Below are positions 1 through 64,000 of a stretch of DNA of 64,000 nucleotides, in pieces. Source of the DNA: Candidatus Saccharimonadota bacterium (GTDB lineage Bacteria > Patescibacteriota > Saccharimonadia > Saccharimonadales > Saccharimonadaceae). Below the pieces are notes generated by a model that saw only the letters and a list, made by a program, of their open reading frames with translations, did not search any database and was not told the origin of the DNA. Location of the stretch: NCBI GenBank assembly GCA_017431725.1, contig JAFRKN010000017.1, forward strand, positions 1 through 64,000. Direction: 5' to 3'. The translations under genes were made by a program, and so were the position numbers. Every line of letters starts with the position of its first letter. Within the stretch, counting starts at the first letter, position 1.

Positions 1-2232
1 ATAATTATTATTTGCATCAGTAGAAGCTCCGAAGACGGAACTATTATAAGTATAAACACCTGAATTGGAACTAGAAATGGCAGTTTGGAGATTAGCGGCA
101 GTTTGAGTACCTTTAGTCATGGAAGCAACTTTATCATAAAGTAATTGTTTCCACTGAGCATAGAGAGTAATTGTCCCACCAGCTGCTGCAAGATTACTCA
201 CCGATTGCCCATCAGCATAACTTGTCCCACTGCCATTCGCTGCCGTGTTCCAGCCTGCAAAGATATAGTTTGTTCGGGTAAAGGAATTTGAAGTTAGATT
301 TACCGTATCCCCCACCGTAACAGTCTGATCACTCATTGTTCCTGAGCCACCATTGGCATTATATGAAATTGTGTATTCAGTGCTGGCTAAACACCTAATA
401 GAGACGCCGTAGTACTTATCGTAGTTATACGTACCTGGGTAAACACTTGTGCTACTCAGAAACAGGCGGTACGAATAGTTGCTAGTAACCGCAGTAGACG
501 ACCAATAGAACCCGCCGCTGCCCCTACTAGCGACCGACGACCCATAGGCGAAGCCAGAATAGAGGAAGTTGTTTGGATAAGTTCTAACTAGTTTACTGAC
601 TGGAGTAGCTTCTTCTGAACCTGTGTAATATGGAGTAGTAGAGCTATCATAGTTAGCAGGTAAAGTGCCATTGTTTAGTCCATCTACAATGAGGTTCCAG
701 AATTCATTATCATCATCAGATACTATTCTAGTTTTACTACCTCCTTTAGGTAATCGCCAACCAGAAGGGCAAAGGGAGGTAGCTGTAACGGACTGGTTGT
801 TGGTGTTATAGTAGCTAGTATCAGCGATAGCGGCTGACCAAGTGTAATAATTACCATAGGAATAGATGTTTTGGCCAGTACCAGTCATGTTATTAGTATT
901 TACATTGGGGTTAATGGTGCTATTAGTATTAGTGTTGTCGTTACGGTATCTAGGAAATCTATAGCCTGGATCATTAGTAGTACCAATATCAGAAAGGGTA
1001 GCTCCGTTTACTCCAGCAATATCACCAGAACCATCGGATTTATAGAGAGTGTTAGCAGTGGTAGAATTAGAGAAGTTAGCAGTTTCTGGTTGAGCCAGAC
1101 CAGAAAAGACTCCGCCAAAGGCTCCATTATTACTTTGGGTGTTCATTGGGGAGATATTGGCGGTATAGTCTAATCTGAGATTCTCAATCATCCAACAATT
1201 GCCATCAGCAAGTTTAGCTACAGCATAGGTGTCATTATCTCTTTGATCAGTTAAAGCAGTGACTTGACCTGTAGTCATGGAGGAACAGCCAGTCCAGTTC
1301 TGAATATTACCAGCTGATGGCACCCATATAGCATATAAAGTAATGATTTGTTCAGAATTAACTACGGTAGCATGAGAAATAAAGGAGGCATTAGCGGTAA
1401 TAGTTTCATTGGGTCCAAAGACTTGACCAGCTGCTTTAGCGGTGGCTAAGTCTGATTGGAAAGTAGCAGAGCCTGGATTCAATTGTATAGTAGACCAACC
1501 AGCAAAGCCATAACCAGTTCTTTTGTAATTAGAAGCAGCTAATGTGACTTCATCATCTTCATGCACATTATTATGGGTAATACCCATAGTAGTAGAAGAA
1601 TTAGCACCATTATCATTATATTGAATCTTGTAGATGGAACAATTAGCACTGGCAGTTAGATAATAAGTTACAGCATTATTGTTAGACATTTTATAAAGGC
1701 CTGGTTCAATAGTATTATCTACTGATACACCATAATAGACTGGTATAGTATCGCCACCCGAAGCTGAACCCGAAGCTTTAGTAATTAAAGTATTAGCAGC
1801 ACTAGAAAGCCCAATAAAGTTAGCTGAAGTAGCGGTAGTATTATTAGCAGTAGAGTATCCCCATGTGCCTAGATTCCCTTCTCCGACTAGAGCTTTGGGA
1901 GTAGAAACAGTACCAGTAGTAGTAGGAATAGTAGAAGTAGAAGTATTGTCTCCACCTTTATATAGAGCATTATCAGTAGGACCACCAATGGATAGAGTAT
2001 AGCCTAGTGGACAAGTAGAATTAACTACTACATTGTCCGTACCCATAGCTGCGCCATCAGCAGCAGAAGAGACATCTACTGAAACGATGCCAGAAGTAGA
2101 GAGAGTGGTAGTATAGGCCAAAACAAAATCAGAGCCTAGTGTAAGGCTACAACAAACACTAAAAACCAAGCCAGCTATAATAGCTACAGAAGTTTTTTTC
2201 GCTCCCAAAATATCTGTTTTGATAATTTTCAC
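1..2232 (-). CDS. Large secreted FISUMP / B-repeat surface protein (C-terminus beyond left edge)
   Basis: The frame is open for 744 codons from a GTG at 2232, preceded by an AAGAAGGG ribosome site, to the window edge. The N-terminus has a basic stretch and a hydrophobic segment (about residues 12-40), a signal peptide. An InlB/Listeria-Bacteroides-type B-repeat lies at about 204-300 (GYGFAGWST...TLYAIW). A FISUMP domain follows at about 307-612, with GNCWMIENLRLDY, SLCPSGWRLPKGG and GVSIRCLA. A second B-repeat is at about 619-694 (FAGWNTAANGSG...LYAQW). The last residues in view, SGVYTYNSSVFG, resemble the start of the DUF6273-like region of the protein at 26570-28663. The protein is probably exported and extracellular; its ligand is unknown. 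Confidence 0.85.
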   Translation of the reverse strand, partial: MKIIKTDILGAKKTSVAIIAGLVFSVCCSLTLGSDFVLAYTTTLSTSGIVSVDVSSAADGAAMGTDNVVVNSTCPLGYTLSIGGPTDNALYKGGDNTSTSTIPTTTGTVSTPKALVGEGNLGTWGYSTANNTTATSANFIGLSSAANTLITKASGSASGGDTIPVYYGVSVDNTIEPGLYKMSNNNAVTYYLTASANCSIYKIQYNDNGANSSTTMGITHNNVHEDDEVTLAASNYKRTGYGFAGWSTIQLNPGSATFQSDLATAKAAGQVFGPNETITANASFISHATVVNSEQIITLYAIWVPSAGNIQNWTGCSSMTTGQVTALTDQRDNDTYAVAKLADGNCWMIENLRLDYTANISPMNTQSNNGAFGGVFSGLAQPETANFSNSTTANTLYKSDGSGDIAGVNGATLSDIGTTNDPGYRFPRYRNDNTNTNSTINPNVNTNNMTGTGQNIYSYGNYYTWSAAIADTSYYNTNNQSVTATSLCPSGWRLPKGGSKTRIVSDDDNEFWNLIVDGLNNGTLPANYDSSTTPYYTGSEEATPVSKLVRTYPNNFLYSGFAYGSSVASRGSGGFYWSSTAVTSNYSYRLFLSSTSVYPGTYNYDKYYGVSIRCLASTEYTISYNANGGSGTMSDQTVTVGDTVNLTSNSFTRTNYIFAGWNTAANGSGTSYADGQSVSNLAAAGGTITLYAQWKQLLYDKVASMTKGTQTAANLQTAISSSNSGVYTYNSSVFGASTDANNNY

Positions 2233-2334
2233 TAAAACCCTTCTTTTTATTTCAGTGTGTGTATGGTCTAAATTATTTTTTTCTACTTTGGATCATATTT
2301 TTCGCACACTTATACTAATATAATAATGCTTATT

Positions 2335-2350
2335 CCTTTATAACACAAGC
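2335..2350 (-). promoter_or_regulatory. Probable extended -10 promoter of the FISUMP gene
   Basis: Read on the minus strand this is GCTTGTGTTATAAAGG. It closely matches GCTTGTGTTATAATGG before the DUF6273 gene (28.7 kb) and GCTTGTGGTATAATGG at 29.16 kb. No good -35 box is seen at the expected distance. It would give a leader of about 95 nt. The rest of 2233-2396 shows nothing further. Confidence 0.45.
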
Positions 2351-2396
2351 ATTTTTTATCATTTTTGCCAAAATTTCAAGTTTTCCACCAAAATTT

Positions 2397-3611
2397 TTAA
2401 TTATTTTTATATCCTTCCAATGTTACCTTCACTGCCGTTTCTTTTCCTTCCCGAAAAACCGTCAACTGTACCGTGTCGCCTGGTTTATATTCACCAATCA
2501 GTGAAGCTAGCGACCCCGCCACTCCAATCTTCTCACCATTTACCGCCGTTATAATATCCTTATCCTTCAAACCAGCCTTACTTGCCGGACTATCTTTAAT
2601 AATTGCTGAATAATTCGAACTGCTATAAAGATAAGCCCCGCTACTCACTGGCAAATTATACGCTTTCGCAATTTCTGGTGTAATTTCCACACTATATACT
2701 CCTAGATAAGTTCGTTCTGCCTTTCCAGTTTCAGTTAATTGCTGCAACATCCCTTTAACCGCAGAAATTGGAATTGCAAAACCCATATTTTCCGCCGAAG
2801 TCGAAGTCGCTGTATTAATACCAATTACTTCCCCTGCACCGTTCACCAAAGGCCCGCCTGAATTTCCCGAATTAATTGCTGCATCCGTCTGTATCATGTC
2901 CGAAAGCGTTTCGGCATTATAGCCTGAACTATCCGAAGCTGTGACCGATCTACCTGTCCCCGAAATAATCCCCACCGTTACGGTATTTTGATATTGTCCC
3001 AACGCATTACCAATCGCAATCACTTGTTGCCCCACCGTAATCGTTTTGGAATTTCCCAAGGTTGCCGGCTTCAAACCCGTAACATTCTCAATCTTCAAAA
3101 AAGATACGTCATTCAATGGATCTGTCGCCACCACTTTTACACCCTCATAAGTCGTCCCGTCAGCTAAAACCACGTTAATTTCGCTAGCCCCATTAATCAC
3201 ATGCTTGTTAGTAATAATATAACCATCTTCCGAAACAATGATTCCCGTTCCCGCCGCCGATGCGTCATAACTCTGTCCAAAGAAATTTGTCGTCTTTGTG
3301 GAAGTTACAATCGAAACCACACTTTCCGACACTTTATTGGCCACATCCGCAATTGAACCTTCCGCAAAATTCGCCGAATTTCCATCCGTCCCACTATTTA
3401 AAAATGTAATTGGTGTTGAAGCTTTTTCGTAGGCCAACCATCCCAAAGCCAGTCCTCCCCCACCACATACCATTGCTATCAATGCAAGCACAATCGCCAA
3501 ACCACTTTTGCTATTATTTTCTTTTGTCTGGCTATCCTGAATTTTTTCTATTTTTTGCGGTTCTTCCTTATTTTCCCCGTCAACAATTCTACCCATTTCT
3601 TTTATCTCCAT
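2397..3611 (-). CDS. htrA: HtrA/DegP-family membrane-anchored serine protease
   Basis: A 404-residue envelope protease for protein quality control. A cytoplasmic charged N-terminus (1-35) is followed by one membrane segment (about 37-60). The trypsin-like domain carries the triad His137 (TNKHVI), Asp168 (NDVSFLKI) and Ser251 (GNSGGPL). A single PDZ domain lies at about 310-400 (SPASKAGLKDKDIITAVNG). The start is placed at the ATG at 3611 because GGAGAAAA sits just before it; an in-frame start 16 codons upstream lacks a ribosome site and overlaps the upstream gene. It lies 10 nt after the membrane gene at 3622-4404, so the two are probably co-transcribed. Confidence 0.95.
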   Translation of the reverse strand: MEIKEMGRIVDGENKEEPQKIEKIQDSQTKENNSKSGLAIVLALIAMVCGGGGLALGWLAYEKASTPITFLNSGTDGNSANFAEGSIADVANKVSESVVSIVTSTKTTNFFGQSYDASAAGTGIIVSEDGYIITNKHVINGASEINVVLADGTTYEGVKVVATDPLNDVSFLKIENVTGLKPATLGNSKTITVGQQVIAIGNALGQYQNTVTVGIISGTGRSVTASDSSGYNAETLSDMIQTDAAINSGNSGGPLVNGAGEVIGINTATSTSAENMGFAIPISAVKGMLQQLTETGKAERTYLGVYSVEITPEIAKAYNLPVSSGAYLYSSSNYSAIIKDSPASKAGLKDKDIITAVNGEKIGVAGSLASLIGEYKPGDTVQLTVFREGKETAVKVTLEGYKNN

Positions 3612-3621
3612 TTTTTCTCCT

Positions 3622-4404
3622 TTAAATATTAAATATTGGATTACTAAACCATAAAACAATTATACTAATTAAAAGTATACCAAAAATCGCCGGGCCAATA
3701 ATATGCTTCAGCCTAAAATCATCCTGATATTTTATCATTGCCTGTCTTGCATAATTATAAACAAAAGCAAAAATTGTCAAAATAATAGCAATCTGCGGAA
3801 TTCTAATCCCAGTTGAACCAAAAGTATATATAATAGACCAGCTATAGCACAAAAAAGCCACTTCAGAAAATACCAAACCACACACTAGAGTAGTTAAAGT
3901 ATAATCTTTATCATCACTCTGCGCCAAAATATGCCGACTAGCCGCATAACCAATCAAAAAAGTTAATAACACTAGAACTATCACATCTAGATTAGACGAC
4001 ATAATCACCGCTGCCGAAACCCCCAAAAAAACCGCAAACAAAGATTGTACTAAATTTGCCGTTTCAGAAGAAAGTGGTTTTATAAAAAGTAGCCACACAC
4101 AATATATTAGCATCAGAAGAAAATCTACTACCAAAAATGCTCCTCCCGCATAAAACGCCAAAATCACAATGCTAATACCCACAATAATATCTACTAAATT
4201 GGATTTGATATTTAGCCAAAGATAGCGTTTCCGCACTGCAAAAACTCGCCATTTCGAAACCAAAACCAACAATATTCCTAGAATCGGGCTACTCGACAAA
4301 ACCGTGATCAAAACCGCCCCCACTCCCAGTAAAATATTTAAAAAAACATGTACCAAATTACTAGCTATATTTCTTGATTTTCTCGCCAAAACATAATCAG
4401 CCAT
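3622..4404 (-). CDS. Polytopic membrane protein of unknown function, upstream of htrA
   Basis: 260 residues, almost entirely hydrophobic, with about eight or nine predicted membrane helices and a basic N-terminus (LARKSRNIAS). I recognise no family motif. TATAAT (4413-4418 on the minus strand, preceded by TG as an extended -10) ends 8 nt before the ATG, so the message is probably leaderless. It is transcribed toward htrA with a 10 nt gap and divergently from lepB, which suggests a role in the envelope, but that is only context. Confidence 0.8.
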   Translation of the reverse strand: MADYVLARKSRNIASNLVHVFLNILLGVGAVLITVLSSSPILGILLVLVSKWRVFAVRKRYLWLNIKSNLVDIIVGISIVILAFYAGGAFLVVDFLLMLIYCVWLLFIKPLSSETANLVQSLFAVFLGVSAAVIMSSNLDVIVLVLLTFLIGYAASRHILAQSDDKDYTLTTLVCGLVFSEVAFLCYSWSIIYTFGSTGIRIPQIAIILTIFAFVYNYARQAMIKYQDDFRLKHIIGPAIFGILLISIIVLWFSNPIFNI

Positions 4405-4463
4405 ATACTTATATTATAACAAATTTTTCAAATTAAGCTTAAAATAATGTTATAATATTTCGT
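4405..4463. promoter_or_regulatory. Divergent promoters for the htrA operon and lepB
   Basis: Two extended -10 boxes, TGTTATAAT, face away from each other. The minus-strand TATAAT is at 4413-4418, 8 nt from the ATG of the membrane gene. The plus-strand TATAAT is at 4451-4456, 7 nt from the lepB ATG. No ribosome site fits between either box and its start codon, so both transcripts appear leaderless. Confidence 0.75.
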
Positions 4464-5132
4464 ATGAAACCGACATTTTTTCAAAAACATCCTTTATGCA
4501 AAGATCTCCTCAGTTTAATTTCTTTTATTCTTGCCGTTATTCTTGGCACTTTATTTTTGAACACTTTTATTTATCGTTCCTATAACGTCGTTGGTGGCAG
4601 TATGGAAAACACCCTCCACGAAGATGATCGCGTTATCGTCAATCGCGCCGCCGTCTCTTGGTCGCACTTTTTGGGTCAAGAATATGTCCCTGAACGTGGC
4701 CAAATTATCGTCTTCTTAAACGAAGACGAAGCAAAAGTCAAAGAATATCAAGCCGCTGGTGTTTCTAATCCTGTTACCTGTACCATCCCTTCTAATATCA
4801 ACGATCAATACATCATCAAACGCGTCATTGCCTTTCCAGGCGAACGCGTCACCGTAAAAGACGGTATTATGACTATTTATAACGAAGAACACCCCGAAGG
4901 ATTTATTTACGACAACGATTGGCGCCTCTCCGAAACTGACGGGCCCAAAGAACACACCTCTGGTGAAGTTGATCTAACCGTCCCCACAGGAGAGCTTTTC
5001 GTCTCCGGCGACAATCGTGAAGGTTCCAATTCTTGGGACTCCCGTAACGGGCTTGGTACTATTCCTTATTGTCGCATCATCGGTCCAGTCGTCTTCCGTC
5101 TCTTCCCACTCGATAAAATCAGAACCTTCTGA
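4464..5132 (+). CDS. lepB: Signal peptidase I
   Basis: A 222-residue S26-family peptidase that cleaves signal peptides from exported proteins at the outer face of the membrane. One N-terminal membrane segment (about 15-38) is followed by the nucleophile Ser46 in GGSMENTL, the general base Lys119 in IIKRVIAFPGE, and the late family box SGDNREGSNSWDSRNGLG. The start is fixed by the -10 box 7 nt upstream. It ends in TGA, read here as stop, which argues against a UGA=Gly code. The clients are presumably the secreted proteins seen across this window. Confidence 0.96.
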   Translation: MKPTFFQKHPLCKDLLSLISFILAVILGTLFLNTFIYRSYNVVGGSMENTLHEDDRVIVNRAAVSWSHFLGQEYVPERGQIIVFLNEDEAKVKEYQAAGVSNPVTCTIPSNINDQYIIKRVIAFPGERVTVKDGIMTIYNEEHPEGFIYDNDWRLSETDGPKEHTSGEVDLTVPTGELFVSGDNREGSNSWDSRNGLGTIPYCRIIGPVVFRLFPLDKIRTF

Positions 5133-5137
5133 ATAAC

Positions 5138-5293
5138 AAGTTTTATGAATTCTCTTTTTAGCTCGCCTGAGGTGAAAATTTGAAAAAATAATTTGATGGA
5201 AGCCTTCCGGTATTTCAGTACCGGCTTTCCATCACTATTTTTTCAAATTTTCAGCCTTTTTATGGCAAGCTAAAAAGAGAATTCATAAAACTT
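5138..5293. terminator. 156-bp long hairpin between convergent lepB and rmuC
   Basis: The outer arms 5138-5163 and 5268-5293 are perfectly complementary over 26 bp and end inward in AGCT. Inside is an asymmetric bulge, then an inner imperfect stem (GAAAATTTGAAAAAATA pairing with its complement near 5240-5260, then GATGGAA-GCC with GGCTTTCCATC) and a small apical stem CCGGTA...TACCGG. It fills the gap between two convergent genes and may end both transcripts. It has the layout of the hairpins at 19.6 and 54.3 kb but a different core. Confidence 0.85.
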
Positions 5294-5294
5294 A

Positions 5295-6416
5295 CTAATC
5301 CGACACGTCTCCAATCAACTTTACTGATTCGGCTTCTGGCAATTCTTCCACGTCTTTTAGTTTTCGCTCAATCGAACGCGAAGTCGTTTTTGCCGACTCA
5401 ATTTTATTAGCTGATTCTTGTAATTTTTTCTGTACTCCCTCTAAAAGCTCCGAAAACTTTCCAAATTGTGTTTTTACGGCTCCTAAAGTTTGCCAAACTT
5501 CTGCCGAACGTTTTTCAATTGCCACTGTTCTAAAGCCCATCAAAAGCCCTGACAACATCACAGGAAGCGTTGAAGGTGAAGCCACTGTGATATTATATTT
5601 CTTCCTAATTTCATCCGAAAGTCCCGTAATCCTTATAATTTCTGCATACAAAGACTCCGTCGGTACAAACATAATGCCAAAATTCGTCGTTTTGGGCGGG
5701 TCAATATATTTTGTCGATATTTTTTTAGCCTGCTCTTTTACGTCATTCGCCAAAGCTTTTTGATAAGTAACAATATCTGTTTTATTACCATTATCGTAAG
5801 CCGCAATCAATCTAGAATAATTTTCCACCGGAAATTTAGAATCAATTGGCAAAAATACATCAGCCTCTTTTCCTGGCATTTTCACGGCAAATTCTACTCT
5901 ATCATTTGAGCCCTGCTTTGTGATAACATTTTCTTCATATTGCGATTTATTCAAAATATCTTCTATGATTGCTCCAAGCTGTACTTCACCATAAATCCCT
6001 CGTGTTTTTACGCCTTCCATCACTTTCTTTAAATCTCCTACTCCCGTCGCTAAGTTTTTCATCTCTCCAAGTCCTTGATAAACTTGTGTTAGTTGTGTAG
6101 AAATTGACTTAAAACTCTCATTAAATCGTTTTTCTACGCTAGCTTTCAACTTTTCATCCACCGTTTCTCGCATCTCTTCTAATTTCTTTTCATTTCCACT
6201 TTGCAATCGTTCTAAATTTTCTGCAATTTCTTTTCGATTTTCTCGGAAATTTCGATCTATCACTGGATTTATCTTCCCAACTTCTCCTTCTACTCGAATC
6301 AATCTTTCTTCTAATTGCTTATAATCTTGTGATTTTTGTGGCTTAGATACTTTATAAATCAAAAATCCTATCATCCCCACAATAATCACCCCCAAAACAC
6401 CTAAAAATATTTCCAT
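5295..6416 (-). CDS. rmuC: RmuC-family DNA recombination protein
   Basis: 373 residues: an N-terminal membrane helix (about 3-20), a long coiled coil (about 25-115), then the RmuC domain (about 120-345) with family-typical stretches such as RGIYGEVQLGAIIEDIL, FLPIDSKFPVENYSRL and NFGIMFVPTESLYAEI. RmuC proteins are thought to limit inversions between repeats and carry a PD-(D/E)XK-like nuclease fold; the biochemical role is not settled. The start is placed at the ATG at 6416, since a GTG at 6422 would lie 1 nt from TATAAT (6424-6429). With the ATG the -10 box is 7 nt away, giving a leaderless message. Confidence 0.9.
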   Translation of the reverse strand: MEIFLGVLGVIIVGMIGFLIYKVSKPQKSQDYKQLEERLIRVEGEVGKINPVIDRNFRENRKEIAENLERLQSGNEKKLEEMRETVDEKLKASVEKRFNESFKSISTQLTQVYQGLGEMKNLATGVGDLKKVMEGVKTRGIYGEVQLGAIIEDILNKSQYEENVITKQGSNDRVEFAVKMPGKEADVFLPIDSKFPVENYSRLIAAYDNGNKTDIVTYQKALANDVKEQAKKISTKYIDPPKTTNFGIMFVPTESLYAEIIRITGLSDEIRKKYNITVASPSTLPVMLSGLLMGFRTVAIEKRSAEVWQTLGAVKTQFGKFSELLEGVQKKLQESANKIESAKTTSRSIERKLKDVEELPEAESVKLIGDVSD

Positions 6417-6423
6417 AATCACA

Positions 6424-6459
6424 ATTATATCACATCTTTTTTAAAAAATATGTTATAAT
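6424..6459. promoter_or_regulatory. Divergent -10 boxes for rmuC and tRNA-Thr
   Basis: The minus-strand TATAAT (6424-6429, TGTGATATAAT) serves rmuC. The plus-strand TATAAT (6454-6459, TGTTATAAT) ends 8 nt before the first base of the tRNA, so the precursor would have almost no 5' extension. Confidence 0.7.
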
Positions 6460-6467
6460 AATCCCAT

Positions 6468-6543
6468 GCCGTCTTAGCTCAGTTGGTAGAGCAGCCGCCT
6501 TGTAAGCGGCAGGTCATCAGTTCAAGTCTGATAGACGGCTCCA
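6468..6543 (+). tRNA. tRNA-Thr (TGT)
   Basis: A complete cloverleaf. The acceptor GCCGTCT pairs with AGACGGC, the D arm is GCTCAGTTGGTAGAGC, the anticodon stem GCCGC/GCGGC holds loop CTTGTAA with anticodon TGT, and the T arm has TTCAAGT. The discriminator is T and CCA is encoded at 6541-6543, followed by a T run. Confidence 0.95.
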
Positions 6544-6548
6544 TTTTT

Positions 6549-7217
6549 TTATTTGTGTTTAACTTTTGCACCATGATTTGAATCTTTTTCCAAATGGTGG
6601 TGATGATGACTAGAAATTTTCGGGAAAATAAATTCCAAACCAATTTTTATAATTACTAATGCAATCACTAAACTCACATACACCTCAATATCAACTTGCC
6701 AAATTAAATAAATTACCGCTGAGCCTAAAACCGCAACACTAATCAAAGTATCATTCATTGTTTCTGCTCCCGATGCCATTAAAACACTAGATTTAAATCT
6801 TTTACCAGCTTTTTTTAGATAGTCAGCTAATAAATATTTCGCTATAATACTAGCAATTAATACTATTATTGTCGGCAAAGAATATTCCACTTCGCCAGTC
6901 TCAAAGAATTTTTCCACAGATTCTACAATAATATGAATACCGACAATAATTATAATAAGTGCAATGGCAACAGTAGTCCAACGCTCAATTTTTTGACGCC
7001 TTTCTACTAATTTTTTATGGCTAGCTAATTTTTCGCTAATAATTACCAAAAATCCTGAAATTGCGTCAATAAAACTATGTGCTGCGTCCGAAATAATTGC
7101 AATTGAATTAGAAATTAATCCAACCACGATATTAAATATGCCAAGCAAAAAATTTATAAAAATAAATAACCACCCCGATTTCACAATTACTTTGCTACGT
7201 ATTTTATTCTCATCCAT
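6549..7217 (-). CDS. Cation diffusion facilitator (CDF) metal transporter, short form
   Basis: 222 residues with six membrane helices and the CDF metal-site motif DAAHSFID in helix 2 (HxxxD) and ETMND in helix 5. CDF proteins export Zn, Fe, Mn or Co against protons. The usual C-terminal cytoplasmic dimer domain of 80-100 residues is absent; instead a His-rich tail (HHHHH near 203, then more His and Lys) ends the protein and may bind metal. A TAGAAT box (7225-7230) ends 7 nt before the ATG, so the message looks leaderless. The metal specificity cannot be read from the sequence. Confidence 0.9.
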   Translation of the reverse strand: MDENKIRSKVIVKSGWLFIFINFLLGIFNIVVGLISNSIAIISDAAHSFIDAISGFLVIISEKLASHKKLVERRQKIERWTTVAIALIIIIVGIHIIVESVEKFFETGEVEYSLPTIIVLIASIIAKYLLADYLKKAGKRFKSSVLMASGAETMNDTLISVAVLGSAVIYLIWQVDIEVYVSLVIALVIIKIGLEFIFPKISSHHHHHLEKDSNHGAKVKHK

Positions 7218-7268
7218 ATTTAATATTCTAGCATATTCTGTTATAATAAATAAATAAAAGGAGATAAT

Positions 7269-8030
7269 ATGTTTAATTTAAAAGGAAAGGTAGCGGTTGT
7301 TTCAGGCGCTTCATCAGGGCTTGGCCAACAAATGGCACTAGCGCTCGCGAGACAAGGTGCCGATTTGGCAATTCTAGCCAGAAGAGTCGAAAGATTAACA
7401 GATTTTAAACCAAAACTAGAAAAAGCTGGGGCTAAAAAAGTTTTAGCTATCAAATGCGATGTTACTTCTACAGAAGATATAAATAACGCCGCAAAAATTG
7501 TAGAAAAAGAATTTAAAAGAGTTGATATTTTATTAAATTGCGCTGGTTCCTCCAAAGATAAAGGTGTTCTCGACATGACCGACGAGGAATGGGATTTTAC
7601 CATCGCCACCGACGAAACTTCTGTTTTTAAAATGACCCGGGCTTTTGCCAATATTATGAAAAAACACCAATACGGACGTATTATTAATATAGCATCAATG
7701 TATGGCTTGGTTGGCAATACCGAGATCCACACTGTAGCCTATCATGCTTCAAAAGGGGCAGTAGTCAATTTTACTAGGGCTGTCGCCGCCGAATTAGCCT
7801 TAGACGGAATTACTTGCAACGCAATTTGTCCAGGCTATTTTGAGACTGAACTCACCAAAGCTGTTTTGGATACCCCAAGATTTCAAGAATTTGCCAAAAC
7901 TCATGTTCCCATGCAAAGATACGGCAAACCAGGCGAATTAGACGCCGCTGTAGTCTTTTTAGCTTCAGAAGAAGCTTCTTATGTTACTGGGCTCATCATG
8001 CCAGTAGATGGTGGATATACTTGTATTTAA
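7269..8030 (+). CDS. SDR-family NAD(P)-dependent oxidoreductase (FabG / gluconate dehydrogenase-like)
   Basis: 253 residues, the normal classical-SDR length. The cofactor loop SGASSGLG is at 12-19, CDVTS near 63, NCAG at 90-93, catalytic Ser143, Tyr158 and Lys162 (YHASK), and the C-terminal YVTGLIMPVDGGYT signature is complete. At the place where classical SDRs have a conserved Asn there is Asp (TDETSVF, about 115), which is unusual. A GGAG site precedes the ATG and TGTTATAAT lies about 20 nt upstream. It forms an operon with the rubrerythrin 17 nt downstream. The substrate is unknown; in a fatty-acid-poor CPR cell a sugar or polyol is as likely as an acyl-ACP. Confidence 0.9.
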   Translation: MFNLKGKVAVVSGASSGLGQQMALALARQGADLAILARRVERLTDFKPKLEKAGAKKVLAIKCDVTSTEDINNAAKIVEKEFKRVDILLNCAGSSKDKGVLDMTDEEWDFTIATDETSVFKMTRAFANIMKKHQYGRIINIASMYGLVGNTEIHTVAYHASKGAVVNFTRAVAAELALDGITCNAICPGYFETELTKAVLDTPRFQEFAKTHVPMQRYGKPGELDAAVVFLASEEASYVTGLIMPVDGGYTCI

Positions 8031-8047
8031 TAATTTAAGGAGGAAAA

Positions 8048-8593
8048 ATGAAAACCAAGTATAGTGGCACAAAAACTGAAGAAAACCTTAAAAAAGCTCT
8101 AGCGGGAGAAAGCGAAGCTAGAAATAAATATGATTTTTTCGCCTCCAAAGCTAAAAAAGACGGCTACGAACAAATTGCCGCAATTTTTGCTGAAACCGCC
8201 TCAAACGAAAAAGAACACGCCAAATTATGGTACAAAGAATTGCACGGCGGAGCAGTAGAAGACACCGAAATCAATTTAGAAGCCGCTGCAGACGGCGAAA
8301 ATTACGAATGGACCGATATGTATAAAGGTTTTGCAGAGACTGCTCGCAAAGAAGGGTTCGAAGAATTAGCCAAAAAATTCGAAGGCGTCGCCGCCATCGA
8401 AAAATCACACGAAGAAAGATATCGCAAACTATTAAAAAATGTCAAAGATAAAAAAGTCTTTTCTAAAGATGGCGACACTATCTGGATTTGTCGAAATTGT
8501 GGTCATATCGTCATAGGTAGAAAAGCCCCCGAAATTTGTCCAGTTTGTAGTCATCCCCAAGCCTACTTCGAAATCAAAGCTACGAATTATTAA
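8048..8593 (+). CDS. Rubrerythrin
   Basis: 181 residues. The ferritin-like four-helix domain (about 8-140) has diiron ligand motifs ([26 protein letters not shown]). A rubredoxin-like Fe(SCys)4 domain at about 155-178 shows CRNCGH and CPVC. Rubrerythrin reduces hydrogen peroxide in anaerobes and microaerophiles, taking electrons from NAD(P)H through rubredoxin-type partners. A strong AAGGAGG precedes the ATG. It follows the dehydrogenase in the same transcript and is followed by a clear terminator, so the pair may link NAD(P)H turnover to peroxide defence. Confidence 0.95.
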
Positions 8594-8597
8594 AAAT

Positions 8598-8619
8598 TAG
8601 CCCTTCGGGGCTATTTTTT
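8598..8619 (+). terminator. Terminator of the SDR-rubrerythrin operon
   Basis: The stem TAGCCC/GGGCTA with a TTCG loop is followed by six T. It lies directly after the rubrerythrin stop and abuts the tRNA on the other strand. Confidence 0.85.
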
Positions 8620-8620
8620 A

Positions 8621-8696
8621 TGGAGCCTCGAACCGGGCTTGAACCGGTGACCTCATCCTTACCATGGATGCGCTCTACCAACTGAGCTATCGAGGC
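8621..8696 (-). tRNA. tRNA-Thr (GGT)
   Basis: A complete cloverleaf on the minus strand. The acceptor GCCTCGA pairs with TCGAGGC, the D arm is GCTCAGTTGGTAGAGC, and the anticodon stem CATCC/GGATG holds loop ATGGTAA with anticodon GGT. The T arm is CCGGTTCAAGCCCGG. CCA is encoded. Confidence 0.95.
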
Positions 8697-8726
8697 AACA
8701 AAACTATTTTATCATATTAATTACTT

Positions 8727-9926
8727 CTAGTGCAAGTGAATATAATAGAATAGACCAACACTACTCGCAGGAATCGTCCGTGCCGTAAATCGTCCATCCA
8801 CGTTCCAGTTATAATCAGTCACATCAATTGAACCATCTGCATTTACATTTTCCACCCAGAAAACATGTCCATATTCACCATAAGAAGTCCAGCCAAAAGA
8901 GTCTACCGTCGGATTTTTATCAGCCACGTAGCCAGCCCTCTCGGCTTTCCATTTCCAATCATATGCATTTCCGTACGCCAAATAGATCCCAAATCTTTCA
9001 TATGCTTTCCATCCTACATAGCTCACACATTCACAAATCAATCCACCAATTTTTATACCATTAACCTCAGTTGTATACCTATCCCAATCACGCGGACACG
9101 CATAGCCAAAATTTCCACCAGTTTTTTCAAGCCCAAGATCATAAATATAACTACTGTATGTATCTATTCCATCATAAGCTATCCCATTTAATTCGGGATG
9201 AGCATCCCGATAAGCTTTTTCAGCTACTCGTTGCGCCTCACGCGCTGCCAAAACTAAAGCTTCATAAGCCTTTGCATCATTCTCATATTTTTCCACCAAA
9301 GCCTGTTGTTCGGCTCTTTTTGATTCCAAATCTTTTTTAGCCTGTTGCTGTTCCGCCAAAAGTTCTTCCACTTTAGCCTTATCTTCCTCTAGTTTTTGCT
9401 TTGCTTCCCTAATATTTATTGCTACTGCACTAATTTGTTGTTTTGCCACCTCGCCACGCGTAGCTTTTTCGGCCAAATCCGAAATTGATCTCGATCCCGC
9501 CAAAATCTCAATCGGCTCTACATCACTTTCAAAATGCATATTAATCAAAAGTTCAGCTAAAGCCTCCTGCTCCGAATCTAATTTCTGTTTAGTCTCATAA
9601 ATTTGTTGTCTCAAATCTTCTACCTGCGCTTCCGTATCAGCAATCTCACGTTTCACTGCCGCAATATCTATATTAAGATCTGCCACTTTAGCTTGATAAA
9701 AATTAGCATTCGAATTAGCTGTTAAAGCCGCCTTATTCGCAGCTTTTTCTTCGTTCACAGCCGCCATACAATCAGCTGATTTTTTACAAGCCGTAGAAAT
9801 ACTTTTTACCTCTCCCTTTACACTACCTACTCCTATCACACTAATCATCAAAAATGCCAAAAACCCAGACAAAATTCTTCGTCCTCTTCGCTTCATTTCT
9901 TCTAGTTTCGACATTCGAATTTTCAC
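8727..9926 (-). CDS. Secreted coiled-coil CHAP peptidoglycan hydrolase (PcsB-like)
   Basis: 399 residues: a basic N-terminus and signal peptide (to about 40), a long coiled coil (about 60-245, rich in Glu/Lys/Ala heptads), then a CHAP domain (about 275-399) with the expected Cys in GLICECVSYVGWKA and His in GHVFWVEN. CHAP enzymes cut peptide bonds in peptidoglycan. A GTG at 9926 is chosen because GGAGG lies 11 nt upstream; a start at 9944 would contain that site. It directly follows ftsE-ftsX, the arrangement expected for a hydrolase switched on by FtsEX at the division septum, as with PcsB in streptococci. Confidence 0.9.
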   Translation of the reverse strand: MKIRMSKLEEMKRRGRRILSGFLAFLMISVIGVGSVKGEVKSISTACKKSADCMAAVNEEKAANKAALTANSNANFYQAKVADLNIDIAAVKREIADTEAQVEDLRQQIYETKQKLDSEQEALAELLINMHFESDVEPIEILAGSRSISDLAEKATRGEVAKQQISAVAINIREAKQKLEEDKAKVEELLAEQQQAKKDLESKRAEQQALVEKYENDAKAYEALVLAAREAQRVAEKAYRDAHPELNGIAYDGIDTYSSYIYDLGLEKTGGNFGYACPRDWDRYTTEVNGIKIGGLICECVSYVGWKAYERFGIYLAYGNAYDWKWKAERAGYVADKNPTVDSFGWTSYGEYGHVFWVENVNADGSIDVTDYNWNVDGRFTARTIPASSVGLFYYIHLH

Positions 9927-9981
9927 AAAATCAGTATCCTCCACCTATAGACTAACATAAAAATACCAGAAAATCAATAGC

Positions 9982-11019
9982 TTAAGCTTTATTCAAATAT
10001 TTCGAAACTGCTAATCTGGCCGAAATTCTACCTATAATAATCCCAGCTAAAATAAACAAAAGATAGACTAAAATCAACTGATTTGACTCTAGAATTGCGT
10101 TGATTGAATCCACATTTATACCATATCCTTCTAATTTTGGCGACAAAAATCTAAAACCAAAATAGGAAGTAGTCGCTGCAACCAGACCAGCAATAATACC
10201 ACAAATTTCCGCCTCGACCAAAAACGGGCCTCTAATAAAACTCTTATCTGCTCCCACTAATTTCATCATATAAATTTCCTCTCGCCGTGAAAAAATCGCC
10301 ATTCTAATTGTACTAAAAATAATCAAAATTGAAATCACCAAAAACACTGCCGCCAAAATAATTCCACCCGTCCGCGCGATTCTAGCCCAAGAAGTAATTG
10401 TGGCAATTTGTGCCCGGTTTACATCGTAAGTAGGAGCCTTATCCTTATCGGTGTATTTTTTAAATAATTCATTCGTATCTACCAATTCACGAATGCTATT
10501 TAAATTATCTACATTATGAACTTTTATTCTCATCGTTGATTGCATCTTACTAATCATCAATTTTTCCATTTCTTCATCTAATACATTAATAATGTCCTCG
10601 CTTTCTGCATTATCCGCCAAAAATTTTTCGTATTCTACCTCCGAAGTAGAAGTATCCACGCTTTTAGTATTTGGATCTTTCTTTATTTCCGTTGTCAATT
10701 CTGCTAAAGTCTCTTCCGAAGTACCCGGCTTAAAATAAATCGTTATGTCGATTTTGTCTTTCATCATTTCAGCCGTGTTTGTCAAAATCACACTAGCTAC
10801 CACTGTCACAAAAAGAATAATCAAAGTAATTGCCATTACAATAGTTGCTGCACTCGACAACCAAATATTTCTAGAAAAACCACTGGTTCCATATTTTAAA
10901 ATTCTGGCTTTTTCCCTCACAATATGGCGCTTCCGCGTCCTCTGCATCGTTCTTAAACCTTTTTTCGAAATATTTTTCAAATTTTCCTTTTTCTCTTTTA
11001 AATTTTTTTTCTCACTCAT
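9982..11019 (-). CDS. ftsX: Cell-division ABC transporter permease FtsX
   Basis: 345 residues: a basic cytoplasmic N-terminus (1-50), TM1 (about 53-80), an extracytoplasmic loop (about 85-215), then three more helices with the MacB/FtsX core (STIRMAIFSRREEIYMMKLVGAD). FtsX with FtsE passes ATP-driven conformational change to a periplasmic or outer-face hydrolase. Its start overlaps the ftsE stop by 4 nt, so translation is coupled. The N-terminal tail is longer and more Lys/Arg-rich than in many FtsX proteins. Confidence 0.93.
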   Translation of the reverse strand: MSEKKNLKEKKENLKNISKKGLRTMQRTRKRHIVREKARILKYGTSGFSRNIWLSSAATIVMAITLIILFVTVVASVILTNTAEMMKDKIDITIYFKPGTSEETLAELTTEIKKDPNTKSVDTSTSEVEYEKFLADNAESEDIINVLDEEMEKLMISKMQSTMRIKVHNVDNLNSIRELVDTNELFKKYTDKDKAPTYDVNRAQIATITSWARIARTGGIILAAVFLVISILIIFSTIRMAIFSRREEIYMMKLVGADKSFIRGPFLVEAEICGIIAGLVAATTSYFGFRFLSPKLEGYGINVDSINAILESNQLILVYLLFILAGIIIGRISARLAVSKYLNKA

Positions 11020-11786
11020 TGAATCACCTTCTTTCTTGGCTTAAGCGCGTGACCAGGCGTTCGCACTGCCCTCGAAGGAATTTTTGGCGCAGGCGTTTCA
11101 TCTAATTTATAAATTCCATGATTTTTCTGATCATTGACGATTTTCCCGTCTTTTAAGGTAATCACTCTTTTTTGTAAACTATTTACAACATTTTCATTAT
11201 GTGTTGTTACCAAAATCGTTGTTCCAAAATCATTGATTTTCTTTAATAATCCAATGATTTCTTCTGTCGTCAACTTATCTAAATTAGCCGTTGGCTCATC
11301 TGCAATTAAAATCTTCGGCTGTCTTGCCACTGACCTCGCTATAGAAACCCGCTGTTGTTGACCACCAGACAATTGATCCGGAAACTTCTTTGCCTGGTCT
11401 AGCAAATCTACCAATTCCAAAACTTTCGGCACCGTTTTACGAATCTCTTTCCCACTCATTCCCGCAATTTCTAATGCGAATGCCACATTTTCATAAACCG
11501 TCCTTCTCGGCAACAATTTGAAATCTTGAAAAACCACACCAAGCCGTCTCCGATAACCCGGAATATGACGCTTTTTTACATAATCTAAATCAATGCCACC
11601 AATAATAATTTTTCCCGAGTCTGGATTTTCCTCTTTCGTAATCATCTTCATTAAAGTAGATTTACCCGCTCCAGATTTTCCTACCAAAAAAGCAAACTCA
11701 TTCGGCTCAATATGTAGCGAAACCGCATCAAGCGCCGGAGCCGAATCGCCTGGATATTTTTTCGTCACGCTATCAAGCAATATCAT
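11016..11786 (-). CDS. ftsE: Cell-division ATP-binding protein FtsE
   Basis: 256 residues. Walker A GKSGAGKST is at 36-44, the Q-loop in VVFQDF, the ABC signature LSGGQQQR at 139-146, Walker B ILIADEP at 159-165, and the H-loop in TTHNE. FtsE forms the ATPase half of FtsEX, which controls septal peptidoglycan hydrolysis. A 30-residue Pro/Lys/Arg-rich tail after the ABC fold exceeds the usual length of about 225 residues. It lies 29 nt after pheT on the same strand; a TATAAT 3 nt before the ATG is too close to serve it as a promoter, so it is probably read through from pheST. Confidence 0.95.
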   Translation of the reverse strand: MILLDSVTKKYPGDSAPALDAVSLHIEPNEFAFLVGKSGAGKSTLMKMITKEENPDSGKIIIGGIDLDYVKKRHIPGYRRRLGVVFQDFKLLPRRTVYENVAFALEIAGMSGKEIRKTVPKVLELVDLLDQAKKFPDQLSGGQQQRVSIARSVARQPKILIADEPTANLDKLTTEEIIGLLKKINDFGTTILVTTHNENVVNSLQKRVITLKDGKIVNDQKNHGIYKLDETPAPKIPSRAVRTPGHALKPRKKVIQ

Positions 11787-11815
11787 ACCATTATACTAAC
11801 ATAACCGTTAATATT

Positions 11816-14263
11816 TTACAAATTTTCCAATTCTTCCATTATCCTCGAATCAAAATTTTCAAATTTTAAGTGTAATGAAATATGCTTTTCCTTAGAACCT
11901 TCTGGCTGATAAATCATTAATGGACTAATTTCTGCCTTAAAATTTTTCTCAACCAATTTTTTCTCTATTTTATTTATAACATCAGCATAAGACATTGTCG
12001 TAATTACTGTCAAATCTCTCGCCTCTTTCTTACCTAAATTAATCTTTAGATGCTCAAACTTATTTTTAAACAATAATTCAAGATCAATCTCAAACCCAGC
12101 TAGATAATTTCCTAATTTAAATTCCTGTTTTACCGAATTTTTAAACTCTCCCACTACTCCCAAATATTCACCATCTAAAGTTACAATTTCCGCCGACCTT
12201 TTCGATTCAAACGGTTGAGTTTCAGGAACTTTCGATTTTAACGGTCGATATTCAACTTTTAAACCAAACCATTTTAATAATGCATCTACATATTTTTTCG
12301 CCGCATAATATGCTGTATTAGAATTTTTTCTTTCCGCGATCAAAAAACCTAATTTTAACTTTTCTCTTGGCACATTTTCCGCATCAAATCCCCATTCTTT
12401 TTGATAAACTTTATTCATTTCAAAAATTGCAAACTTATCAATCGGAATCTTTTGATTCAAATATACCTTTTCTAATAAATTTGGCATTAAACTCTGTCGG
12501 ATAAATTGTAATTCAGGGCTAATCGAATTAACAATCTTATAAGAATTTTTTTCGTCTTGGCCGACTTTCTTTAATAATTTATTCGAAATAAAACTATAAG
12601 TCAAAACTTCATTTGCTCCAAACTTAGACAACAAATCTCGAATTTGGTTTTTTAGTTCAAACATTCCGTTTTTCTCGGCCGTCGCATGTAGCGGCAAAGT
12701 TGGCATAATATTATCATAACCAAGTAATCTCCCGACTTCCTCAATAATATCTTCCTTAATATGGATATCTGTTCGCCACATCGGCGCCCTAATTATCAAA
12801 TCATCTTTCTTTTTTTCAATTTTAAAACCCACGTTTTCTAGCGTTTTTCTTACCAATTTTTCATCATAATTGGTGCCAAGCAATTTATTAATATCTTCAA
12901 CCGAAATTAATATATAAACTTCTTTTTCTGGCTTTGGATATTCATCAGCTATTGTTTCTACTTCAAACCCATCTTTCAACATTTCCGCACACATCTTAGC
13001 CACCGCCAAAGTTTGATTAGCCGGTTGACCTTTTGTGAATCTTGTAATTGCTTCCGAAAAAATCCCGTGCGCCATTTGAGTTTTGCGTAAATTATATAAG
13101 CTAAACGTCGCTGACTCCAAAATAATATTTTTTGTATTTTCATCAATCATTGTCGACTTTCCGCCCATCGCTCCCGCGAGCGCCACTGGTATATCGTTAC
13201 TCGTAATAACAATATCATTTTCATTTAATTCAATTTCTTCATCATCCAACAAAACTAGTTTTTCGCCTTTTTTTGCCAACCGTACCGTAATTTTTGGCTC
13301 CTCAGATTTTCCAACCGTTACAAATTTATCATAATCAAACGCATGTAAAGGTTGTCCCGTTAGAAGCATCAAATAATTCGTTGCATCCACAATCGGATTA
13401 ATCGGTTTCATCCCCGACTTCGCAAGTACCGTATCTTCCCAAGTCAAATATTTTTTCTTCATCTCCCCATGTTTTTTCAAAACAATCGCAGTATATCTCA
13501 AGCAAATGTCAGGATCGTCGATTTTTACAACGAGAGTTTTGTCGGACATAAAATTTCGATGAATAATTTGATTCTTGATTCTCGAAACCGTGTCCCGCGA
13601 AGATTGCTGCCCGAGCGAAATAAACGAACCACGCAAAGACGAAAGCGAGTGAACAAGGTCAAGAGAATTAAAATCAAATTGCTCTCCTAAAATTCCTGCT
13701 ACTTCTCTTGCAAATCCAATTATCCCAAAACAATCTGGTCGATGCGTCAACGATTTATTTTCAATTTCCAAAATCAAATCTTTTAATTCGAAAACATCCG
13801 CCAATAAATCTCCTGGCTTAGCTATTTCTGGATTAATCTCCACAATCCCCGAATGATCATCTCCAAAATCTAGCTCATCTGCTCCCGCAAGCATTCCATT
13901 TGAATCGTATTTTCCCAGCATTTTCCGTTTTCCAATCACAAACGGTGCATCTTCATGAACCGATGCCGGCACAATTGCACCCGGTTTAATCCAAGCCGCC
14001 AACATCCCTTCTCTAACATTATCCGCCCCACAAACTACTTGTGTTAGTTCGCTCGAACCATAATCAATCTGGCACAAAGTCAAATGCGTTTCTGGAATTT
14101 TTTCCGCCTGCTCAACCCGTACTATATATATATTGTCATATTTATGTGTCTCATCAATCACCCCCTCAACTTCAACCAACCTTGCCCCAATCAATCGAAT
14201 CAATTCTTCATCAGAAATTTTAACATCAACATATTTTTTTAGCCAATTCAATGAAATTCGCAT
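11816..14263 (-). CDS. pheT: Phenylalanyl-tRNA synthetase beta subunit
   Basis: 815 residues, normal full length. The N-terminal MRISLNWLKKYVD, an EMAPII-like tRNA-binding domain (about 40-150; VVCGADNVREGM), B3/B4 editing domain, B5 domain, catalytic-like core and C-terminal FDX-ACB anticodon-binding domain (about 725-815) are all recognisable. With PheS it forms the alpha2-beta2 enzyme that charges tRNA-Phe. Its start overlaps the pheS stop by 1 nt. A short stretch at about residues 203-235 (LRGSFISLGQQSSRDTVSR), coded around 13,560-13,660, is richer in GC and CGA/TCG words than its surroundings and looks like an in-frame insertion. Confidence 0.96.
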   Translation of the reverse strand: MRISLNWLKKYVDVKISDEELIRLIGARLVEVEGVIDETHKYDNIYIVRVEQAEKIPETHLTLCQIDYGSSELTQVVCGADNVREGMLAAWIKPGAIVPASVHEDAPFVIGKRKMLGKYDSNGMLAGADELDFGDDHSGIVEINPEIAKPGDLLADVFELKDLILEIENKSLTHRPDCFGIIGFAREVAGILGEQFDFNSLDLVHSLSSLRGSFISLGQQSSRDTVSRIKNQIIHRNFMSDKTLVVKIDDPDICLRYTAIVLKKHGEMKKKYLTWEDTVLAKSGMKPINPIVDATNYLMLLTGQPLHAFDYDKFVTVGKSEEPKITVRLAKKGEKLVLLDDEEIELNENDIVITSNDIPVALAGAMGGKSTMIDENTKNIILESATFSLYNLRKTQMAHGIFSEAITRFTKGQPANQTLAVAKMCAEMLKDGFEVETIADEYPKPEKEVYILISVEDINKLLGTNYDEKLVRKTLENVGFKIEKKKDDLIIRAPMWRTDIHIKEDIIEEVGRLLGYDNIMPTLPLHATAEKNGMFELKNQIRDLLSKFGANEVLTYSFISNKLLKKVGQDEKNSYKIVNSISPELQFIRQSLMPNLLEKVYLNQKIPIDKFAIFEMNKVYQKEWGFDAENVPREKLKLGFLIAERKNSNTAYYAAKKYVDALLKWFGLKVEYRPLKSKVPETQPFESKRSAEIVTLDGEYLGVVGEFKNSVKQEFKLGNYLAGFEIDLELLFKNKFEHLKINLGKKEARDLTVITTMSYADVINKIEKKLVEKNFKAEISPLMIYQPEGSKEKHISLHLKFENFDSRIMEELENL

Positions 14264-15222
14264 TATTTAAACTCCCTCAAAAAATTTAAATTTCCCGATT
14301 CAAAATATCTTACATCATTTAAACCATACCGAAGCATCACTAGTCTATCAATCCCACCACCCCAAGCAAAGCCATGATATTTAGTCGGATCAATCCCCGC
14401 CATCTTGAGAACGTTCGGATGAATCATCCCGCAACCCAACATTTCCAAATAATCACCTTTCTTTCCACCCAACGTTTTCGGTTTTTCAATCATAAATTCC
14501 AAACTCGGCTCCGTAAACGGGAAATAACCAGGCTGCGTTCGGATATTCAATTTTTGTTCATAATATTTTTCGAAGAATTCTCTCAAAATTCCCAACATAT
14601 CGCCCATCGAACAAGTTTCCGAAACATAAACCCCCTCACATTGGTAAAAAGTATGCTCGTGCGTCGCATCTACGTCTTCGTTTCGAAACACCCGACCCGG
14701 TACCACCACCGCAATCGCCTTCCCCTCATCTAAGCGCGCTTTATACATTTTTAGCACTCGATGCTGCATCGTTGAAGTATGTGCCGGCGGGATAAAACCT
14801 TCTTCCGTCCTAAAAGTATCATACCCATCTCGCGCCGGATGTTCCTTCGCGAAATTTAAACTATCAAACATGTGAAACTCATCATCCAATTGTTTTGACT
14901 CCACCACATCAAAACCCATCATTTGATAAATCTGAACTACTCGGTCTAGTTCCGTCATCAAAGGATGTTTCGACCCCATCGTTGTAGTATAAAATTCCGG
15001 CAACGGTTCATTCACACCCGAAAAAGCCGTCACATCTATTGGCTCAACCTCCACATCTAAAACCGCCTTTTCCGCTTCGCCAATCTTTGCCAAAATTTCA
15101 ATCTTCCTAGTATTCAACTTCTGCCCAAATTCTACTCGCTTCTCCAAAGGAATATCTTTAATCTTAGCATACTCCGCATTTAATTTTTTTAATTCTAATT
15201 TTAATTTTTCTAACTCTTGCAT
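14263..15222 (-). CDS. pheS: Phenylalanyl-tRNA synthetase alpha subunit
   Basis: 319 residues, slightly short. The N-terminal coiled-coil arm (about 1-50) is followed by the class II core: HPLMTELDRVVQIYQMMGF (motif 1), FRTEEGFIPPAHTSTMQHRV and PGRVFRNEDVDATHEHTFYQCEG (motif 2), and GFAWGGGIDRLVMLRYG (motif 3). It makes Phe-tRNA together with PheT. The promoter TTGGCA-17 nt-TATAAT is clear on the minus strand, and TATAAT ends 9 nt before the ATG, so the message is probably leaderless. Confidence 0.96.
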   Translation of the reverse strand: MQELEKLKLELKKLNAEYAKIKDIPLEKRVEFGQKLNTRKIEILAKIGEAEKAVLDVEVEPIDVTAFSGVNEPLPEFYTTTMGSKHPLMTELDRVVQIYQMMGFDVVESKQLDDEFHMFDSLNFAKEHPARDGYDTFRTEEGFIPPAHTSTMQHRVLKMYKARLDEGKAIAVVVPGRVFRNEDVDATHEHTFYQCEGVYVSETCSMGDMLGILREFFEKYYEQKLNIRTQPGYFPFTEPSLEFMIEKPKTLGGKKGDYLEMLGCGMIHPNVLKMAGIDPTKYHGFAWGGGIDRLVMLRYGLNDVRYFESGNLNFLREFK

Positions 15223-15231
15223 ACAAGATAT

Positions 15232-15273
15232 ATTATACTCCTACTTGACTATTTTGCCAAAGTATGCTATAAT
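15232..15273. promoter_or_regulatory. Interlocked opposite-strand promoters upstream of pheS
   Basis: On the minus strand, -35 TTGGCA (15255-15260), a 17-nt spacer and -10 TATAAT (15232-15237) serve pheS. On the plus strand, -35 TTGACT (15245-15250), a 17-nt spacer and -10 TATAAT (15268-15273) form an even better promoter that faces the 3' end of the gene at 15288-18278. The two promoters overlap by about 30 bp and could not both be occupied at once. Confidence 0.65.
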
Positions 15274-15287
15274 GGAAAGACTGCTTT

Positions 15288-18278
15288 TTAAACCGCAAAA
15301 GTCCGGTTTCTTACATCCGCATAACTTATCTGATTGAGTAATATCACATAAACACTCGCAATCCCATTATCATTGTCGAATCTCAACTCTTTTTCTACTT
15401 CCACTTCCGGCTCCCCAAACGCATACCGCTCACTCGGATCGTAATTTGCAATATAATTTTCATATTCAATTAAGTCCAAAATTGCCACTACCGTCTCTTT
15501 ATCAAGTCCTGAATATCGCGCCAACATCCCCTCATACGAATTATCTAATGGATTTTTTTCATAATAATCATCCAGAAATGCCGTCACTGCCGATTTCTCA
15601 ATCACGCCCATCGACTCTGCCAAAGATTGATCCTCAACAAATCGCTGATAATATTTTGCGGTATCCCAATTTGGCGAGCCTCCTACATCTTTTGCGTTAG
15701 ATAAACTATTACCCGCTACGCAAGCCTCACCATTTACATAACCTGCATTATCTAAAGCTTGTTGATTTTGTGCAATATCAACAATATCTCCAACAACCGG
15801 AATAGCCCCAATTACTCCATTAAGAGCATTTCTCGTTGATTCGCTAATTCTTTCCGATCTTATATCAGCAAATTTTTTAACCTCATTAGCAATATTTTGA
15901 TCAGTTACACCAAAACCAGAAGATCTTTCATTGCAAAATAAGATATATTTTGCTAAATCGGAGTTCCAATCAATTTGAGCATTATTATTACTCGGTTCTG
16001 ACAATAAATCCCCACTTTCTACTAACCTATCAATTACATCATCCAATGGATCTACCTCTATGGTAGTTACGTCCGTAATTGCATATGGGTTACAAAAAGC
16101 ATCACCTACCGCTCCAATCGAAGCAAGGTAAGGACAAGTTTTTTCATACTCCTCTGGATCCGGCAAAGTATCAACGATATTATATGCATATACTGCAGGC
16201 GTATTTAACGAAATAAGTGAAGAAGATATTACTCTCCCGCTATTATTTATAATTCCCATCAGCGAATTAGTAGTCAAAAAGCCCATCATATTTGTCATTA
16301 AGGTCCCCATAAAAGTATATTTCGAAGTTAAATCAAATGGGCTTAAACTTTCTCTCTCATATCTTGCGTTGTCCGCTATTACTTGTTGCTGTGCTACCGC
16401 AAATTCAGTATATTTATTAAGCGTAGATAAAGAACCCCCATTATACCGATGCGAATTTCCAAGATACATATTTGCACCCGAAACTAAAGCATTCCCAAGA
16501 TCTTCTCCTCCTATATCCGTTATTAAATCTCTCACAAACATACTAGTAATAATTGGAACCACTAATTTAGCCACTTGGCTAATAGCAGTAGCAAGCGCCG
16601 CTCCAGAAGCTGCTGATTTAAAAACATTACCAAGTAAAGGAGCACATGCAGAAAGCGAAACTCCAACAGTAGCTATCGACCCAGCAATTCCGGCGAGACA
16701 AGTCCCGACTTCTATAAGGTCCACCGCTACGCTAACTCCAGCGGAGACTATTCTAGTAAGAGCACAACCTTTAAATGCTTCCATACTGCCACCAACTGAC
16801 TTAAGTAAAGCGTTAGTGTTTTTAGAAAAATTAAAGCTCTGCACACTTGGATCATTAGGATTTACCTTAGACTTTCCTCCGCTATACAAAGCTGCGACAG
16901 CATTTGCCTCCATTGCCGACTTCGGCTCCGTCGTGATTTTGTCTGGGTTTTCAGTTCCATTCGGAATTTCATAAGTTCCCGTTTTTCTCTCATTTAAAAT
17001 ATTTGCTAATTCATTAATAGGTGCCTCCGCCCCATCCCCTGCCTTTGTCTTGTCGAACGCCTCAAAGTAAGATGTTGAGAGTGTAATAATTTGCAAGGCT
17101 TGTTCCGCCTGCACCATCAAATTAATAGTAGCTATAAAATCAACAACTGTGCAAATTACATTAGTGGCTATTAACCCTCCACCGCTCACTGAATGTGCAG
17201 TCTTAAAAGTAGATGATATCTCGTCCACTTTAGCTCGTACTATACGTCTAGCATCCGCGCTATTTTTTAAATCACTTCTGCTAATTTTAGAGTTTGATCT
17301 AGAATCATCTCTTGTAATTTTTAATTTTTCTTCTTCGTCTTTATCAACATTCACCCCGACCCTTTTTGCATCACTGCCACCTGTCTCACCCGCTTGTTTT
17401 TCCATCAAATCTATAGCCGCTCTTCTTGCATTTCCACCTTCGGCCCCAACTTTCTCATCAAAATTTTTAAATAAATTTCTCGTAAGTCTGTTATTCCTAA
17501 AAAATCTAGCCGTCGACGTTCCAAACCAGTTCGCAATCTGCCCCCGCCACGTCATCGAACCCGCATTATATCTAGTAAAAAAATCTGAATTATTTTTATA
17601 TTCCGTCTTGAAGTTGTCTGCCGTCACATCAACGACTTTCCCATCACTCCCAGTAAACCTTAACTTCTTTACTCCACCCTCTTCAACATAATCAATCCCT
17701 TGTTGTTTTAATTTTGCTTGCTGTTTAGCCGAAATATTAAAATCACTCCCAAATGCATTGTATGGACTCTTGGTTCGACCAGTACTCATCTGATATCTAA
17801 AAAATGTCTCCGATCTCTTATTTGCCGAAATGTGCATCGAATTAAAAGTCTCTTGAATTTGAGCTACGAAACTAAACGGCTGGAAAAACTGTGCTCCCCC
17901 CATCAACCCCCCCACTCCAAAAATACTTAAAACAATCGCCAAAATCGGACCTTTTCTTCCCAAAACACCTTTTACCCCACCCTTCTTTTTCTCATCATCT
18001 CCTCGTCCGCCTCCAGAATAATACCCTCCTGCCTCTTCTTCTTGCTGACGAGCCCCCGCTAAATTATCTTCGCTTTTTTTAGGCTCATTCCGGCTAGCCG
18101 CTTTTTCTGCCGATTTCAAATCATCTACTGCAGCCTTAGATTTTTCGTCCTTTAACCCACTTGGTCTTTCTCCACCCCCTTCTCCGCCCAAAAAACCTGG
18201 CAAAATACCTCTCTTTTTGGATTTTTCCACAGGGTTAGAAGATTTTGTCTCTAAATCATCTTTCTGACCATTATCCAT
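15288..18278 (-). CDS. 996-residue multi-domain membrane protein of unknown function
   Basis: The N-terminal 110 residues are hydrophilic, rich in Lys, Glu and Gly. One membrane helix follows (about 113-132), then a soluble stretch, and a hydrophobic middle (about 360-600) with several Gly/Ala/Ser-rich helices (IAGSIATVGVSLSACAPLLG). The C-terminal 300 residues are hydrophilic with Cys pairs (CPYL, FCNP, CNER, ACVAG). No motif identifies it. The layout loosely recalls VirB6/TrbL-type secretion components, which is speculation. TGTTATACT lies 9 nt before the ATG. A small single-helix protein is encoded just upstream on the same strand. Confidence 0.8.
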   Translation of the reverse strand: MDNGQKDDLETKSSNPVEKSKKRGILPGFLGGEGGGERPSGLKDEKSKAAVDDLKSAEKAASRNEPKKSEDNLAGARQQEEEAGGYYSGGGRGDDEKKKGGVKGVLGRKGPILAIVLSIFGVGGLMGGAQFFQPFSFVAQIQETFNSMHISANKRSETFFRYQMSTGRTKSPYNAFGSDFNISAKQQAKLKQQGIDYVEEGGVKKLRFTGSDGKVVDVTADNFKTEYKNNSDFFTRYNAGSMTWRGQIANWFGTSTARFFRNNRLTRNLFKNFDEKVGAEGGNARRAAIDLMEKQAGETGGSDAKRVGVNVDKDEEEKLKITRDDSRSNSKISRSDLKNSADARRIVRAKVDEISSTFKTAHSVSGGGLIATNVICTVVDFIATINLMVQAEQALQIITLSTSYFEAFDKTKAGDGAEAPINELANILNERKTGTYEIPNGTENPDKITTEPKSAMEANAVAALYSGGKSKVNPNDPSVQSFNFSKNTNALLKSVGGSMEAFKGCALTRIVSAGVSVAVDLIEVGTCLAGIAGSIATVGVSLSACAPLLGNVFKSAASGAALATAISQVAKLVVPIITSMFVRDLITDIGGEDLGNALVSGANMYLGNSHRYNGGSLSTLNKYTEFAVAQQQVIADNARYERESLSPFDLTSKYTFMGTLMTNMMGFLTTNSLMGIINNSGRVISSSLISLNTPAVYAYNIVDTLPDPEEYEKTCPYLASIGAVGDAFCNPYAITDVTTIEVDPLDDVIDRLVESGDLLSEPSNNNAQIDWNSDLAKYILFCNERSSGFGVTDQNIANEVKKFADIRSERISESTRNALNGVIGAIPVVGDIVDIAQNQQALDNAGYVNGEACVAGNSLSNAKDVGGSPNWDTAKYYQRFVEDQSLAESMGVIEKSAVTAFLDDYYEKNPLDNSYEGMLARYSGLDKETVVAILDLIEYENYIANYDPSERYAFGEPEVEVEKELRFDNDNGIASVYVILLNQISYADVRNRTFAV

Positions 18279-18339
18279 ACTATATATAGTATAACACTTA
18301 TGCTAAAAAGTCCACAGCTTAAATTCGAATTTCAAAAAA

Positions 18340-18576
18340 TTAAAACGCAAAAATCGAAATTAAAGACAAAATCGCCAGTGCTATCAAAACCACCCAAACC
18401 CAGCCAAATTTACTAGTCTTTTTATAATTCTTCATATATTCTGAATCATCTACCAAATCCGGAGTTTCGCCTTCAATCACTCCGGCACTACCTGCCATTT
18501 TCGTCCGAAGATCCGCATCGATTCTTCGCGACAATTCATCATTTTTAGTATTTTCTTTATTTACAATAATACCCAT
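18340..18576 (-). CDS. Small tail-anchored membrane protein (78 aa)
   Basis: A hydrophilic N-terminal 55 residues precede one C-terminal membrane helix (FGWVWVVLIALAILSLISIF). The ATG is preceded by AGGAAAAAG and, further up, by TGTTATAAT, which faces the aquaporin promoter on the other strand. It stands 61 nt upstream of the 996-residue protein on the same strand and could be its partner; the family is unknown. Confidence 0.75.
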   Translation of the reverse strand: MGIIVNKENTKNDELSRRIDADLRTKMAGSAGVIEGETPDLVDDSEYMKNYKKTSKFGWVWVVLIALAILSLISIFAF

Positions 18577-18663
18577 CTTTTTCCTAAATAAATTATTAAC
18601 TTTTTTTATTATAACATATAAAAATGTGCTATAATAAAATCAATAAAATTTAAGGAGGCTAAA

Positions 18664-19584
18664 ATGGCGACTAAAAAGTCGAAATCGTCGAACAAGTCCG
18701 CGAAGACCAAATCGACAAAGCAAGGAACGGCCGCGAAACCTGCCAAGAAGACAGAACTCGAGGCTTCTAAAACTCAAACGGTGGATAAAAAAACTACAGA
18801 AAAAAAATCTTGTTTTAAAGGATTTTTTGCTCGTAAATACGAAGAAAAAGAAAGTATTCTCACGATCTTCAAAAACCACAAATTTTACGGCGCACTTCTC
18901 GGCGAAATAATCGGGACCATGCTCCTAGCATTGCTCTTGTTCTCTCTTTCGCTCATGGGCATCGCAAGTGTTGCAACTTACGCTTTTGCTATTATTGCAA
19001 TTCTCATTGCAGTCTACGCTTTTTCGGGCGCCTGCTTAAACCCACTCATCACCGTCGGCATGATGGCGACCCGTCGTATTTCGGTCATCCGCGGAATTAT
19101 GTATATCATCGCCGAAATCATCGGAGCTTGGCTCGGTTGGCTCATCTTTAATGCTTTCCATCTTGCTGGCGGCGAGACTGCATACGACGTTCCAACTATG
19201 TCCGCTTTAGCAGAAGGTGGCTTCTGGCTCGTCACAATGATCGAACTACTCGGCGCCGCAATTATTGCATTCTTCTTCGCTCGCGCTTTGAACTATAAAC
19301 GCAGCGTCTTCACTTTTGCTGCTGTGGTTGCTGGTGGTATGGCACTTGCCGTTGTAGTAGGATATGTTGTTTCTGCAGCCTTTCTTGGCCTAAACAACAA
19401 TTTCATCTTCAATCCTGCTGTGGCTTTAATGCTTCAAATTTTCCCGACCGCAGGCGAAAGTTTTGGCGAAATCTTAGGTGGCATTTGCCAAGCTCTCTCG
19501 ATTTACGCCCTCTTCCCGATGATCGGTGGCGTAGTCGGTTTCTATCTTTCCGACTTCACTGCCAAACTCTCCGGCGAAGAATAA
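18664..19584 (+). CDS. Aquaporin-like (MIP family) channel with Lys-rich N-terminal tail
   Basis: 306 residues. Residues 1-55 are Lys/Ala/Ser/Thr-rich like a histone H1 tail, coded with higher GC than the rest. Six membrane helices follow. The two half-helix loops read SGACLNPLITVG (NPL in place of NPA) and NFIFNPAVALML (NPA kept, but without the usual following Arg). MIP channels pass water, glycerol or other small neutral solutes; with both filter positions altered the substrate cannot be assigned. AAGGAGG precedes the ATG and TGCTATAAT lies further upstream. It converges on metG across a long hairpin. Confidence 0.8.
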   Translation: MATKKSKSSNKSAKTKSTKQGTAAKPAKKTELEASKTQTVDKKTTEKKSCFKGFFARKYEEKESILTIFKNHKFYGALLGEIIGTMLLALLLFSLSLMGIASVATYAFAIIAILIAVYAFSGACLNPLITVGMMATRRISVIRGIMYIIAEIIGAWLGWLIFNAFHLAGGETAYDVPTMSALAEGGFWLVTMIELLGAAIIAFFFARALNYKRSVFTFAAVVAGGMALAVVVGYVVSAAFLGLNNNFIFNPAVALMLQIFPTAGESFGEILGGICQALSIYALFPMIGGVVGFYLSDFTAKLSGEE

Positions 19585-19595
19585 AATAAACTTTT

Positions 19596-19773
19596 AAGCA
19601 ACAAATCTTTTGCTTTTATTAGCATAATGAGATTTAGACCAGATTTGTTTGTTGTAATTATTACAACTTAACAATGAAAAAATATCCCGAGATTAGGGAT
19701 ATTTTTTCTTGACTTATGTTGCAATAATTACAACAAACAAGTCCAGCTAATAAAAGCAAAAGATTTGTTGCTT
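19596..19773. repeat. 178-bp long hairpin element, copy A, between the aquaporin gene and metG
   Basis: The outer arms 19596-19623 and 19746-19773 are perfectly complementary over 28 bp and specific to this locus. The core 19622-19747 begins GCATAATGAGATTTAGACC and ends AACAAGTCCAGC. Its first 67 bases are identical to the copy at 54.36 kb and the right side differs at only a few positions. The core holds its own imperfect stem (TTTGTTTGTTGTAATTATT with its complement) and an apical stem AAAAAATATCCC/GGGATATTTTTT. It separates two convergent genes. Confidence 0.9.
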
Positions 19774-19805
19774 AGCATAAATTTGTATTTTTTTGCTTTT
19801 ACTAT

Positions 19806-21221
19806 TTAACTCTTCGGAAACAATGGCATTTCCGGCGGCTCAATTTTGCCATCAAAAATCTTAGAAATCTTTTCTGCTGTCTCCGGGATAAACGGACTCA
19901 GCATATAATTAACATTTAATAACTCTAAAATCAAACTATTTAAACAATTTCTCAACTTCTCCACTTCGCCGTTTTTCGCCAAAACCCAAGGTTTGTCTTC
20001 GTCAATTTTTCGATTAATATTTTGAACTTTTACCCAAACATAATCAAATGCTTTCGAAAATTCAAAATTATCCATTAACTCCCGATATTCTACCGACATC
20101 TCTAATTGTGAATGTTTATCTAATTTCACACCATTTTTCGAAGCTAAAACCGCTAGCCTCTGCACTAAATTTCCTAAATCATTCGCAAGCTCATTATTAT
20201 AGGCGCTTTCAAACTTCTCCCACGTAAAATCCGAGTCCATAAAAGTATCAATGTGCCTTAAGAAATAATAACGAAACGCATCTAACCCATATTTATTTAA
20301 AACCTCCAAAGGATCAACTACATTCCCAATTGATTTTGACATCTTCTGTCCATCCGCCAAAATCATCCCGTGCGAAACTAAAACCTTAGGAAGCGGTAAA
20401 TCCAGCCCAATTAACATCGCCGGCCAAATAATTGCATGAAATCTCAAAATATCTTTTCCTACAAATTGTGCCGCCGCCGGCCACCACGCCGAAATTTCTT
20501 CTTCTGGATAACCTAAAACCGTAATATAATTAGACAATGCATCAATCCAAACATACATTACTTGATTCTCATCATCTGGCACCGTCACTCCCCAAGTTAA
20601 TTGTGACTTTGGTCGCGAAATCGAGACATCCGGAGAATCATCCAATAACTTTAAAATCTCATTCTTCCTAAACTCTGGCAATATCTTCATTTTTTCAGAG
20701 ACAATCGCCTCTTTTATTTCGTCCTTAAAATCCGCAATTCTTAAATAATAATTTTCTTCTTCTAATTTTTCATACGGTTTTTGATGATCCGGGCAAACTC
20801 CGTCATTTTCTTCATATTCTTTGTCGGTTACGAATCTTTCACATCCCGTACAATACCATCCCTCGTAATTTGCTAAATAAATATGGCTAGCTAATCGCCG
20901 CCAAATTTCCTGACATCTCCTCTCGTGTTCTTGATTCGTAGTCCTAATAAAATCTGTGTTAGAAATTCCTAATAATTTAATAAATTCTTTAAATTTTTCT
21001 GAATTTTTATCTACATATTCCTGCACTGGGATATTTAAATCCTCTGCCTTTTGAAAAATTTTATTGCCATGCTCATCCGTTCCCGCCTGAAAACGCACCT
21101 CATCTCCCAGCAATCTATAATACCGCGCACAAACATCCGCCAAACAATAATCCACCGCATGTCCAATATGCGGTTTACCATTCACATACGGTATCGCCGT
21201 CGTAACATATTTTTTTGTCAT
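19806..21221 (-). CDS. metG: Methionyl-tRNA synthetase
   Basis: 471 residues, class I. HIGH is at 18-21, KMSKS at 293-297, and a single zinc knuckle lies at about 124-147 (CTGCE ... VCPDH, the last ligand apparently His). The alpha-helical anticodon domain ends the protein. There is no C-terminal EMAPII-like dimer domain, so this is the short monomeric form. It starts 9 nt after the upstream 352-residue gene and is probably in its transcript. Met-tRNA made here serves initiation and elongation. Confidence 0.96.
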   Translation of the reverse strand: MTKKYVTTAIPYVNGKPHIGHAVDYCLADVCARYYRLLGDEVRFQAGTDEHGNKIFQKAEDLNIPVQEYVDKNSEKFKEFIKLLGISNTDFIRTTNQEHERRCQEIWRRLASHIYLANYEGWYCTGCERFVTDKEYEENDGVCPDHQKPYEKLEEENYYLRIADFKDEIKEAIVSEKMKILPEFRKNEILKLLDDSPDVSISRPKSQLTWGVTVPDDENQVMYVWIDALSNYITVLGYPEEEISAWWPAAAQFVGKDILRFHAIIWPAMLIGLDLPLPKVLVSHGMILADGQKMSKSIGNVVDPLEVLNKYGLDAFRYYFLRHIDTFMDSDFTWEKFESAYNNELANDLGNLVQRLAVLASKNGVKLDKHSQLEMSVEYRELMDNFEFSKAFDYVWVKVQNINRKIDEDKPWVLAKNGEVEKLRNCLNSLILELLNVNYMLSPFIPETAEKISKIFDGKIEPPEMPLFPKS

Positions 21222-21230
21222 AAAAATATA

Positions 21231-22289
21231 TTACAATACTTCACAGGTAAAATCAAGTTCCTCGTAGTTTGTCTGAATACTATCAAATGCCAAATCCAAA
21301 TCACCATCTTCATCCACCGGTAAGAAGAAAATTTCCGCATCTGATGCCACTAATTGATTAGCATTAGCTGTACCCGTTTCCAATACCTCAGCTTCTGCCT
21401 CCACATCTTCATCGCCACTAGTCAAAGGCACTAATGCTTTTTCCATTTTTATACTCGAAAATTCATCATCCTTAAATACCACATCAATATCTATCACGCC
21501 AGAAGACACATCACCAAACTCCGTCAGCTCACTATCAGTCATCTCTCTAGAACAACTCAACGTTTCACTTACCACTGTAGGTGCTGGCGTTGGATTGGGC
21601 GTAGAACTATCAGCGGCCGGAGAATCATTTCCTCCCCCCATTAACTGCATTGCTAATACTACCCCTAAAGCTATCACCACCATTATGGCCACTATTGCCA
21701 ACAAAATTAAAGTAGTTTTACTGGTTTTCTTTTTGGCTGGTGCCATCATTGGCCCCTGTGCTGCACTAGATTCTGGTTGCGTAGCCGGATCATTAAAAGA
21801 AACACTAGGAGTTCTAGTAGTTGCCTTTTTGAAAGGGTTTTCTGCCGGCTCACTCATTGTTTCGCTCGTTCCCTCAGGGCCCGAAACTGCCGAACCAATC
21901 GAACCAGGCACCGGATCAGCTGCCTTCATTGGCGCCTTTAATTCTTCTTCGATCGGATCTGGCGCTGGCGCCGGCTCAGGCTGTGTAATTGGCTCTGTTG
22001 CCGCTAAACCACCACCAGTTGGCTGAAAAACTGGGTTTACTGGAGTAGGATTAGTAGGATTAATTACTGGATTTACTGGCGGATTTGTTGCACTAGGCTG
22101 AGGTTGCACCGAAGCTGGCGCAGGTGTTGGTTGAACTGGAGCAGCAGCTGGTTGAGCCGCAGCATTAGCTGTTTGAGCCACACCACCAACTGGCGACGCC
22201 CCCTCACTCGGCGTTGGCGCTGGACTAGGTTCCGCACCTGGCGTCGGAGCCGGATTAGGCGTTGGTGTTGGATTATTCATTGGATCCAT
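21231..22289 (-). CDS. Pro/Ala-rich single-pass membrane protein with extracellular domain
   Basis: 352 residues. The first 190 are a low-complexity Pro, Ala, Thr and Asn tail with PAP/PTP repeats, cytoplasmic by the positive-inside rule (KKKTSK just before the helix). A membrane helix (about 193-215) is followed by a compact acidic domain (about 240-352) with two Cys, near the start (SCSREMTD) and the end (FTCEVL), probably bridged outside the cell. The family is not recognised. TGTTATAAT and AAAGGA precede it, and metG follows 9 nt downstream. Confidence 0.8.
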   Translation of the reverse strand: MDPMNNPTPTPNPAPTPGAEPSPAPTPSEGASPVGGVAQTANAAAQPAAAPVQPTPAPASVQPQPSATNPPVNPVINPTNPTPVNPVFQPTGGGLAATEPITQPEPAPAPDPIEEELKAPMKAADPVPGSIGSAVSGPEGTSETMSEPAENPFKKATTRTPSVSFNDPATQPESSAAQGPMMAPAKKKTSKTTLILLAIVAIMVVIALGVVLAMQLMGGGNDSPAADSSTPNPTPAPTVVSETLSCSREMTDSELTEFGDVSSGVIDIDVVFKDDEFSSIKMEKALVPLTSGDEDVEAEAEVLETGTANANQLVASDAEIFFLPVDEDGDLDLAFDSIQTNYEELDFTCEVL

Positions 22290-22364
22290 GATATCTTCCT
22301 TTATAAAATAATTATAATGCTATTGTTTATTATAACACATTTTTCATTAAATTCTCATAATTTT

Positions 22365-24248
22365 TTAGCGACCAGAAAATCCTCCTCCCCCTCCGCCACC
22401 GCCGGAGAATCCTCCTCCCCCTCCACCCGAAAACCCCGACGAAGATCCTCCGCCCGAGCTCGACATCACCGTTGAATTCGTCGCATAAGAAGCTGCATTT
22501 CTTAAACTTCGCGAAATTTCCGACACTGCCAACCCAGTCAAAAGATAATCTGGCTCATCGATTTCTTTTACTTCACAATATTCTTTCATTTCCTTCATCC
22601 AACTCTCCTCCAGCCCAAAAATCGCCGCATACGGCAATAATTTCTCATATAACTTCACAATCCCTTCTGCTGATGTATCCGCTCCCTCTACGCTCTGCAA
22701 CATCTTCATTCTATCCGCTTCTGCCATCTCAATATATAATCTTAATCCGTCCATATAACGCGCCACCTCTAATCCTTTTTTTGTCATACCGGTATAAATC
22801 TGAGTCTTGTCGCTTAAATACACACAAATCATCACCGTCAAAACTATTATTATCAAAATCGTACGATAAAAATACGAATAAAAAACTTTCTCTCCACCAT
22901 AGTTCATATCCAAGTTTAATATCTCATCCAAAATCCCCATTAAGAATAGCCCTAACATAATCACCACTGGCACAATAATAATCGTCATCGCCAGCACATT
23001 TGAAAAACCTCTATGACCATTCCCGCCCAAATGATATTTCTTCTCCACTAATTCATCCTTTTTTAAATCCCCCAAAATTTTACTTTCCATCATTTGTTTT
23101 AAAGCTACCAATTTACTGTTCGCCGTTCTCCTCTTAATTTCAACTACCTCCCCCACCGCAGGCTTTACTCCATTATTCAAAATCGTCAACAAATCAGCAT
23201 ATTCCCCCTCAACTTCTCTTTTCACAATAATTTCCCACTTCTTTTTCTCACCTTTTTTTAGCTCAATCTTTCGCTGCGTAATTAACTCAAGCAACATCGC
23301 CACCTTTATATCTTTTTTCTTTCCAAGATAAACTTCCGCTACTTCCGCCAAACTATATTTATCATGTGGTTGATATTCTGGTTTTACAAAAATCCCTTTA
23401 TAATAATTAGCCTTATCGCGTGATTTCAAAAACTTTTTTAGCGCCCATCCTATAGCCAATAGACTAATCACCCCCGCCCCCACCGTCAACCAAACATAAA
23501 TATAATTTTTTTCTGGCTCCGGCACCACAAAACTCCCTGCTTCAAGCTCCGTATCAAAAGTTAAATTTTCAAAACTAACTAAATCTTTTGCTGCAAATTC
23601 CACTCCATCATCAATTCGCGTAATCGCACACCTATCTTTTCCACTTTCTCTATATTTACCCACATAGCACCAACTTTCTCCTGTAAAAATCCCCTCTTCC
23701 GCAAAATGCACCCTCGCCGTTACCGAGTCAAATCTCTGCCTCGATCCATTACCATTCGTATCCCAATAAAGCTCCTGCCATTTTCGACCGCCTTCGTCAA
23801 ATTCTGTCACTACTTTTTCAAATTCATATTCAAAAACATAAGTTTGTTCTCCCAAAACATATTCTTCTGTCCCAGTACAAACTTCATAATATCCGTTACC
23901 TTTTTCGATACTATAAATTGGCTCACTTTCCCCATTTCTGGTTAATTTTAAATTATTTCTAGTTAAACTAGTCAAGGTTATATTTTTTCCATCTTGATTA
24001 GTAAACGGAATCTGCCTGCAAATTCCCTTATTTTGATTAAAATCCGGAAAAACTGCCGTCACTCTTTCAATTACTCGTAAACGAGAAACCCCGCTTTCAT
24101 CACGGCTCAAATAATAATCACCTGTAAAATCACTAAAATAAAAATTATCCACATCCGCAAAAGCCAAAGAATCACCCCAAAATACCACCCCTACTAGACA
24201 AAACATAAAAAGTATGATATAATTTAAAGTCAACCTCAATTTTCTCAT
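22365..24248 (-). CDS. DUF2207-family membrane protein
   Basis: 627 residues: signal peptide (about 5-30), an extracellular beta-rich region (about 35-240), membrane segments near 250-268, 425-450 and 465-485, cytoplasmic regions between them, and a Gly/Ser-rich C-terminus (runs of FSGGGGG) typical of DUF2207 and TPM-type proteins. The function of the family is unknown. The ATG overlaps the ldh stop by 4 nt, so the two genes are translationally coupled. The final Gly-rich tail is coded by a CCTCC-rich repeat that could slip. Confidence 0.85.
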   Translation of the reverse strand: MRKLRLTLNYIILFMFCLVGVVFWGDSLAFADVDNFYFSDFTGDYYLSRDESGVSRLRVIERVTAVFPDFNQNKGICRQIPFTNQDGKNITLTSLTRNNLKLTRNGESEPIYSIEKGNGYYEVCTGTEEYVLGEQTYVFEYEFEKVVTEFDEGGRKWQELYWDTNGNGSRQRFDSVTARVHFAEEGIFTGESWCYVGKYRESGKDRCAITRIDDGVEFAAKDLVSFENLTFDTELEAGSFVVPEPEKNYIYVWLTVGAGVISLLAIGWALKKFLKSRDKANYYKGIFVKPEYQPHDKYSLAEVAEVYLGKKKDIKVAMLLELITQRKIELKKGEKKKWEIIVKREVEGEYADLLTILNNGVKPAVGEVVEIKRRTANSKLVALKQMMESKILGDLKKDELVEKKYHLGGNGHRGFSNVLAMTIIIVPVVIMLGLFLMGILDEILNLDMNYGGEKVFYSYFYRTILIIIVLTVMICVYLSDKTQIYTGMTKKGLEVARYMDGLRLYIEMAEADRMKMLQSVEGADTSAEGIVKLYEKLLPYAAIFGLEESWMKEMKEYCEVKEIDEPDYLLTGLAVSEISRSLRNAASYATNSTVMSSSGGGSSSGFSGGGGGGFSGGGGGGGGFSGR

Positions 24249-25165
24249 ACCTTTATTTTAACTGAGTTTATCGCCTTTTTCAACGCATTGATTGATTTTT
24301 GTAATTCCATCCCCTCTTTTTCTGATATTTTTAAATCAAGTCTTCGAATTATCCCCGCTCTTCCTACCACCGACGGCCAGCCGAAACAAGTTCCCGAAAA
24401 AGAATCAAATGACGACACCGCAAGCACCCTCATTTCATCATTCAAAATACAATTCAAAATTTGTGCCACACAAGTCGCAATTCCATAATAAGTGGCACCT
24501 TTTTTCTCGATAATTTCATAAGCTTCATTCTTCACAAAATCCGAAATTCCATCCAGCGTCGCTTTTGGTAACATCTCGGTCACTTTTTGCCCTCCCACTT
24601 CTGCTAACGACCAAACCGAAAGTTCCGTATCGCCATGCTCCCCAATCTGATACGCATGCACTGATTTTGCATTCACGTTCACATATCCCGCTATCCTCTG
24701 GCGCAATCTCGCCGAATCAAGCACCGTCCCCGAACCAATCACTCTCTCTGCTGGCAATTTCGAAAATTTCATTGTGTAATAAGTTAAAACATCCATCGGA
24801 TTAGTCACAACAAGAAAAATCCCATTAAAACCACTCTCCATAATCTGTTCAACCATGCCTTTAAGAATATTCACGTTCTTCTTCAAAAGCTCCATCCGCG
24901 TTTCGCCCGGTTTTTGTGCTGCTCCTGCTGTAATTACCACCACATCACAATCTCTCGCATCCTTATAAGTTCCATTTCTCACTTTTACATAACTCGGCGC
25001 CACCGCCAATGCATCCCGAAGATCCATCGCCTCCCCCTCCGTATCCTTTGCAATAATATCTGTCAAAATAATTTCATTTACTGCAGTTCGCTGGTTCATT
25101 AATGCAAAAGCGATGCTCGCGCCCACATTCCCAGTTCCCACAATCATTACTTTATTATTATCCAT
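24245..25165 (-). CDS. ldh: L-lactate dehydrogenase
   Basis: 306 residues. The NAD loop is GTGNVGASIAFAL (about 10-22). The substrate loop GAAQKPGETRMELLKKN has Gln at the position that selects pyruvate over oxaloacetate, so lactate rather than malate dehydrogenase. VTNPMDVLTYYTMK and the catalytic His in GEHGDTELSVWS are present. It regenerates NAD+ from pyruvate, fitting a fermentative cell. It is translationally coupled to the DUF2207 gene and starts 32 nt after the exonuclease I gene. Confidence 0.95.
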   Translation of the reverse strand: MDNNKVMIVGTGNVGASIAFALMNQRTAVNEIILTDIIAKDTEGEAMDLRDALAVAPSYVKVRNGTYKDARDCDVVVITAGAAQKPGETRMELLKKNVNILKGMVEQIMESGFNGIFLVVTNPMDVLTYYTMKFSKLPAERVIGSGTVLDSARLRQRIAGYVNVNAKSVHAYQIGEHGDTELSVWSLAEVGGQKVTEMLPKATLDGISDFVKNEAYEIIEKKGATYYGIATCVAQILNCILNDEMRVLAVSSFDSFSGTCFGWPSVVGRAGIIRRLDLKISEKEGMELQKSINALKKAINSVKIKV

Positions 25166-25197
25166 ACCACCCTTTCTCTTTTCATTTTATCATAAGT

Positions 25198-26538
25198 TTA
25201 ATAATCTGTGTCAAAAAGCGATTCAAAATAAAGCTTTAATTCTTCACCAACATAATCGTCTTTTTCATACAATTGTTCCAGTTCTGCCAAAAATTTTGGT
25301 GCCATTTTTTCTAACCTGGCTTTTTTATAATTTTTCCACTGTTTACCTTCTTCTTTCGATAAAGTCTCCGGATAATTTCTTCCTTTGTAATGTAATAATA
25401 ATCCTGGTAATCTCTCATCGTGAAAATCCGGATGAAAATCTGCTAATTTTTCTGGCTCCGCATTCCTCACCTCCGCAACTTTAACTCTATCCGCATCATT
25501 TAAAAAACCTTCGTAGAGCGCCCCTTCTGGCTCGCTCGCTTTTGGAAATTCCACTTCTTCTTCTGCCTGACTTCGCATTTTCTCCGCAAACTCCGGATGT
25601 TTTAATAAAATCTCGAGATTCTGCTCAACCACCTCTCGTGATAATCCAATTTTTTCCCAACCATTTCCCTCATCTAACACCGTAAGTGGCGCTACTGCCG
25701 GACATTTATTTAACCCTAACTCTTTTACAATTGGATAGTAAGATTTTGAAATTTCCTCTAAATTATACCGGAGATTATATACTAATACATTTCCGTTTCG
25801 TCCACTCGTCAGCGGAAATACCACCGTTGTTTTATTAAATTCCGATGCATATCTTCCCGACGCATAAACAAACGGCTTCTTGTCTTCTAAATTCACAATT
25901 TTTTTCACTTCATTTTTATTCCGCATCTTTAACAAAAACTCAAACAACTTAGGTTGTTTTTTCCGAATCAACTTCGCCACCGCAATCGTCGCAAAAACAT
26001 CGCTCAAAGCATCATGCGCATGCTCATGTGAAACTCCGTTTAGTTTAGTAATTAACTCCAATCGGTTAGTTGGCTTGCCATCTTCTTTAAACGGCCATTT
26101 TATTCCCTCCGGTCTTAAAGCCCGCGTCATCCGCACCACATCAAGAATATCCCATCTACTTCTTCCATCTTTCCATTCCCACTCATACGGTTCATAAAAA
26201 TTCCGCCAAAATGTTGCCCGCATAAATTCATCATCAAACCGCACAGTATTATACCCCACCGCAATCGTTCCCGGCGTAAAAATCTCCTCCGTTACATATT
26301 TACAAAACTCTGCCTCTTTAATCCCATCTCTCAAGGTGATTTGCGGTGTAATCTTTGTCACCATAATCGCACTAGGGCTCGGTAAAGCGTCGTCCGTCAT
26401 TTTTACCAAAATATTCACCGGCTCATCTATTGGCTCCAGCTCCATCGTAGTTCTTTGTCCCGCAAATTGCATAATTCGATCCTCACGCGAATTAAGACCC
26501 GATGTTTCCAAATCATAAAAGAAAAAATTTTGTTCCAT
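25198..26538 (-). CDS. sbcB: Exodeoxyribonuclease I
   Basis: 446 residues with a DEDDh exonuclease domain at the N-terminus (FYDLETSG, D and E ligands at about 9-11; AVGYNTVRFDDEFMR; HEHAHDALSDV) and the ExoI C-terminal extension (about 200-440). It degrades single-stranded DNA 3' to 5' in recombination and mismatch repair. TATAAT (26546-26551) lies 7 nt before the ATG, so the transcript is probably leaderless. Confidence 0.93.
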   Translation of the reverse strand: MEQNFFFYDLETSGLNSREDRIMQFAGQRTTMELEPIDEPVNILVKMTDDALPSPSAIMVTKITPQITLRDGIKEAEFCKYVTEEIFTPGTIAVGYNTVRFDDEFMRATFWRNFYEPYEWEWKDGRSRWDILDVVRMTRALRPEGIKWPFKEDGKPTNRLELITKLNGVSHEHAHDALSDVFATIAVAKLIRKKQPKLFEFLLKMRNKNEVKKIVNLEDKKPFVYASGRYASEFNKTTVVFPLTSGRNGNVLVYNLRYNLEEISKSYYPIVKELGLNKCPAVAPLTVLDEGNGWEKIGLSREVVEQNLEILLKHPEFAEKMRSQAEEEVEFPKASEPEGALYEGFLNDADRVKVAEVRNAEPEKLADFHPDFHDERLPGLLLHYKGRNYPETLSKEEGKQWKNYKKARLEKMAPKFLAELEQLYEKDDYVGEELKLYFESLFDTDY

Positions 26539-26569
26539 CTTTCTTATTATACTCTATTTTAAACTTAAT

Positions 26570-28663
26570 TTATGGCGCATTTATTACCCACGGATCAATC
26601 GCAGTGCCAGTGCCAGAAGTAGGAGTAGTTCCATAAATGAGAGAAATAGCTGGCCGCACCCCATTAAAAGATCTCATACTAGTTGAACCTGGATAGCCAG
26701 ATGTATTTAAATAATATCCCCACACATCACCATTTGATTCGCGACAGGTAGGAGATAATAACCAATAAGAACTACCAGAACGCAAATATGAACTGTAACT
26801 ATAGTTAGACGAATAAGAAAGTACGGACGTTCTACCACCATAGCCACTACCAGCTAAAGCGACTTCGTCAACAGTAAACAGTACCACTGGTTTATTAAGT
26901 TGTTTATTGCCATTTGTAGCAGAAGCAGTGGTATAAAGATCAACTGTACCACGTGGACAAGAGAGTGAAAGACGTCGGTTTGTCATTAAATTACGAATTT
27001 GAGAACCAAAGCGCACTATGTTAGCATCAGACCTAATATAAGGTGGCATGGTCGTAATAACATAACTAGCATTACTGTTATAAGTAATCCTATCATTACA
27101 ATACCCCGCACTAGGCTCCAAGATGCTTTCATAAGCACTAATACCATTACTACTCGTAAACCAGGTGTTTTCTAAATAGTCTTTTATGTTAGAGTCGGCA
27201 GTGTTAGTAGTTATATAGTTAGAGTTGCTACCCAAGATTATATCTACAGATGTGTCAGTTGTAACATCCTGAATGCTAATATCATTATTAAAGGTATAAC
27301 CCACGCGATTAATATTATAATGCCAGTTAGTAGACTCAGCTGAATTACCTTGCAAGCCAAATCTTTTGTCAGCAATCTCAGCATTAGTTGTAGCATTAGC
27401 ACAAGAATTAGCGGTAGTGCCACTAGAATAAAGACCATTATATATCATCTTCACGCCACCCGAACCAGTAGTTCGGACAATTCTCCAACAAGTATTACCT
27501 AGTCTAACATAATTTGGATAATACGCTCCATCACCATTAGAGCCATAAGAAGATGAAGAAGTGTCATCAAGATCGCTATCTAATATACCACGATAATAAT
27601 AAATTGGAAAAGCATTGTTGGCATCACTAGGTGTCCCAAAAATACTTTCATTATAAAGATACACACCAGAATTAGAAGTATCAACAGCAGGATCAGATGA
27701 AGTAGGAACAGTAATAACAGCTCTAAGATCGGCAGAGGTCTGAGTGCGTGGCTGATTATTAGTTTTTTTAACGAGAGCTACGACTTTACAATAAAGTGAA
27801 GTGGTATCATTTTTACAAGGATTTTTTTGTTCCCATTGAGCATAAAGGACAACCGTCCCACCATCAACTGCAAGATTAGTAACTTGTTGTTGATCGGTGT
27901 AGGCGGTGCCAGAACCATCGGTAGCGGTATTCCAGCCAGCAAAAACTTTGCCTGCTGGTGGAGCAAATAAGTTAACCGAAAGCATAGTGGGCTCATCTCT
28001 AAAAATAATTTGGTTAGGCATAGTGCCAGTACCATCATTACTGTCAAATTGTACAGTATATTGTGGTACTACATTCCCCACACCAATAAAATTAATTACA
28101 TTATGATAAACACCTGCAGCTTGAGTAGAAGCGGCGCGAGCGGCAATTTTAAATTTGATATAATCGCCCACTGCATCAGACGGACTCGTAGAAGTTTTTA
28201 AAGTAGCAACATTCATACCATCACTATAAAGTGGCAATCCAGAATAATTGCTCCAATTACTTCCATCATCAAGAGAAAAAGCATACCCCCACGTATTATC
28301 AGTTGTTAAATTTGTCAAATTAGAGCCGTAATTAACACTCGCAAAATTAAAGCTGGCTCCAGCCATTTCATGAACTAAATTACGAGTGTTATAAGTAGAA
28401 TTTCCCACCGTCGCATTTAAAGAATAGCCCGTGATATTATTGGTAATAACTCCCACATCTATAATATTACTATCTAAAACAGTACCTGAAGCAAGATTAT
28501 AAATATAAAGATCCGAAGAAATCATTATTCTAAACATAGGGTTAAAGGTAAAACTCACACCAATTTCTTGTGAAAAAGTTAGTGCCGAAGATTTTTTCTG
28601 CCAAAAAATAATCCCTAACAGGACTATCATCAAACACAAAATAACACCAATTACCGCCTTCAT
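26570..28663 (-). CDS. Secreted B-repeat / DUF6273-like surface protein
   Basis: 697 residues. The start is placed at the ATG at 28663 because the promoter at 28695-28724 would put the upstream in-frame starts at or before the RNA 5' end. A signal anchor (about 3-22) is followed by a beta-rich domain (40-190), one Listeria/Bacteroides-type B-repeat (about 198-280; FAGWNTATDGSG...LYAQW) and a C-terminal DUF6273-like domain (about 340-690) with RLGNTCWRIVRT, YWLLSPTCRES and NGVRPAISL. It is probably displayed on the cell surface. The segment SGVYLYNESIFG matches the last visible residues of the protein at 1-2232. Confidence 0.85.
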   Translation of the reverse strand: MKAVIGVILCLMIVLLGIIFWQKKSSALTFSQEIGVSFTFNPMFRIMISSDLYIYNLASGTVLDSNIIDVGVITNNITGYSLNATVGNSTYNTRNLVHEMAGASFNFASVNYGSNLTNLTTDNTWGYAFSLDDGSNWSNYSGLPLYSDGMNVATLKTSTSPSDAVGDYIKFKIAARAASTQAAGVYHNVINFIGVGNVVPQYTVQFDSNDGTGTMPNQIIFRDEPTMLSVNLFAPPAGKVFAGWNTATDGSGTAYTDQQQVTNLAVDGGTVVLYAQWEQKNPCKNDTTSLYCKVVALVKKTNNQPRTQTSADLRAVITVPTSSDPAVDTSNSGVYLYNESIFGTPSDANNAFPIYYYRGILDSDLDDTSSSSYGSNGDGAYYPNYVRLGNTCWRIVRTTGSGGVKMIYNGLYSSGTTANSCANATTNAEIADKRFGLQGNSAESTNWHYNINRVGYTFNNDISIQDVTTDTSVDIILGSNSNYITTNTADSNIKDYLENTWFTSSNGISAYESILEPSAGYCNDRITYNSNASYVITTMPPYIRSDANIVRFGSQIRNLMTNRRLSLSCPRGTVDLYTTASATNGNKQLNKPVVLFTVDEVALAGSGYGGRTSVLSYSSNYSYSSYLRSGSSYWLLSPTCRESNGDVWGYYLNTSGYPGSTSMRSFNGVRPAISLIYGTTPTSGTGTAIDPWVINAP

Positions 28664-28694
28664 AGGTTTACAAACACACCTCATCACAATTACC

Positions 28695-28724
28695 ATTATA
28701 ACACAAGCTTTTTACAAAACGCAA
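28695..28724 (-). promoter_or_regulatory. Promoter of the DUF6273-like surface protein
   Basis: -35 TTGCGT (28719-28724), an 18-nt spacer and -10 TATAAT (28695-28700), with the extended context GCTTGTGTTATAATGG. It gives a leader of about 25 nt with a GATGAGG-like ribosome site. Confidence 0.7.
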
Positions 28725-28726
28725 GG

Positions 28727-28755
28727 AAAAACCCCCGACATAAAGTCGGGGGTTT
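28727..28755 (-). terminator. Terminator of the 108-aa membrane protein gene
   Basis: The perfect stem AACCCCCGAC/GTCGGGGGTT is followed on the minus strand by a T run. The last codons of the gene upstream (28770-28786) themselves form a second palindrome, CACCGGCTCAGCCGGTG. Confidence 0.88.
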
Positions 28756-28767
28756 TGGAGGGGTGGA

Positions 28768-29094
28768 TCACCGGCTGAGCCGGTGAGCCATGACAGAGGA
28801 AGATTTTGTAGCAATTATGCTGACAAGCAGTCCGAAGAGGAACGAAAGGATTACCACAATAGAGCAAGCTAACGCGATTGCAGTAAACGAATCACTGCCG
28901 CCCCACCTTAAAATCCGATCCAGCTGTTCGGCAATTACCATACCACCGAACAGAATACCAGAACAGACTCCTTGAAACTTTAACCAACGGCTCTCAAACC
29001 GCTGGTAGATGGCTCCATTGTGCAAAACAGGCTGGCAAGAGCCTGTAACAAAAGCCAAACCGAAAAGAATAATAGTTGTCATAATGGTGAACAC
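28768..29094 (-). CDS. Small three-helix membrane protein (108 aa)
   Basis: Three hydrophobic segments (about 5-22, 42-58, 70-95) and a basic C-terminus (MAHRLSR). The GTG start has a GGGGAG site 9 nt upstream and lies behind a consensus promoter and a leader hairpin. The unit has its own promoter and terminator and a higher GC content than its neighbours, so it stands alone. The family is not recognised. Confidence 0.72.
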   Translation of the reverse strand: MFTIMTTIILFGLAFVTGSCQPVLHNGAIYQRFESRWLKFQGVCSGILFGGMVIAEQLDRILRWGGSDSFTAIALACSIVVILSFLFGLLVSIIATKSSSVMAHRLSR

Positions 29095-29156
29095 TTATGT
29101 CCACTCCCCTCTGTTAAAGTATATTGTAGACCAAGCTAAGCTCAATCTACACTACC

Positions 29157-29185
29157 ATTATACCACAAGCACCATAAATTGTCAA
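29157..29185 (-). promoter_or_regulatory. Consensus promoter of the 108-aa gene
   Basis: -35 TTGACA (29180-29185), exactly 17 nt, -10 TATAAT (29157-29162). The roughly 55-nt leader contains a small hairpin closed by TGTAGA/TCTACA before the ribosome site. Confidence 0.85.
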
Positions 29186-29232
29186 TACTTTCTTCATAAA
29201 ATGAACAATAAAGCAACTGCATTATCCCTGTT

Positions 29233-30015
29233 TTATTCAGATTCCACTGCTTGAGCTTCCTCTTGAGACGCTGCCTCTACCTCTTGTGCTTTCATCAATT
29301 CTTCATAATCAATTCCATACTGCACAGCGTATTGATATTTCATCAACGCTTCATCCATCCTGTTTGCCAAATCCGCCATAGAACCTTCGTTTGCCACCGT
29401 CATAATCAAAAACCTCAGAGGTTTGTTATACCCACCGCAAATTTCCATCGAATCACCATAGGCCAATTCGCCCGGTATCGTAATTCTCCTAATTCCTCCG
29501 ATCTTCATTCCTTCCACCCCAACATTCCATCCCTCAATCATCCCCAACGAAGCGTTTAAAATCCCCTTAAACGCCGTTGGATTTTCATTATCATCAAACG
29601 ACGAATCAAAAATCGACTCATCCGCACACCATCCTATATAATAGGCCAGATAATCCGTATCACCGCTTTCAAGTATCCTCCCCGTTCCTTCCTCTAAATC
29701 TTTAGTCTGCACTCCCTGTTCGTTAGCCGAAGTCTCATTATAAGCCTTTACCTCTGATTTATATTTGACAAATCTATCAAAATCAGCCCGTGTCGCCTCA
29801 GCAAATTCCGCTGCAACTTTATTGTAATTTTCTTCGTATTCCAAACGTTTTTCTTCGCTGATACTCGATTCACTATCTGTATCTATGCTTGCCCCCTGAC
29901 TACCATTCAAAACGATAGCCGCATAACTCGCTACAATCGACCCCAACATCAAAATTGCAATCAAAATTATAAAAAACCGCTGTTTCGGACTAGTTTTTAA
30001 CTCTTTTTCATCCAT
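29233..30015 (-). CDS. Membrane-anchored FKBP-type peptidyl-prolyl isomerase
   Basis: 260 residues. A membrane helix (about 15-36) is followed by a helical linker (about 50-90) and an FKBP domain (about 95-205; GTGRILESGDTDYLAYYIGW, GMIEGWNVGVEGMKIGGIRRITIP, LAYGDS). FKBP isomerases speed proline cis-trans folding, here outside the membrane. The C-terminal tail is Glu/Ala-rich. The start is at the ATG at 30015, with GTGGAG upstream; the promoter box TGTGGTATAATG lies directly behind the rplO terminator. Confidence 0.9.
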   Translation of the reverse strand: MDEKELKTSPKQRFFIILIAILMLGSIVASYAAIVLNGSQGASIDTDSESSISEEKRLEYEENYNKVAAEFAEATRADFDRFVKYKSEVKAYNETSANEQGVQTKDLEEGTGRILESGDTDYLAYYIGWCADESIFDSSFDDNENPTAFKGILNASLGMIEGWNVGVEGMKIGGIRRITIPGELAYGDSMEICGGYNKPLRFLIMTVANEGSMADLANRMDEALMKYQYAVQYGIDYEELMKAQEVEAASQEEAQAVESE

Positions 30016-30052
30016 AAAAAACTCCACATTAATTTACAGATTCATTATACCA

Positions 30053-30077
30053 CAAAAATAGCCCCTTTAAGGGGCTA
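30053..30077 (-). terminator. Terminator after rplO
   Basis: The stem TAGCCCC/GGGGCTA with a short TTAAA-type loop is followed on the minus strand by TTTTT. It closes the rplF-rplR-rpsE-rplO unit; the usual next genes (secY, adk) are not here. Confidence 0.88.
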
Positions 30078-30100
30078 TTTTTAAATTTTTAAGTTATTTT

Positions 30101-30562
30101 TTAGCTTTTTTGGCTGGGTTTTTGCAAAATTGCTACTTTTTTAAACGAGCCACCAGCCTTCTTGATCGCTTCAACAGCTGATTTTGAAGCAAATTGTGTC
30201 TCAAGCTCGATTTTCGTCGAAAGCTCACCTCTTGAAATCACTTTTACCTTCACGAAAGGCGAAGAAATCAACGAGGCCTCCGCTAAAGCATAGTTATCAA
30301 CTTTTCCCTTCAGTTCATTCAGCCGATCGGTATAAACCACCTCAGCCTTAGGATGAAAACTCTTAAAACCTTTCAACTTTGGCACAGCCTGCATAATCGC
30401 CCGCTGGCCACCCATAAATCCTGCTGGCATTTTCTTATGACCAGTACGAGCTTTTTGACCTTTCGTGCCACGTCCGGCAGTTTTACCTTGTCCCGCTGAA
30501 ATTCCACGACCTTTTCTAGTAGAACGGGTATTTTTTTCTACCTTTAAATCATTGTATTTCAT
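30101..30562 (-). CDS. rplO: Ribosomal protein L15
   Basis: 153 residues with the L15 N-terminal Gly/Lys-rich region (RKGRGISAGQGKTAGRGTKGQ, GFMGGQ) that threads into 23S rRNA and a C-terminal folded part. It overlaps the rpsE stop by 1 nt. In most bacteria rpmD (L30) lies between rpsE and rplO; it is absent here, as is known for CPR bacteria. Confidence 0.97.
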   Translation of the reverse strand: MKYNDLKVEKNTRSTRKGRGISAGQGKTAGRGTKGQKARTGHKKMPAGFMGGQRAIMQAVPKLKGFKSFHPKAEVVYTDRLNELKGKVDNYALAEASLISSPFVKVKVISRGELSTKIELETQFASKSAVEAIKKAGGSFKKVAILQKPSQKS

Positions 30563-31185
30563 TATTTCTTCTCCTCTGTCTTTACTCTATTCCACTCTTT
30601 TCTTGGAACTTGTTGACGCAAACCTTCAATCACCGCATATGCAATATTTACTTTGTTAGTAGAACCTAATGATTTCGAGATTAGATTTTTTACCCCAGTA
30701 AGACCCATAATCGAACGCACAGTTCCGCCCGCAATAATCCCAGTACCAGGCGCTGCTGGTTTCATTAAAACATCCGCCCCTGTTACCTTAGTTCTAGTTT
30801 CATGACAAATTGTCTCACCATCCATATTAAAAGTAATCATCGATTTTTTTGCTTTCGAAGTAGCCTTAGCTACTGCCGTCGTTACATCATTGCCCTTAGC
30901 AACTCCTACACCAACCTTATTTTTGTGATTACCGACCGCTACTAAAGCCTTAAATCGAATTCTACGGCCACCCGCCACAGTCCTCGAGACTCTATCAACG
31001 CCAATCGTAATTTCGTCAAATTCTTTTGGACCAGCATCAGCCTTCACACGATCACGACGATTTCGTCGCTCCATTTTCTTCCCAGAAATATCTCGAATCT
31101 CTTTTTTCGCCGCCGTCTCATCCGTCATCTTTAAGGTGCCAGATTTATTAATTACCTTCGGGGCTTTCTTTTCAATGTCCGCCAT
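30562..31185 (-). CDS. rpsE: Ribosomal protein S5
   Basis: 207 residues: a non-standard Lys/Glu/Arg-rich N-terminal extension of about 45 residues, then the S5 double-stranded-RNA-like domain (EITIGVDRVSRTVAGGRRIRF) and the C-terminal domain (APGTGIIAGGTVRSIMGLTGV). It takes part in decoding accuracy and mRNA entry. It starts 2 nt after rplR. Confidence 0.97.
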   Translation of the reverse strand: MADIEKKAPKVINKSGTLKMTDETAAKKEIRDISGKKMERRNRRDRVKADAGPKEFDEITIGVDRVSRTVAGGRRIRFKALVAVGNHKNKVGVGVAKGNDVTTAVAKATSKAKKSMITFNMDGETICHETRTKVTGADVLMKPAAPGTGIIAGGTVRSIMGLTGVKNLISKSLGSTNKVNIAYAVIEGLRQQVPRKEWNRVKTEEKK

Positions 31186-31187
31186 AA

Positions 31188-31517
31188 TTAGAACTCCAAT
31201 CCTTCCTGCCGAGCCGCTTCAGCCAATGCCGACATTCGCCCAGCATATAATTTAGACCCCCGATCAAAAACTACTTTTGAAATTTTTGCGGTTTTAGCTT
31301 TTTTTGCGATTTCCGTGCCAATTTTAGCCGCTTTTTCCGTCTTAGTCCCAGTCATTTTACTTCCTACTGTAGTTGCATAAACCAACGTCGCCCCCTTATC
31401 ATCATCAATGATTTGCGCAATAATATGTTGATTAGAAAAATAAACTGCTAATCTCGGACGCTCGGCTGTTCCATGAATTTTAGCACGAGTTCTCTTTGCT
31501 CTAAAAACACTTTTCAT
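31188..31517 (-). CDS. rplR: Ribosomal protein L18
   Basis: 109 residues, slightly short for L18. The 5S-rRNA-binding signature RPRLAVYFSNQHIIAQIIDD and the ending YAGRMSALAEAARQEGLEF are clear. It overlaps the rplF stop by 1 nt. Confidence 0.97.
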   Translation of the reverse strand: MKSVFRAKRTRAKIHGTAERPRLAVYFSNQHIIAQIIDDDKGATLVYATTVGSKMTGTKTEKAAKIGTEIAKKAKTAKISKVVFDRGSKLYAGRMSALAEAARQEGLEF

Positions 31518-32053
31518 TATTTCTTCCCCGCCTTTCCTGCTTTACGAAGAATTACTTCGTCAACATATTTAATACCTTTACCCTTATAAGGTTCTGGCTT
31601 CTTTAACGCTCGAATTTCTGCAGCAACTTGACCAACCTTTTGTTTATCAATTCCAGAAACCGTAATTTCCATCTTATTAGTAGCAAGTTGCACTCCCTCT
31701 GGAGCTTTGTATTTTACGGGGTGCGAAAATCCTAACGCCATTTCAATCTGCTGGCCACTGCCAGAAAGACGAAAACCTACTCCGTTAATTTCTAGTTTTT
31801 TCTCATAACCCTTAGTCACGCCTTGAACTGCATTATTTAATAATGCACGTTGCAAACCATGCCAGGCTCGAGATTTTGGCTCGTCATCCTCACGGGTAAC
31901 GGTAGCCGTCGTGCCCTCAACCTTGATCTTGGTTTTTGGTTGCACCGGAACGATGAGCTGACCCTTCGGGCCCGCAACAGTAATTTCGCTGTCGCCGACC
32001 GTGATTGTCACTCCCGCCGGAATTTCGATGGGCTGTTTTCCGATACGACTCAT
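31517..32053 (-). CDS. rplF: Ribosomal protein L6
   Basis: 178 residues with the two L6 domains; MSRIGKQPIEIPAGVTI at the start and the C-terminal PEPYKGKGIKYVDEVILRKAGK signature are typical. It binds 23S rRNA near the sarcin-ricin loop. It is the first gene of a ribosomal unit cut off from rpsH by about 22 kb and has its own promoter and an AAAGGA site. Confidence 0.97.
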   Translation of the reverse strand: MSRIGKQPIEIPAGVTITVGDSEITVAGPKGQLIVPVQPKTKIKVEGTTATVTREDDEPKSRAWHGLQRALLNNAVQGVTKGYEKKLEINGVGFRLSGSGQQIEMALGFSHPVKYKAPEGVQLATNKMEITVSGIDKQKVGQVAAEIRALKKPEPYKGKGIKYVDEVILRKAGKAGKK

Positions 32054-32083
32054 ATCTTTTCCTTTTTAATTATTATTCAAATC

Positions 32084-32112
32084 ATTATATCACAAAATCG
32101 CTAAAAAGTAAA
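32084..32112 (-). promoter_or_regulatory. Promoter of the rplF-rplR-rpsE-rplO unit
   Basis: -35 TTTACT (32107-32112), a 17-nt spacer and -10 TATAAT (32084-32089, in TGTGATATAAT). The -35 box directly abuts the stop of the phosphatase gene at 32113. It lets the detached part of the spc operon be expressed on its own. Confidence 0.75.
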
Positions 32113-32823
32113 CTAAAAATTAGCCAAAATTTTGCCTGGATTATCAACTAAAATTTCCTTTAGTTCCGTTTTTGTATAATATTTTGCTAACTTTTTATAT
32201 GCTAAACCCAAATATCCGTTCTTACCTTGATGATGCGCATCACTTCCAAAGGCAAAAATCATCTTTTCCTTCGCTAGTTTTCGCACCATTTTCATCGCAC
32301 TTTTCCCATATTTTCCTGTCAAACTTCCTAAATTACATTGGAACAAAACCCCTATTTCCGCTAAATTCTTCAAAATTTCCTCGTTCTTTTGCACGATCAA
32401 ATACCTTTCCGGATGTGCCAAAATTACTTTATACCCATTTTCAATCAATTCTCTTAAAAAATCCTCGTAATTTTGGTATTCATTATCTAGCGGCAACTCT
32501 ACTAATAAATATCGGCTATCCGCCAATGTCGATATTTTCCCCGCTTTAATTAAATCCAAAATTTTATCATCAATATAAATTTCATTGCCCAAATAAATTT
32601 TTGTTTCAATCCCTTCATCTATCAACTTAGCTCGTAATCTTTCTAATAATTCTAAATTTTTTTTCTTTGGTGACATAAAAATTGTCTCATTCACATAATG
32701 TGGAGTCGCAATAATTTCTGTCACGCCCTGCTCCGCCAATTCTCGCACAATTTCCACGCCTTCCATCAAAACTCTCGCCCCATCATCTATGCCAGGCAAA
32801 ATGTGCGTATGTATATCTATCAT
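32113..32823 (-). CDS. CpsB/YwqE-type PHP protein-tyrosine phosphatase
   Basis: 236 residues. PHP-fold metal ligands are seen in DIHTHILPGIDDG (2-14), TPHYVNE, HPERY and FGSDAHH. This family uses Mn to remove phosphate from the Tyr cluster of capsule BY-kinases. It lies 2 nt after the kinase gene, its expected substrate. Together the pair sets polysaccharide chain length and export. Confidence 0.93.
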   Translation of the reverse strand: MIDIHTHILPGIDDGARVLMEGVEIVRELAEQGVTEIIATPHYVNETIFMSPKKKNLELLERLRAKLIDEGIETKIYLGNEIYIDDKILDLIKAGKISTLADSRYLLVELPLDNEYQNYEDFLRELIENGYKVILAHPERYLIVQKNEEILKNLAEIGVLFQCNLGSLTGKYGKSAMKMVRKLAKEKMIFAFGSDAHHQGKNGYLGLAYKKLAKYYTKTELKEILVDNPGKILANF

Positions 32824-32825
32824 TC

Positions 32826-34190
32826 TTATTTGGAACTACCGTAATAATAATTATTATAATATTTTGAGGCTTTTTTATTTACCATATTAAACACTAACCC
32901 TGCAATCCTCGCTCCTACTTTATCCAACGAATCTTTCGCCGCGAGCAATTCAGTCTTACTCGTATGCGCGTCCTTTACAACAATCAAAGTCTCATCCACA
33001 AAACTCGACAAAATTACCGAATCCGCTAACCCACCAACCGGCGCCCCGTCAAGTATCACAACGTCATAAAAATCACTCAAAATTTTAATCAAACGTTTAT
33101 TTTTCTTCGACGCCAAAAGTTCACTCGGATTTGGCGGATAAGTCCCACAAGTAATAATATCCAGATTTTTCATCTTCGTAGGACGAACATACTTGCTAAA
33201 ACTCTTTAAATCACTAGCCAAGAGGTCCGACAATCCAAGCGTGTTCACTGCTCCAAACAATTTATGTATTCGACCTCTCCTCAAATCGCAATCTATCAAT
33301 AAGACTCGCTTATCCGCCTGTGCAAACGAAATCGCCAAATTTGCCGAAACAAAGCTCTTTCCCTCACCCGCATTCGAGCTAGTCATCAAAATCGTTCTAA
33401 TATTCTGATCAACCGCCGTAAATTGTAGATTAGTCCTTAGACTCTTAATATTTTCACTCACAATCGCCTTCGGTGCCCTCTCAACAATCAATTCACTCCC
33501 TACGCGTCTCGGCTGTACATCGCCTCTAAGAACATATCCCGTTACTGGCAAGCCAATTATTTTTTCTACATCATCACCCTGCTTAATTGTATCGTCAAGA
33601 TAGAACCTTAGGAATGCAAATCCTCCTACCGTCAAAATTGCAATTGCTACCGCCAATATCAAATCTCGCGTCAAAGTATTATTTGACGACACCGTCGGGA
33701 CTACTGCAACACTTAGCTGAGTAACATTTTCAATATTATAGATTTTTTTTACTTCTTCCGAAAAGACTTTCGCAATTTCATTCGCTATCGTCGCTGATAA
33801 TTTCGCATTCAGATCTTTTACTGTGATACTTAGAATCGAAGTATCTTCTACTGGCTTAATTGTTAAACTCTTGCTTAATTCTTTAACATCTACATGTAAT
33901 CCTAAATTTTCAATTACTTGATTTAAAACTAATTCACTTTTTGCAATCTCACCGTAAGTAGTCACTAATTTCTGGCTAGCGTTGATATCATTCAAAGTCG
34001 CCGCCGAACCGTCAAAACTCGCAACATCAGACTTGGCAATCACGACTGTCGTACGCGATTGATAAAGCGGTTTCTTAATATTTAAATCATAAACGGCCAC
34101 TCCAACTACCGCCAAAATGACAATAACTATAAAAGCCAAAATATAATGCCTTAAATAGACAAAAAAATCTTTAATATTTATTTCATCCAT
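32826..34190 (-). CDS. Wzz-type chain-length regulator fused to a BY tyrosine kinase (CpsC-CpsD)
   Basis: 454 residues. Two membrane helices (about 15-35 and 178-197) flank a Wzz domain. The cytoplasmic kinase domain has Walker A SNAGEGKS (about 269-276), Walker A' LLIDCDLRR and Walker B DVVILDGAP, then a C-terminal Tyr cluster (YYNNYYYG), the autophosphorylation tail. Wzz and kinase fused in one chain is the proteobacterial Wzc form, whereas the separate PHP phosphatase is the Gram-positive form, so the combination is mixed. A TAGGAG site precedes the ATG. Confidence 0.93.
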   Translation of the reverse strand: MDEINIKDFFVYLRHYILAFIVIVILAVVGVAVYDLNIKKPLYQSRTTVVIAKSDVASFDGSAATLNDINASQKLVTTYGEIAKSELVLNQVIENLGLHVDVKELSKSLTIKPVEDTSILSITVKDLNAKLSATIANEIAKVFSEEVKKIYNIENVTQLSVAVVPTVSSNNTLTRDLILAVAIAILTVGGFAFLRFYLDDTIKQGDDVEKIIGLPVTGYVLRGDVQPRRVGSELIVERAPKAIVSENIKSLRTNLQFTAVDQNIRTILMTSSNAGEGKSFVSANLAISFAQADKRVLLIDCDLRRGRIHKLFGAVNTLGLSDLLASDLKSFSKYVRPTKMKNLDIITCGTYPPNPSELLASKKNKRLIKILSDFYDVVILDGAPVGGLADSVILSSFVDETLIVVKDAHTSKTELLAAKDSLDKVGARIAGLVFNMVNKKASKYYNNYYYGSSK

Positions 34191-34242
34191 TCATAACTCC
34201 TATCGATTATTGTATCATAAGCATTAAAAAAGTAAATAGTTC

Positions 34243-35499
34243 TCATGACTCTGGCTCATCTTTTAAATATTCATTGATTTTATTAGTCACTTTTTGAATC
34301 GAATCCGCCGACGGTAACATTACATATAATGGTCTATTCGTCCCCATACTATAAGTCGGCTCCATCGTTCCGGTTCCATCTATCGTGATCGATTCAACCT
34401 TCCAATTTACCGGTCCAGTTAACTGTCTCCTAATAAATTCCGATACATTCTCACGCGAAATCGTTGTCTCAAACGAATCCGCCGCAATATCCAAAATCGC
34501 TGGTATTTTTAACAAATAATCCTTCGAACTCGATAACCTACCAATAATACTCGTAATCACTTGCTGCTGATTTTCGCCCCGATGTCTATCGCCTGTTTCA
34601 TAAGACTTACGCTCCCGTGCAAATCTTAAAGCACAATCCCCATCTACGTGTTGCGTCCCCACTACATAATTACAAGTCTTTTGTCCACCTTCTACTTTCA
34701 ACGTCATTTCTTTGTCCGAATTTATATCAATCCCATCTAATTGATCAACTACTTTAACAACCGTCTCAAAACTTACTTTAATCGTATAATCAATCGTAAT
34801 ATTCAAAAAATCTTCAATCGTAGTTTTGCTCATATTAATTCCATAGATGCCCGCGTGTGTCAATTTATCCTTCAACCCAACCGTATCATGTAATTGCACA
34901 TAAGTATCCCGCGGAATTGAAACTAACAAAATTTTTTCTTGTTTCGGATTTACCACCACTACAATATTAACATCCGACCGCGCTGTCGTCTTTATTCCTG
35001 TTCGCGAATCGCTCCCAGAAAGATAAACGATAAATGGCTCTGCCGTAATCTCCTTTTCTGAAATTATCATATCTTCACTTTCCAATTCAATTTCAAAAGT
35101 ATAGATAGTACGAATATTGTTTAGGACATTTTCTTCTTTCAATATTTCTAATCGGTCGTTTTCTAAGGCAATTGAATCGGTGATTAAGTTATGAAAAGTC
35201 TCAATCAACAAATCCATATCTTCATAAAAATCAACATCAACTTTAATCTCATTTTTTAATTTCTCGCTAGCGTTTGCTGCTTTTGGATCAGTTTTTAAAA
35301 ATCCAACACTCTTGCCTTCTAAATCAGCAAATTCCTTTAACTCGCTATCATCTAAAACAACTACGCTATATTGTTTCATCTCTGGCTTCCGCATCGTAAT
35401 TTTGTCAAGAAAGCCATTATAAGCTAAAAGATATCTCGCTCCAACCGCAGCCACCACGAGCACAATCACACCAAGAATTATTGAAATAACTTTTTTCAT
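34243..35499 (-). CDS. LytR-CpsA-Psr (LCP) family wall-polymer ligase
   Basis: 418 residues: one N-terminal membrane helix (about 4-24), an accessory domain, then the LCP domain (about 165-335) with SGSDSRTGIKTTARSDVNIVV, LVSIPRDTYV, KLTHAGIYG and CALRFARERKSYETGDRHRGENQQ. These supply the Arg and Asp residues that bind the polyprenyl pyrophosphate. LCP enzymes transfer lipid-linked glycans to peptidoglycan or proteins. TATAAT (35507-35512) ends 7 nt before the ATG, so the message is leaderless. It presumably attaches the polymer made by this island. Confidence 0.93.
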   Translation of the reverse strand: MKKVISIILGVIVLVVAAVGARYLLAYNGFLDKITMRKPEMKQYSVVVLDDSELKEFADLEGKSVGFLKTDPKAANASEKLKNEIKVDVDFYEDMDLLIETFHNLITDSIALENDRLEILKEENVLNNIRTIYTFEIELESEDMIISEKEITAEPFIVYLSGSDSRTGIKTTARSDVNIVVVVNPKQEKILLVSIPRDTYVQLHDTVGLKDKLTHAGIYGINMSKTTIEDFLNITIDYTIKVSFETVVKVVDQLDGIDINSDKEMTLKVEGGQKTCNYVVGTQHVDGDCALRFARERKSYETGDRHRGENQQQVITSIIGRLSSSKDYLLKIPAILDIAADSFETTISRENVSEFIRRQLTGPVNWKVESITIDGTGTMEPTYSMGTNRPLYVMLPSADSIQKVTNKINEYLKDEPES

Positions 35500-35531
35500 A
35501 CTGTTTATTATACACTACAAATCAACGAAAT

Positions 35532-35579
35532 AAAAAGAAGCTCCTGCGGTAGGAACATACTGTCCCGTGCAAGAACTTC
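35532..35579 (-). terminator. Terminator downstream of ugd and the toxin remnant
   Basis: On the minus strand GAAGTTCTTGC pairs with GCAGGAGCTTC (one G-T pair each side), with an inner GGGAC/GTTCC stem, followed by TTTTTATTT. It closes the transcript before the LCP gene promoter. Confidence 0.75.
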
Positions 35580-35595
35580 AATACTTGTTATTATA

Positions 35596-35799
35596 CTAAA
35601 CTAAGGAATCGATGTCAATAATCTCGCCACGTTTGGTGATTAGAATTAGTTTACCTATTTGTCTTTGTCCTCGAACCTTGCGGATTAAAAACTGTTTTAC
35701 GACGCCATCTCGCATTCCTTTTATACGCGAAGAATCGATGATAATATTTTTAGATTGTTTTAATCCACGTTTTATGTTGCGTTCTAATTTTGCCTTTTT
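35596..35799 (-). pseudogene. 5'-truncated remnant of a CdiA-type / contact-toxin nuclease domain
   Basis: The frame is open for about 67 codons after a TGA and has no start codon or ribosome site. The visible protein includes LKQSKNIIIDSSRIKGMRD and IGKLILITKRGEIIDID. This pattern (KQ..NIIID, then a basic stretch and a final ITK.GEI.DI strand) resembles the C-terminal half of CdiA-type or phage-head-linked BECR tRNA nuclease domains. The N-terminal carrier and the first part of the fold are missing. The 68 nt up to the ugd stop do not restore it in another frame. It is probably a dead fragment. Confidence 0.5.
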
Positions 35800-35867
35800 T
35801 CATGCGCCAAACCTATCACACAACCAAAAAAACTTCAACCCGACTAAAACACTTGCGCTTTTAAAGA

Positions 35868-37052
35868 CTAATCCCTAGCAAACAAATCCCGAGTATAAAC
35901 AATATCCGCTACGTCACGTAGTTTATCTTCTAAACGATTCGCGAGTATTACGTCGCTACGCTTAGTAAACTTCTCAAAATCATTTTCAACTTCAAATCCG
36001 CTAAACTCTTTTTCGTTTAACGTCGGTTCATAAATAATTACTTCGACACCTTCCCCGCGTAAATATTTAATGACGTCTTGAATCGCAGATGAGCGAAAAT
36101 TATCCGAACCACTCTTCATCGTCAAACGGTAAACGCCGACGGTCTTAGGTTTACGTTTGCAAACATCCTTAGCGATAAATTCCTTTCGAGTTTTATTAGC
36201 ACGCACGATCGCTCTAATTAAATCTTGTGGAACGTCACGATAATTTGCAAGAAGCTGTTTTGTGTCTTTAGGCAGACAATACCCGCCATAGCCAAAAGAA
36301 GGATTATTATAATGTGTACCAATCCTCGGATCAAGACATACGCCGTCAATTATTGCTTTAGAATCAAGACCTTTTACTTTTGCATAAGTGTCTAATTCGT
36401 TAAAATAAGCAACACGAAGTGCGAGATAAGTATTTGCAAATAGCTTTACCGCTTCAGCTTCGGTCGGCCGCATGAATATAACCGGAACATCTTTGTTTAA
36501 AGAAGCATCTTTCAAAAGTTTAGCGAAAGATTTTGCTTTTTCGGCCTCGTCTCCTATAATAATTCGAGCCGGATAAAGATTGTCATACAGAGCCTTCCCC
36601 TCACGCAAAAACTCCGGCGAAAAGAAGATATTATTGATATTATATTCGCTACGAATCCGCTCAACATATCCGACCGGGATCGTCGACTTAACAACAATTG
36701 TTAGATTGTTATCCTTCATACTAATAGCTTTTTTAATAATATCCTCAACCGCGGAAGTATCGAATGTGTTAGTTTCATCGTCATAATTCGTCGGCGTAGC
36801 GACAATTACAAATTCAGCCCCCTTCATAGCATCTTTATAATCCGTCGTTCCACGAATGTTTAGTTTGCGCTTCCCAGCTTTCGCTTCATCGAAATACTTT
36901 TCGATATATTCATCCCGAATCGGCGAGACTAAATTACTAACCTTATCGGCTTTATCTTGATGAATTTCGAGAACTACTACTTCATTTTTTTGGGCCAGCA
37001 ATGTCGCTAGAGACAGACCAACATAACCACCACCCGCAACAGTTATCTTCAC
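35868..37052 (-). CDS. ugd: UDP-glucose 6-dehydrogenase-type nucleotide-sugar dehydrogenase
   Basis: 394 residues. The N-terminal NAD loop is [13 protein letters not shown] (about 7-19), [10 protein letters not shown] and [23 protein letters not shown] follow, and the catalytic Cys lies in [14 protein letters not shown] (about 260). It oxidises UDP-hexose to UDP-hexuronate, an acidic building block for the polymer. Codons with CG (TCG, ACG, CGT) are more common than in adjacent genes. It stands between a toxin-antitoxin pair and a toxin remnant, so this part of the island has probably been exchanged. Confidence 0.93.
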
Positions 37053-37101
37053 TTTTTACTCCACTTTTTAGAAATTTGTTAAAACTAGTTTAGCTCAAAT
37101 A

Positions 37102-37425
37102 TTACTTATAGTCAATTTTAAGATCACCTATTTCTTTCAAATTCCTTCGAGCATATACGATTCTTAGAACCGATACGATTTTTTCATCTTTAGATATCTC
37201 AAATATTATTCTATATTTCCCTACCTTCGCGGAACGGAATCTCTCATCATATTCATACATCGGGTGTCCTTCCGGAAAAACGGCAAGCGACTCAATTTTA
37301 TTAATAATTTTATTGGCCCACTTTCTAACACTAGATAGCCAAGTGATTCCGCGAAGATTTAAAATAATCTCCTCGAAATCTTCCAATGCTTCCGGAGTTA
37401 AAGACACTTTATAAATTGATGGCAT
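37102..37425 (-). CDS. RelE/ParE-family toxin
   Basis: 107 residues with the RelE/ParE-like fold pattern: EALEDFEEIILNLRG, WANKIINKIESLAVFPEG, MYEYDERFRSAKVGKYRIIFEI and VSVLRIVYARRN. RelE-type toxins cleave mRNA in the ribosome; ParE types poison gyrase; the sequence does not settle which. It overlaps the antitoxin stop by 17 nt and is read from the same promoter. Confidence 0.9.
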   Translation of the reverse strand: MPSIYKVSLTPEALEDFEEIILNLRGITWLSSVRKWANKIINKIESLAVFPEGHPMYEYDERFRSAKVGKYRIIFEISKDEKIVSVLRIVYARRNLKEIGDLKIDYK

Positions 37426-37729
37426 ACTTTTCTTTCAGCTGTTTTTTTATGTCTTTAGTTGTGATGTATTTATTAGAAGCAATTTGTCTCTTTGCTGAGC
37501 CACTCGCGTCCGTCAATAGTTTTTTAATTTCATCGGACGTCATTAAAGCTTCATCCGGAATATTTGCGCGACGCTTATTTAAGCGAATTGGAACTTTTCC
37601 TTGACGAACAGTTTGGATATATAATTGTTCTATTATATCAGAAGTAGTGTGTCCAGACTCCGCAAAAATCCGCTCCGCCCTCGCTTTAAGATTGGGTTGT
37701 ATTCGGGTATGTATCGTAGCTGTTCTCAT
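37409..37729 (-). CDS. RelB/DinJ-family antitoxin
   Basis: 106 residues from the ATG at 37729, which has GGAG 8-9 nt upstream; an in-frame start 37 codons earlier would swallow the promoter. The N-terminus MRTATIHTRIQPNLKARAE is a ribbon-helix-helix DNA-binding motif as in RelB/DinJ. The Lys-rich C-terminus should wrap the toxin. It presumably represses its own operon through the palindrome in the promoter spacer. Confidence 0.88.
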   Translation of the reverse strand: MRTATIHTRIQPNLKARAERIFAESGHTTSDIIEQLYIQTVRQGKVPIRLNKRRANIPDEALMTSDEIKKLLTDASGSAKRQIASNKYITTKDIKKQLKEKYAINL

Positions 37730-37754
37730 TTTAATTATTTTCTCCTTATATTCC

Positions 37755-37783
37755 ATATTACTAAAAATGTGTCCACATTTCAA
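37755..37783 (-). promoter_or_regulatory. Toxin-antitoxin promoter with operator palindrome in the spacer
   Basis: -35 TTGAAA (37778-37783), 17 nt, -10 TAATAT (37755-37760). AAATGTGGACACATTT (37765-37780), with perfect 7-bp arms, fills the spacer, an ideal place for RHH antitoxin repression. Confidence 0.75.
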
Positions 37784-37926
37784 GAGTAAAATATTAATAT
37801 TATTACTTTTATCAATACCGTCCGGCTGATTTTCTATCATAAATCTCCTAATTATTTTAGGAAACTACTATCACATCGGAAAAAATAATTCAACCCCAGT
37901 ATCTCGGTTAAGCTTTAAGTACTCAT

Positions 37927-39243
37927 CTATTGCAAAGTATCGCCGCTGAGTTTTTTTCGTTTGACTGTAATCCTGAAAAATATAAAAGATATAGCACTAT
38001 ATAGTAAATAAGAGATCAAATATGCTAAGGCGTAACCAATAGCACCATTCTCTTGTAAGATGAAGAAACAAACAATAAAGATAATTGCCCAAACAACGTT
38101 CAAAATGAAACTTAGCCAGATTCTTCCAATTGCATAAAAGATACTTCCAAATTGAGACTGTATCGAATACATTACGGCGGCTATAAGCATCACTATAAAA
38201 GGTAAAGAATAATCGGTGTAATAATCCCCGTACATTTTTAGTAGCAACCCTGAAAAAATTCCTAATAGCGTAGACATGATGAATGTAAATAAAGCAGAAA
38301 ACAATATCATCTTATATGAAATCTTTTTAAATTCGACCATTTTATTTTCATCAAACAATTGCGTGTATATCGGTCTCACTTGACCTAATTGCTGCGGGAT
38401 ATAATTTAAAATAGTGAACCATTGTAAACACACGGAAAAGGCAGCAAATTCTTCATAACTATTACTTTTTGTAAAAATTGAATTTGTCACCCACACTATA
38501 GGCACTACAAAAATCGACGATAGTAGTGCCGGAATCGCAACATTTCTAATCGCTTCTTTAACCGTGCCATTAATACAAAATTTTAATTTAATTCTTTTCT
38601 TAATCAAAACATTTTTCAATACCATGAAAAACAGTATCGCCATCAATAAATTCTGAATCAATAAAGCAATGATTGCTCCAACTGTTTTAAAATGATAAGC
38701 AATAATTACCCCAATCACCAACATCGCAACGCTTGAAACTAATTGGTAAGTCGCAATCTTATTATATTTTTCAAAACCCTGCAAAGTACCTTGCAAAATC
38801 AACGCCACCGACGTAAAGAAAATCGTCAGTGAGGTAATTCTTAAATAATTTGAAATATCTACTTCTTCACTTATCAATGCGGAAATCCATGAAGCCGCAA
38901 AAAACATCACCAAAGACACAGCAATCGAAATAAAAACGTTAAATACCAATAAAGTTTTTATTATTATTCCGGCTAACTTTTTGTCTTTATTCCTATATAA
39001 AGCAACATACCTAGATAGTGTAGAGCCTAAACCTGCCCCGGCAAAAATCGTAAAAGTTTGCACTGTATTATTCACAATTGAATAAACACCATACTCAGTC
39101 GTGTTTAATATTCTAGCAAGAATAATATTAAAAATAATTAAAATACCCTTAGCTACTATGGCACCACCGGCACCAAATATTATGGCTCTTAAAACCCTCT
39201 GGACCAAAGTATTACCTTTCAATTTGACTAGGTATTGCTTCAT
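37927..39243 (-). CDS. Polysaccharide flippase (Wzx/MOP superfamily)
   Basis: 438 residues with about 14 membrane helices; FGAGGAIVAKGILIIFNIILARIL and YGVYSIVNNTVQTFTIFAGAGLGSTLSRYVA near the start are typical of the MOP/RfbX family. It moves lipid-linked repeat units across the membrane. The start overlaps the polymerase gene by 32 nt. It is the last gene of the long glycan operon. Confidence 0.9.
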   Translation of the reverse strand: MKQYLVKLKGNTLVQRVLRAIIFGAGGAIVAKGILIIFNIILARILNTTEYGVYSIVNNTVQTFTIFAGAGLGSTLSRYVALYRNKDKKLAGIIIKTLLVFNVFISIAVSLVMFFAASWISALISEEVDISNYLRITSLTIFFTSVALILQGTLQGFEKYNKIATYQLVSSVAMLVIGVIIAYHFKTVGAIIALLIQNLLMAILFFMVLKNVLIKKRIKLKFCINGTVKEAIRNVAIPALLSSIFVVPIVWVTNSIFTKSNSYEEFAAFSVCLQWFTILNYIPQQLGQVRPIYTQLFDENKMVEFKKISYKMILFSALFTFIMSTLLGIFSGLLLKMYGDYYTDYSLPFIVMLIAAVMYSIQSQFGSIFYAIGRIWLSFILNVVWAIIFIVCFFILQENGAIGYALAYLISYLLYSAISFIFFRITVKRKKLSGDTLQ

Positions 39244-40531
39244 CTTTTAACCTTAATCTACACAAAAAACTTATTACGTAAAGTGTTATAATCGAATACG
39301 CCATCCAAACAAAACCATTATACACCGACCCTCTCCCAATAATAATATAAGTTATTGCTATCACGAAAAATACAGATACTTTTAGATAATTTGAATTAGT
39401 TTTAATAATTAATTTATCCAAAAGAAGCACAAAGATAGCCCAAAATATCCCCATAAATACAAAACCTAAAAAGCCAAAGTTAGCGTAACAATCACCAAAC
39501 AATGTCGGATGGACACTATAACCAGAAATTGTCGGATCAACAGCATGACCCATACTAATAGCAAAATCTGGCGGTTTCAAACCAAATGACAAACTAGTAG
39601 GCACCATAAATAACAACATTCTTTTATAAGTATGCCCTTCGCCAAAATTTTCAAAATTATTTTTATTTTCTGCGAAATAATAAAAGAAATTTTTTAGACC
39701 CAATTCTCCATTATCAGTCTGTATATACTGATTAACTTTATCATTAAAGCTTGTCACAGAAAAATCGGAAGCGAAATCAGATAAAGTCCCGTAATGTCGA
39801 AAAACTCGCAACCCATACACAGTATAAATAATTATCACCAAAGATGCAGCCAAAATAATCACCAACTTAAGACTCAATGTCTTATATTTCATAATAAACA
39901 AAGATAAGAAAGTACATATAAGTGGAAGAATTTCTATTCTATTTCGAGAAATTATCACTTCAATTATCACCAATAAAGACAAAAATATCACTTTTTTATA
40001 TTTTTTTTCCAACAAAGCCAATAACAATGCCACACTACCAACAAAATATAACACAGAAAATAGTTCAGAAAAACTAAACACACCACCCGTCGAACTCACA
40101 TGTCTCATTGTCGCCCACGAAGTGTTTTGTAACCCTCCAGAACCAGTAATTAATAAAAATAATCTTATTATTACAACTAACACCATTATCACCGTTAAAA
40201 CATTAGAAAACCTCGTAATATATTTTCTATATTTTAAAGCTTCATCTCTCAACTTAATCCTATCAACATTAAAAACATTGGATTCTTTCCTACCAAACAA
40301 TAATATTGTTATATGATATATTGCGCAAAATAGAATAACATATAATGATACCTCATTTAAAGCATCGACACTAAAAGTATTGCTCCCCATCAAACATGTT
40401 GCTAAATGTGATATCGCAAATATCACAAACAACATTGCCCACAAAAAAACCGAAGCGGATCTCCTTTTATATTCATAGAATAAAATATATAAAATTATGA
40501 TAAATTGTATAATCCCTAGCAAAATCGACAT
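39212..40531 (-). CDS. O-antigen-type polysaccharide polymerase (Wzy-like)
   Basis: 439 residues, about 11 or 12 membrane helices with one large outer loop (about 240-330), the layout of Wzy/EpsG-type polymerases. Motifs in this family are weak, so the call rests on topology and position between glycosyltransferase and flippase genes. It would join repeat units on the outer face. Confidence 0.75.
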   Translation of the reverse strand: MSILLGIIQFIIILYILFYEYKRRSASVFLWAMLFVIFAISHLATCLMGSNTFSVDALNEVSLYVILFCAIYHITILLFGRKESNVFNVDRIKLRDEALKYRKYITRFSNVLTVIMVLVVIIRLFLLITGSGGLQNTSWATMRHVSSTGGVFSFSELFSVLYFVGSVALLLALLEKKYKKVIFLSLLVIIEVIISRNRIEILPLICTFLSLFIMKYKTLSLKLVIILAASLVIIIYTVYGLRVFRHYGTLSDFASDFSVTSFNDKVNQYIQTDNGELGLKNFFYYFAENKNNFENFGEGHTYKRMLLFMVPTSLSFGLKPPDFAISMGHAVDPTISGYSVHPTLFGDCYANFGFLGFVFMGIFWAIFVLLLDKLIIKTNSNYLKVSVFFVIAITYIIIGRGSVYNGFVWMAYSIITLYVISFLCRLRLKDEAIPSQIER

Positions 40532-40533
40532 AC

Positions 40534-41622
40534 CTACTTCTTCAATATCCTTTCAAAAAAAGCTATTTCATCTCCCCCAGTCACATCTAAATGATATTTG
40601 TTGGGTGCCTGATTCGCTCCTTTAACAATCCTTTTATATATATCTTCTAAATTATTTTTTGATAAATCATTCTTAATATAACCCACATTTTTAAAATCAT
40701 CAAAAATCTCATGGCAAACCGGAATATCAGACGTTATCAATGGTATTCCAAAAGAAGCCATTTCACATGCCATCAATCCTTGAGCATCTGTCCTCGTCAA
40801 CATCAAAGCGCATTTTGCTTTATTCATATAACGAATAATATCTTCGTGTTGCACATTCTCATCGAGCCACTCCACATTATCTGATCTTTTATTGTAAGTA
40901 AAATATCTTCCTTTTCCTATTATCAAAAATTTTTGCGAAGGATTTTTACGTGCAAGTTTATTAACTAAATCAACACAGTATTTCGAACCGTCCAAATTCC
41001 CTCTTACCGTAATATAATCATATTTTTTATTTGTCTTAGTATTATAATGCTGTTTTATAAATTCTTCACCTACACTATTATATATAATCTGCGAATTATT
41101 TTTTATCATGCGCTCGCCTATTTTCACCCACTTCTTAAATTCATCCTTCATCCATTTACTTACAAAAATATAATAGTTTTTATCATTTGTCTTTTTAAAA
41201 TATCTATGCCATACCAATAATTTAATCCTGTCATAAACATCTTTACCTAAAATCTTATGTTTTCGCTGCATATATGCAAAAGGCTTAGAATAAACCTTGC
41301 TACACATCAAAACCTCGTGACCATGAAAGAAAAATACATGTTTATTAAACTTTTTTCCAAACCTTTTCAAAAAAAGATAATGATTACGTAAATTTGCAGC
41401 ATGTAATACTAACAAATCATAATCGTAATCTTTCCTTTTTTTAAAGTCATCATAGCTCAAAACATTGATACCATCTATCTTGTAAGATCTCGGAGTTGCA
41501 AAACTTATTACATCTACATCTATCCCCTGCTTTTTATAATACATATTTCTAGTATGTATATAATATAACGAAATACCACCGTCATTGTTTGGGTAATTTG
41601 CAGCTAAAACCAAGATTTTCAT
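40534..41622 (-). CDS. GT4-family glycosyltransferase
   Basis: 362 residues, GT-B fold. The N-terminal ILVLAANYPNNDGGISLYYIHTRN has the usual Gly loop for acceptor binding. The C-terminal half has ITVRGNLDGSKY, IIGKGRY and the donor-site stretch DAQGLMACEMASFGIPLITSD (EX7E-like). It transfers a sugar from a nucleotide donor during repeat-unit assembly. The ATG at 41622 is preferred because GAGGTAGG stands at the right distance. Confidence 0.88.
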   Translation of the reverse strand: MKILVLAANYPNNDGGISLYYIHTRNMYYKKQGIDVDVISFATPRSYKIDGINVLSYDDFKKRKDYDYDLLVLHAANLRNHYLFLKRFGKKFNKHVFFFHGHEVLMCSKVYSKPFAYMQRKHKILGKDVYDRIKLLVWHRYFKKTNDKNYYIFVSKWMKDEFKKWVKIGERMIKNNSQIIYNSVGEEFIKQHYNTKTNKKYDYITVRGNLDGSKYCVDLVNKLARKNPSQKFLIIGKGRYFTYNKRSDNVEWLDENVQHEDIIRYMNKAKCALMLTRTDAQGLMACEMASFGIPLITSDIPVCHEIFDDFKNVGYIKNDLSKNNLEDIYKRIVKGANQAPNKYHLDVTGGDEIAFFERILKK

Positions 41623-41629
41623 TATCATC

Positions 41630-42787
41630 CTACCTCGTACTCTCTGCCTTTTCCCAAAAAGGTTTATTTTTCTTGGTTATCGTCTTCAAAACCCCTATAA
41701 ATTGTGCCAACACAGTCATACAATAATAAGAAATAAAAGTCAATAATTTAGACTTTGTTTTTATCACTCCATGCAACATAGCAATAGCATAAATAGCTAA
41801 TTGGACAATAAAAGTTATTAAATAAAACACCGAATATTGCACCAAAAAAGCATTACTTACAAATAATAAAATATGATTGAACCACAGCAAATTTCTTGAA
41901 GTCCTATGCCCTAAATAAAAATAAGTAAACCATTTGTATTTAAATACATTCAATATTTTAATAGAAGGTAGAATATAATGCGCCACCCCTCTCGACATTC
42001 TCACCTTACGCTTAAACTCGTCCGAATTTTTTTCTCCTGCTTTTTCATAAGCAATTGCTTTATTATTAGTAACTGCGCGTCTCCCTTCAAGAGAATAATA
42101 AAGAGGCATGGCAGCATCATGACACCTAATTGGTGGAAAATCATGATAAGCTTTTGTCTTGATAGCATATAAGGCTCCGTTCCCAGCCGTAATTGTTTGA
42201 AGGTCTGATTCGATTTGCCTAATTTTAGTTTCTAAATCCCAGTATGTGTTTTCGGTATTACTAGTTAGTGAATCCATACTATTTGAATAAACAAGCCGAC
42301 CACTCACATAAGCTACATCTTTTGTGAAAAACTTTACTAATTCTCTGGCAGCATTTTTATCCAACATTGCATTCGCGTCGGTCATTACCAGAACCTCACT
42401 TTCAACAATCCTCGCTGCTTCGTTTTGAGCATTTGTTTTCCCTTTGCGTTCTTTCACTTCATAAAGAGTGATGTTTCGTTCTGGATACTTTTTTATCATC
42501 TTTTTGACAATCGAATTAGTTTTATCATCACTATTATCCGACGTCACTAAGACCGACAGTTTATTCTTTGGATAATCCAAGTTTAATACATTTAATATTT
42601 TTTCTTCTATTACTTTTTCTTCATTATGCGCCACAATCATCACCGTCACGGTTGGCTCGTATTTTGCTCTTGTCTTCTCTTTTCTATGAATAATCTTCCC
42701 AATCAACAAAATAGAAATCGGATAACCTATATTCGCCCAAAAAATCATAAAAGCTGCAACCCAAAACAAAATAACTGCAACTATCAT
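41630..42787 (-). CDS. GT2-family membrane glycosyltransferase
   Basis: 385 residues: one N-terminal helix, a GT-A domain (about 45-270) with VTVMIVAHNEEKVIEEKI, SDNSDDKT and the DxD-like TDANAML, then three or four C-terminal helices. It resembles IcaA/HAS-like transferases but is short, and no clear QxxRW is seen (KVRMSRG occupies that region). It overlaps the ATP-grasp gene stop by 4 nt. Confidence 0.88.
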   Translation of the reverse strand: MIVAVILFWVAAFMIFWANIGYPISILLIGKIIHRKEKTRAKYEPTVTVMIVAHNEEKVIEEKILNVLNLDYPKNKLSVLVTSDNSDDKTNSIVKKMIKKYPERNITLYEVKERKGKTNAQNEAARIVESEVLVMTDANAMLDKNAARELVKFFTKDVAYVSGRLVYSNSMDSLTSNTENTYWDLETKIRQIESDLQTITAGNGALYAIKTKAYHDFPPIRCHDAAMPLYYSLEGRRAVTNNKAIAYEKAGEKNSDEFKRKVRMSRGVAHYILPSIKILNVFKYKWFTYFYLGHRTSRNLLWFNHILLFVSNAFLVQYSVFYLITFIVQLAIYAIAMLHGVIKTKSKLLTFISYYCMTVLAQFIGVLKTITKKNKPFWEKAESTR

Positions 42788-43746
42788 TTTTTAATTACCT
42801 TCAATTCATTATATTTCATCATATAAAGATTTTCTTCGTATTCTCCAATCATATTTTTATTTTCTATCCCCTTTATCGATTTTACAATAAATTTAGGAAA
42901 ATTTACACCACATTCATACGCATGAGGGTAGCCCCCACCAAATCTAGGATTAATCTCAGATATGTAATAATCATCACCAATTCGAAAAATATCCATATCT
43001 ATCATATAAACATAACCTATTTTTTCAACCAAATCAGTAATAAGTTTAAACAACTTCTCATCTTTAAACGAACGAGCCTTATCGGTTTCACCAGCTCGCA
43101 TTTTAATTTTTTCTTTAGTAAAAATTGATACAACTTTTTGCGAAATTGGGTCAATATACACATCTGCACCAATCTCCTGCCCATCCAAAAATTCCTGAAT
43201 AATCAAATCATCATATATATCAAACAGAGTCTCTATCTCTTTTCTAGAATTTACCTTATTGATATTAATACTCGCGCTCCCCTTAAACGGTTTTACAAAC
43301 ACAGGGAAATTTATTAACCCAGCATCCAAGTTTTTATAAAAATCTTCTTTATGAATATAGGTTTTAGCACATTTATAGCCATTAGAACTCAAATACTCAT
43401 ACATTTTATATTTATCAAAAGCTAGTTCAACACTATCATAGCTAGATATTAATGGAGTCACACCAATTTCTAAAAATCTTTCTTTATTCTTTGCAATTAA
43501 ACTTAATTCTGGATCAATTAGTGCGCACAAACAATCTACCTTCTCTTTTTTACAAATATCCAACAATGTATCAATATATGTCGGATCATCAATCCCGGGA
43601 ACTAAATAATATTTATCCGCCTCATATATCGCAGGCGCCAAATCACTCATATCTGTTGCGATAACTTTTCCAACCCCACTAAATTCTTTTTTGAAGTATT
43701 GTACAACTTTATTTCTTGTGCCAACACTCGTAATTAATATATTCAT
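42784..43746 (-). CDS. ATP-grasp ligase (CarB/PylC-like) in the glycan cluster
   Basis: 320 residues. The N-terminal Rossmann-like part is ILITSVGTRNKVVQYF. The ATP-grasp core follows: FPVFVKPFKGSASININKV, IIQEFLDGQEIGADVYID and the metal-binding YYISEINPRFGGGYPHAYE. Such enzymes join a carboxylate to an amine through an acyl-phosphate. Its ATG overlaps the PLP-enzyme stop by 4 nt, and the pair may make and attach an amino acid or similar carboxylate to the sugar. The substrate is unknown. Confidence 0.87.
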   Translation of the reverse strand: MNILITSVGTRNKVVQYFKKEFSGVGKVIATDMSDLAPAIYEADKYYLVPGIDDPTYIDTLLDICKKEKVDCLCALIDPELSLIAKNKERFLEIGVTPLISSYDSVELAFDKYKMYEYLSSNGYKCAKTYIHKEDFYKNLDAGLINFPVFVKPFKGSASININKVNSRKEIETLFDIYDDLIIQEFLDGQEIGADVYIDPISQKVVSIFTKEKIKMRAGETDKARSFKDEKLFKLITDLVEKIGYVYMIDMDIFRIGDDYYISEINPRFGGGYPHAYECGVNFPKFIVKSIKGIENKNMIGEYEENLYMMKYNELKVIKK

Positions 43747-44663
43747 TTTATTAACCCCTTCATATCATCAAAGAATAAAGGCAATCCACCTGTATTCAAA
43801 AACAATATATTTTTATCCATTATATTATTTTTCTTTATATATTCCAACATTCCATAATATGCTTTTCCGGTATAAGTAGTATTTAAAGCAATACCATCTT
43901 TTAACAAAACTTTCTTTATTACATTTAAAATCTTATCATTATGTTTATTATATCCAGACAAAGTATACTCATCATTAAAATTCACACAATGCAAATAATC
44001 ATTTATATCTTTACATAAATAATCTCTTATACTTTCAATTATTACGCCTTCACCTTTTTCTTTATTTCTAGCTATACTAATTCCAATAATTTTTCTATCA
44101 AAATCTTTATTTAATATTTGACCACATATCAAACCAGCCTGAGTTGTGCCAGTGCCACTTGCCAAAAAAATATAATCGAACGTAAAATCATGTTCCACTT
44201 CATATTCTTTGATTTCGTTGTATGCGTCTACATAAGCATCAGTGCCAAAATTTCCATGTCCACCACCAGGAATAAAATATGGCTTACACTCTTTTTTAAA
44301 TCTTTCTAACAAATTATCAATCGTTGTACTTACTTCATCAATTGGAACCTTTATTATTCTGGCGCCAAACATACGAATCATTTTAGAATTGTATGTTTCT
44401 TCATATTTTTCTTCTGGAGAAATAATATAACATTTTAGTCCTAAAGATCTTGCCATATTTGCAATCACTCTACAATGGTTTGATTCACTGCTACCATAAG
44501 TCACAATAGCATCAGCTTTTTTAGCCACAATATCTTCCTTAAACTTCTCAGCCTTTCTTGCTTTATTACCACCAAAAGAAAAATCTATCAAATCATCTCT
44601 CTTTATATAAAAATAGTTACGGTTTGTTTTTTCACTCAATTTATGAATAATTGTTTTTTGCAT
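43743..44663 (-). CDS. PLP-dependent D-cysteine desulfhydrase / ACC deaminase-family enzyme
   Basis: About 306 residues. IKRDDLIDFSFGGNKARKAEKF contains the PLP Lys, TYGSSESNHCRVIANMA is the phosphate/substrate loop, and SGTGTTQAGLICGQ and LNTGGLPLFF complete the fold-type II pattern. Family members open or deaminate small amino acids, or act as desulfhydrases; other members of the fold make diamino acids. The start is unsure: candidates at 44693, 44672 and 44663 all overlap the acetyltransferase gene; 44663 has AGGG at a usable distance. Confidence 0.83.
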   Translation of the reverse strand: MQKTIIHKLSEKTNRNYFYIKRDDLIDFSFGGNKARKAEKFKEDIVAKKADAIVTYGSSESNHCRVIANMARSLGLKCYIISPEEKYEETYNSKMIRMFGARIIKVPIDEVSTTIDNLLERFKKECKPYFIPGGGHGNFGTDAYVDAYNEIKEYEVEHDFTFDYIFLASGTGTTQAGLICGQILNKDFDRKIIGISIARNKEKGEGVIIESIRDYLCKDINDYLHCVNFNDEYTLSGYNKHNDKILNVIKKVLLKDGIALNTTYTGKAYYGMLEYIKKNNIMDKNILFLNTGGLPLFFDDMKGLIK

Positions 44664-45177
44664 AGTATTCATCCCTGCATAATCCATAAGCAAACCTATT
44701 AATTAATTTGTCATTATAAATCATATCGTCTTTTAATAATCCTTCTTTTCTAAAACCCAATTTTTCAAAAAGACGTTGTGCTATTATATTATTTTTTTCA
44801 GTAAATAGGTAAATTTTATTTAACTTCATTTTATCGAAAGCATATTCAAATAATAAATTACTCGCAATTGTGCCAATACCTTTTCCAGAAAACGCCTTAT
44901 CAACACAAATATAATATTCTGCTTTTTTATTTCTTTTATCAATATTTAATAATCCTATCATGCCAGCAATTTTATCATCGTACAAAATAGTTAAATCCAG
45001 ACGACTAGTATCATTTTTCGCATTTTCAAACCAAGCGAGAGTTTTTTCTTCTTTTAGTGGTAAATCATAATGTAAAAACTTATTATTATCTTTTTTATTA
45101 ATCATTTCCACTTTTAATGGAATATCCTTCTTCAAAAAATTCCTAATTGCTATTTGATTATTGCTAATTTTTATCAT
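44641..45177 (-). CDS. GNAT-family N-acetyltransferase
   Basis: 178 residues with the acetyl-CoA loop KAFSGKGIGTIASNLLFEYAF and EKNNIIAQRLFEKLGFRKEG, the RimL/PseH-like branch. In this place it may acetylate the amino group installed by the aminotransferase at 45820-47094, as PseH or PglD do in other amino-sugar pathways. It overlaps the sugar transferase stop by 4 nt. Confidence 0.87.
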   Translation of the reverse strand: MIKISNNQIAIRNFLKKDIPLKVEMINKKDNNKFLHYDLPLKEEKTLAWFENAKNDTSRLDLTILYDDKIAGMIGLLNIDKRNKKAEYYICVDKAFSGKGIGTIASNLLFEYAFDKMKLNKIYLFTEKNNIIAQRLFEKLGFRKEGLLKDDMIYNDKLINRFAYGLCRDEYYAKNNYS

Positions 45178-45827
45178 CTTTTTCTCCTCTCAACATCAAG
45201 ACGCCCAAATTTTAAATCATTCCCCATCTGAATATCTTCTCTAAATAACACTTTTTTTACAGTCAAAGCAATTATTTTTAAATCAAACAACAAACTCACC
45301 TTATTTATATAATCTAAATCTAGATTTAATTTTTCGTTCCATTTTAATAAGTTCCTCCCATTCACCTGCGCCCATCCCGTTAGTCCCGGCCTTACATCAT
45401 GACGATGATGCTCCTTTTTTGTATAATACGGCAAATATTCTACTAGTAGCGGTCTCGGTCCGACGAAACTCATATCTCCCTTTAATATATTAAATAATTC
45501 CGGCAATTCATCGAGCGATGACGATCGTAGTAACCTTCCGAACCGAGTTAAACGCTTTTCGTCCGAAAGTAACCTGCCTTTCGCATCCCTCGCATCCGTC
45601 ATGGTCCGAAACTTATACAACTTAAATATCTTCTCATTTTTACCCGGACGCTCTTGTTTAAATAGAACCGGACTCCCTAACTTAATCCGCACTAGAATCG
45701 CAATCACCAACAAAATCAGCGACAAAATTAGAAGCGCTAAAAACGAAAAAACGACATCAAACAACCATTTAAAAAACTTTTCGTATGGGCCATGCGCCTT
45801 ATGATTATTCTGACTCATTTCACTCAA
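45174..45827 (-). CDS. Undecaprenyl-phosphate sugar phosphotransferase (PglC/WcaJ family)
   Basis: 217 residues, the small monotopic form: one N-terminal hydrophobic segment (about 20-47), then KLYKFRTMTD, the catalytic Asp-Glu in SSLDELPELFNILKGDMSFVGPRP, and VRPGLTGWAQVNGRN. It loads the first sugar-1-phosphate on the lipid carrier. With the dehydratase and aminotransferase beside it, a diacetamido-type sugar is a likely substrate. Confidence 0.94.
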   Translation of the reverse strand: MSEMSQNNHKAHGPYEKFFKWLFDVVFSFLALLILSLILLVIAILVRIKLGSPVLFKQERPGKNEKIFKLYKFRTMTDARDAKGRLLSDEKRLTRFGRLLRSSSLDELPELFNILKGDMSFVGPRPLLVEYLPYYTKKEHHRHDVRPGLTGWAQVNGRNLLKWNEKLNLDLDYINKVSLLFDLKIIALTVKKVLFREDIQMGNDLKFGRLDVERRKR

Positions 45828-47094
45828 AACACTTATGTATTAATTCAATTATAACACTTTGTTCTTCTGCTGCCATTTTATTATCGGACGGAAGACAAAG
45901 CCCGCGCCTAAAAATGTCCATCCCTACATCTTTCACGCTTCCATCGATATACGCATTAGTTCTCGCTCGCCCCAAACCGTTACGAGTAATAAAATCATTG
46001 TTCCTAAAAATCGGTTGCGCATGCATCGGTTTCCAGATCGGGCGACCTTCGGCATTAAACTTTGCGAGCGTCTCCAAGATTTCCGTCGGACAGCTCTTTC
46101 CATGCTCGCCAACATACAATGCCTCCTCATCATCCCGCGTCTGTCTACACATCGCTTTTTCATCAATTATCATACAAGAAAGCCAAAAATTCGGCTCCGA
46201 ATTTTTCGCGTCAAACGGATTCATTTTTACCGGTAAACCTTTCAAACCCTTCTTATATCGCTCATAAATCGTTTTCTTCTGCGTTATATGTTCTTCTAAA
46301 TATGGAATCTGTCCACGCACTACTCCTGCAATTACATTACTCATCCGATAATTATAACCAATCTCCTCATGCTGATACCACGGCGCATTCTCCCGCGCTT
46401 GCGTCGACCATTTCCGCACTTTATTTGCATCCTCTAGACTATTCGTTAAAAACATTCCGCCGGACGAACCGGTAATAATCTTATTTCCATTAAAACTAAT
46501 ACAACCAAAGTCCCCAAACGAACCAGTTTGTTTTCCTTTATAAGTAGCCCCGAACGACTCCGCCGCATCCTCGACAATTAACGCCTTATGTTTCTTCGCA
46601 ATCGCCTGAATTTCATCAATCTTCCCCGGCGTCCCATAAAGATGTGCTACGACAATTAATTTCACTTCCGGATAAATCTCAAACGCCTTCTCTAGAGCCT
46701 CCGGATCCATATTCCAAGTCTCGTATTCTGTATCGATAAACACCGGCTCACCGCCCTCATAAGTAATCGGATTCACCGTGGCGCAAAAAGTCATGTCGCT
46801 ACAAAATACTTTATGCCCATTAAGAGCGCCTTTTCCTACTACAGTCTTCCCGTAAAGTTTTTCACCCGCGAGTCTAATCGCTAAATGCAAAGATGTTGTT
46901 CCCGATGCAAGTGCTACGGTGTATTCACAACCTATTTTCTTTGCAATTTGATTTTCTATTTCATCAATATTCGCCCCAGCTGTAGTCATCCAATTTGTTT
47001 CGTACGCCTCATTCACGTATTTAATTTCGTCACCATGCATTGTTGGCGAACTTAGCCATATTTTATTCTTTAAAGGTTTTTTCCTATCCATCAT
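45820..47094 (-). CDS. DegT/DnrJ/EryC1/StrS-family sugar aminotransferase
   Basis: 424 residues, slightly long for the family. LASGTTSLHLAIRLAG, VEDAAESFGATYKGKQTGSFGDFGCISF and the PLP Lys in FNGNKIITGSSGGMF are seen, and NYRMSNVIAGVVRGQ follows. It transfers an amino group to a 4-keto sugar, as PglE does with the product of a PglF-type dehydratase, which is the neighbouring gene (11 nt overlap). Its codons include more CGN than genes at 38-45 kb. Confidence 0.94.
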   Translation of the reverse strand: MMDRKKPLKNKIWLSSPTMHGDEIKYVNEAYETNWMTTAGANIDEIENQIAKKIGCEYTVALASGTTSLHLAIRLAGEKLYGKTVVGKGALNGHKVFCSDMTFCATVNPITYEGGEPVFIDTEYETWNMDPEALEKAFEIYPEVKLIVVAHLYGTPGKIDEIQAIAKKHKALIVEDAAESFGATYKGKQTGSFGDFGCISFNGNKIITGSSGGMFLTNSLEDANKVRKWSTQARENAPWYQHEEIGYNYRMSNVIAGVVRGQIPYLEEHITQKKTIYERYKKGLKGLPVKMNPFDAKNSEPNFWLSCMIIDEKAMCRQTRDDEEALYVGEHGKSCPTEILETLAKFNAEGRPIWKPMHAQPIFRNNDFITRNGLGRARTNAYIDGSVKDVGMDIFRRGLCLPSDNKMAAEEQSVIIELIHKCFE

Positions 47095-48964
47095 CTTTTC
47101 TCCTTTGTGGTTTATAAGTACTAACCATCTTTGCTGTGTATTCTTTTATTTCATCCCCATTTTTACTCGCAACCTTTATTAAATCATCAAGATCTTCTAA
47201 AAATGTATTTTTAATTCTTATCGGCCTTCCAATATGAATCAGTTTATTTGGCGTTTCTTTCATTCCCTCCTCTTCCATCAGCATTTCTTCATATAACTTT
47301 TCTCCCGGTCTTAACCCTGTAAACACAATTTTAATATCTTTACCCGGTTCTAAACCCTTATATCGAATAATTTTCTTTGCTAAATCATAAATCCTTACTG
47401 GCTTGCCCATATCGAGTACAAATATCTCCCCGCCCTCCGCATAAACCGAAGCTTGTAAGATTAAACTCACCGCTTCCGGAATCGTCATAAAATAACGTGT
47501 AATATCCTTGTGTGTTACTGTTACTGGTCCACCACTATCAATTTGTTTTAAAAACAACGGTATAACCGAACCGTTCGAACCTAAAACATTCCCGAACCGC
47601 ACCGCAACATAATTCGTTTCAGAACGTCTATCATAAGCCTGGATGATCATTTCGCAAATTCGTTTCGACGCCCCCATGATATTAGTCGGGCGTACTGCTT
47701 TATCCGTACTTACTAAAACAAATTTCTCGACTTTATACTTATCCGCTAGCTTTACGGTATTTAACGTTCCGAGACAGTTGTTCTTTATTGCCTCATTCGG
47801 GCTTACTTCCATCAAAGGCACATGCTTATGCGCCGCTGCATGATAAACTTGTTCTGGGCGAAACTCTTTAAAAACTTTTTCAAGACGCGGATAATCCCGA
47901 ACCGAACCAACAATTGTTTCTAGATTGAGTCTTGGATAATTTCGATATAATTCTTGTTGAATATCGTAAGCATTATTTTCGTAAATATCAAATATAATTA
48001 ATAGCTTCGGCTCGGCTTTAACAATTTGTCGACAAAGCTCCGAACCAATCGAACCACCTCCACCAGTCACTAAAATTGTTTTACCAGTAAGATTTCCTTC
48101 AATTTCCGCATTATTCACTATAATCTGATCGCGCCCCAAAAAGTCTTCATATCTAATTGGTCTAATTTGCGCAGCAATACTAACATTTTTTTCATCCATC
48201 GTTAAGAATAACGATGGTAAAATCGTAATCTCGCACTTCGTTTTCTGACATTCGGTTACGATTCTTGCAATCTGTTCCTTACTAGCAGAAGGAATTGCTA
48301 TAATAATTTGGTCAATCTTATATTTTTCAACCATCGATTGAATTTGGCTACGATTGCCAACAACTGGTATCCTATGTAAACGCGTCCCGTGTTTTTGTTT
48401 ATTGTCATCAATAATACAACATACCTGAACATTTCTATATTTTCCATTTCTATCCATTTCATTAATTAACATCCACGCTGCCTCTCCGCCACCAACGATC
48501 ATTACATTTTTTGAACAATCTTTTCTTGTTAGTGCATGCAAAATTAATCTACTAACACGATACGAATAACGAGTTCCACAAACAAAAAACAAAAGTAGGG
48601 CAGGAAAAATAAACCAGAAACTACGTGGCGCTGGAAGAAACATAGCATGTTTATAAAAATAAATTATCAACCCTGACCCAATACAAGAACCAATAATAGT
48701 AATAAATTCAAAAACAGAAGCATATCGCCAAATCGAAGTATAAAGCCCAACAATAATAAAAATAATCACTACAATTAAACAATCCACCGGCAACCAATGT
48801 ATAACAGTATGCAAATATTCAACTGGTACCTGTTGAAAATCAAAACGCATCCAAAGTGCCAAAAACGAAGCAATAATTACTGAAACAACATCAAGCAAAA
48901 CTAGGCCTATAATCCTAGGTATTTTTTTATCAAAAGTACTATTAACTTTTTCTTTCTTAAACAT
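47084..48964 (-). CDS. PglF/CapD/EpsC-type UDP-sugar 4,6-dehydratase
   Basis: 626 residues. Four N-terminal membrane helices, a CoA-binding-like Rossmann domain (about 140-260; IVGGGEAAWMLINEM), then an extended SDR domain (TGGGGSIGSELCRQI, about 297-311; AAAHKHVPLME; STDKAVRPTNIMGASKR, where Met replaces the usual Tyr as in PglF/WbpM/FlaA1). It makes the UDP-4-keto-6-deoxy sugar that feeds the aminotransferase. The start follows GGAGG at 48971-48975. Confidence 0.94.
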   Translation of the reverse strand: MFKKEKVNSTFDKKIPRIIGLVLLDVVSVIIASFLALWMRFDFQQVPVEYLHTVIHWLPVDCLIVVIIFIIVGLYTSIWRYASVFEFITIIGSCIGSGLIIYFYKHAMFLPAPRSFWFIFPALLLFFVCGTRYSYRVSRLILHALTRKDCSKNVMIVGGGEAAWMLINEMDRNGKYRNVQVCCIIDDNKQKHGTRLHRIPVVGNRSQIQSMVEKYKIDQIIIAIPSASKEQIARIVTECQKTKCEITILPSLFLTMDEKNVSIAAQIRPIRYEDFLGRDQIIVNNAEIEGNLTGKTILVTGGGGSIGSELCRQIVKAEPKLLIIFDIYENNAYDIQQELYRNYPRLNLETIVGSVRDYPRLEKVFKEFRPEQVYHAAAHKHVPLMEVSPNEAIKNNCLGTLNTVKLADKYKVEKFVLVSTDKAVRPTNIMGASKRICEMIIQAYDRRSETNYVAVRFGNVLGSNGSVIPLFLKQIDSGGPVTVTHKDITRYFMTIPEAVSLILQASVYAEGGEIFVLDMGKPVRIYDLAKKIIRYKGLEPGKDIKIVFTGLRPGEKLYEEMLMEEEGMKETPNKLIHIGRPIRIKNTFLEDLDDLIKVASKNGDEIKEYTAKMVSTYKPQRRKDDG

Positions 48965-49043
48965 CAATCCTCCACAGCACTCTCCTACTTATAATACCAC
49001 CGTCCTATCTAAAAATCAATTACAAAACAGATTCATTTCTACA

Positions 49044-49072
49044 AAAAATCCCCCACTATTGGGGGATTTTTA
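49044..49072 (-). terminator. Terminator after the giant adhesin gene
   Basis: The perfect stem AAAAATCCCCC/GGGGGATTTTT with a short ACTATT-type loop, 14 nt after the adhesin stop. Confidence 0.9.
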
Positions 49073-49086
49073 GAATTTTTCAGTTT

Positions 49087-52000
49087 TTATTTCTTCTCTA
49101 CACTCTTCCTTCTTATCGCCGAAAATATGACCATCATTCCACTCATGACGATTATCATGAATCCGCCAATCATACTATTCACGCCAGCATCATATGCTCC
49201 ACCATCTCGACTCGCATTTGTCAACTCACCCGTCTCTGGCGCTTCTACTGGAATTTTACCTCCACCACATCCCTCTCCACTTGCGCATGGATCGTCTAAT
49301 TCATGATAATTAACGAACAATGTGTAATATTCATCACTTTCTGTTTCGGTTTGTTCGTAATTATCAGATTCCAAAATTTCTTCTGCCGTATAGCTAATCA
49401 CTTCTGCATACTCATCCGCGTATGGCAATTCTTCCCAAACATAAATCCAAACATCTCCCGTCGCATATTCCTCGTTTTCTTCATCTATAATTACTGCATC
49501 TTTTATTGATAGATTAACAGTCTCAATCACTTCTCCATTCGCTAAAAGGTTAACCGTCAAGTTCTCTGGTCGCCTACCATCATAATCGTGTTCATCATCC
49601 CAAATTTTTACCACACTATACGAAATCTTTTCCACTTCATATTCGTTTGTAATCTCAAACACTGCTTTTTCATCTTTAGCAACTTCTTTCTCCACATTAT
49701 TATCACCCGAAACCGTCAGTTCAAAGTTTTCCACATCCGCATTATTCTCCGTCACGGTATACTTGCCAGTTGGCACCTTGCCGTCCACTTTACAAATAAT
49801 AATTTCGTCAGAAATCTGACAATCTTCACTCACTTTCAAAGTCATCTTACCATCTTCACCAAAGTCCTCCGGCCCTTCAATTGTAAACTCCAAATCAGCC
49901 AAAACCTCTGCCGACAACCCTTTCACAGTCTTTTGAATTGTAAATGATTTTGCCATACTACGATTATTCACCACAGTCAAAGTTAAATCTTCTTCATCCC
50001 ATGTAAACGCCTTGTCTCCTTCCCCACTAAACGTACAGGTCTTCGTATAAGTATTAACTAAGTTATCGGTATCTCTATCAGTAAGTTCACTAGTACAACT
50101 AATTGTTACTGTTGCCGAACCATCTACTAAATCATAACCTTCCTTAGCTTCTTTCTCGCTAATTACATATTCAAAACTCTCTTCTTTCCCATCTTTTGAA
50201 ATCGGCACAGTAATAGTAATCTCACCATTCTCATTAGTAGTTTTATCGCTATGACCTTCCACCGCAAACACTACATCTGAAAGTGGTTTATAATCCTCAT
50301 CAACTTTCTTAATTGTAAATTGCGTATCGCCTTCATATACAACCTTGTCTTCAGCTTCTTTCCAAGTGTTGGTCACTTCAAACTTTTCATTATCTTCGCT
50401 CTTGGTCCAGCTACCAACAATTGCATCATTATCAGCATAAATGATAATTGTGCTCTCATTTTCACCAAACCTAGTTCCGCCAAGCTCGGATTCTTGCACC
50501 GAATATACAATTGGTTCACCATCCTCATTTAAATACAAATTTTCAAAGGTATGCTTCCACCCATCTGCTGCCGAGATTGGTACTGGATTACCTAGTCTCA
50601 CACCATTAGCATAAAGTTCAATCATAATCGTTTCTGGTCTAGCTAATTCATTATTTCCATCATTCCAAATCTTCTGAACGGTCAAATCACCATATAACGC
50701 CGGTTCATGGAAGTTAGTAACTACACCATTTGCGATAGTCACAGTATAATCCTCATCGCCATCAAATTCAGTACACTGAATCGAATTGCCACTACCGCTA
50801 CACTCTGAAGCTTCTACTACCTCATACGTAATATCTTCACCATCTACAGTCTTTAGTGGCAAATGCGTAAACTCGTAATTATCCTTATCTTCAAGCACCA
50901 ATTTTTGATAACCTACATACTTACCACTATTATTCTTTACTGCTATATAATAATTCACATAATTCTTCCTTAGACCATCACGATCATCACCATCATCCCA
51001 AACCTTAGCGACAGTAATATCACTATATGGAATAGGTTCATTTTTGACTGTAAATGTGCGGCTTTCAGTATTATATTCATATCCATCTACTTGTGAAGTA
51101 CTAAACGAAAAGACGTATTCATAGATGTTCTTAAGATTTTCGAGATCAACAGTATTAAGTTTTTTAATACTGGTAATATTAATATTTGGCTCAGTAGAAA
51201 TCTTTTTGTAACCTTCTGGCGCATCAGTTTCTTTAAGCGTATATTCACCAGCATCCAAATTATCAAAGGTGGCTTCACCATCATCATTAGTAGTTGCCGT
51301 AACAGCAGCACCATTCTTGAGTTTAAGTTCAAAAGTTGCACCCGAAAGCGGTTTGTTAGTAGTTTTATCAACCTTCACAATATTAAAGCTGGTTTTACCG
51401 GTAACGCTTTCAGTAGCTGGCGTCCAGGTATTTTTAACAATGAAGTCCTCAAGAGTCATGACCGTCCATTTACCTACAACGGCATGCTTGCCATTATTTT
51501 CTTCGGAATCATATTCAAAGAAAGCTTCTAGCTCATCGTTGTAAGTAGCGCCCTCAATCGCGCTTTCTTCTATTGAGTAAATAATTTCCACGCCATTATC
51601 ATACTTCGGAAGATCAGTAAATGAACCCTTCCAATCAGTATCGGCAGTAATTTTTTTGGTTTGACCAGTAGAAACTACTTTACCATCAGCGCCTTTCTTA
51701 AAGAGCTCAATCGTAATACTGCCAGGAAGTTCTTCGCCACTTAAGACATTACCGCTCGCATCATACCAAGTCTTCTCGAATTCAACCTTAGTCTTCTCAT
51801 CAAGGAACTTATTGATGACAGTAGCACTCGAAGCTGTGTTACCAGACACAACATAATAACCATCTTCTGTTTGAGTAGCGTTAGTCGGTTCTTCAGTCCC
51901 ATATGCTTCTTTATAGGTAATAGTAGGGTTTGCGGCATATCCATCTTTTTCGGTTTCCTCGACATAATATTGAACACCAGAATCTACGTTAACAATACGA

Positions 52001-54240
52001 ATAACATCTCCAAGATATAAAGTTACATCTTCAATATCACCAGTTCCGCAAATGTGTTCAGAACGACTATATTTAACAGAACCATCGTCATTATATACAA
52101 TATGTGATTCATATTCTGGGTTTTTCTCGCCATAATAAATACGATAATCATATTTATAAGCTTTTCCATCAGCATCAATAAGATGAGCGGTGATTTCAAA
52201 CGAATCGTCAGTGTCAATCTCGTTGCCACTTTTATCTATAACCTTCTTCTGAATATTGATACCACCTTTCAATGTGTTCGTAGCAGAAACGGATTCCATC
52301 ACTCTAAATTCTTCGATACCAGTAATATTATCGGACTCGTCACGAGTAAAGAATACGTTCATTAACACATTATCCACTATCATCGGATGATAAATATAAT
52401 TTGTTAATTCGAAGTGATTATTGATGTCCTCCTCTTCAAAGTAATAATCGTGACCAGTTTCAAGAATAATATAAGTCTTACCACCAAAAGAATACTCGGT
52501 GTGACCAGCTTTCAAAAGATTATAATTCGGGGAATCATTACTAATCATGATGCCTGGCGCAATAGAAATATAATCATTTAGCTTCCAATTGTTACTTTCA
52601 GTCAAATGAATATCTTGTTCATATATATCATCGTCTTTATAGAAGTTAAGCACAACTTCGCCGTTAACTTCTTCACGCTGTGATGGATCCAAAGAATCCT
52701 CCCACTTTTTCTCAAGAGTAAGTTTTTCAGTCAGGAGAGGCATCGGTCCATCATTTTTAATCTCAATAGTAGTTGGGTCAGAAATAGTAGTTGTTGGCAC
52801 ACCATTTACAGTTACAGTCTCAACCGTTGAATATGTAAGTGTTGGCCACTCAGTATTAGTTTGTAGGCTATAACTATCTCCATCTTTTACAATAGACGCC
52901 TTTTGCGCATCAGTTAAGCTATCGTATGTAATTCTGCCATTATTAAGATCGGCAAGTAAATCATAAGATTCTTGAGATGGCCAAACAGTAAACGAAACGG
53001 TTGCAGTTTCACCATCTTTAAGAGTAGTATCACCAAGATCCCAAATTACAGTCTTCACACCATCAACAGTCTTAATTTCAGCCTCTGGTGCATCAGCCCA
53101 AGCAGTACCACTCTTAGTATAAGTGAAATTGTCTGGGTTACCACTTACGGCAGCAGTAGTTAATGCGGTGATACCATCAGTAAACTTAACATTAGTCAAA
53201 GAAAGTGCATTGGTAATTTGATCAACTATTTGTTTAAAAGCATCTTCCAGTGCTTGCTGGTTAGAAGCATCATAATAATTATCGGAACCAGCGAGATTTT
53301 GCATTGCAACCGCATCGCCAAAAGCACCAACGGTATATAGTGTGGTATTAGATAATCCAGCGATAGAATCAGCTACAGCCTTAGCAGCATTAAAATTCCA
53401 GCTGTTTGGATCAGAATTACCGGTGCCCCATTTATTTGCAGTGCCATTCCAGTCACTGCCATAAGAACCAGCATTATTTGAACCCATCTGAGAATCACGG
53501 AAAGTTGGGTTACCATCGGAAACAAAAATCACATAATTAGACTCTTCCGGTTGAGAACTAATACGATTACTAACGAGAGTTTTAGAGGATGAAAGGGCAG
53601 TTTCCCAGTTGGTTCCACCTTGTATATTATTTGGCACGCTATAACCGTTAACTGCATTATTTAAAACTGTTTCACTAGTACTCCAGTTAGTAGTGCTTCT
53701 AACGCTGGTAGCAAAGTTAACGAGAGCAATTTCAACGGTGTCACTATCGGCACCTTCAAGATTATTGTTAGCGAGGAGAGTTGAAATAAGGTTAGTAGTT
53801 GCATTTTTGGCAACAGTAAGGCGATCAGATGTACATCTATAGTGGTCGCCATTATATTCGGTTCCATTTGACCCATAACGCCAAGCACGATTTTGGCGAT
53901 ACAAAGGAACGAAGTCTCCCCCTACAAGACCATATTGACCGGTGCTGTTATTATCATAGTTATTATTAAGCGTACAACCCGTGCCATATTCCATCGAATT
54001 CGATGTATCAAATACAACAACGACATTGGCTTTTGAGACTGAAGTCTCAGAACTCTGTTTACCAGTGACACTTAAAGTAACATTGTAAGTTCCGTCACCA
54101 TTTGGTGTTACAGTTTTTGAATGTTGTGGGACATCGCCCGCTGGTTCTTCCGCATAAGCGTTCAAAAACGGTACCGGTACCGAGCCGAAAACCATTACGA
54201 CCGTTGCGAAAATATTAAATATTTTGCGCTTTAAATTCAT
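49087..54240 (-). CDS. 1717-residue VWA / Cna-B repeat adhesin with PETG wall-anchor-like end
   Basis: Signal peptide (about 1-31). A von Willebrand A domain (about 65-345) has the MIDAS motif DTSNSMEYG. Then come at least seven Cna-B/SpaA-type beta modules, for example FEKTWYDASG, VAKVWDDGDDRDG, VQKIWNDGNN, VVKIWDDEHDYDGRRPENL and KVDKTTNKPLSGATFELK with APEGYK. The C-terminus has APETGEL, a hydrophobic segment and RRKSVEKK, matching a variant sortase signal. Lys/Asn/Glu isopeptide crosslinks are likely but not proven. Such proteins act as pilin tips or adhesins. A TATAAT box and AAGGAG precede the ATG. It is transcribed apart from the ribosomal genes behind it. Confidence 0.92.
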   Translation of the reverse strand: MNLKRKIFNIFATVVMVFGSVPVPFLNAYAEEPAGDVPQHSKTVTPNGDGTYNVTLSVTGKQSSETSVSKANVVVVFDTSNSMEYGTGCTLNNNYDNNSTGQYGLVGGDFVPLYRQNRAWRYGSNGTEYNGDHYRCTSDRLTVAKNATTNLISTLLANNNLEGADSDTVEIALVNFATSVRSTTNWSTSETVLNNAVNGYSVPNNIQGGTNWETALSSSKTLVSNRISSQPEESNYVIFVSDGNPTFRDSQMGSNNAGSYGSDWNGTANKWGTGNSDPNSWNFNAAKAVADSIAGLSNTTLYTVGAFGDAVAMQNLAGSDNYYDASNQQALEDAFKQIVDQITNALSLTNVKFTDGITALTTAAVSGNPDNFTYTKSGTAWADAPEAEIKTVDGVKTVIWDLGDTTLKDGETATVSFTVWPSQESYDLLADLNNGRITYDSLTDAQKASIVKDGDSYSLQTNTEWPTLTYSTVETVTVNGVPTTTISDPTTIEIKNDGPMPLLTEKLTLEKKWEDSLDPSQREEVNGEVVLNFYKDDDIYEQDIHLTESNNWKLNDYISIAPGIMISNDSPNYNLLKAGHTEYSFGGKTYIILETGHDYYFEEEDINNHFELTNYIYHPMIVDNVLMNVFFTRDESDNITGIEEFRVMESVSATNTLKGGINIQKKVIDKSGNEIDTDDSFEITAHLIDADGKAYKYDYRIYYGEKNPEYESHIVYNDDGSVKYSRSEHICGTGDIEDVTLYLGDVIRIVNVDSGVQYYVEETEKDGYAANPTITYKEAYGTEEPTNATQTEDGYYVVSGNTASSATVINKFLDEKTKVEFEKTWYDASGNVLSGEELPGSITIELFKKGADGKVVSTGQTKKITADTDWKGSFTDLPKYDNGVEIIYSIEESAIEGATYNDELEAFFEYDSEENNGKHAVVGKWTVMTLEDFIVKNTWTPATESVTGKTSFNIVKVDKTTNKPLSGATFELKLKNGAAVTATTNDDGEATFDNLDAGEYTLKETDAPEGYKKISTEPNINITSIKKLNTVDLENLKNIYEYVFSFSTSQVDGYEYNTESRTFTVKNEPIPYSDITVAKVWDDGDDRDGLRKNYVNYYIAVKNNSGKYVGYQKLVLEDKDNYEFTHLPLKTVDGEDITYEVVEASECSGSGNSIQCTEFDGDEDYTVTIANGVVTNFHEPALYGDLTVQKIWNDGNNELARPETIMIELYANGVRLGNPVPISAADGWKHTFENLYLNEDGEPIVYSVQESELGGTRFGENESTIIIYADNDAIVGSWTKSEDNEKFEVTNTWKEAEDKVVYEGDTQFTIKKVDEDYKPLSDVVFAVEGHSDKTTNENGEITITVPISKDGKEESFEYVISEKEAKEGYDLVDGSATVTISCTSELTDRDTDNLVNTYTKTCTFSGEGDKAFTWDEEDLTLTVVNNRSMAKSFTIQKTVKGLSAEVLADLEFTIEGPEDFGEDGKMTLKVSEDCQISDEIIICKVDGKVPTGKYTVTENNADVENFELTVSGDNNVEKEVAKDEKAVFEITNEYEVEKISYSVVKIWDDEHDYDGRRPENLTVNLLANGEVIETVNLSIKDAVIIDEENEEYATGDVWIYVWEELPYADEYAEVISYTAEEILESDNYEQTETESDEYYTLFVNYHELDDPCASGEGCGGGKIPVEAPETGELTNASRDGGAYDAGVNSMIGGFMIIVMSGMMVIFSAIRRKSVEKK

Positions 54241-54340
54241 GTATATACTCCTTCGCTACTAGTATTGCCGCCATTATATCACACTTGTCAAGTAGCAGCA
54301 ACGATAAGCGTTTTGATGATAAAAATTACAAAAACGGTAA

Positions 54341-54505
54341 GACTAAGGGCCTTTGAGAGCATAATGAGATTTAGACCAGATTTGTTTGTTGTAATTATTA
54401 CAACTTAACAATGAAAAAATATCCCTAAAATAATAAGGATATTTTTTCTTGACTTATGTTGTAAAAATTACATCAAACAAGTCCAGCTCTCAAAGGCCCT
54501 TAATC
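54341..54505. repeat. 165-bp long hairpin element, copy B, directly after rpsH
   Basis: The outer arms 54341-54360 and 54486-54505 match over 20 bp with one mismatch (17 bp perfect) and share nothing with the arms of copy A. The core 54359-54487 starts with the same 67 bases as copy A (19622 on) and ends with the same AACAAGTCCAGC. The right arm touches the rpsH stop codon at 54506. It probably ends ribosomal transcription. The remaining 54241-54340 carries the adhesin promoter (TTGCTG-17-TATAAT near 54260-54290) and nothing else that I can see. Confidence 0.9.
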
Positions 54506-54907
54506 TTACCAAACTTTTACTAAGATCTCACCACCCAAACGATTTTTCTTGGCTTCTCGTCCAGTCATTAGACCTTTAGAAGTAGATACGATAATCATTC
54601 CTCGTCCAGACTTCACGACAGGCAAATCATCCGCCGAAGAATAAACTCTTCGACCTGGTTTTGAAACCTTATCAATTTCATTAATCTTGGCATTCATCCC
54701 AGACTCATTGATCACTACCTTAAGCATTCCGCGTGGAGTCCCATCAATTACCTCAAAGCCCGCAATATAACCATTCTTTGCTAAAACTTCCACTAAGCTC
54801 CGCTTTAATCTAGAAGTCGGGACTAGAATTTCATTTTTCGAAACCTTTATCGCATTGCGAATGCGTGTAATAAGGTCTGCAATTTGATCAGTAGATTGTA
54901 ATGACAT
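54506..54907 (-). CDS. rpsH: Ribosomal protein S8
   Basis: 133 residues. QIADLITRIRNAIKVSK at the start and GRGMIIVSTSKGLMTGREAKK with GGEILVKVW at the end are the S8 signatures. It binds the central domain of 16S rRNA and in other bacteria represses the spc operon by binding its mRNA. Here it is the last gene of the upstream ribosomal block; rplF, normally next, is about 22 kb away. Confidence 0.97.
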   Translation of the reverse strand: MSLQSTDQIADLITRIRNAIKVSKNEILVPTSRLKRSLVEVLAKNGYIAGFEVIDGTPRGMLKVVINESGMNAKINEIDKVSKPGRRVYSSADDLPVVKSGRGMIIVSTSKGLMTGREAKKNRLGGEILVKVW

Positions 54908-54922
54908 ATTCTCTCCTTTCTC

Positions 54923-55192
54923 CTACCAGCTACTCTTAGTTACACCAGGAATTTCGCCTTTCGAAGCTTTTTCCCGAAAATTAATTCTTGAAAGTCCAAA
55001 TTGACGCATATAACCTCGTGGACGACCATCTAGCATATCACGATTTTTTAATCTCGTCGGCGATGAATTGCGTGGTAATTTTTGCAAACCTTCCAAATCA
55101 CCCGCCGCTTTCAATTCCGCTCGCTTGGCCTTATATTTGTCATACATTTTTCGTCGTTTTTCGTCACGGAGGACTGCAGATTTCTTAGCCAT
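54923..55192 (-). CDS. rpsN: Ribosomal protein S14 (zinc-free form)
   Basis: 89 residues, the longer C-minus type without CxxC zinc motifs ([36 protein letters not shown]). It follows rplE by 1 nt and lies 15 nt before rpsH. It assembles in the 30S head. Confidence 0.96.
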
Positions 55193-55193
55193 C

Positions 55194-55823
55194 TTACTTT
55201 ACCTCCTTCTCAAACGGCATCCCAAAGAGTTCTAACAATTTTAGACTTCCTTCCTTTGAACCATTTTTAATAATAAATGTCACCTCAAGCCCGTGTAGAA
55301 CCGCTGCATCCTCAAACGTAATTTCTGGGAAAACAGTCTGTTCCTTTAGACCTAAATTATAATTACCTTGCTTATCAAAAGCGTTACGCGAAACACCATG
55401 AAAATCTCGCACGTGTGGCAAAGCTATATTAATTAATCTATCCACAAATTCATACATCTTATCATTACGAAGAGTTGTAAGATAACCCACCGGCGCTCCC
55501 ATGCCTTTTCGAATTTTAAAAGTTGCAATCGACTTTTTTGCTAATCTTGAAGTTGCTTTTTGACCAGTAATTTTTGCGAGTGTGAGTTCTACCGTTTCAG
55601 TAAATCTCTTATCCTCGCGTTTTTTACCTACTCCCGAAGATACGATTACTTTCTTCAATTCTGGAACTTGATTAATATTTTTAAGTCCCAACTCTTTCTT
55701 CAACTTCGCCCTTAGCTCATTATTATAGAGAGCCTTTAGGCGTGGTTGTACTTTAGTGTCGGCTTTAACTGCCTTTTTTGCAGTCGTGGCTTTGGCTTCA
55801 GTAGCCGTCTTCTTTTCCGCCAT
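55194..55823 (-). CDS. rplE: Ribosomal protein L5
   Basis: 209 residues. An Ala/Lys/Thr-rich extension of about 25 residues precedes the normal L5 ([52 protein letters not shown]). L5 binds 5S rRNA and bridges to S13. It overlaps the rplX stop by 1 nt. Confidence 0.96.
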
Positions 55824-56119
55824 TACTTAGCTCCTTTCTTAACATTTTTCTTAGAAGCATCAACTCTTTTCACAGCTGGTTTCACAAACTTCGCCGCTTC
55901 AACCAACTTCAAATTTGACAAATCGATGCCTACATGAATAGTCTTCTTGCCTCCAGCTGGATTTACATACGATTTTTTCATGTGTCGTTCTACTAATCCA
56001 ATACCTTCTAGACAAGCCTTTCCACTTTTTCGATCAATCCGAACAATCTTAGCCTCTTTACCCTTATTATCGCCAGAAATCACCTTAACTTTATCATTTA
56101 TCTTTAAATTCTGTGCCAT
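55823..56119 (-). CDS. rplX: Ribosomal protein L24
   Basis: 98 residues with a KOW motif (KINDKVKVISGDNKGKEAKIVRID) and NPAGGKKTIHVGIDLSNLKLV. It initiates 50S assembly. The C-terminus is Lys-rich. Confidence 0.96.
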   Translation of the reverse strand: MAQNLKINDKVKVISGDNKGKEAKIVRIDRKSGKACLEGIGLVERHMKKSYVNPAGGKKTIHVGIDLSNLKLVEAAKFVKPAVKRVDASKKNVKKGAK

Positions 56120-56120
56120 T

Positions 56121-56489
56121 TTAAAGTACCTCCGGAGCTAAGCTTATAATTTTCGAAAAACCAAGATCACGTAGTTCTCTGGGGATTGGCCCAAACACCC
56201 GCGTTCCCTTTGGCGTCTTATCATCATTAACCAGCACCGCCGCATTTTCATCAAAACGAATCGTTGAACCATCTGGACGACGAATTGGTGCTACTGTTCG
56301 AACAATCACTGCTCTTACTACTGCTTTTTTCTTAATATTACCGGTCGGTGAAGCTTCCTTTACCGAACAGGTCACGATATCACCAACCGAAGCATATCGT
56401 GCTCGAGTTCCCCCAAGCACTCGAATCACCCCCAACTCCTTTGCGCCAGAATTATCCGCTACCTTTAATCTACTTTCCTGTTGTATCAT
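56121..56489 (-). CDS. rplN: Ribosomal protein L14
   Basis: 122 residues, the standard length. [27 protein letters not shown] and the ending [23 protein letters not shown] are canonical. It overlaps the rpsQ stop by 1 nt. Confidence 0.97.
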
Positions 56490-56827
56490 TATTCTTTCTC
56501 CTCTTCAGCCTCAGCTTTCAACTTATCCGCTCCGACCTTTTCTGGTAAATCAACTTTATTCACATCTTCTTTTAATTCAACTGTTCCACGTGATTTTTCA
56601 ATAATTTTTACCAATGTATAAGCCTTCGTTTTCGATATTGGACGAGACATCATAATCTCTACCTTATCTCCAATTTTGGCTTCATTTTTTTCATCATGAG
56701 CTGTATATTTACGAGTCTTCGTATATTGCTTACGATATAGTGGGTGAGTCTCGCGACTCGTGATGGAGACGGTAATGGTCTTATCACGCTTGTCGGAGGT
56801 CACTATTCCAATGAGTGTGTGTGCCAT
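56489..56827 (-). CDS. rpsQ: Ribosomal protein S17 with C-terminal extension
   Basis: 112 residues; S17 is normally about 80-90. The OB-fold part ([40 protein letters not shown]) is followed by about 30 acidic and Lys-rich residues. It begins 1 nt after rplP; rpmC (L29), which usually sits between rplP and rpsQ, is absent. Confidence 0.96.
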
Positions 56828-56828
56828 C

Positions 56829-57248
56829 TTAGAACTCCTCTTTCTTAATTATTTTACATTTAACTGGCAGCTTGTGCGAAGCTAACCTTAAAGCTTCCTT
56901 AGCTTGTTCATCAGTAACATCTGCAATTTCAAACATTACCGTCCCAGCTTTCACTTTTGCTACATAAAATTGCGGTTCACCTTTACCAGAACCCATCTTT
57001 ACATCAAGCGGTTTCTTCGTTACAGGAGTATGTGGGAAAATTCGAATCCAAATTTTACCACCACGCTTGATATAACGTGTAATTGCTTGACGTGCTGCCT
57101 CAATTTGGCGAGAATTAATTCTTTCATTATCAAGTGACATTAGTCCATAATCGCCAAATGCCACCGTATTGCAACGCGTCGCAATACCTTCATTTTTACC
57201 TTTACGGACCTTTCGGTGTGCCGTCTTTTTTGGAAGTAAAATAGCCAT
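56829..57248 (-). CDS. rplP: Ribosomal protein L16
   Basis: 139 residues from the ATG at 57248, 1 nt after the rpsC stop, with GGGGGAG upstream; an in-frame start 12 codons earlier lies inside rpsC and is less likely. [38 protein letters not shown] and [18 protein letters not shown] are L16 hallmarks. It helps position tRNA at the A site. Confidence 0.96.
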
Positions 57249-57249
57249 T

Positions 57250-57876
57250 TTATTTCTCCCCCTTATAAATCCAAACTTTAACACCTACGATGCCGGCAAT
57301 AGTTGGTGCATGATGACAATAAAAGTCAATATCCGCTCTTAAAGTATGTAGAGGCACCGAACCCTCAATAAATTTCTCACGCCGACTCATTTCTGCTCCG
57401 TTTAATCTCCCCGCTACTTCAATACGCACTCCCTTAGCCCCTGCATTCATTGAAGATTGCAAAGCCATTTTCACTGCTCGACGAAAATTCATCCGTTTTC
57501 CTAATTGAAAACCAATATTTTCCGCCACTAACTTTGCGTTTAGTTCTGGCTTTTTTACCTCTTCAACATTAATGCGAATCGGACCGTCAACAATCTTTTC
57601 TAAATCCTTCTTGAGTTCATTGATGCCAGCACCCTGCTTACCAATTACTGCTCCTGCCTTCGCAGTTAAAATCGTAATTGTCGTAAGATTAGCCGAACGC
57701 TCAATATTGATCTTTGCAATTGTCGGTCTGCTCTTAAATCTATCCTCGATGAGTTCTCGAATTTTTACGTCTTCCACGAGCCAACGTCTAAAATCAGTCT
57801 TTCTAGTAAACCACTTCGAAGACCAATCCTTGCTGACTTGGAGACGGTAAGAGATGGGGTTAACTTTCTGACCCAT
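57250..57876 (-). CDS. rpsC: Ribosomal protein S3
   Basis: 208 residues, near the short end for S3. MGQKVNPISYRL, the KH domain with GAVIGKQGAGINELKKDLEK, and the C-terminal domain VRIEVAGRLNGAEMSRREKF are present. It lines the mRNA entry channel. It lies 1 nt downstream of rplV. Confidence 0.97.
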   Translation of the reverse strand: MGQKVNPISYRLQVSKDWSSKWFTRKTDFRRWLVEDVKIRELIEDRFKSRPTIAKINIERSANLTTITILTAKAGAVIGKQGAGINELKKDLEKIVDGPIRINVEEVKKPELNAKLVAENIGFQLGKRMNFRRAVKMALQSSMNAGAKGVRIEVAGRLNGAEMSRREKFIEGSVPLHTLRADIDFYCHHAPTIAGIVGVKVWIYKGEK

Positions 57877-57877
57877 A

Positions 57878-58282
57878 TTACTTTTTCTCCTTCTTCGTCT
57901 CTGCCTTCTCGGCAGCTACTTTTTTAACTTTTTCTTCGCCTGCGACCTCGACGAATATATTGCTACTAATTTTTTCATACGGTAATGCGCGACCTCTCGA
58001 TGCTGGCTTGTATCTTCGCATCCTCGTTCCACTGGTCACGAAAATCCGTGCAATTCTTATGGTCTTTGGATCGATACTTACTTTCGAATTATTCAAAAGA
58101 TTAGCATTGGCAGATTCAACTGCTTTGAGTACCGCTCTAGCAGCTCGACGCGGAGTATGTTCTAAAATCACTACCGCATCCGCCACATAGCGATCTCTTA
58201 CTAACGCTGCTACAATGCTAGTTTTGCGCGGCATCGAATCAATACCTTTTTCATACGCATGTGCAAAATGTGTTTCCGCCAT
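57878..58282 (-). CDS. rplV: Ribosomal protein L22
   Basis: 134 residues. The core (RKTSIVAALVRDRYVADAVVILEHTPRRAARAV...KVSIDPKTIRIARIFVTSGTRMRRYKPASRGRALP) contains the loop that reaches into the exit tunnel. A Lys/Glu-rich C-terminal tail of about 20 residues is extra. Confidence 0.96.
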   Translation of the reverse strand: MAETHFAHAYEKGIDSMPRKTSIVAALVRDRYVADAVVILEHTPRRAARAVLKAVESANANLLNNSKVSIDPKTIRIARIFVTSGTRMRRYKPASRGRALPYEKISSNIFVEVAGEEKVKKVAAEKAETKKEKK

Positions 58283-58285
58283 AAT

Positions 58286-58579
58286 TTAAGCCTTTCCTTT
58301 CGCCGCTGCAGCTTCAGCTGCTTTCTTGCCACCATGGCTTTTAAATTTACGAGTTGGCGCAAATTCACCAAGCTTATGACCAACCATATTTTCCGAAATA
58401 AACACTGGGACATGAACCTTGCCATTATGAACAGCAATCGTCCGACCAACCATTTCTGGCGAAATTGTCGACTGTCTTGCCCAAGTTTTTATTACGGTGC
58501 GATCTTCGCTGGAAAGCGCGGCAACTTTTTTCGCGAGTTTATAGTCTACAAATAGACCTTTTTTTAGACTCCGAGACAT
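58286..58579 (-). CDS. rpsS: Ribosomal protein S19
   Basis: 97 residues. [43 protein letters not shown] and [17 protein letters not shown] are the S19 pattern. It overlaps the rplB stop by 1 nt. Confidence 0.97.
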
Positions 58580-59415
58580 TATTTCCTCTTTCCTTCGTGG
58601 CGACTGCGCACGATCATTTTATTAGTTTTCTTATTATGCCGAGTTCGATAACCCAAAGTAAGCTGACCCCACGGCGTTCTCGGCGCTTTACCAGAACCAT
58701 GACGACCGCCATCGCCACCACCATGTGGATGGTCCGTCGCGTTCATCACCACGCCTCTCACCGTTGGACGAATTCCCTTACGACGACGACGTCCTGCCGC
58801 TCCTACTTTTACATTCTGATGCTGGACATTTGAAACCGTTCCAATCGAAGCTTCACAGGAACTTAAAACTTTCCGTACTTCATTAGAAGGCATCTTCAGT
58901 GTTGCATAACCATCTTCTTTTGCCATCAATTGTGCTTGAGCCCCCGCTGCACGCACCATTTGCGCTCCTTTACCAGGAGTCAGCTCAATCGCATAAACAA
59001 AAGTGCCAACTGGAATATTTTCGAGCGGCATCCTCGAAGAATCTTCTACCTCAATCTCGCTACCAGTCTTAAAAGTTGAGCCTTTCGTCATCTTCGTATC
59101 TGCAATTACATAGTAATACACTCCATTTTCGTCCTTCACCCGTGCAATCCGTGCCGAACGATTTGGATCATATTCTATTTCTTCAACTGTGAAAGTCAAA
59201 TTCTTTGGTAAATTATGCGTTACAATTCGATAATGACGCTTTACACCGCCACCACGATGTCGCACTGTAATTCTACCTTGGTTATTTTTACCCGCCTGTT
59301 GCTTTTTCGCCTTTAAAAGCGATTTCATCGGCTTTTTAGTCGTAATCTGGTCATAATCTTCAGTCGTCTTTTGACGCTGCGCCGGCGTAATTGGGCGATA
59401 TGCTTTTATTGCCAT
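58579..59415 (-). CDS. rplB: Ribosomal protein L2
   Basis: 278 residues, the standard length. [18 protein letters not shown] near the N-terminus and the universally conserved [15 protein letters not shown] with the His required near the peptidyl transferase centre are present. It overlaps the rplW stop by 1 nt. Confidence 0.98.
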
Positions 59416-59816
59416 TATTTCTTCTCCTTCCCTGCATTCTTGTCTGCCTCGGCTTTTTTACTAACCTTAGCTTCCTTTGCGCTGGTTTTACTTTCTTCTG
59501 GCTCTTCAAATACCTTAATCGAATCGCCTTTCTTTAATTTCACATAAGCAAACTTCTTATCTTGACGATGCGTGATGCCTGGATAAGCATGTTTACCCTT
59601 ACTAAATTTGGTTTTCTTTCCCTTTCGAATCAAAGTTTTCACATCCGTTACGGTCACATTGAATTCCTTCTCTACCATCTTCGCAATTGCTTGTTTGCTC
59701 ATAGTTTTCTTTACCGGAAAAACGTAAATTCGATTCGTCTGCTCAAGATAACTCTTCTCCGTAGCTCGAGGCTCTAGGAGATGAAGCTCTATATTAGTCT
59801 TGTCATCTTTAGCCAT
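59415..59816 (-). CDS. rplW: Ribosomal protein L23 with charged C-terminal tail
   Basis: 133 residues; L23 is usually about 95-100. The core (HLLEPRATEKSYLEQTNRIYVFPV...VTVTDVKTLIRKGKKTKFSKG...DKKFAYVKLKKGDSIKVF) is normal. The extra 35 residues are Lys/Glu/Ala-rich. L23 stands at the tunnel exit and binds SRP and trigger factor. Confidence 0.96.
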   Translation of the reverse strand: MAKDDKTNIELHLLEPRATEKSYLEQTNRIYVFPVKKTMSKQAIAKMVEKEFNVTVTDVKTLIRKGKKTKFSKGKHAYPGITHRQDKKFAYVKLKKGDSIKVFEEPEESKTSAKEAKVSKKAEADKNAGKEKK

Positions 59817-59817
59817 C

Positions 59818-60417
59818 TTACTTCTCCTCTCCTAATAACCATTTTTCAACCAACTTTAAAGCTGCTTCTGAAAAGACAATCGCATCGGCATTCATAATAT
59901 CAAAAACGTTAAGATAAGTAGCTCTTACCAACTTTACATTTGGCAAATTATTAGTTGAACGTAAAACCTCTGGCGTTTTTTCCGCCGCTACCGCTAAGAC
60001 ATTTTTGCCTTCAAGCTTCATATCTTTCAAAATTTTTACTGCATCTTTCGTTTTACCAGTTAATTTTACTTCTTTATCAAGCACATAAACTGCTTTCTCT
60101 GCATTTTTCATACTCAAAGCCTGGCGCACTGCAATTTGCTTTGCACTCCTAGAAAGCTTCTTTGTAAAATTTTCTTCACCAGTTCGCCCAAAAGCTACAC
60201 CACCATGTCGCCAAATCGGGTTTCTTGTCGAACCAAAACGTGCTCGACCAGTTCCTTTTTGTCGCCAAGGCTTCTTTCCACCCCCACTCACTTCACCTCG
60301 CTTCAAAGTTTTAGCATGCGAACTTCTTGAATTTGCAAGATAAGCATCATAAGCGAGCTTCACAAGTTCATGATTCTCCACAGTCAAACCAAAAATATCT
60401 TTATTCAAAGTCGCCAT
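59818..60417 (-). CDS. rplD: Ribosomal protein L4
   Basis: 199 residues from the ATG at 60417, which has AAAGGAG upstream; an in-frame GTG 7 codons earlier lies inside rplC and is not needed. AKTLKRGEVSGGGKKPWRQKGTGRARFGSTRNPIWRHGGVAFG is the conserved tunnel loop. In many bacteria L4 also represses the S10 operon, which makes it a candidate ligand for the leader at 61119-61176. Confidence 0.96.
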   Translation of the reverse strand: MATLNKDIFGLTVENHELVKLAYDAYLANSRSSHAKTLKRGEVSGGGKKPWRQKGTGRARFGSTRNPIWRHGGVAFGRTGEENFTKKLSRSAKQIAVRQALSMKNAEKAVYVLDKEVKLTGKTKDAVKILKDMKLEGKNVLAVAAEKTPEVLRSTNNLPNVKLVRATYLNVFDIMNADAIVFSEAALKLVEKWLLGEEK

Positions 60418-60418
60418 A

Positions 60419-61039
60419 TTACTCCTTTCCCTCCACACTTATAATGCCTTTCTTCGGACCAGGAACTGCACCCTTAAGACCAATAATGTTGTTCTTAACA
60501 TCGATATAGGAAACCACCAAGTTCTTTACTGTAACTTGATCATGTCCCATCCGGCCTGGCATTTTCTTACCCTTAAAAACTTTTTGTGGATACATCGAAC
60601 CGATTGAACCGACTCGACGAATATTTCCTTTGAAACCATGCGTGTTGCGTGATTCGTTGAAATTATAACGTTTCACCGTCCCCGCATAACCTTTACCTTT
60701 TGAAATTCCAGTAACTGTGACTTTATCGCCCAGTTTAAAACTTTCGACCGTAATTTGGTCGCCCAGTTTTAATCCTTCCGGAATTTCTTCCACCCGAAAT
60801 TCTTTGAGGACCTTAGGATTAATATTTTCACCAGCCTTCTTAAGATGACCAGTAACCGACTTGCTCAGATTCTTACCCTGACCATAACCCACCTGCACAG
60901 CGTTATAACCATCAGTTTCGACGGTTTTAATCTGAGTCACTGTGGCTGGGCCGGCTTGCAGAATTGTAACTGGGGTCACAATACCATCATCGCCGATGAT
61001 CTGGGTCATACCAATTTTGGTGCCGAGAATGACTTGCAT
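60419..61039 (-). CDS. rplC: Ribosomal protein L3
   Basis: 206 residues. MQVILGTKIGMTQII at the start and the loop FNESRNTHGFKGNIRRVGSIGSMYPQKVFKGKKMPGRMG that reaches the peptidyl transferase centre are present. It is the first gene of the operon: rpsJ (S10), its usual predecessor, is absent. AAAGGAAC stands before the ATG behind a long structured leader. Confidence 0.97.
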   Translation of the reverse strand: MQVILGTKIGMTQIIGDDGIVTPVTILQAGPATVTQIKTVETDGYNAVQVGYGQGKNLSKSVTGHLKKAGENINPKVLKEFRVEEIPEGLKLGDQITVESFKLGDKVTVTGISKGKGYAGTVKRYNFNESRNTHGFKGNIRRVGSIGSMYPQKVFKGKKMPGRMGHDQVTVKNLVVSYIDVKNNIIGLKGAVPGPKKGIISVEGKE

Positions 61040-61118
61040 CCTGTTCCTTTCTTTTTCTTTAAGTTTTATCTCTGTACATCAGATAAAACATTTTTGATAT
61101 TTTAAAACATTATTAAAA

Positions 61119-61176
61119 CTAGACTTTTAGGTCGGTTTCCGCTCATAAAAACTCACGGACCTCTCCTTATGTCTAG
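61119..61176 (-). promoter_or_regulatory. Structured leader hairpin of the rplC operon
   Basis: On the minus strand the outer stem CTAGAC/GTCTAG closes an asymmetric internal loop (ATAAGGAG opposite AAAA), then a stem AGGTC/GACCT and a large apical loop that contains GTGAG, a T run and GCGGAAACC. The hairpin lies between the promoter (61188-61216) and rplC, within a leader of about 140 nt. It looks like a ribosomal-protein autoregulatory leader. No match to a known class is claimed. Confidence 0.65.
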
Positions 61177-61187
61177 ATAACAAACCT

Positions 61188-61216
61188 ATTTTATCACATC
61201 CTTTCTCTTTTCGCAA
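61188..61216 (-). promoter_or_regulatory. Promoter of the rplC-rpsH ribosomal operon
   Basis: -35 TTGCGA (61211-61216), 17 nt, -10 TAAAAT (61188-61193, in TGTGATAAAAT). The hairpin leader starts about 10 nt downstream. Confidence 0.7.
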
Positions 61217-61230
61217 GAGGTTTTTTAAAT

Positions 61231-61257
61231 AAAAATGCGCCCGATAGTTCGGGCGCT
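61231..61257 (-). terminator. Terminator of the 47-aa gene
   Basis: The stem GCGCCCGA/TCGGGCGC is followed on the minus strand by ATTTTTATTT, 4-5 nt after the small gene's stop. Confidence 0.88.
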
Positions 61258-61261
61258 TACT

Positions 61262-61405
61262 TCAAGTTTCGGACTGGTACCTGCTATCATTATCTATTTC
61301 AGTAGTAAATCCAATCTGTAGTTCGGACAACGCCTTAATCTCAATTTTTACGTACTTATCTCCGAGCTTAATGACGATCCATTCTTTTTTCTTTTGTTCA
61401 GTCAC
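61262..61405 (-). CDS. Small 47-residue protein in its own transcription unit
   Basis: GTG start with AAAGGAGGG 5 nt upstream, behind a consensus promoter and followed by a strong terminator. The protein begins MTEQKKKEWIVIKLGDKYVK and ends RYQSET; it is hydrophilic with an alternating beta-like pattern (WIVIKLGDKYVKIEIKAL) and no membrane segment. The family is not recognised. The leader holds two small hairpins (ATTGAGA/TCTCAAT and TTTGCC/GGCAAA) that could regulate it. Confidence 0.75.
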   Translation of the reverse strand: MTEQKKKEWIVIKLGDKYVKIEIKALSELQIGFTTEIDNDSRYQSET

Positions 61406-61469
61406 TTTAATCCCTCCTTTGCGTTTGCCCGCCGGCAAAATTCTATTGAGAAGGTCTCAATCTCTTTTA

Positions 61470-61498
61470 ATTATATCACACTTCGTCAAAAAAGTCAA
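61470..61498 (-). promoter_or_regulatory. Consensus promoter of the 47-aa gene
   Basis: -35 TTGACT (61493-61498), exactly 17 nt, -10 TATAAT (61470-61475, in TGTGATATAAT). Confidence 0.85.
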
Positions 61499-61519
61499 TA
61501 ACCTTAAGCTTTTTAAACC

Positions 61520-62245
61520 CTAAAAATTTCCTGATTGATCCACGTATTTTATTTTGTAATTATCTGGATCATAACCTAATTCTCGCACTTTCTTCTTGGC
61601 ATTTTCTAAATTCCCTCCACTGTAATCCACCACCGTTAATATCAATTCATTATTTTCGCCAAAATATCCCCGCACTTCATAACGTATTGCTTTCCTACTA
61701 TAATAATCAAAATAATCCACTACAATTGGTAGTTTTTCATAAATTGGATTTTTTTCCATATTTTCTAAATCTTGAGAATTATTATACATCGCGATGCATT
61801 TAGCCTCTGAATATTTCATTAGTCTCTTGCTCGGGCAAGAAATCAAAACTGCATCTGGCACTATCATCTTATCCGACCAACTCATCATCACTTCATAAGT
61901 TTGTTTATATTCATCAATATCTACTAAAAAAGTTGCCGTTGTAGTGTCATCACTTTGATCTTCGGAATAAGTCCCTTCACGAGCATTCGCTTCTATCAAA
62001 ACATCGCTAGGCGCTCCAAAGTTATTTTCCAAAAGACGCCTCAGTTGTATTTCTAAATTATCTCTCATATTCTCAGGTAGCGCAGTCGGGTAATTTTTTA
62101 CTTCTACAATTTCCAACTTACGTAAATGATTCTGATATAAAATTACAATCACCGAGATTACAATTATAACCCCCAAAAAACCTAATATCCCCAAAACAAT
62201 TTTCTTATTTTTTAAAAAAGTATTATTCAAAAAGCTACCCTCCAT
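61520..62245 (-). CDS. Single-pass membrane protein of unknown function (241 aa)
   Basis: A membrane helix (about 15-36) followed by an extracellular alpha/beta domain with two Cys (ISCPSKRLM, EAKCIAMY) that may pair. The ATG directly follows the stop of the hydrolase gene, so the two are co-translated. No family is recognised; a partner for the hydrolase is possible from position only. Confidence 0.82.
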   Translation of the reverse strand: MEGSFLNNTFLKNKKIVLGILGFLGVIIVISVIVILYQNHLRKLEIVEVKNYPTALPENMRDNLEIQLRRLLENNFGAPSDVLIEANAREGTYSEDQSDDTTTATFLVDIDEYKQTYEVMMSWSDKMIVPDAVLISCPSKRLMKYSEAKCIAMYNNSQDLENMEKNPIYEKLPIVVDYFDYYSRKAIRYEVRGYFGENNELILTVVDYSGGNLENAKKKVRELGYDPDNYKIKYVDQSGNF

Positions 62246-63568
62246 TTAGATCCCTTTCAAAACGTTATCCGTGTAAGCGTAGGTTGGCCCAAACTTACTC
62301 GGACTATTAGTATATTCTGACAAGCTATAAACATGTGCACCAGGTCTATACCACCGCCCACCATTACTTTCACCACAACTTGCTTCCCCAATAATAATTT
62401 GATCTTTTTCTTTATCTATTCCTAAAACAATCCCAGTATGATTGCACCATCCATCACTGCACCCACTAAAAGACCCCATACTCATAATTGCATAAACTTT
62501 TGGAACTTTTTCACCCCTCATTAATTCCGAATGATCCCTTAAATTCCATTCTACTGCCATTGAACCTTGATACAAAGTTACCCCAGATGGACCCAAAGTA
62601 GTATATCTATTCAAAAACCATTGTGTAAATGCTGAACAATTATTTAACGTCCCATCAGGGCACCCCGCATCTTGAATTGTAGCGCCGTCAAAGGTCAAAT
62701 TACCTCGTGCGAATTTATCTGCTTCCACTGCGTAAGCTTCCATAAACGCCTGTGCCTGCTCTAAAGTCATACCACCCGAAACTAGTTCTCCAGAGCCCAT
62801 AACACCACTTCCCGCACAAATAGTCACTGCTGTTACAGATGCACTCCCGCTATCAACTTCCGCCCCCTGCTGATTTTTTTCCGCATTAGCATACCATTCT
62901 GGATGCTCCTTTGCCAATTCTTCTGATGACGGCCAACCCTTACTTTTTGCATACTCTTTTATTTCATCAATTAAAGCCCCCACATTAGCAATATAATTTG
63001 GATCAGTCGCATAGCCAGCCGCCTTAATCGCTCTCAAATAGGCATGAGGATCCGTCACTGTATCACCCGCAAAAACTCCGTGATTTCTATAAGTCTCAGT
63101 CGCCTGAATATTTTTATAATAACCCTCCCAACCCTCCGCCGGGGTACTATAAGAATAAGCTGCATCTGGATTACTATCAAAAGCTCCTATTCCGAAAAAA
63201 TTATTTCTCTGTATAGCAAAATCCGAAGTACCAGAAGCAGATTCCAGAATTCCTTGTGCCATTACAGTTTCCCAAGGAATACCATAGTTGATACTATTTA
63301 TCACCGCTGTGTCATGATAGGTTTCCAGAAATCGTACTTGGAGGGAACTCAAACCCCCATACGCCGAAACTTCCTCAACATAGGTAGATTGATAAGATTC
63401 AGCACAATTATCATCTGGATCATAAAAAAGAATATTGTTCTGCGAAAATTCATCAAGCTGAGTTGATGTTAAGGCAACCGCTTTTAAAGGTAAAAAAACC
63501 AACGAAAATAAAAGTAATCCACTAAAAAACAGAGCAACCCATCCGAATTTAAACTTATTCAGATTCAT
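62246..63568 (-). CDS. Secreted glucosaminidase + CHAP peptidoglycan hydrolase
   Basis: 440 residues. Signal peptide (about 8-33). A glucosaminidase (FlgJ/LytG-like) domain at about 65-215 contains ETVMAQGILESASGTS and FFGIGAF with a YSTPAEGWEGYY loop. A second domain at about 300-430 looks like CHAP: NNCSAFTQWFLNRY gives the Cys and WCNHTGIVLGID the His. The enzyme would cut both glycan and peptide bonds of peptidoglycan. The ATG at 63568 is chosen because TATAAT (63577-63582) ends 8 nt before it. The two-activity design fits remodelling of its own wall or that of a partner. Confidence 0.9.
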   Translation of the reverse strand: MNLNKFKFGWVALFFSGLLLFSLVFLPLKAVALTSTQLDEFSQNNILFYDPDDNCAESYQSTYVEEVSAYGGLSSLQVRFLETYHDTAVINSINYGIPWETVMAQGILESASGTSDFAIQRNNFFGIGAFDSNPDAAYSYSTPAEGWEGYYKNIQATETYRNHGVFAGDTVTDPHAYLRAIKAAGYATDPNYIANVGALIDEIKEYAKSKGWPSSEELAKEHPEWYANAEKNQQGAEVDSGSASVTAVTICAGSGVMGSGELVSGGMTLEQAQAFMEAYAVEADKFARGNLTFDGATIQDAGCPDGTLNNCSAFTQWFLNRYTTLGPSGVTLYQGSMAVEWNLRDHSELMRGEKVPKVYAIMSMGSFSGCSDGWCNHTGIVLGIDKEKDQIIIGEASCGESNGGRWYRPGAHVYSLSEYTNSPSKFGPTYAYTDNVLKGI

Positions 63569-63611
63569 CACTTTTAATTATACCTAAAGAATTCAAAATA
63601 GCAAGTTTTTT

Positions 63612-63638
63612 AAACCCCCGACCTAAAATCGGGGGTTC
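63612..63638 (-). terminator. Terminator after the 51-aa gene
   Basis: The stem AACCCCCGA/TCGGGGGTT is followed on the minus strand by TAAAAAAC. It resembles the terminator at 28727-28755 closely, though the T run is poor. Confidence 0.75.
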
Positions 63639-63654
63639 AATCAATTTTGGAGTT

Positions 63655-63810
63655 TTAGTTATCGCCGTCTCTATGCAGTAAAGATAAACCGAGCAACAGA
63701 ATTAACAAAAATCCGAAGATATATGCAATTCCTTCTGCTTCTCCAAAAGAGAGAAGCACAAAGAGCAGGGCTATTGCAACGATGGTTATTGCCTTAAATA
63801 TTCTTACCAT
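63655..63810 (-). CDS. Small 51-residue two-helix membrane protein
   Basis: ATG at 63810 with GGGCGGTGG upstream. Two hydrophobic helices (about 5-21 and 28-45) are separated by GEAEG; the C-terminus is HRDGDN. It starts 19 nt after the stop of the partial gene at 63830. The family is unknown; it is a typical small membrane protein too short for default gene calling. Confidence 0.7.
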   Translation of the reverse strand: MVRIFKAITIVAIALLFVLLSFGEAEGIAYIFGFLLILLLGLSLLHRDGDN

Positions 63811-63829
63811 CAATTATCCACCGCCCTCT

Positions 63830-64000
63830 CTATAAAAAGTTTTCGAAAGAAAAGTCTCTCGGTAAATAAAACCACTTCTGTTCGTTGATTTCACCGACTT
63901 CCATAATGTCTCTCAACAAATTTTTGGTAAAATAATCCGCCTCTTCCAAAAACAAATTATATTGACCGCCAGTAGCCGTCGAAAATACCATTCTACCATC
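63830..64000 (-). CDS. C-terminal end of a gene entering from the right edge
   Basis: The frame is open for 56 codons from the edge to TAG. The visible part reads DGRMVFSTATGGQYNLFLEE ... KWFYLPRDFSFENFL, hydrophilic with aromatic residues. A GTA/ATG start inside is possible but has no ribosome site, so the gene probably begins outside the window. The function is not recognisable. Confidence 0.6.
   Translation of the reverse strand, partial: DGRMVFSTATGGQYNLFLEEADYFTKNLLRDIMEVGEINEQKWFYLPRDFSFENFL

Follow-up and report, generated by a model that had tools for sequence, protein, structure and literature searches.

How can a repeat keep its centre from copy to copy while its outer arms pair with each other at every locus but are unrelated between loci? 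Two hairpins in the window, the whole 64,000-nt stretch of a Candidatus Saccharimonadota contig analysed here, raise this question. Hairpins of this kind, with repeated cores and their own arms of ~25 bp that resemble inverted copies of the adjacent host DNA, occur by the dozen at gene ends in small gut Saccharibacteria, with no identifiable mobile element of matching design. We read them as non-autonomous hairpin-core repeats in terminator position whose arms may be produced by fold-back copying of flanking DNA, an interpretation to which we assign a probability of roughly 50%.

Core families in the window and its genome

Copy 1 of the shared core family (family A; all its parts are given on the plus strand) has a left arm at 19,595–19,623 that is complementary at 29 of 29 positions to the right arm at 19,746–19,774, and 122 nt of core between them (19,624–19,745). 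Judged by sequence and by covariation across 32 copies, this core comprises the ATAATGAGATTTAGACCA bulge, a GATTTG..CAAGTC stem with a U-G wobble, the inner stem ATATCCC/GGGATAT and the end AAGTCCA. Copy 2 has arms of 25 bp with one mismatch (54,336–54,360 and 54,486–54,510, plus strand) and 125 nt between them (54,361–54,485), a core 92% identical to that of copy 1. The outer GGTAA of its left arm mirrors the stop region of the ribosomal protein S8 gene, and its right arm holds the S8 stop codon (TTA at 54,506–54,508). From AGC inward, 68 left-side bases are identical in the two copies, whereas their left arms match at only 10 of 25 positions in an ungapped comparison. A conserved core with locus-specific, self-complementary arms at both hairpins, as stated in the original prediction, was thereby confirmed; the perfect and one-mismatch pairing and the identical bases it described also held, with lengths of 29 and 25 bp in place of 28 and 20 bp and a count of 68 in place of 67. 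It was likewise right that no transposase lies nearby and that simple duplication does not account for the pair.

In the window, the 23-mer AGCATAATGAGATTTAGACCAGA has exactly two occurrences, against an expectation of none from shuffles, and both hairpins fold far better than shuffled sequence (z-scores of -16.4 for copy 1 as RNA and -13.4 for copy 2 as DNA; no shuffle folded equally well). An aquaporin-type gene (MIP, PF00230; 18,664–19,584, plus strand) and, by eye, a methionyl-tRNA synthetase-like gene (19,806–21,221, minus strand) converge on copy 1, their stops lying 39 and 60 bp from the core, respectively. The S8 gene (PF00410, E=3.7e-39; 54,506–54,907, minus strand) has its 3' end inside the right arm of copy 2. 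The neighbour on the other side, at 49,087–54,240, encodes a 1,717-aa minus-strand protein with the look, by eye, of a cell-wall-anchored surface adhesin.

Family A turned out to be one of several. In the window's genome, of whose 752,068 bases we read 742,879, we found 40 inverted repeats with a stem score of at least 16 and a loop of at least 30, against 0 after codon-block shuffling of the entire sequence. They reduce to 30 outermost hairpins, among which six or more core families are represented repeatedly: family A by 3 copies, B by 3, C by about 6, E by 5, F by 3 and G by 3, with median arm lengths of 21–26 bp per family; the few unclassified hairpins may be something else. The original prediction had thus described two real copies of one family and missed that this arm design is found with six or more unrelated core families, of which family E is also present in the window. 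Its five genomic copies occur in both orientations. The window copy has its left arm at 5,138–5,167, starting 6 bp past the stop of the gene at 4,464–5,132, its core (TGAGGTGAAAATTTGAAAAAATA...TATTTTTTCAAATTTTCAGCCTTTTTAT) at 5,168–5,263 and its right arm at 5,264–5,293 (all plus strand), which finishes 2 bp short of the stop codon belonging to the minus-strand gene at 5,295–6,422; the stem scores 27 over 30 bp with one mismatch. By eye, these genes are signal-peptidase-like and RmuC-like, and the hairpin lies exactly between their stops; RmuC has been credited with restricting inversion between short inverted repeats. Family F has GATTT facing RGACTT in common with family A, and the family C pattern was found in 0 of the genomes drawn from outside the genus.

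Family A across one Saccharibacteria genus

Searching the genome and its relatives for the core, as had been proposed, yielded a third family A copy on contig 14 of the window's genome and, among 174 genomes of one Saccharibacteria genus, matches in 90. Among 84,980 species searched, the motif ATAATGAGATTTAGACCAGAT was confined to Saccharibacteria of ruminant and other hosts, including Nanosyncoccus alces, apart from one rumen bacterium record without stated lineage and one contig labelled Methanobrevibacter (JAFRFB010000086.1), which is 99.8% identical to a Saccharibacteria contig and hence misbinned. We rejected a wider taxonomic spread on this basis, and a viral origin because a 21-base family A motif was present in 0 viral contigs.

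Each of the full-length copies inspected first had its own self-complementary flanks. Across 124 parsed copies, for which the filter included a minimum arm score, the median arm length was 26 bp, with 22–29 bp in 93 of the 124; arms were also present in partial matches taken without that filter. Left and right arms pair in 95–98% of cases at most positions up to about 20 and in at least 82% up to position 25, followed by 64%, 60%, 52%, 44% and 42% at positions 26–30, approaching background by 28–30. With shuffled partners, pairing was 25–50% at most positions and higher at a conserved T-run and AGC. Family A arms favour AGC at positions 1–3 and a T-run at 7–11, with an A-tract at 16–20; family C has the T-run and (GAA/TCA)GC in fixed form. 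What is truly specific to a locus is therefore approximately the stretch from position 12 to 26. Core and arm length are uncorrelated (rho 0.02), so that we rejected a limit on total hairpin length. Many of the genomes are metagenome bins, and short-read assembly can produce false palindromes; this is not the explanation here, since independent assemblies have nearly identical arms (L304/L061, G145/G134 and G034/G095).

The layout of family A is [arm]-C|ATAATGAGATTTAGACCA-(GATTTG ... inner stems ... CAAGTC)-C plus 0–3 nt-|G-[arm'], with an 18-nt bulge that is almost invariant. For 32 copies, in an alignment that includes the arms, RNAalifold predicted 66 pairs, 48 of them with double-sided changes. 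Of the 32 copies, 31 retain the U-G wobble (alignment columns 47/166), and arm mismatches are more often G-U than A-C (45 versus 22; p=0.007, with copies that are not independent). From the wobble and the G-U excess we read the core plus strand, as RNA or single-stranded DNA, as the probable folded form. Fetched copies had cores of 73–200 nt and no coding version; an autonomous long version was rejected, partial matches being short cores or truncations, as was a conserved peptide (ATG AGA TTT AGA CCA...), since its frame is broken past the bulge in many copies.

Cores are more alike within genomes (0.82) than within sites (0.74) or with neither in common (0.69), a ranking that fits spread inside genomes. 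Genome G138 has four cores that are 97–98% identical with unrelated arms, one arm pair of 38 bp running into a reading frame; judged from these cores, this is recent spread. Several copies have unusual structures. The cores of L051 and L055 contain a further GC-rich or long hairpin in the apical loop, that is, hairpins nested in loops, and L045 (1934–2126 in minus-strand coordinates, genome G151) is a tandem partial duplication of the element including the left arm, with one half decayed.

Gene ends and the origin of the arms

Copies sit at the ends of genes: 49 of 94 are flanked by convergent genes, and the closest stop codon typically falls within the arm, 12–30 bp from the core. The stop codon of a neighbouring gene lies inside an arm in 60 of 124 copies. 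Seventeen copies have stops in both arms, equidistant in 10. Sites recur across species with the core in either orientation, which is free relative to the genes; both orientations at one site could reflect either repeated insertion or core inversion. Orthologous sites without the core have ordinary short terminators directly 3' of the stop codon or a hairpin of another family (G095 and G004 at L151, G134 at L109). The hairpin position and the A/T-tract pattern fit an intrinsic terminator; in several copies the right arm is followed by no U-tract. At L110 (G108) an extra TATAATGAGATTTAGACCA directly outside the left arm is perhaps the trace of an earlier event.

Comparison with sister genomes at L074 gave the clearest view of how arms arise. 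In sisters G145, G134 and G146 the site has the terminator AAAAAATAACCCC..GGGGTTATTTTTT, and GCACAAGAATAAATT (antisense) occurs only as the end of the right gene. In G030 the terminator is lost, the right arm keeps CAAGAATAAATT and the left arm has GCACAAGAATAAATT, which, inverted, supplies the last codons of the left gene and alters its C-terminus. The sister genomes show one arm to be ancestral gene-end sequence and the other its inverted copy, at this sole clear site. Comparing sites with and without the core, as had been suggested, therefore resolved arm ancestry at L074 and did not settle it at L080 and L084. At the S8 site, TTACC is conserved in relatives and the far-side GGTAA is present in the two copy-bearing genomes, G000 (the window's genome) and G013; at L100/L109 a conserved gene end runs on into the outer left arm. 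In contrast, neither arm of L077 in G146 matches the flanks of sister genomes, and the arms of L151 in G034 are new relative to G095 and match neither flank, so that arms must also change fast or be acquired by recombination from relatives outside the sample.

Under fold-back copying, the simplest account, the core plus strand would fold and bring the 3' end of the hairpin beside the 5' flank. DNA synthesis could then snap back over the junction, copying ~25 nt of one flank, counted from the ..GC|AT.. boundary, in inverted form to the other side. Such a step would yield locus-specific, near-perfect arms, overwrite the old terminator and sometimes hand a convergent neighbour gene a mirror-image stop codon. 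Copying might take place at core insertion, or afterwards via replication template switching. The data show the spread of the core, the length and pairing of the arms, the sites and, at one locus, inverted-copy ancestry; from these we infer the snap-back step and the general copying direction. Inverted copying of flanking DNA was one of two routes in the original prediction and is the better fit, clearly so at one site, with post-insertion template switching also possible. Template switching is a known route to making and keeping perfect stems (PMC8794818) and has been proposed to explain nematomorph palindromes (PMC6649704). Since template-switch events vary widely in length, the ~25-bp limit needs an extra cause, and its occurrence with unrelated cores hints at dedicated machinery or a selected size.

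The arms might instead be the selected functional stem of a special terminator or 3'-end RNA, with ~25 bp kept by compensatory substitutions around a core that is a conserved internal structure, an explanation we place on the unlikely side. It would account for the position at gene 3' ends, where terminators are replaced, for the A-tract and T-tract in the arms, and for the G-U excess and retained wobble, both expected if the plus strand folds. Three orthologous pairs (L087/L102, L100/L109 and L147/L114) show coordinated change in both arms, which speaks against fold-back copying insofar as selection on a functional stem predicts it too. However, selection on a stem sits poorly with the free orientation of the core, with arms of up to 38 bp that run into coding sequence, with relatives' terminators that work at the same sites with far shorter stems, with the unrelated, near-perfect arms around near-identical cores of one genome, and with the decay of arm pairing in L093/L098, a pair only 5% diverged.

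The other route originally proposed, in which the core inserts into the loop of a pre-existing terminator hairpin and the arms are old terminator stems, is disfavoured and in our view quite unlikely. Orthologous sites without the core do have terminators at the same position, and sisters at L080 have a loopless palindrome, CGAATAATTATTCG, but the latter may equally well be a deletion scar, the short terminators of the sisters are unrelated to the arms, and a ~25-bp limit common to unrelated cores would be unexpected. Moreover, the window's genome has only 12 short-loop inverted repeats with a stem score of at least 16; long stems are a feature of these elements, and the arms are therefore more than leftovers of old terminators. 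Spread of whole units by homologous recombination or ordinary duplication, with arms diverging later, is untenable as the main route and the least probable of these explanations, because arms are unlikely to diverge as far as those of the G138 copies while the core stays unchanged. Whole-unit transfer does seem to have happened at single sites: arms and cores of L064/L073 and L070/L071 are 96–100% identical and their flanks about 80–90%, consistent with recent locus transfer. Arms common to many copies had been named as a sign against the element; arms are locus-specific in general, an exception being genome G014, whose five near-identical short copies (L037–L041) have arms and some flank in common and hence belong to a larger repeat.

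Fold-back copying leaves the movement of the cores to be explained. We consider it possible, though doubtful, that the families form one mobile hairpin class with a shared putative machinery that would recognise the folded core and the GC|AT boundary, insert at terminators and duplicate a fixed ~25-bp target in inverted rather than direct orientation. In the window's genome, neither a Y1 transposase, nor a link to reverse transcriptase, nor an extra tyrosine recombinase explains movement. A Y1 transposase or an extra tyrosine recombinase acting in trans, along the lines originally suggested, found no backing: PF01797 (Y1, RAYT) had 0 matches in this genome, with a control that was positive in 6 of 14 genomes, and the only two Phage_integrase proteins (319–320 aa) are presumably XerC and XerD. 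Dependence on reverse transcriptase was rejected, as near-complete genomes with family A (G005, G031, G057, G095 and G096) lack an RVT_1 match. The window's genome itself has two reverse transcriptases, one among phage-like genes (L380:7117–8307) and one 3' of a short ORF resembling the end of a variable protein (L379:1280–2410), which makes diversity-generating retroelements probable. SbcD, part of a nuclease that cuts long DNA hairpins, had no match in this one genome with one model (control positive in 13 of 14 genomes); its absence may let long hairpins persist.

Comparison with known systems

A search of the open-access literature returned no description of this hairpin design, and Rfam, run on 138,612 bases including copies of families A, B, C, E, F and G, gave only tRNAs above the gathering threshold and sub-threshold matches at copy 1. 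Copies of MITEs, REP/REPIN sequences and Rickettsia palindromic elements share conserved terminal sequences; MITEs and REPINs rely on an IS or RAYT transposase for their mobility, and target duplications, where present, are direct, not inverted. The hairpins resemble these elements in being small, non-autonomous, palindromic intergenic repeats (PMC10969869, PMC3116915). Their flanks are inverted copies. They differ from MITEs in that outer arms vary per locus, with only the inner GC|AT boundary and the core in common; from REP/REPIN systems in that their genome has no Y1 (RAYT) match; from retron or DGR-type retroelements, which require a reverse transcriptase, in their independence of one; and from integron attC or tyrosine-recombinase sites in that no dedicated integrase was found in the window's genome.

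Sponge and fungal mitochondrial genomes contain small dispersed hairpins, termed repetitive hairpin-forming and double-hairpin elements, also in several families and with no known transposase; there the stems themselves are reported to be conserved between copies, and the available part of the source describes no locus-specific arms (PMC2800124). Coding palindromes of nematomorph mitochondria are likewise long perfect inverted repeats that extend into coding sequence, and arm conversion apparently maintains their perfection, but they have no common core, lie within organelle genes and have a mean repeat of 43 bp (PMC6649704). Closest in outcome to the process suggested here, template-switch mutation at quasipalindromes produces perfect inverted arms in one event, homogenises arms and can invert the spacer; it is, however, a mutation process and not an element, with no repeated core spreading between loci, and the accessible portions of these papers report no length limit near 25 bp (PMC8794818, PMC7202029, PMC8604942).

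Should the interpretation hold, the long-standing question of the origin and upkeep of long perfect stems could be put to direct test in a bacterium. The hairpins also show that such events rewrite gene ends in host-associated Saccharibacteria, affecting stop codons, C-termini and terminators. Known transposition leaves direct target duplications or none; inverted surroundings of ~25 bp framing each copy, around six or more unrelated cores within a single reduced genome, imply either an undescribed insertion chemistry or very efficient core-driven template switching.
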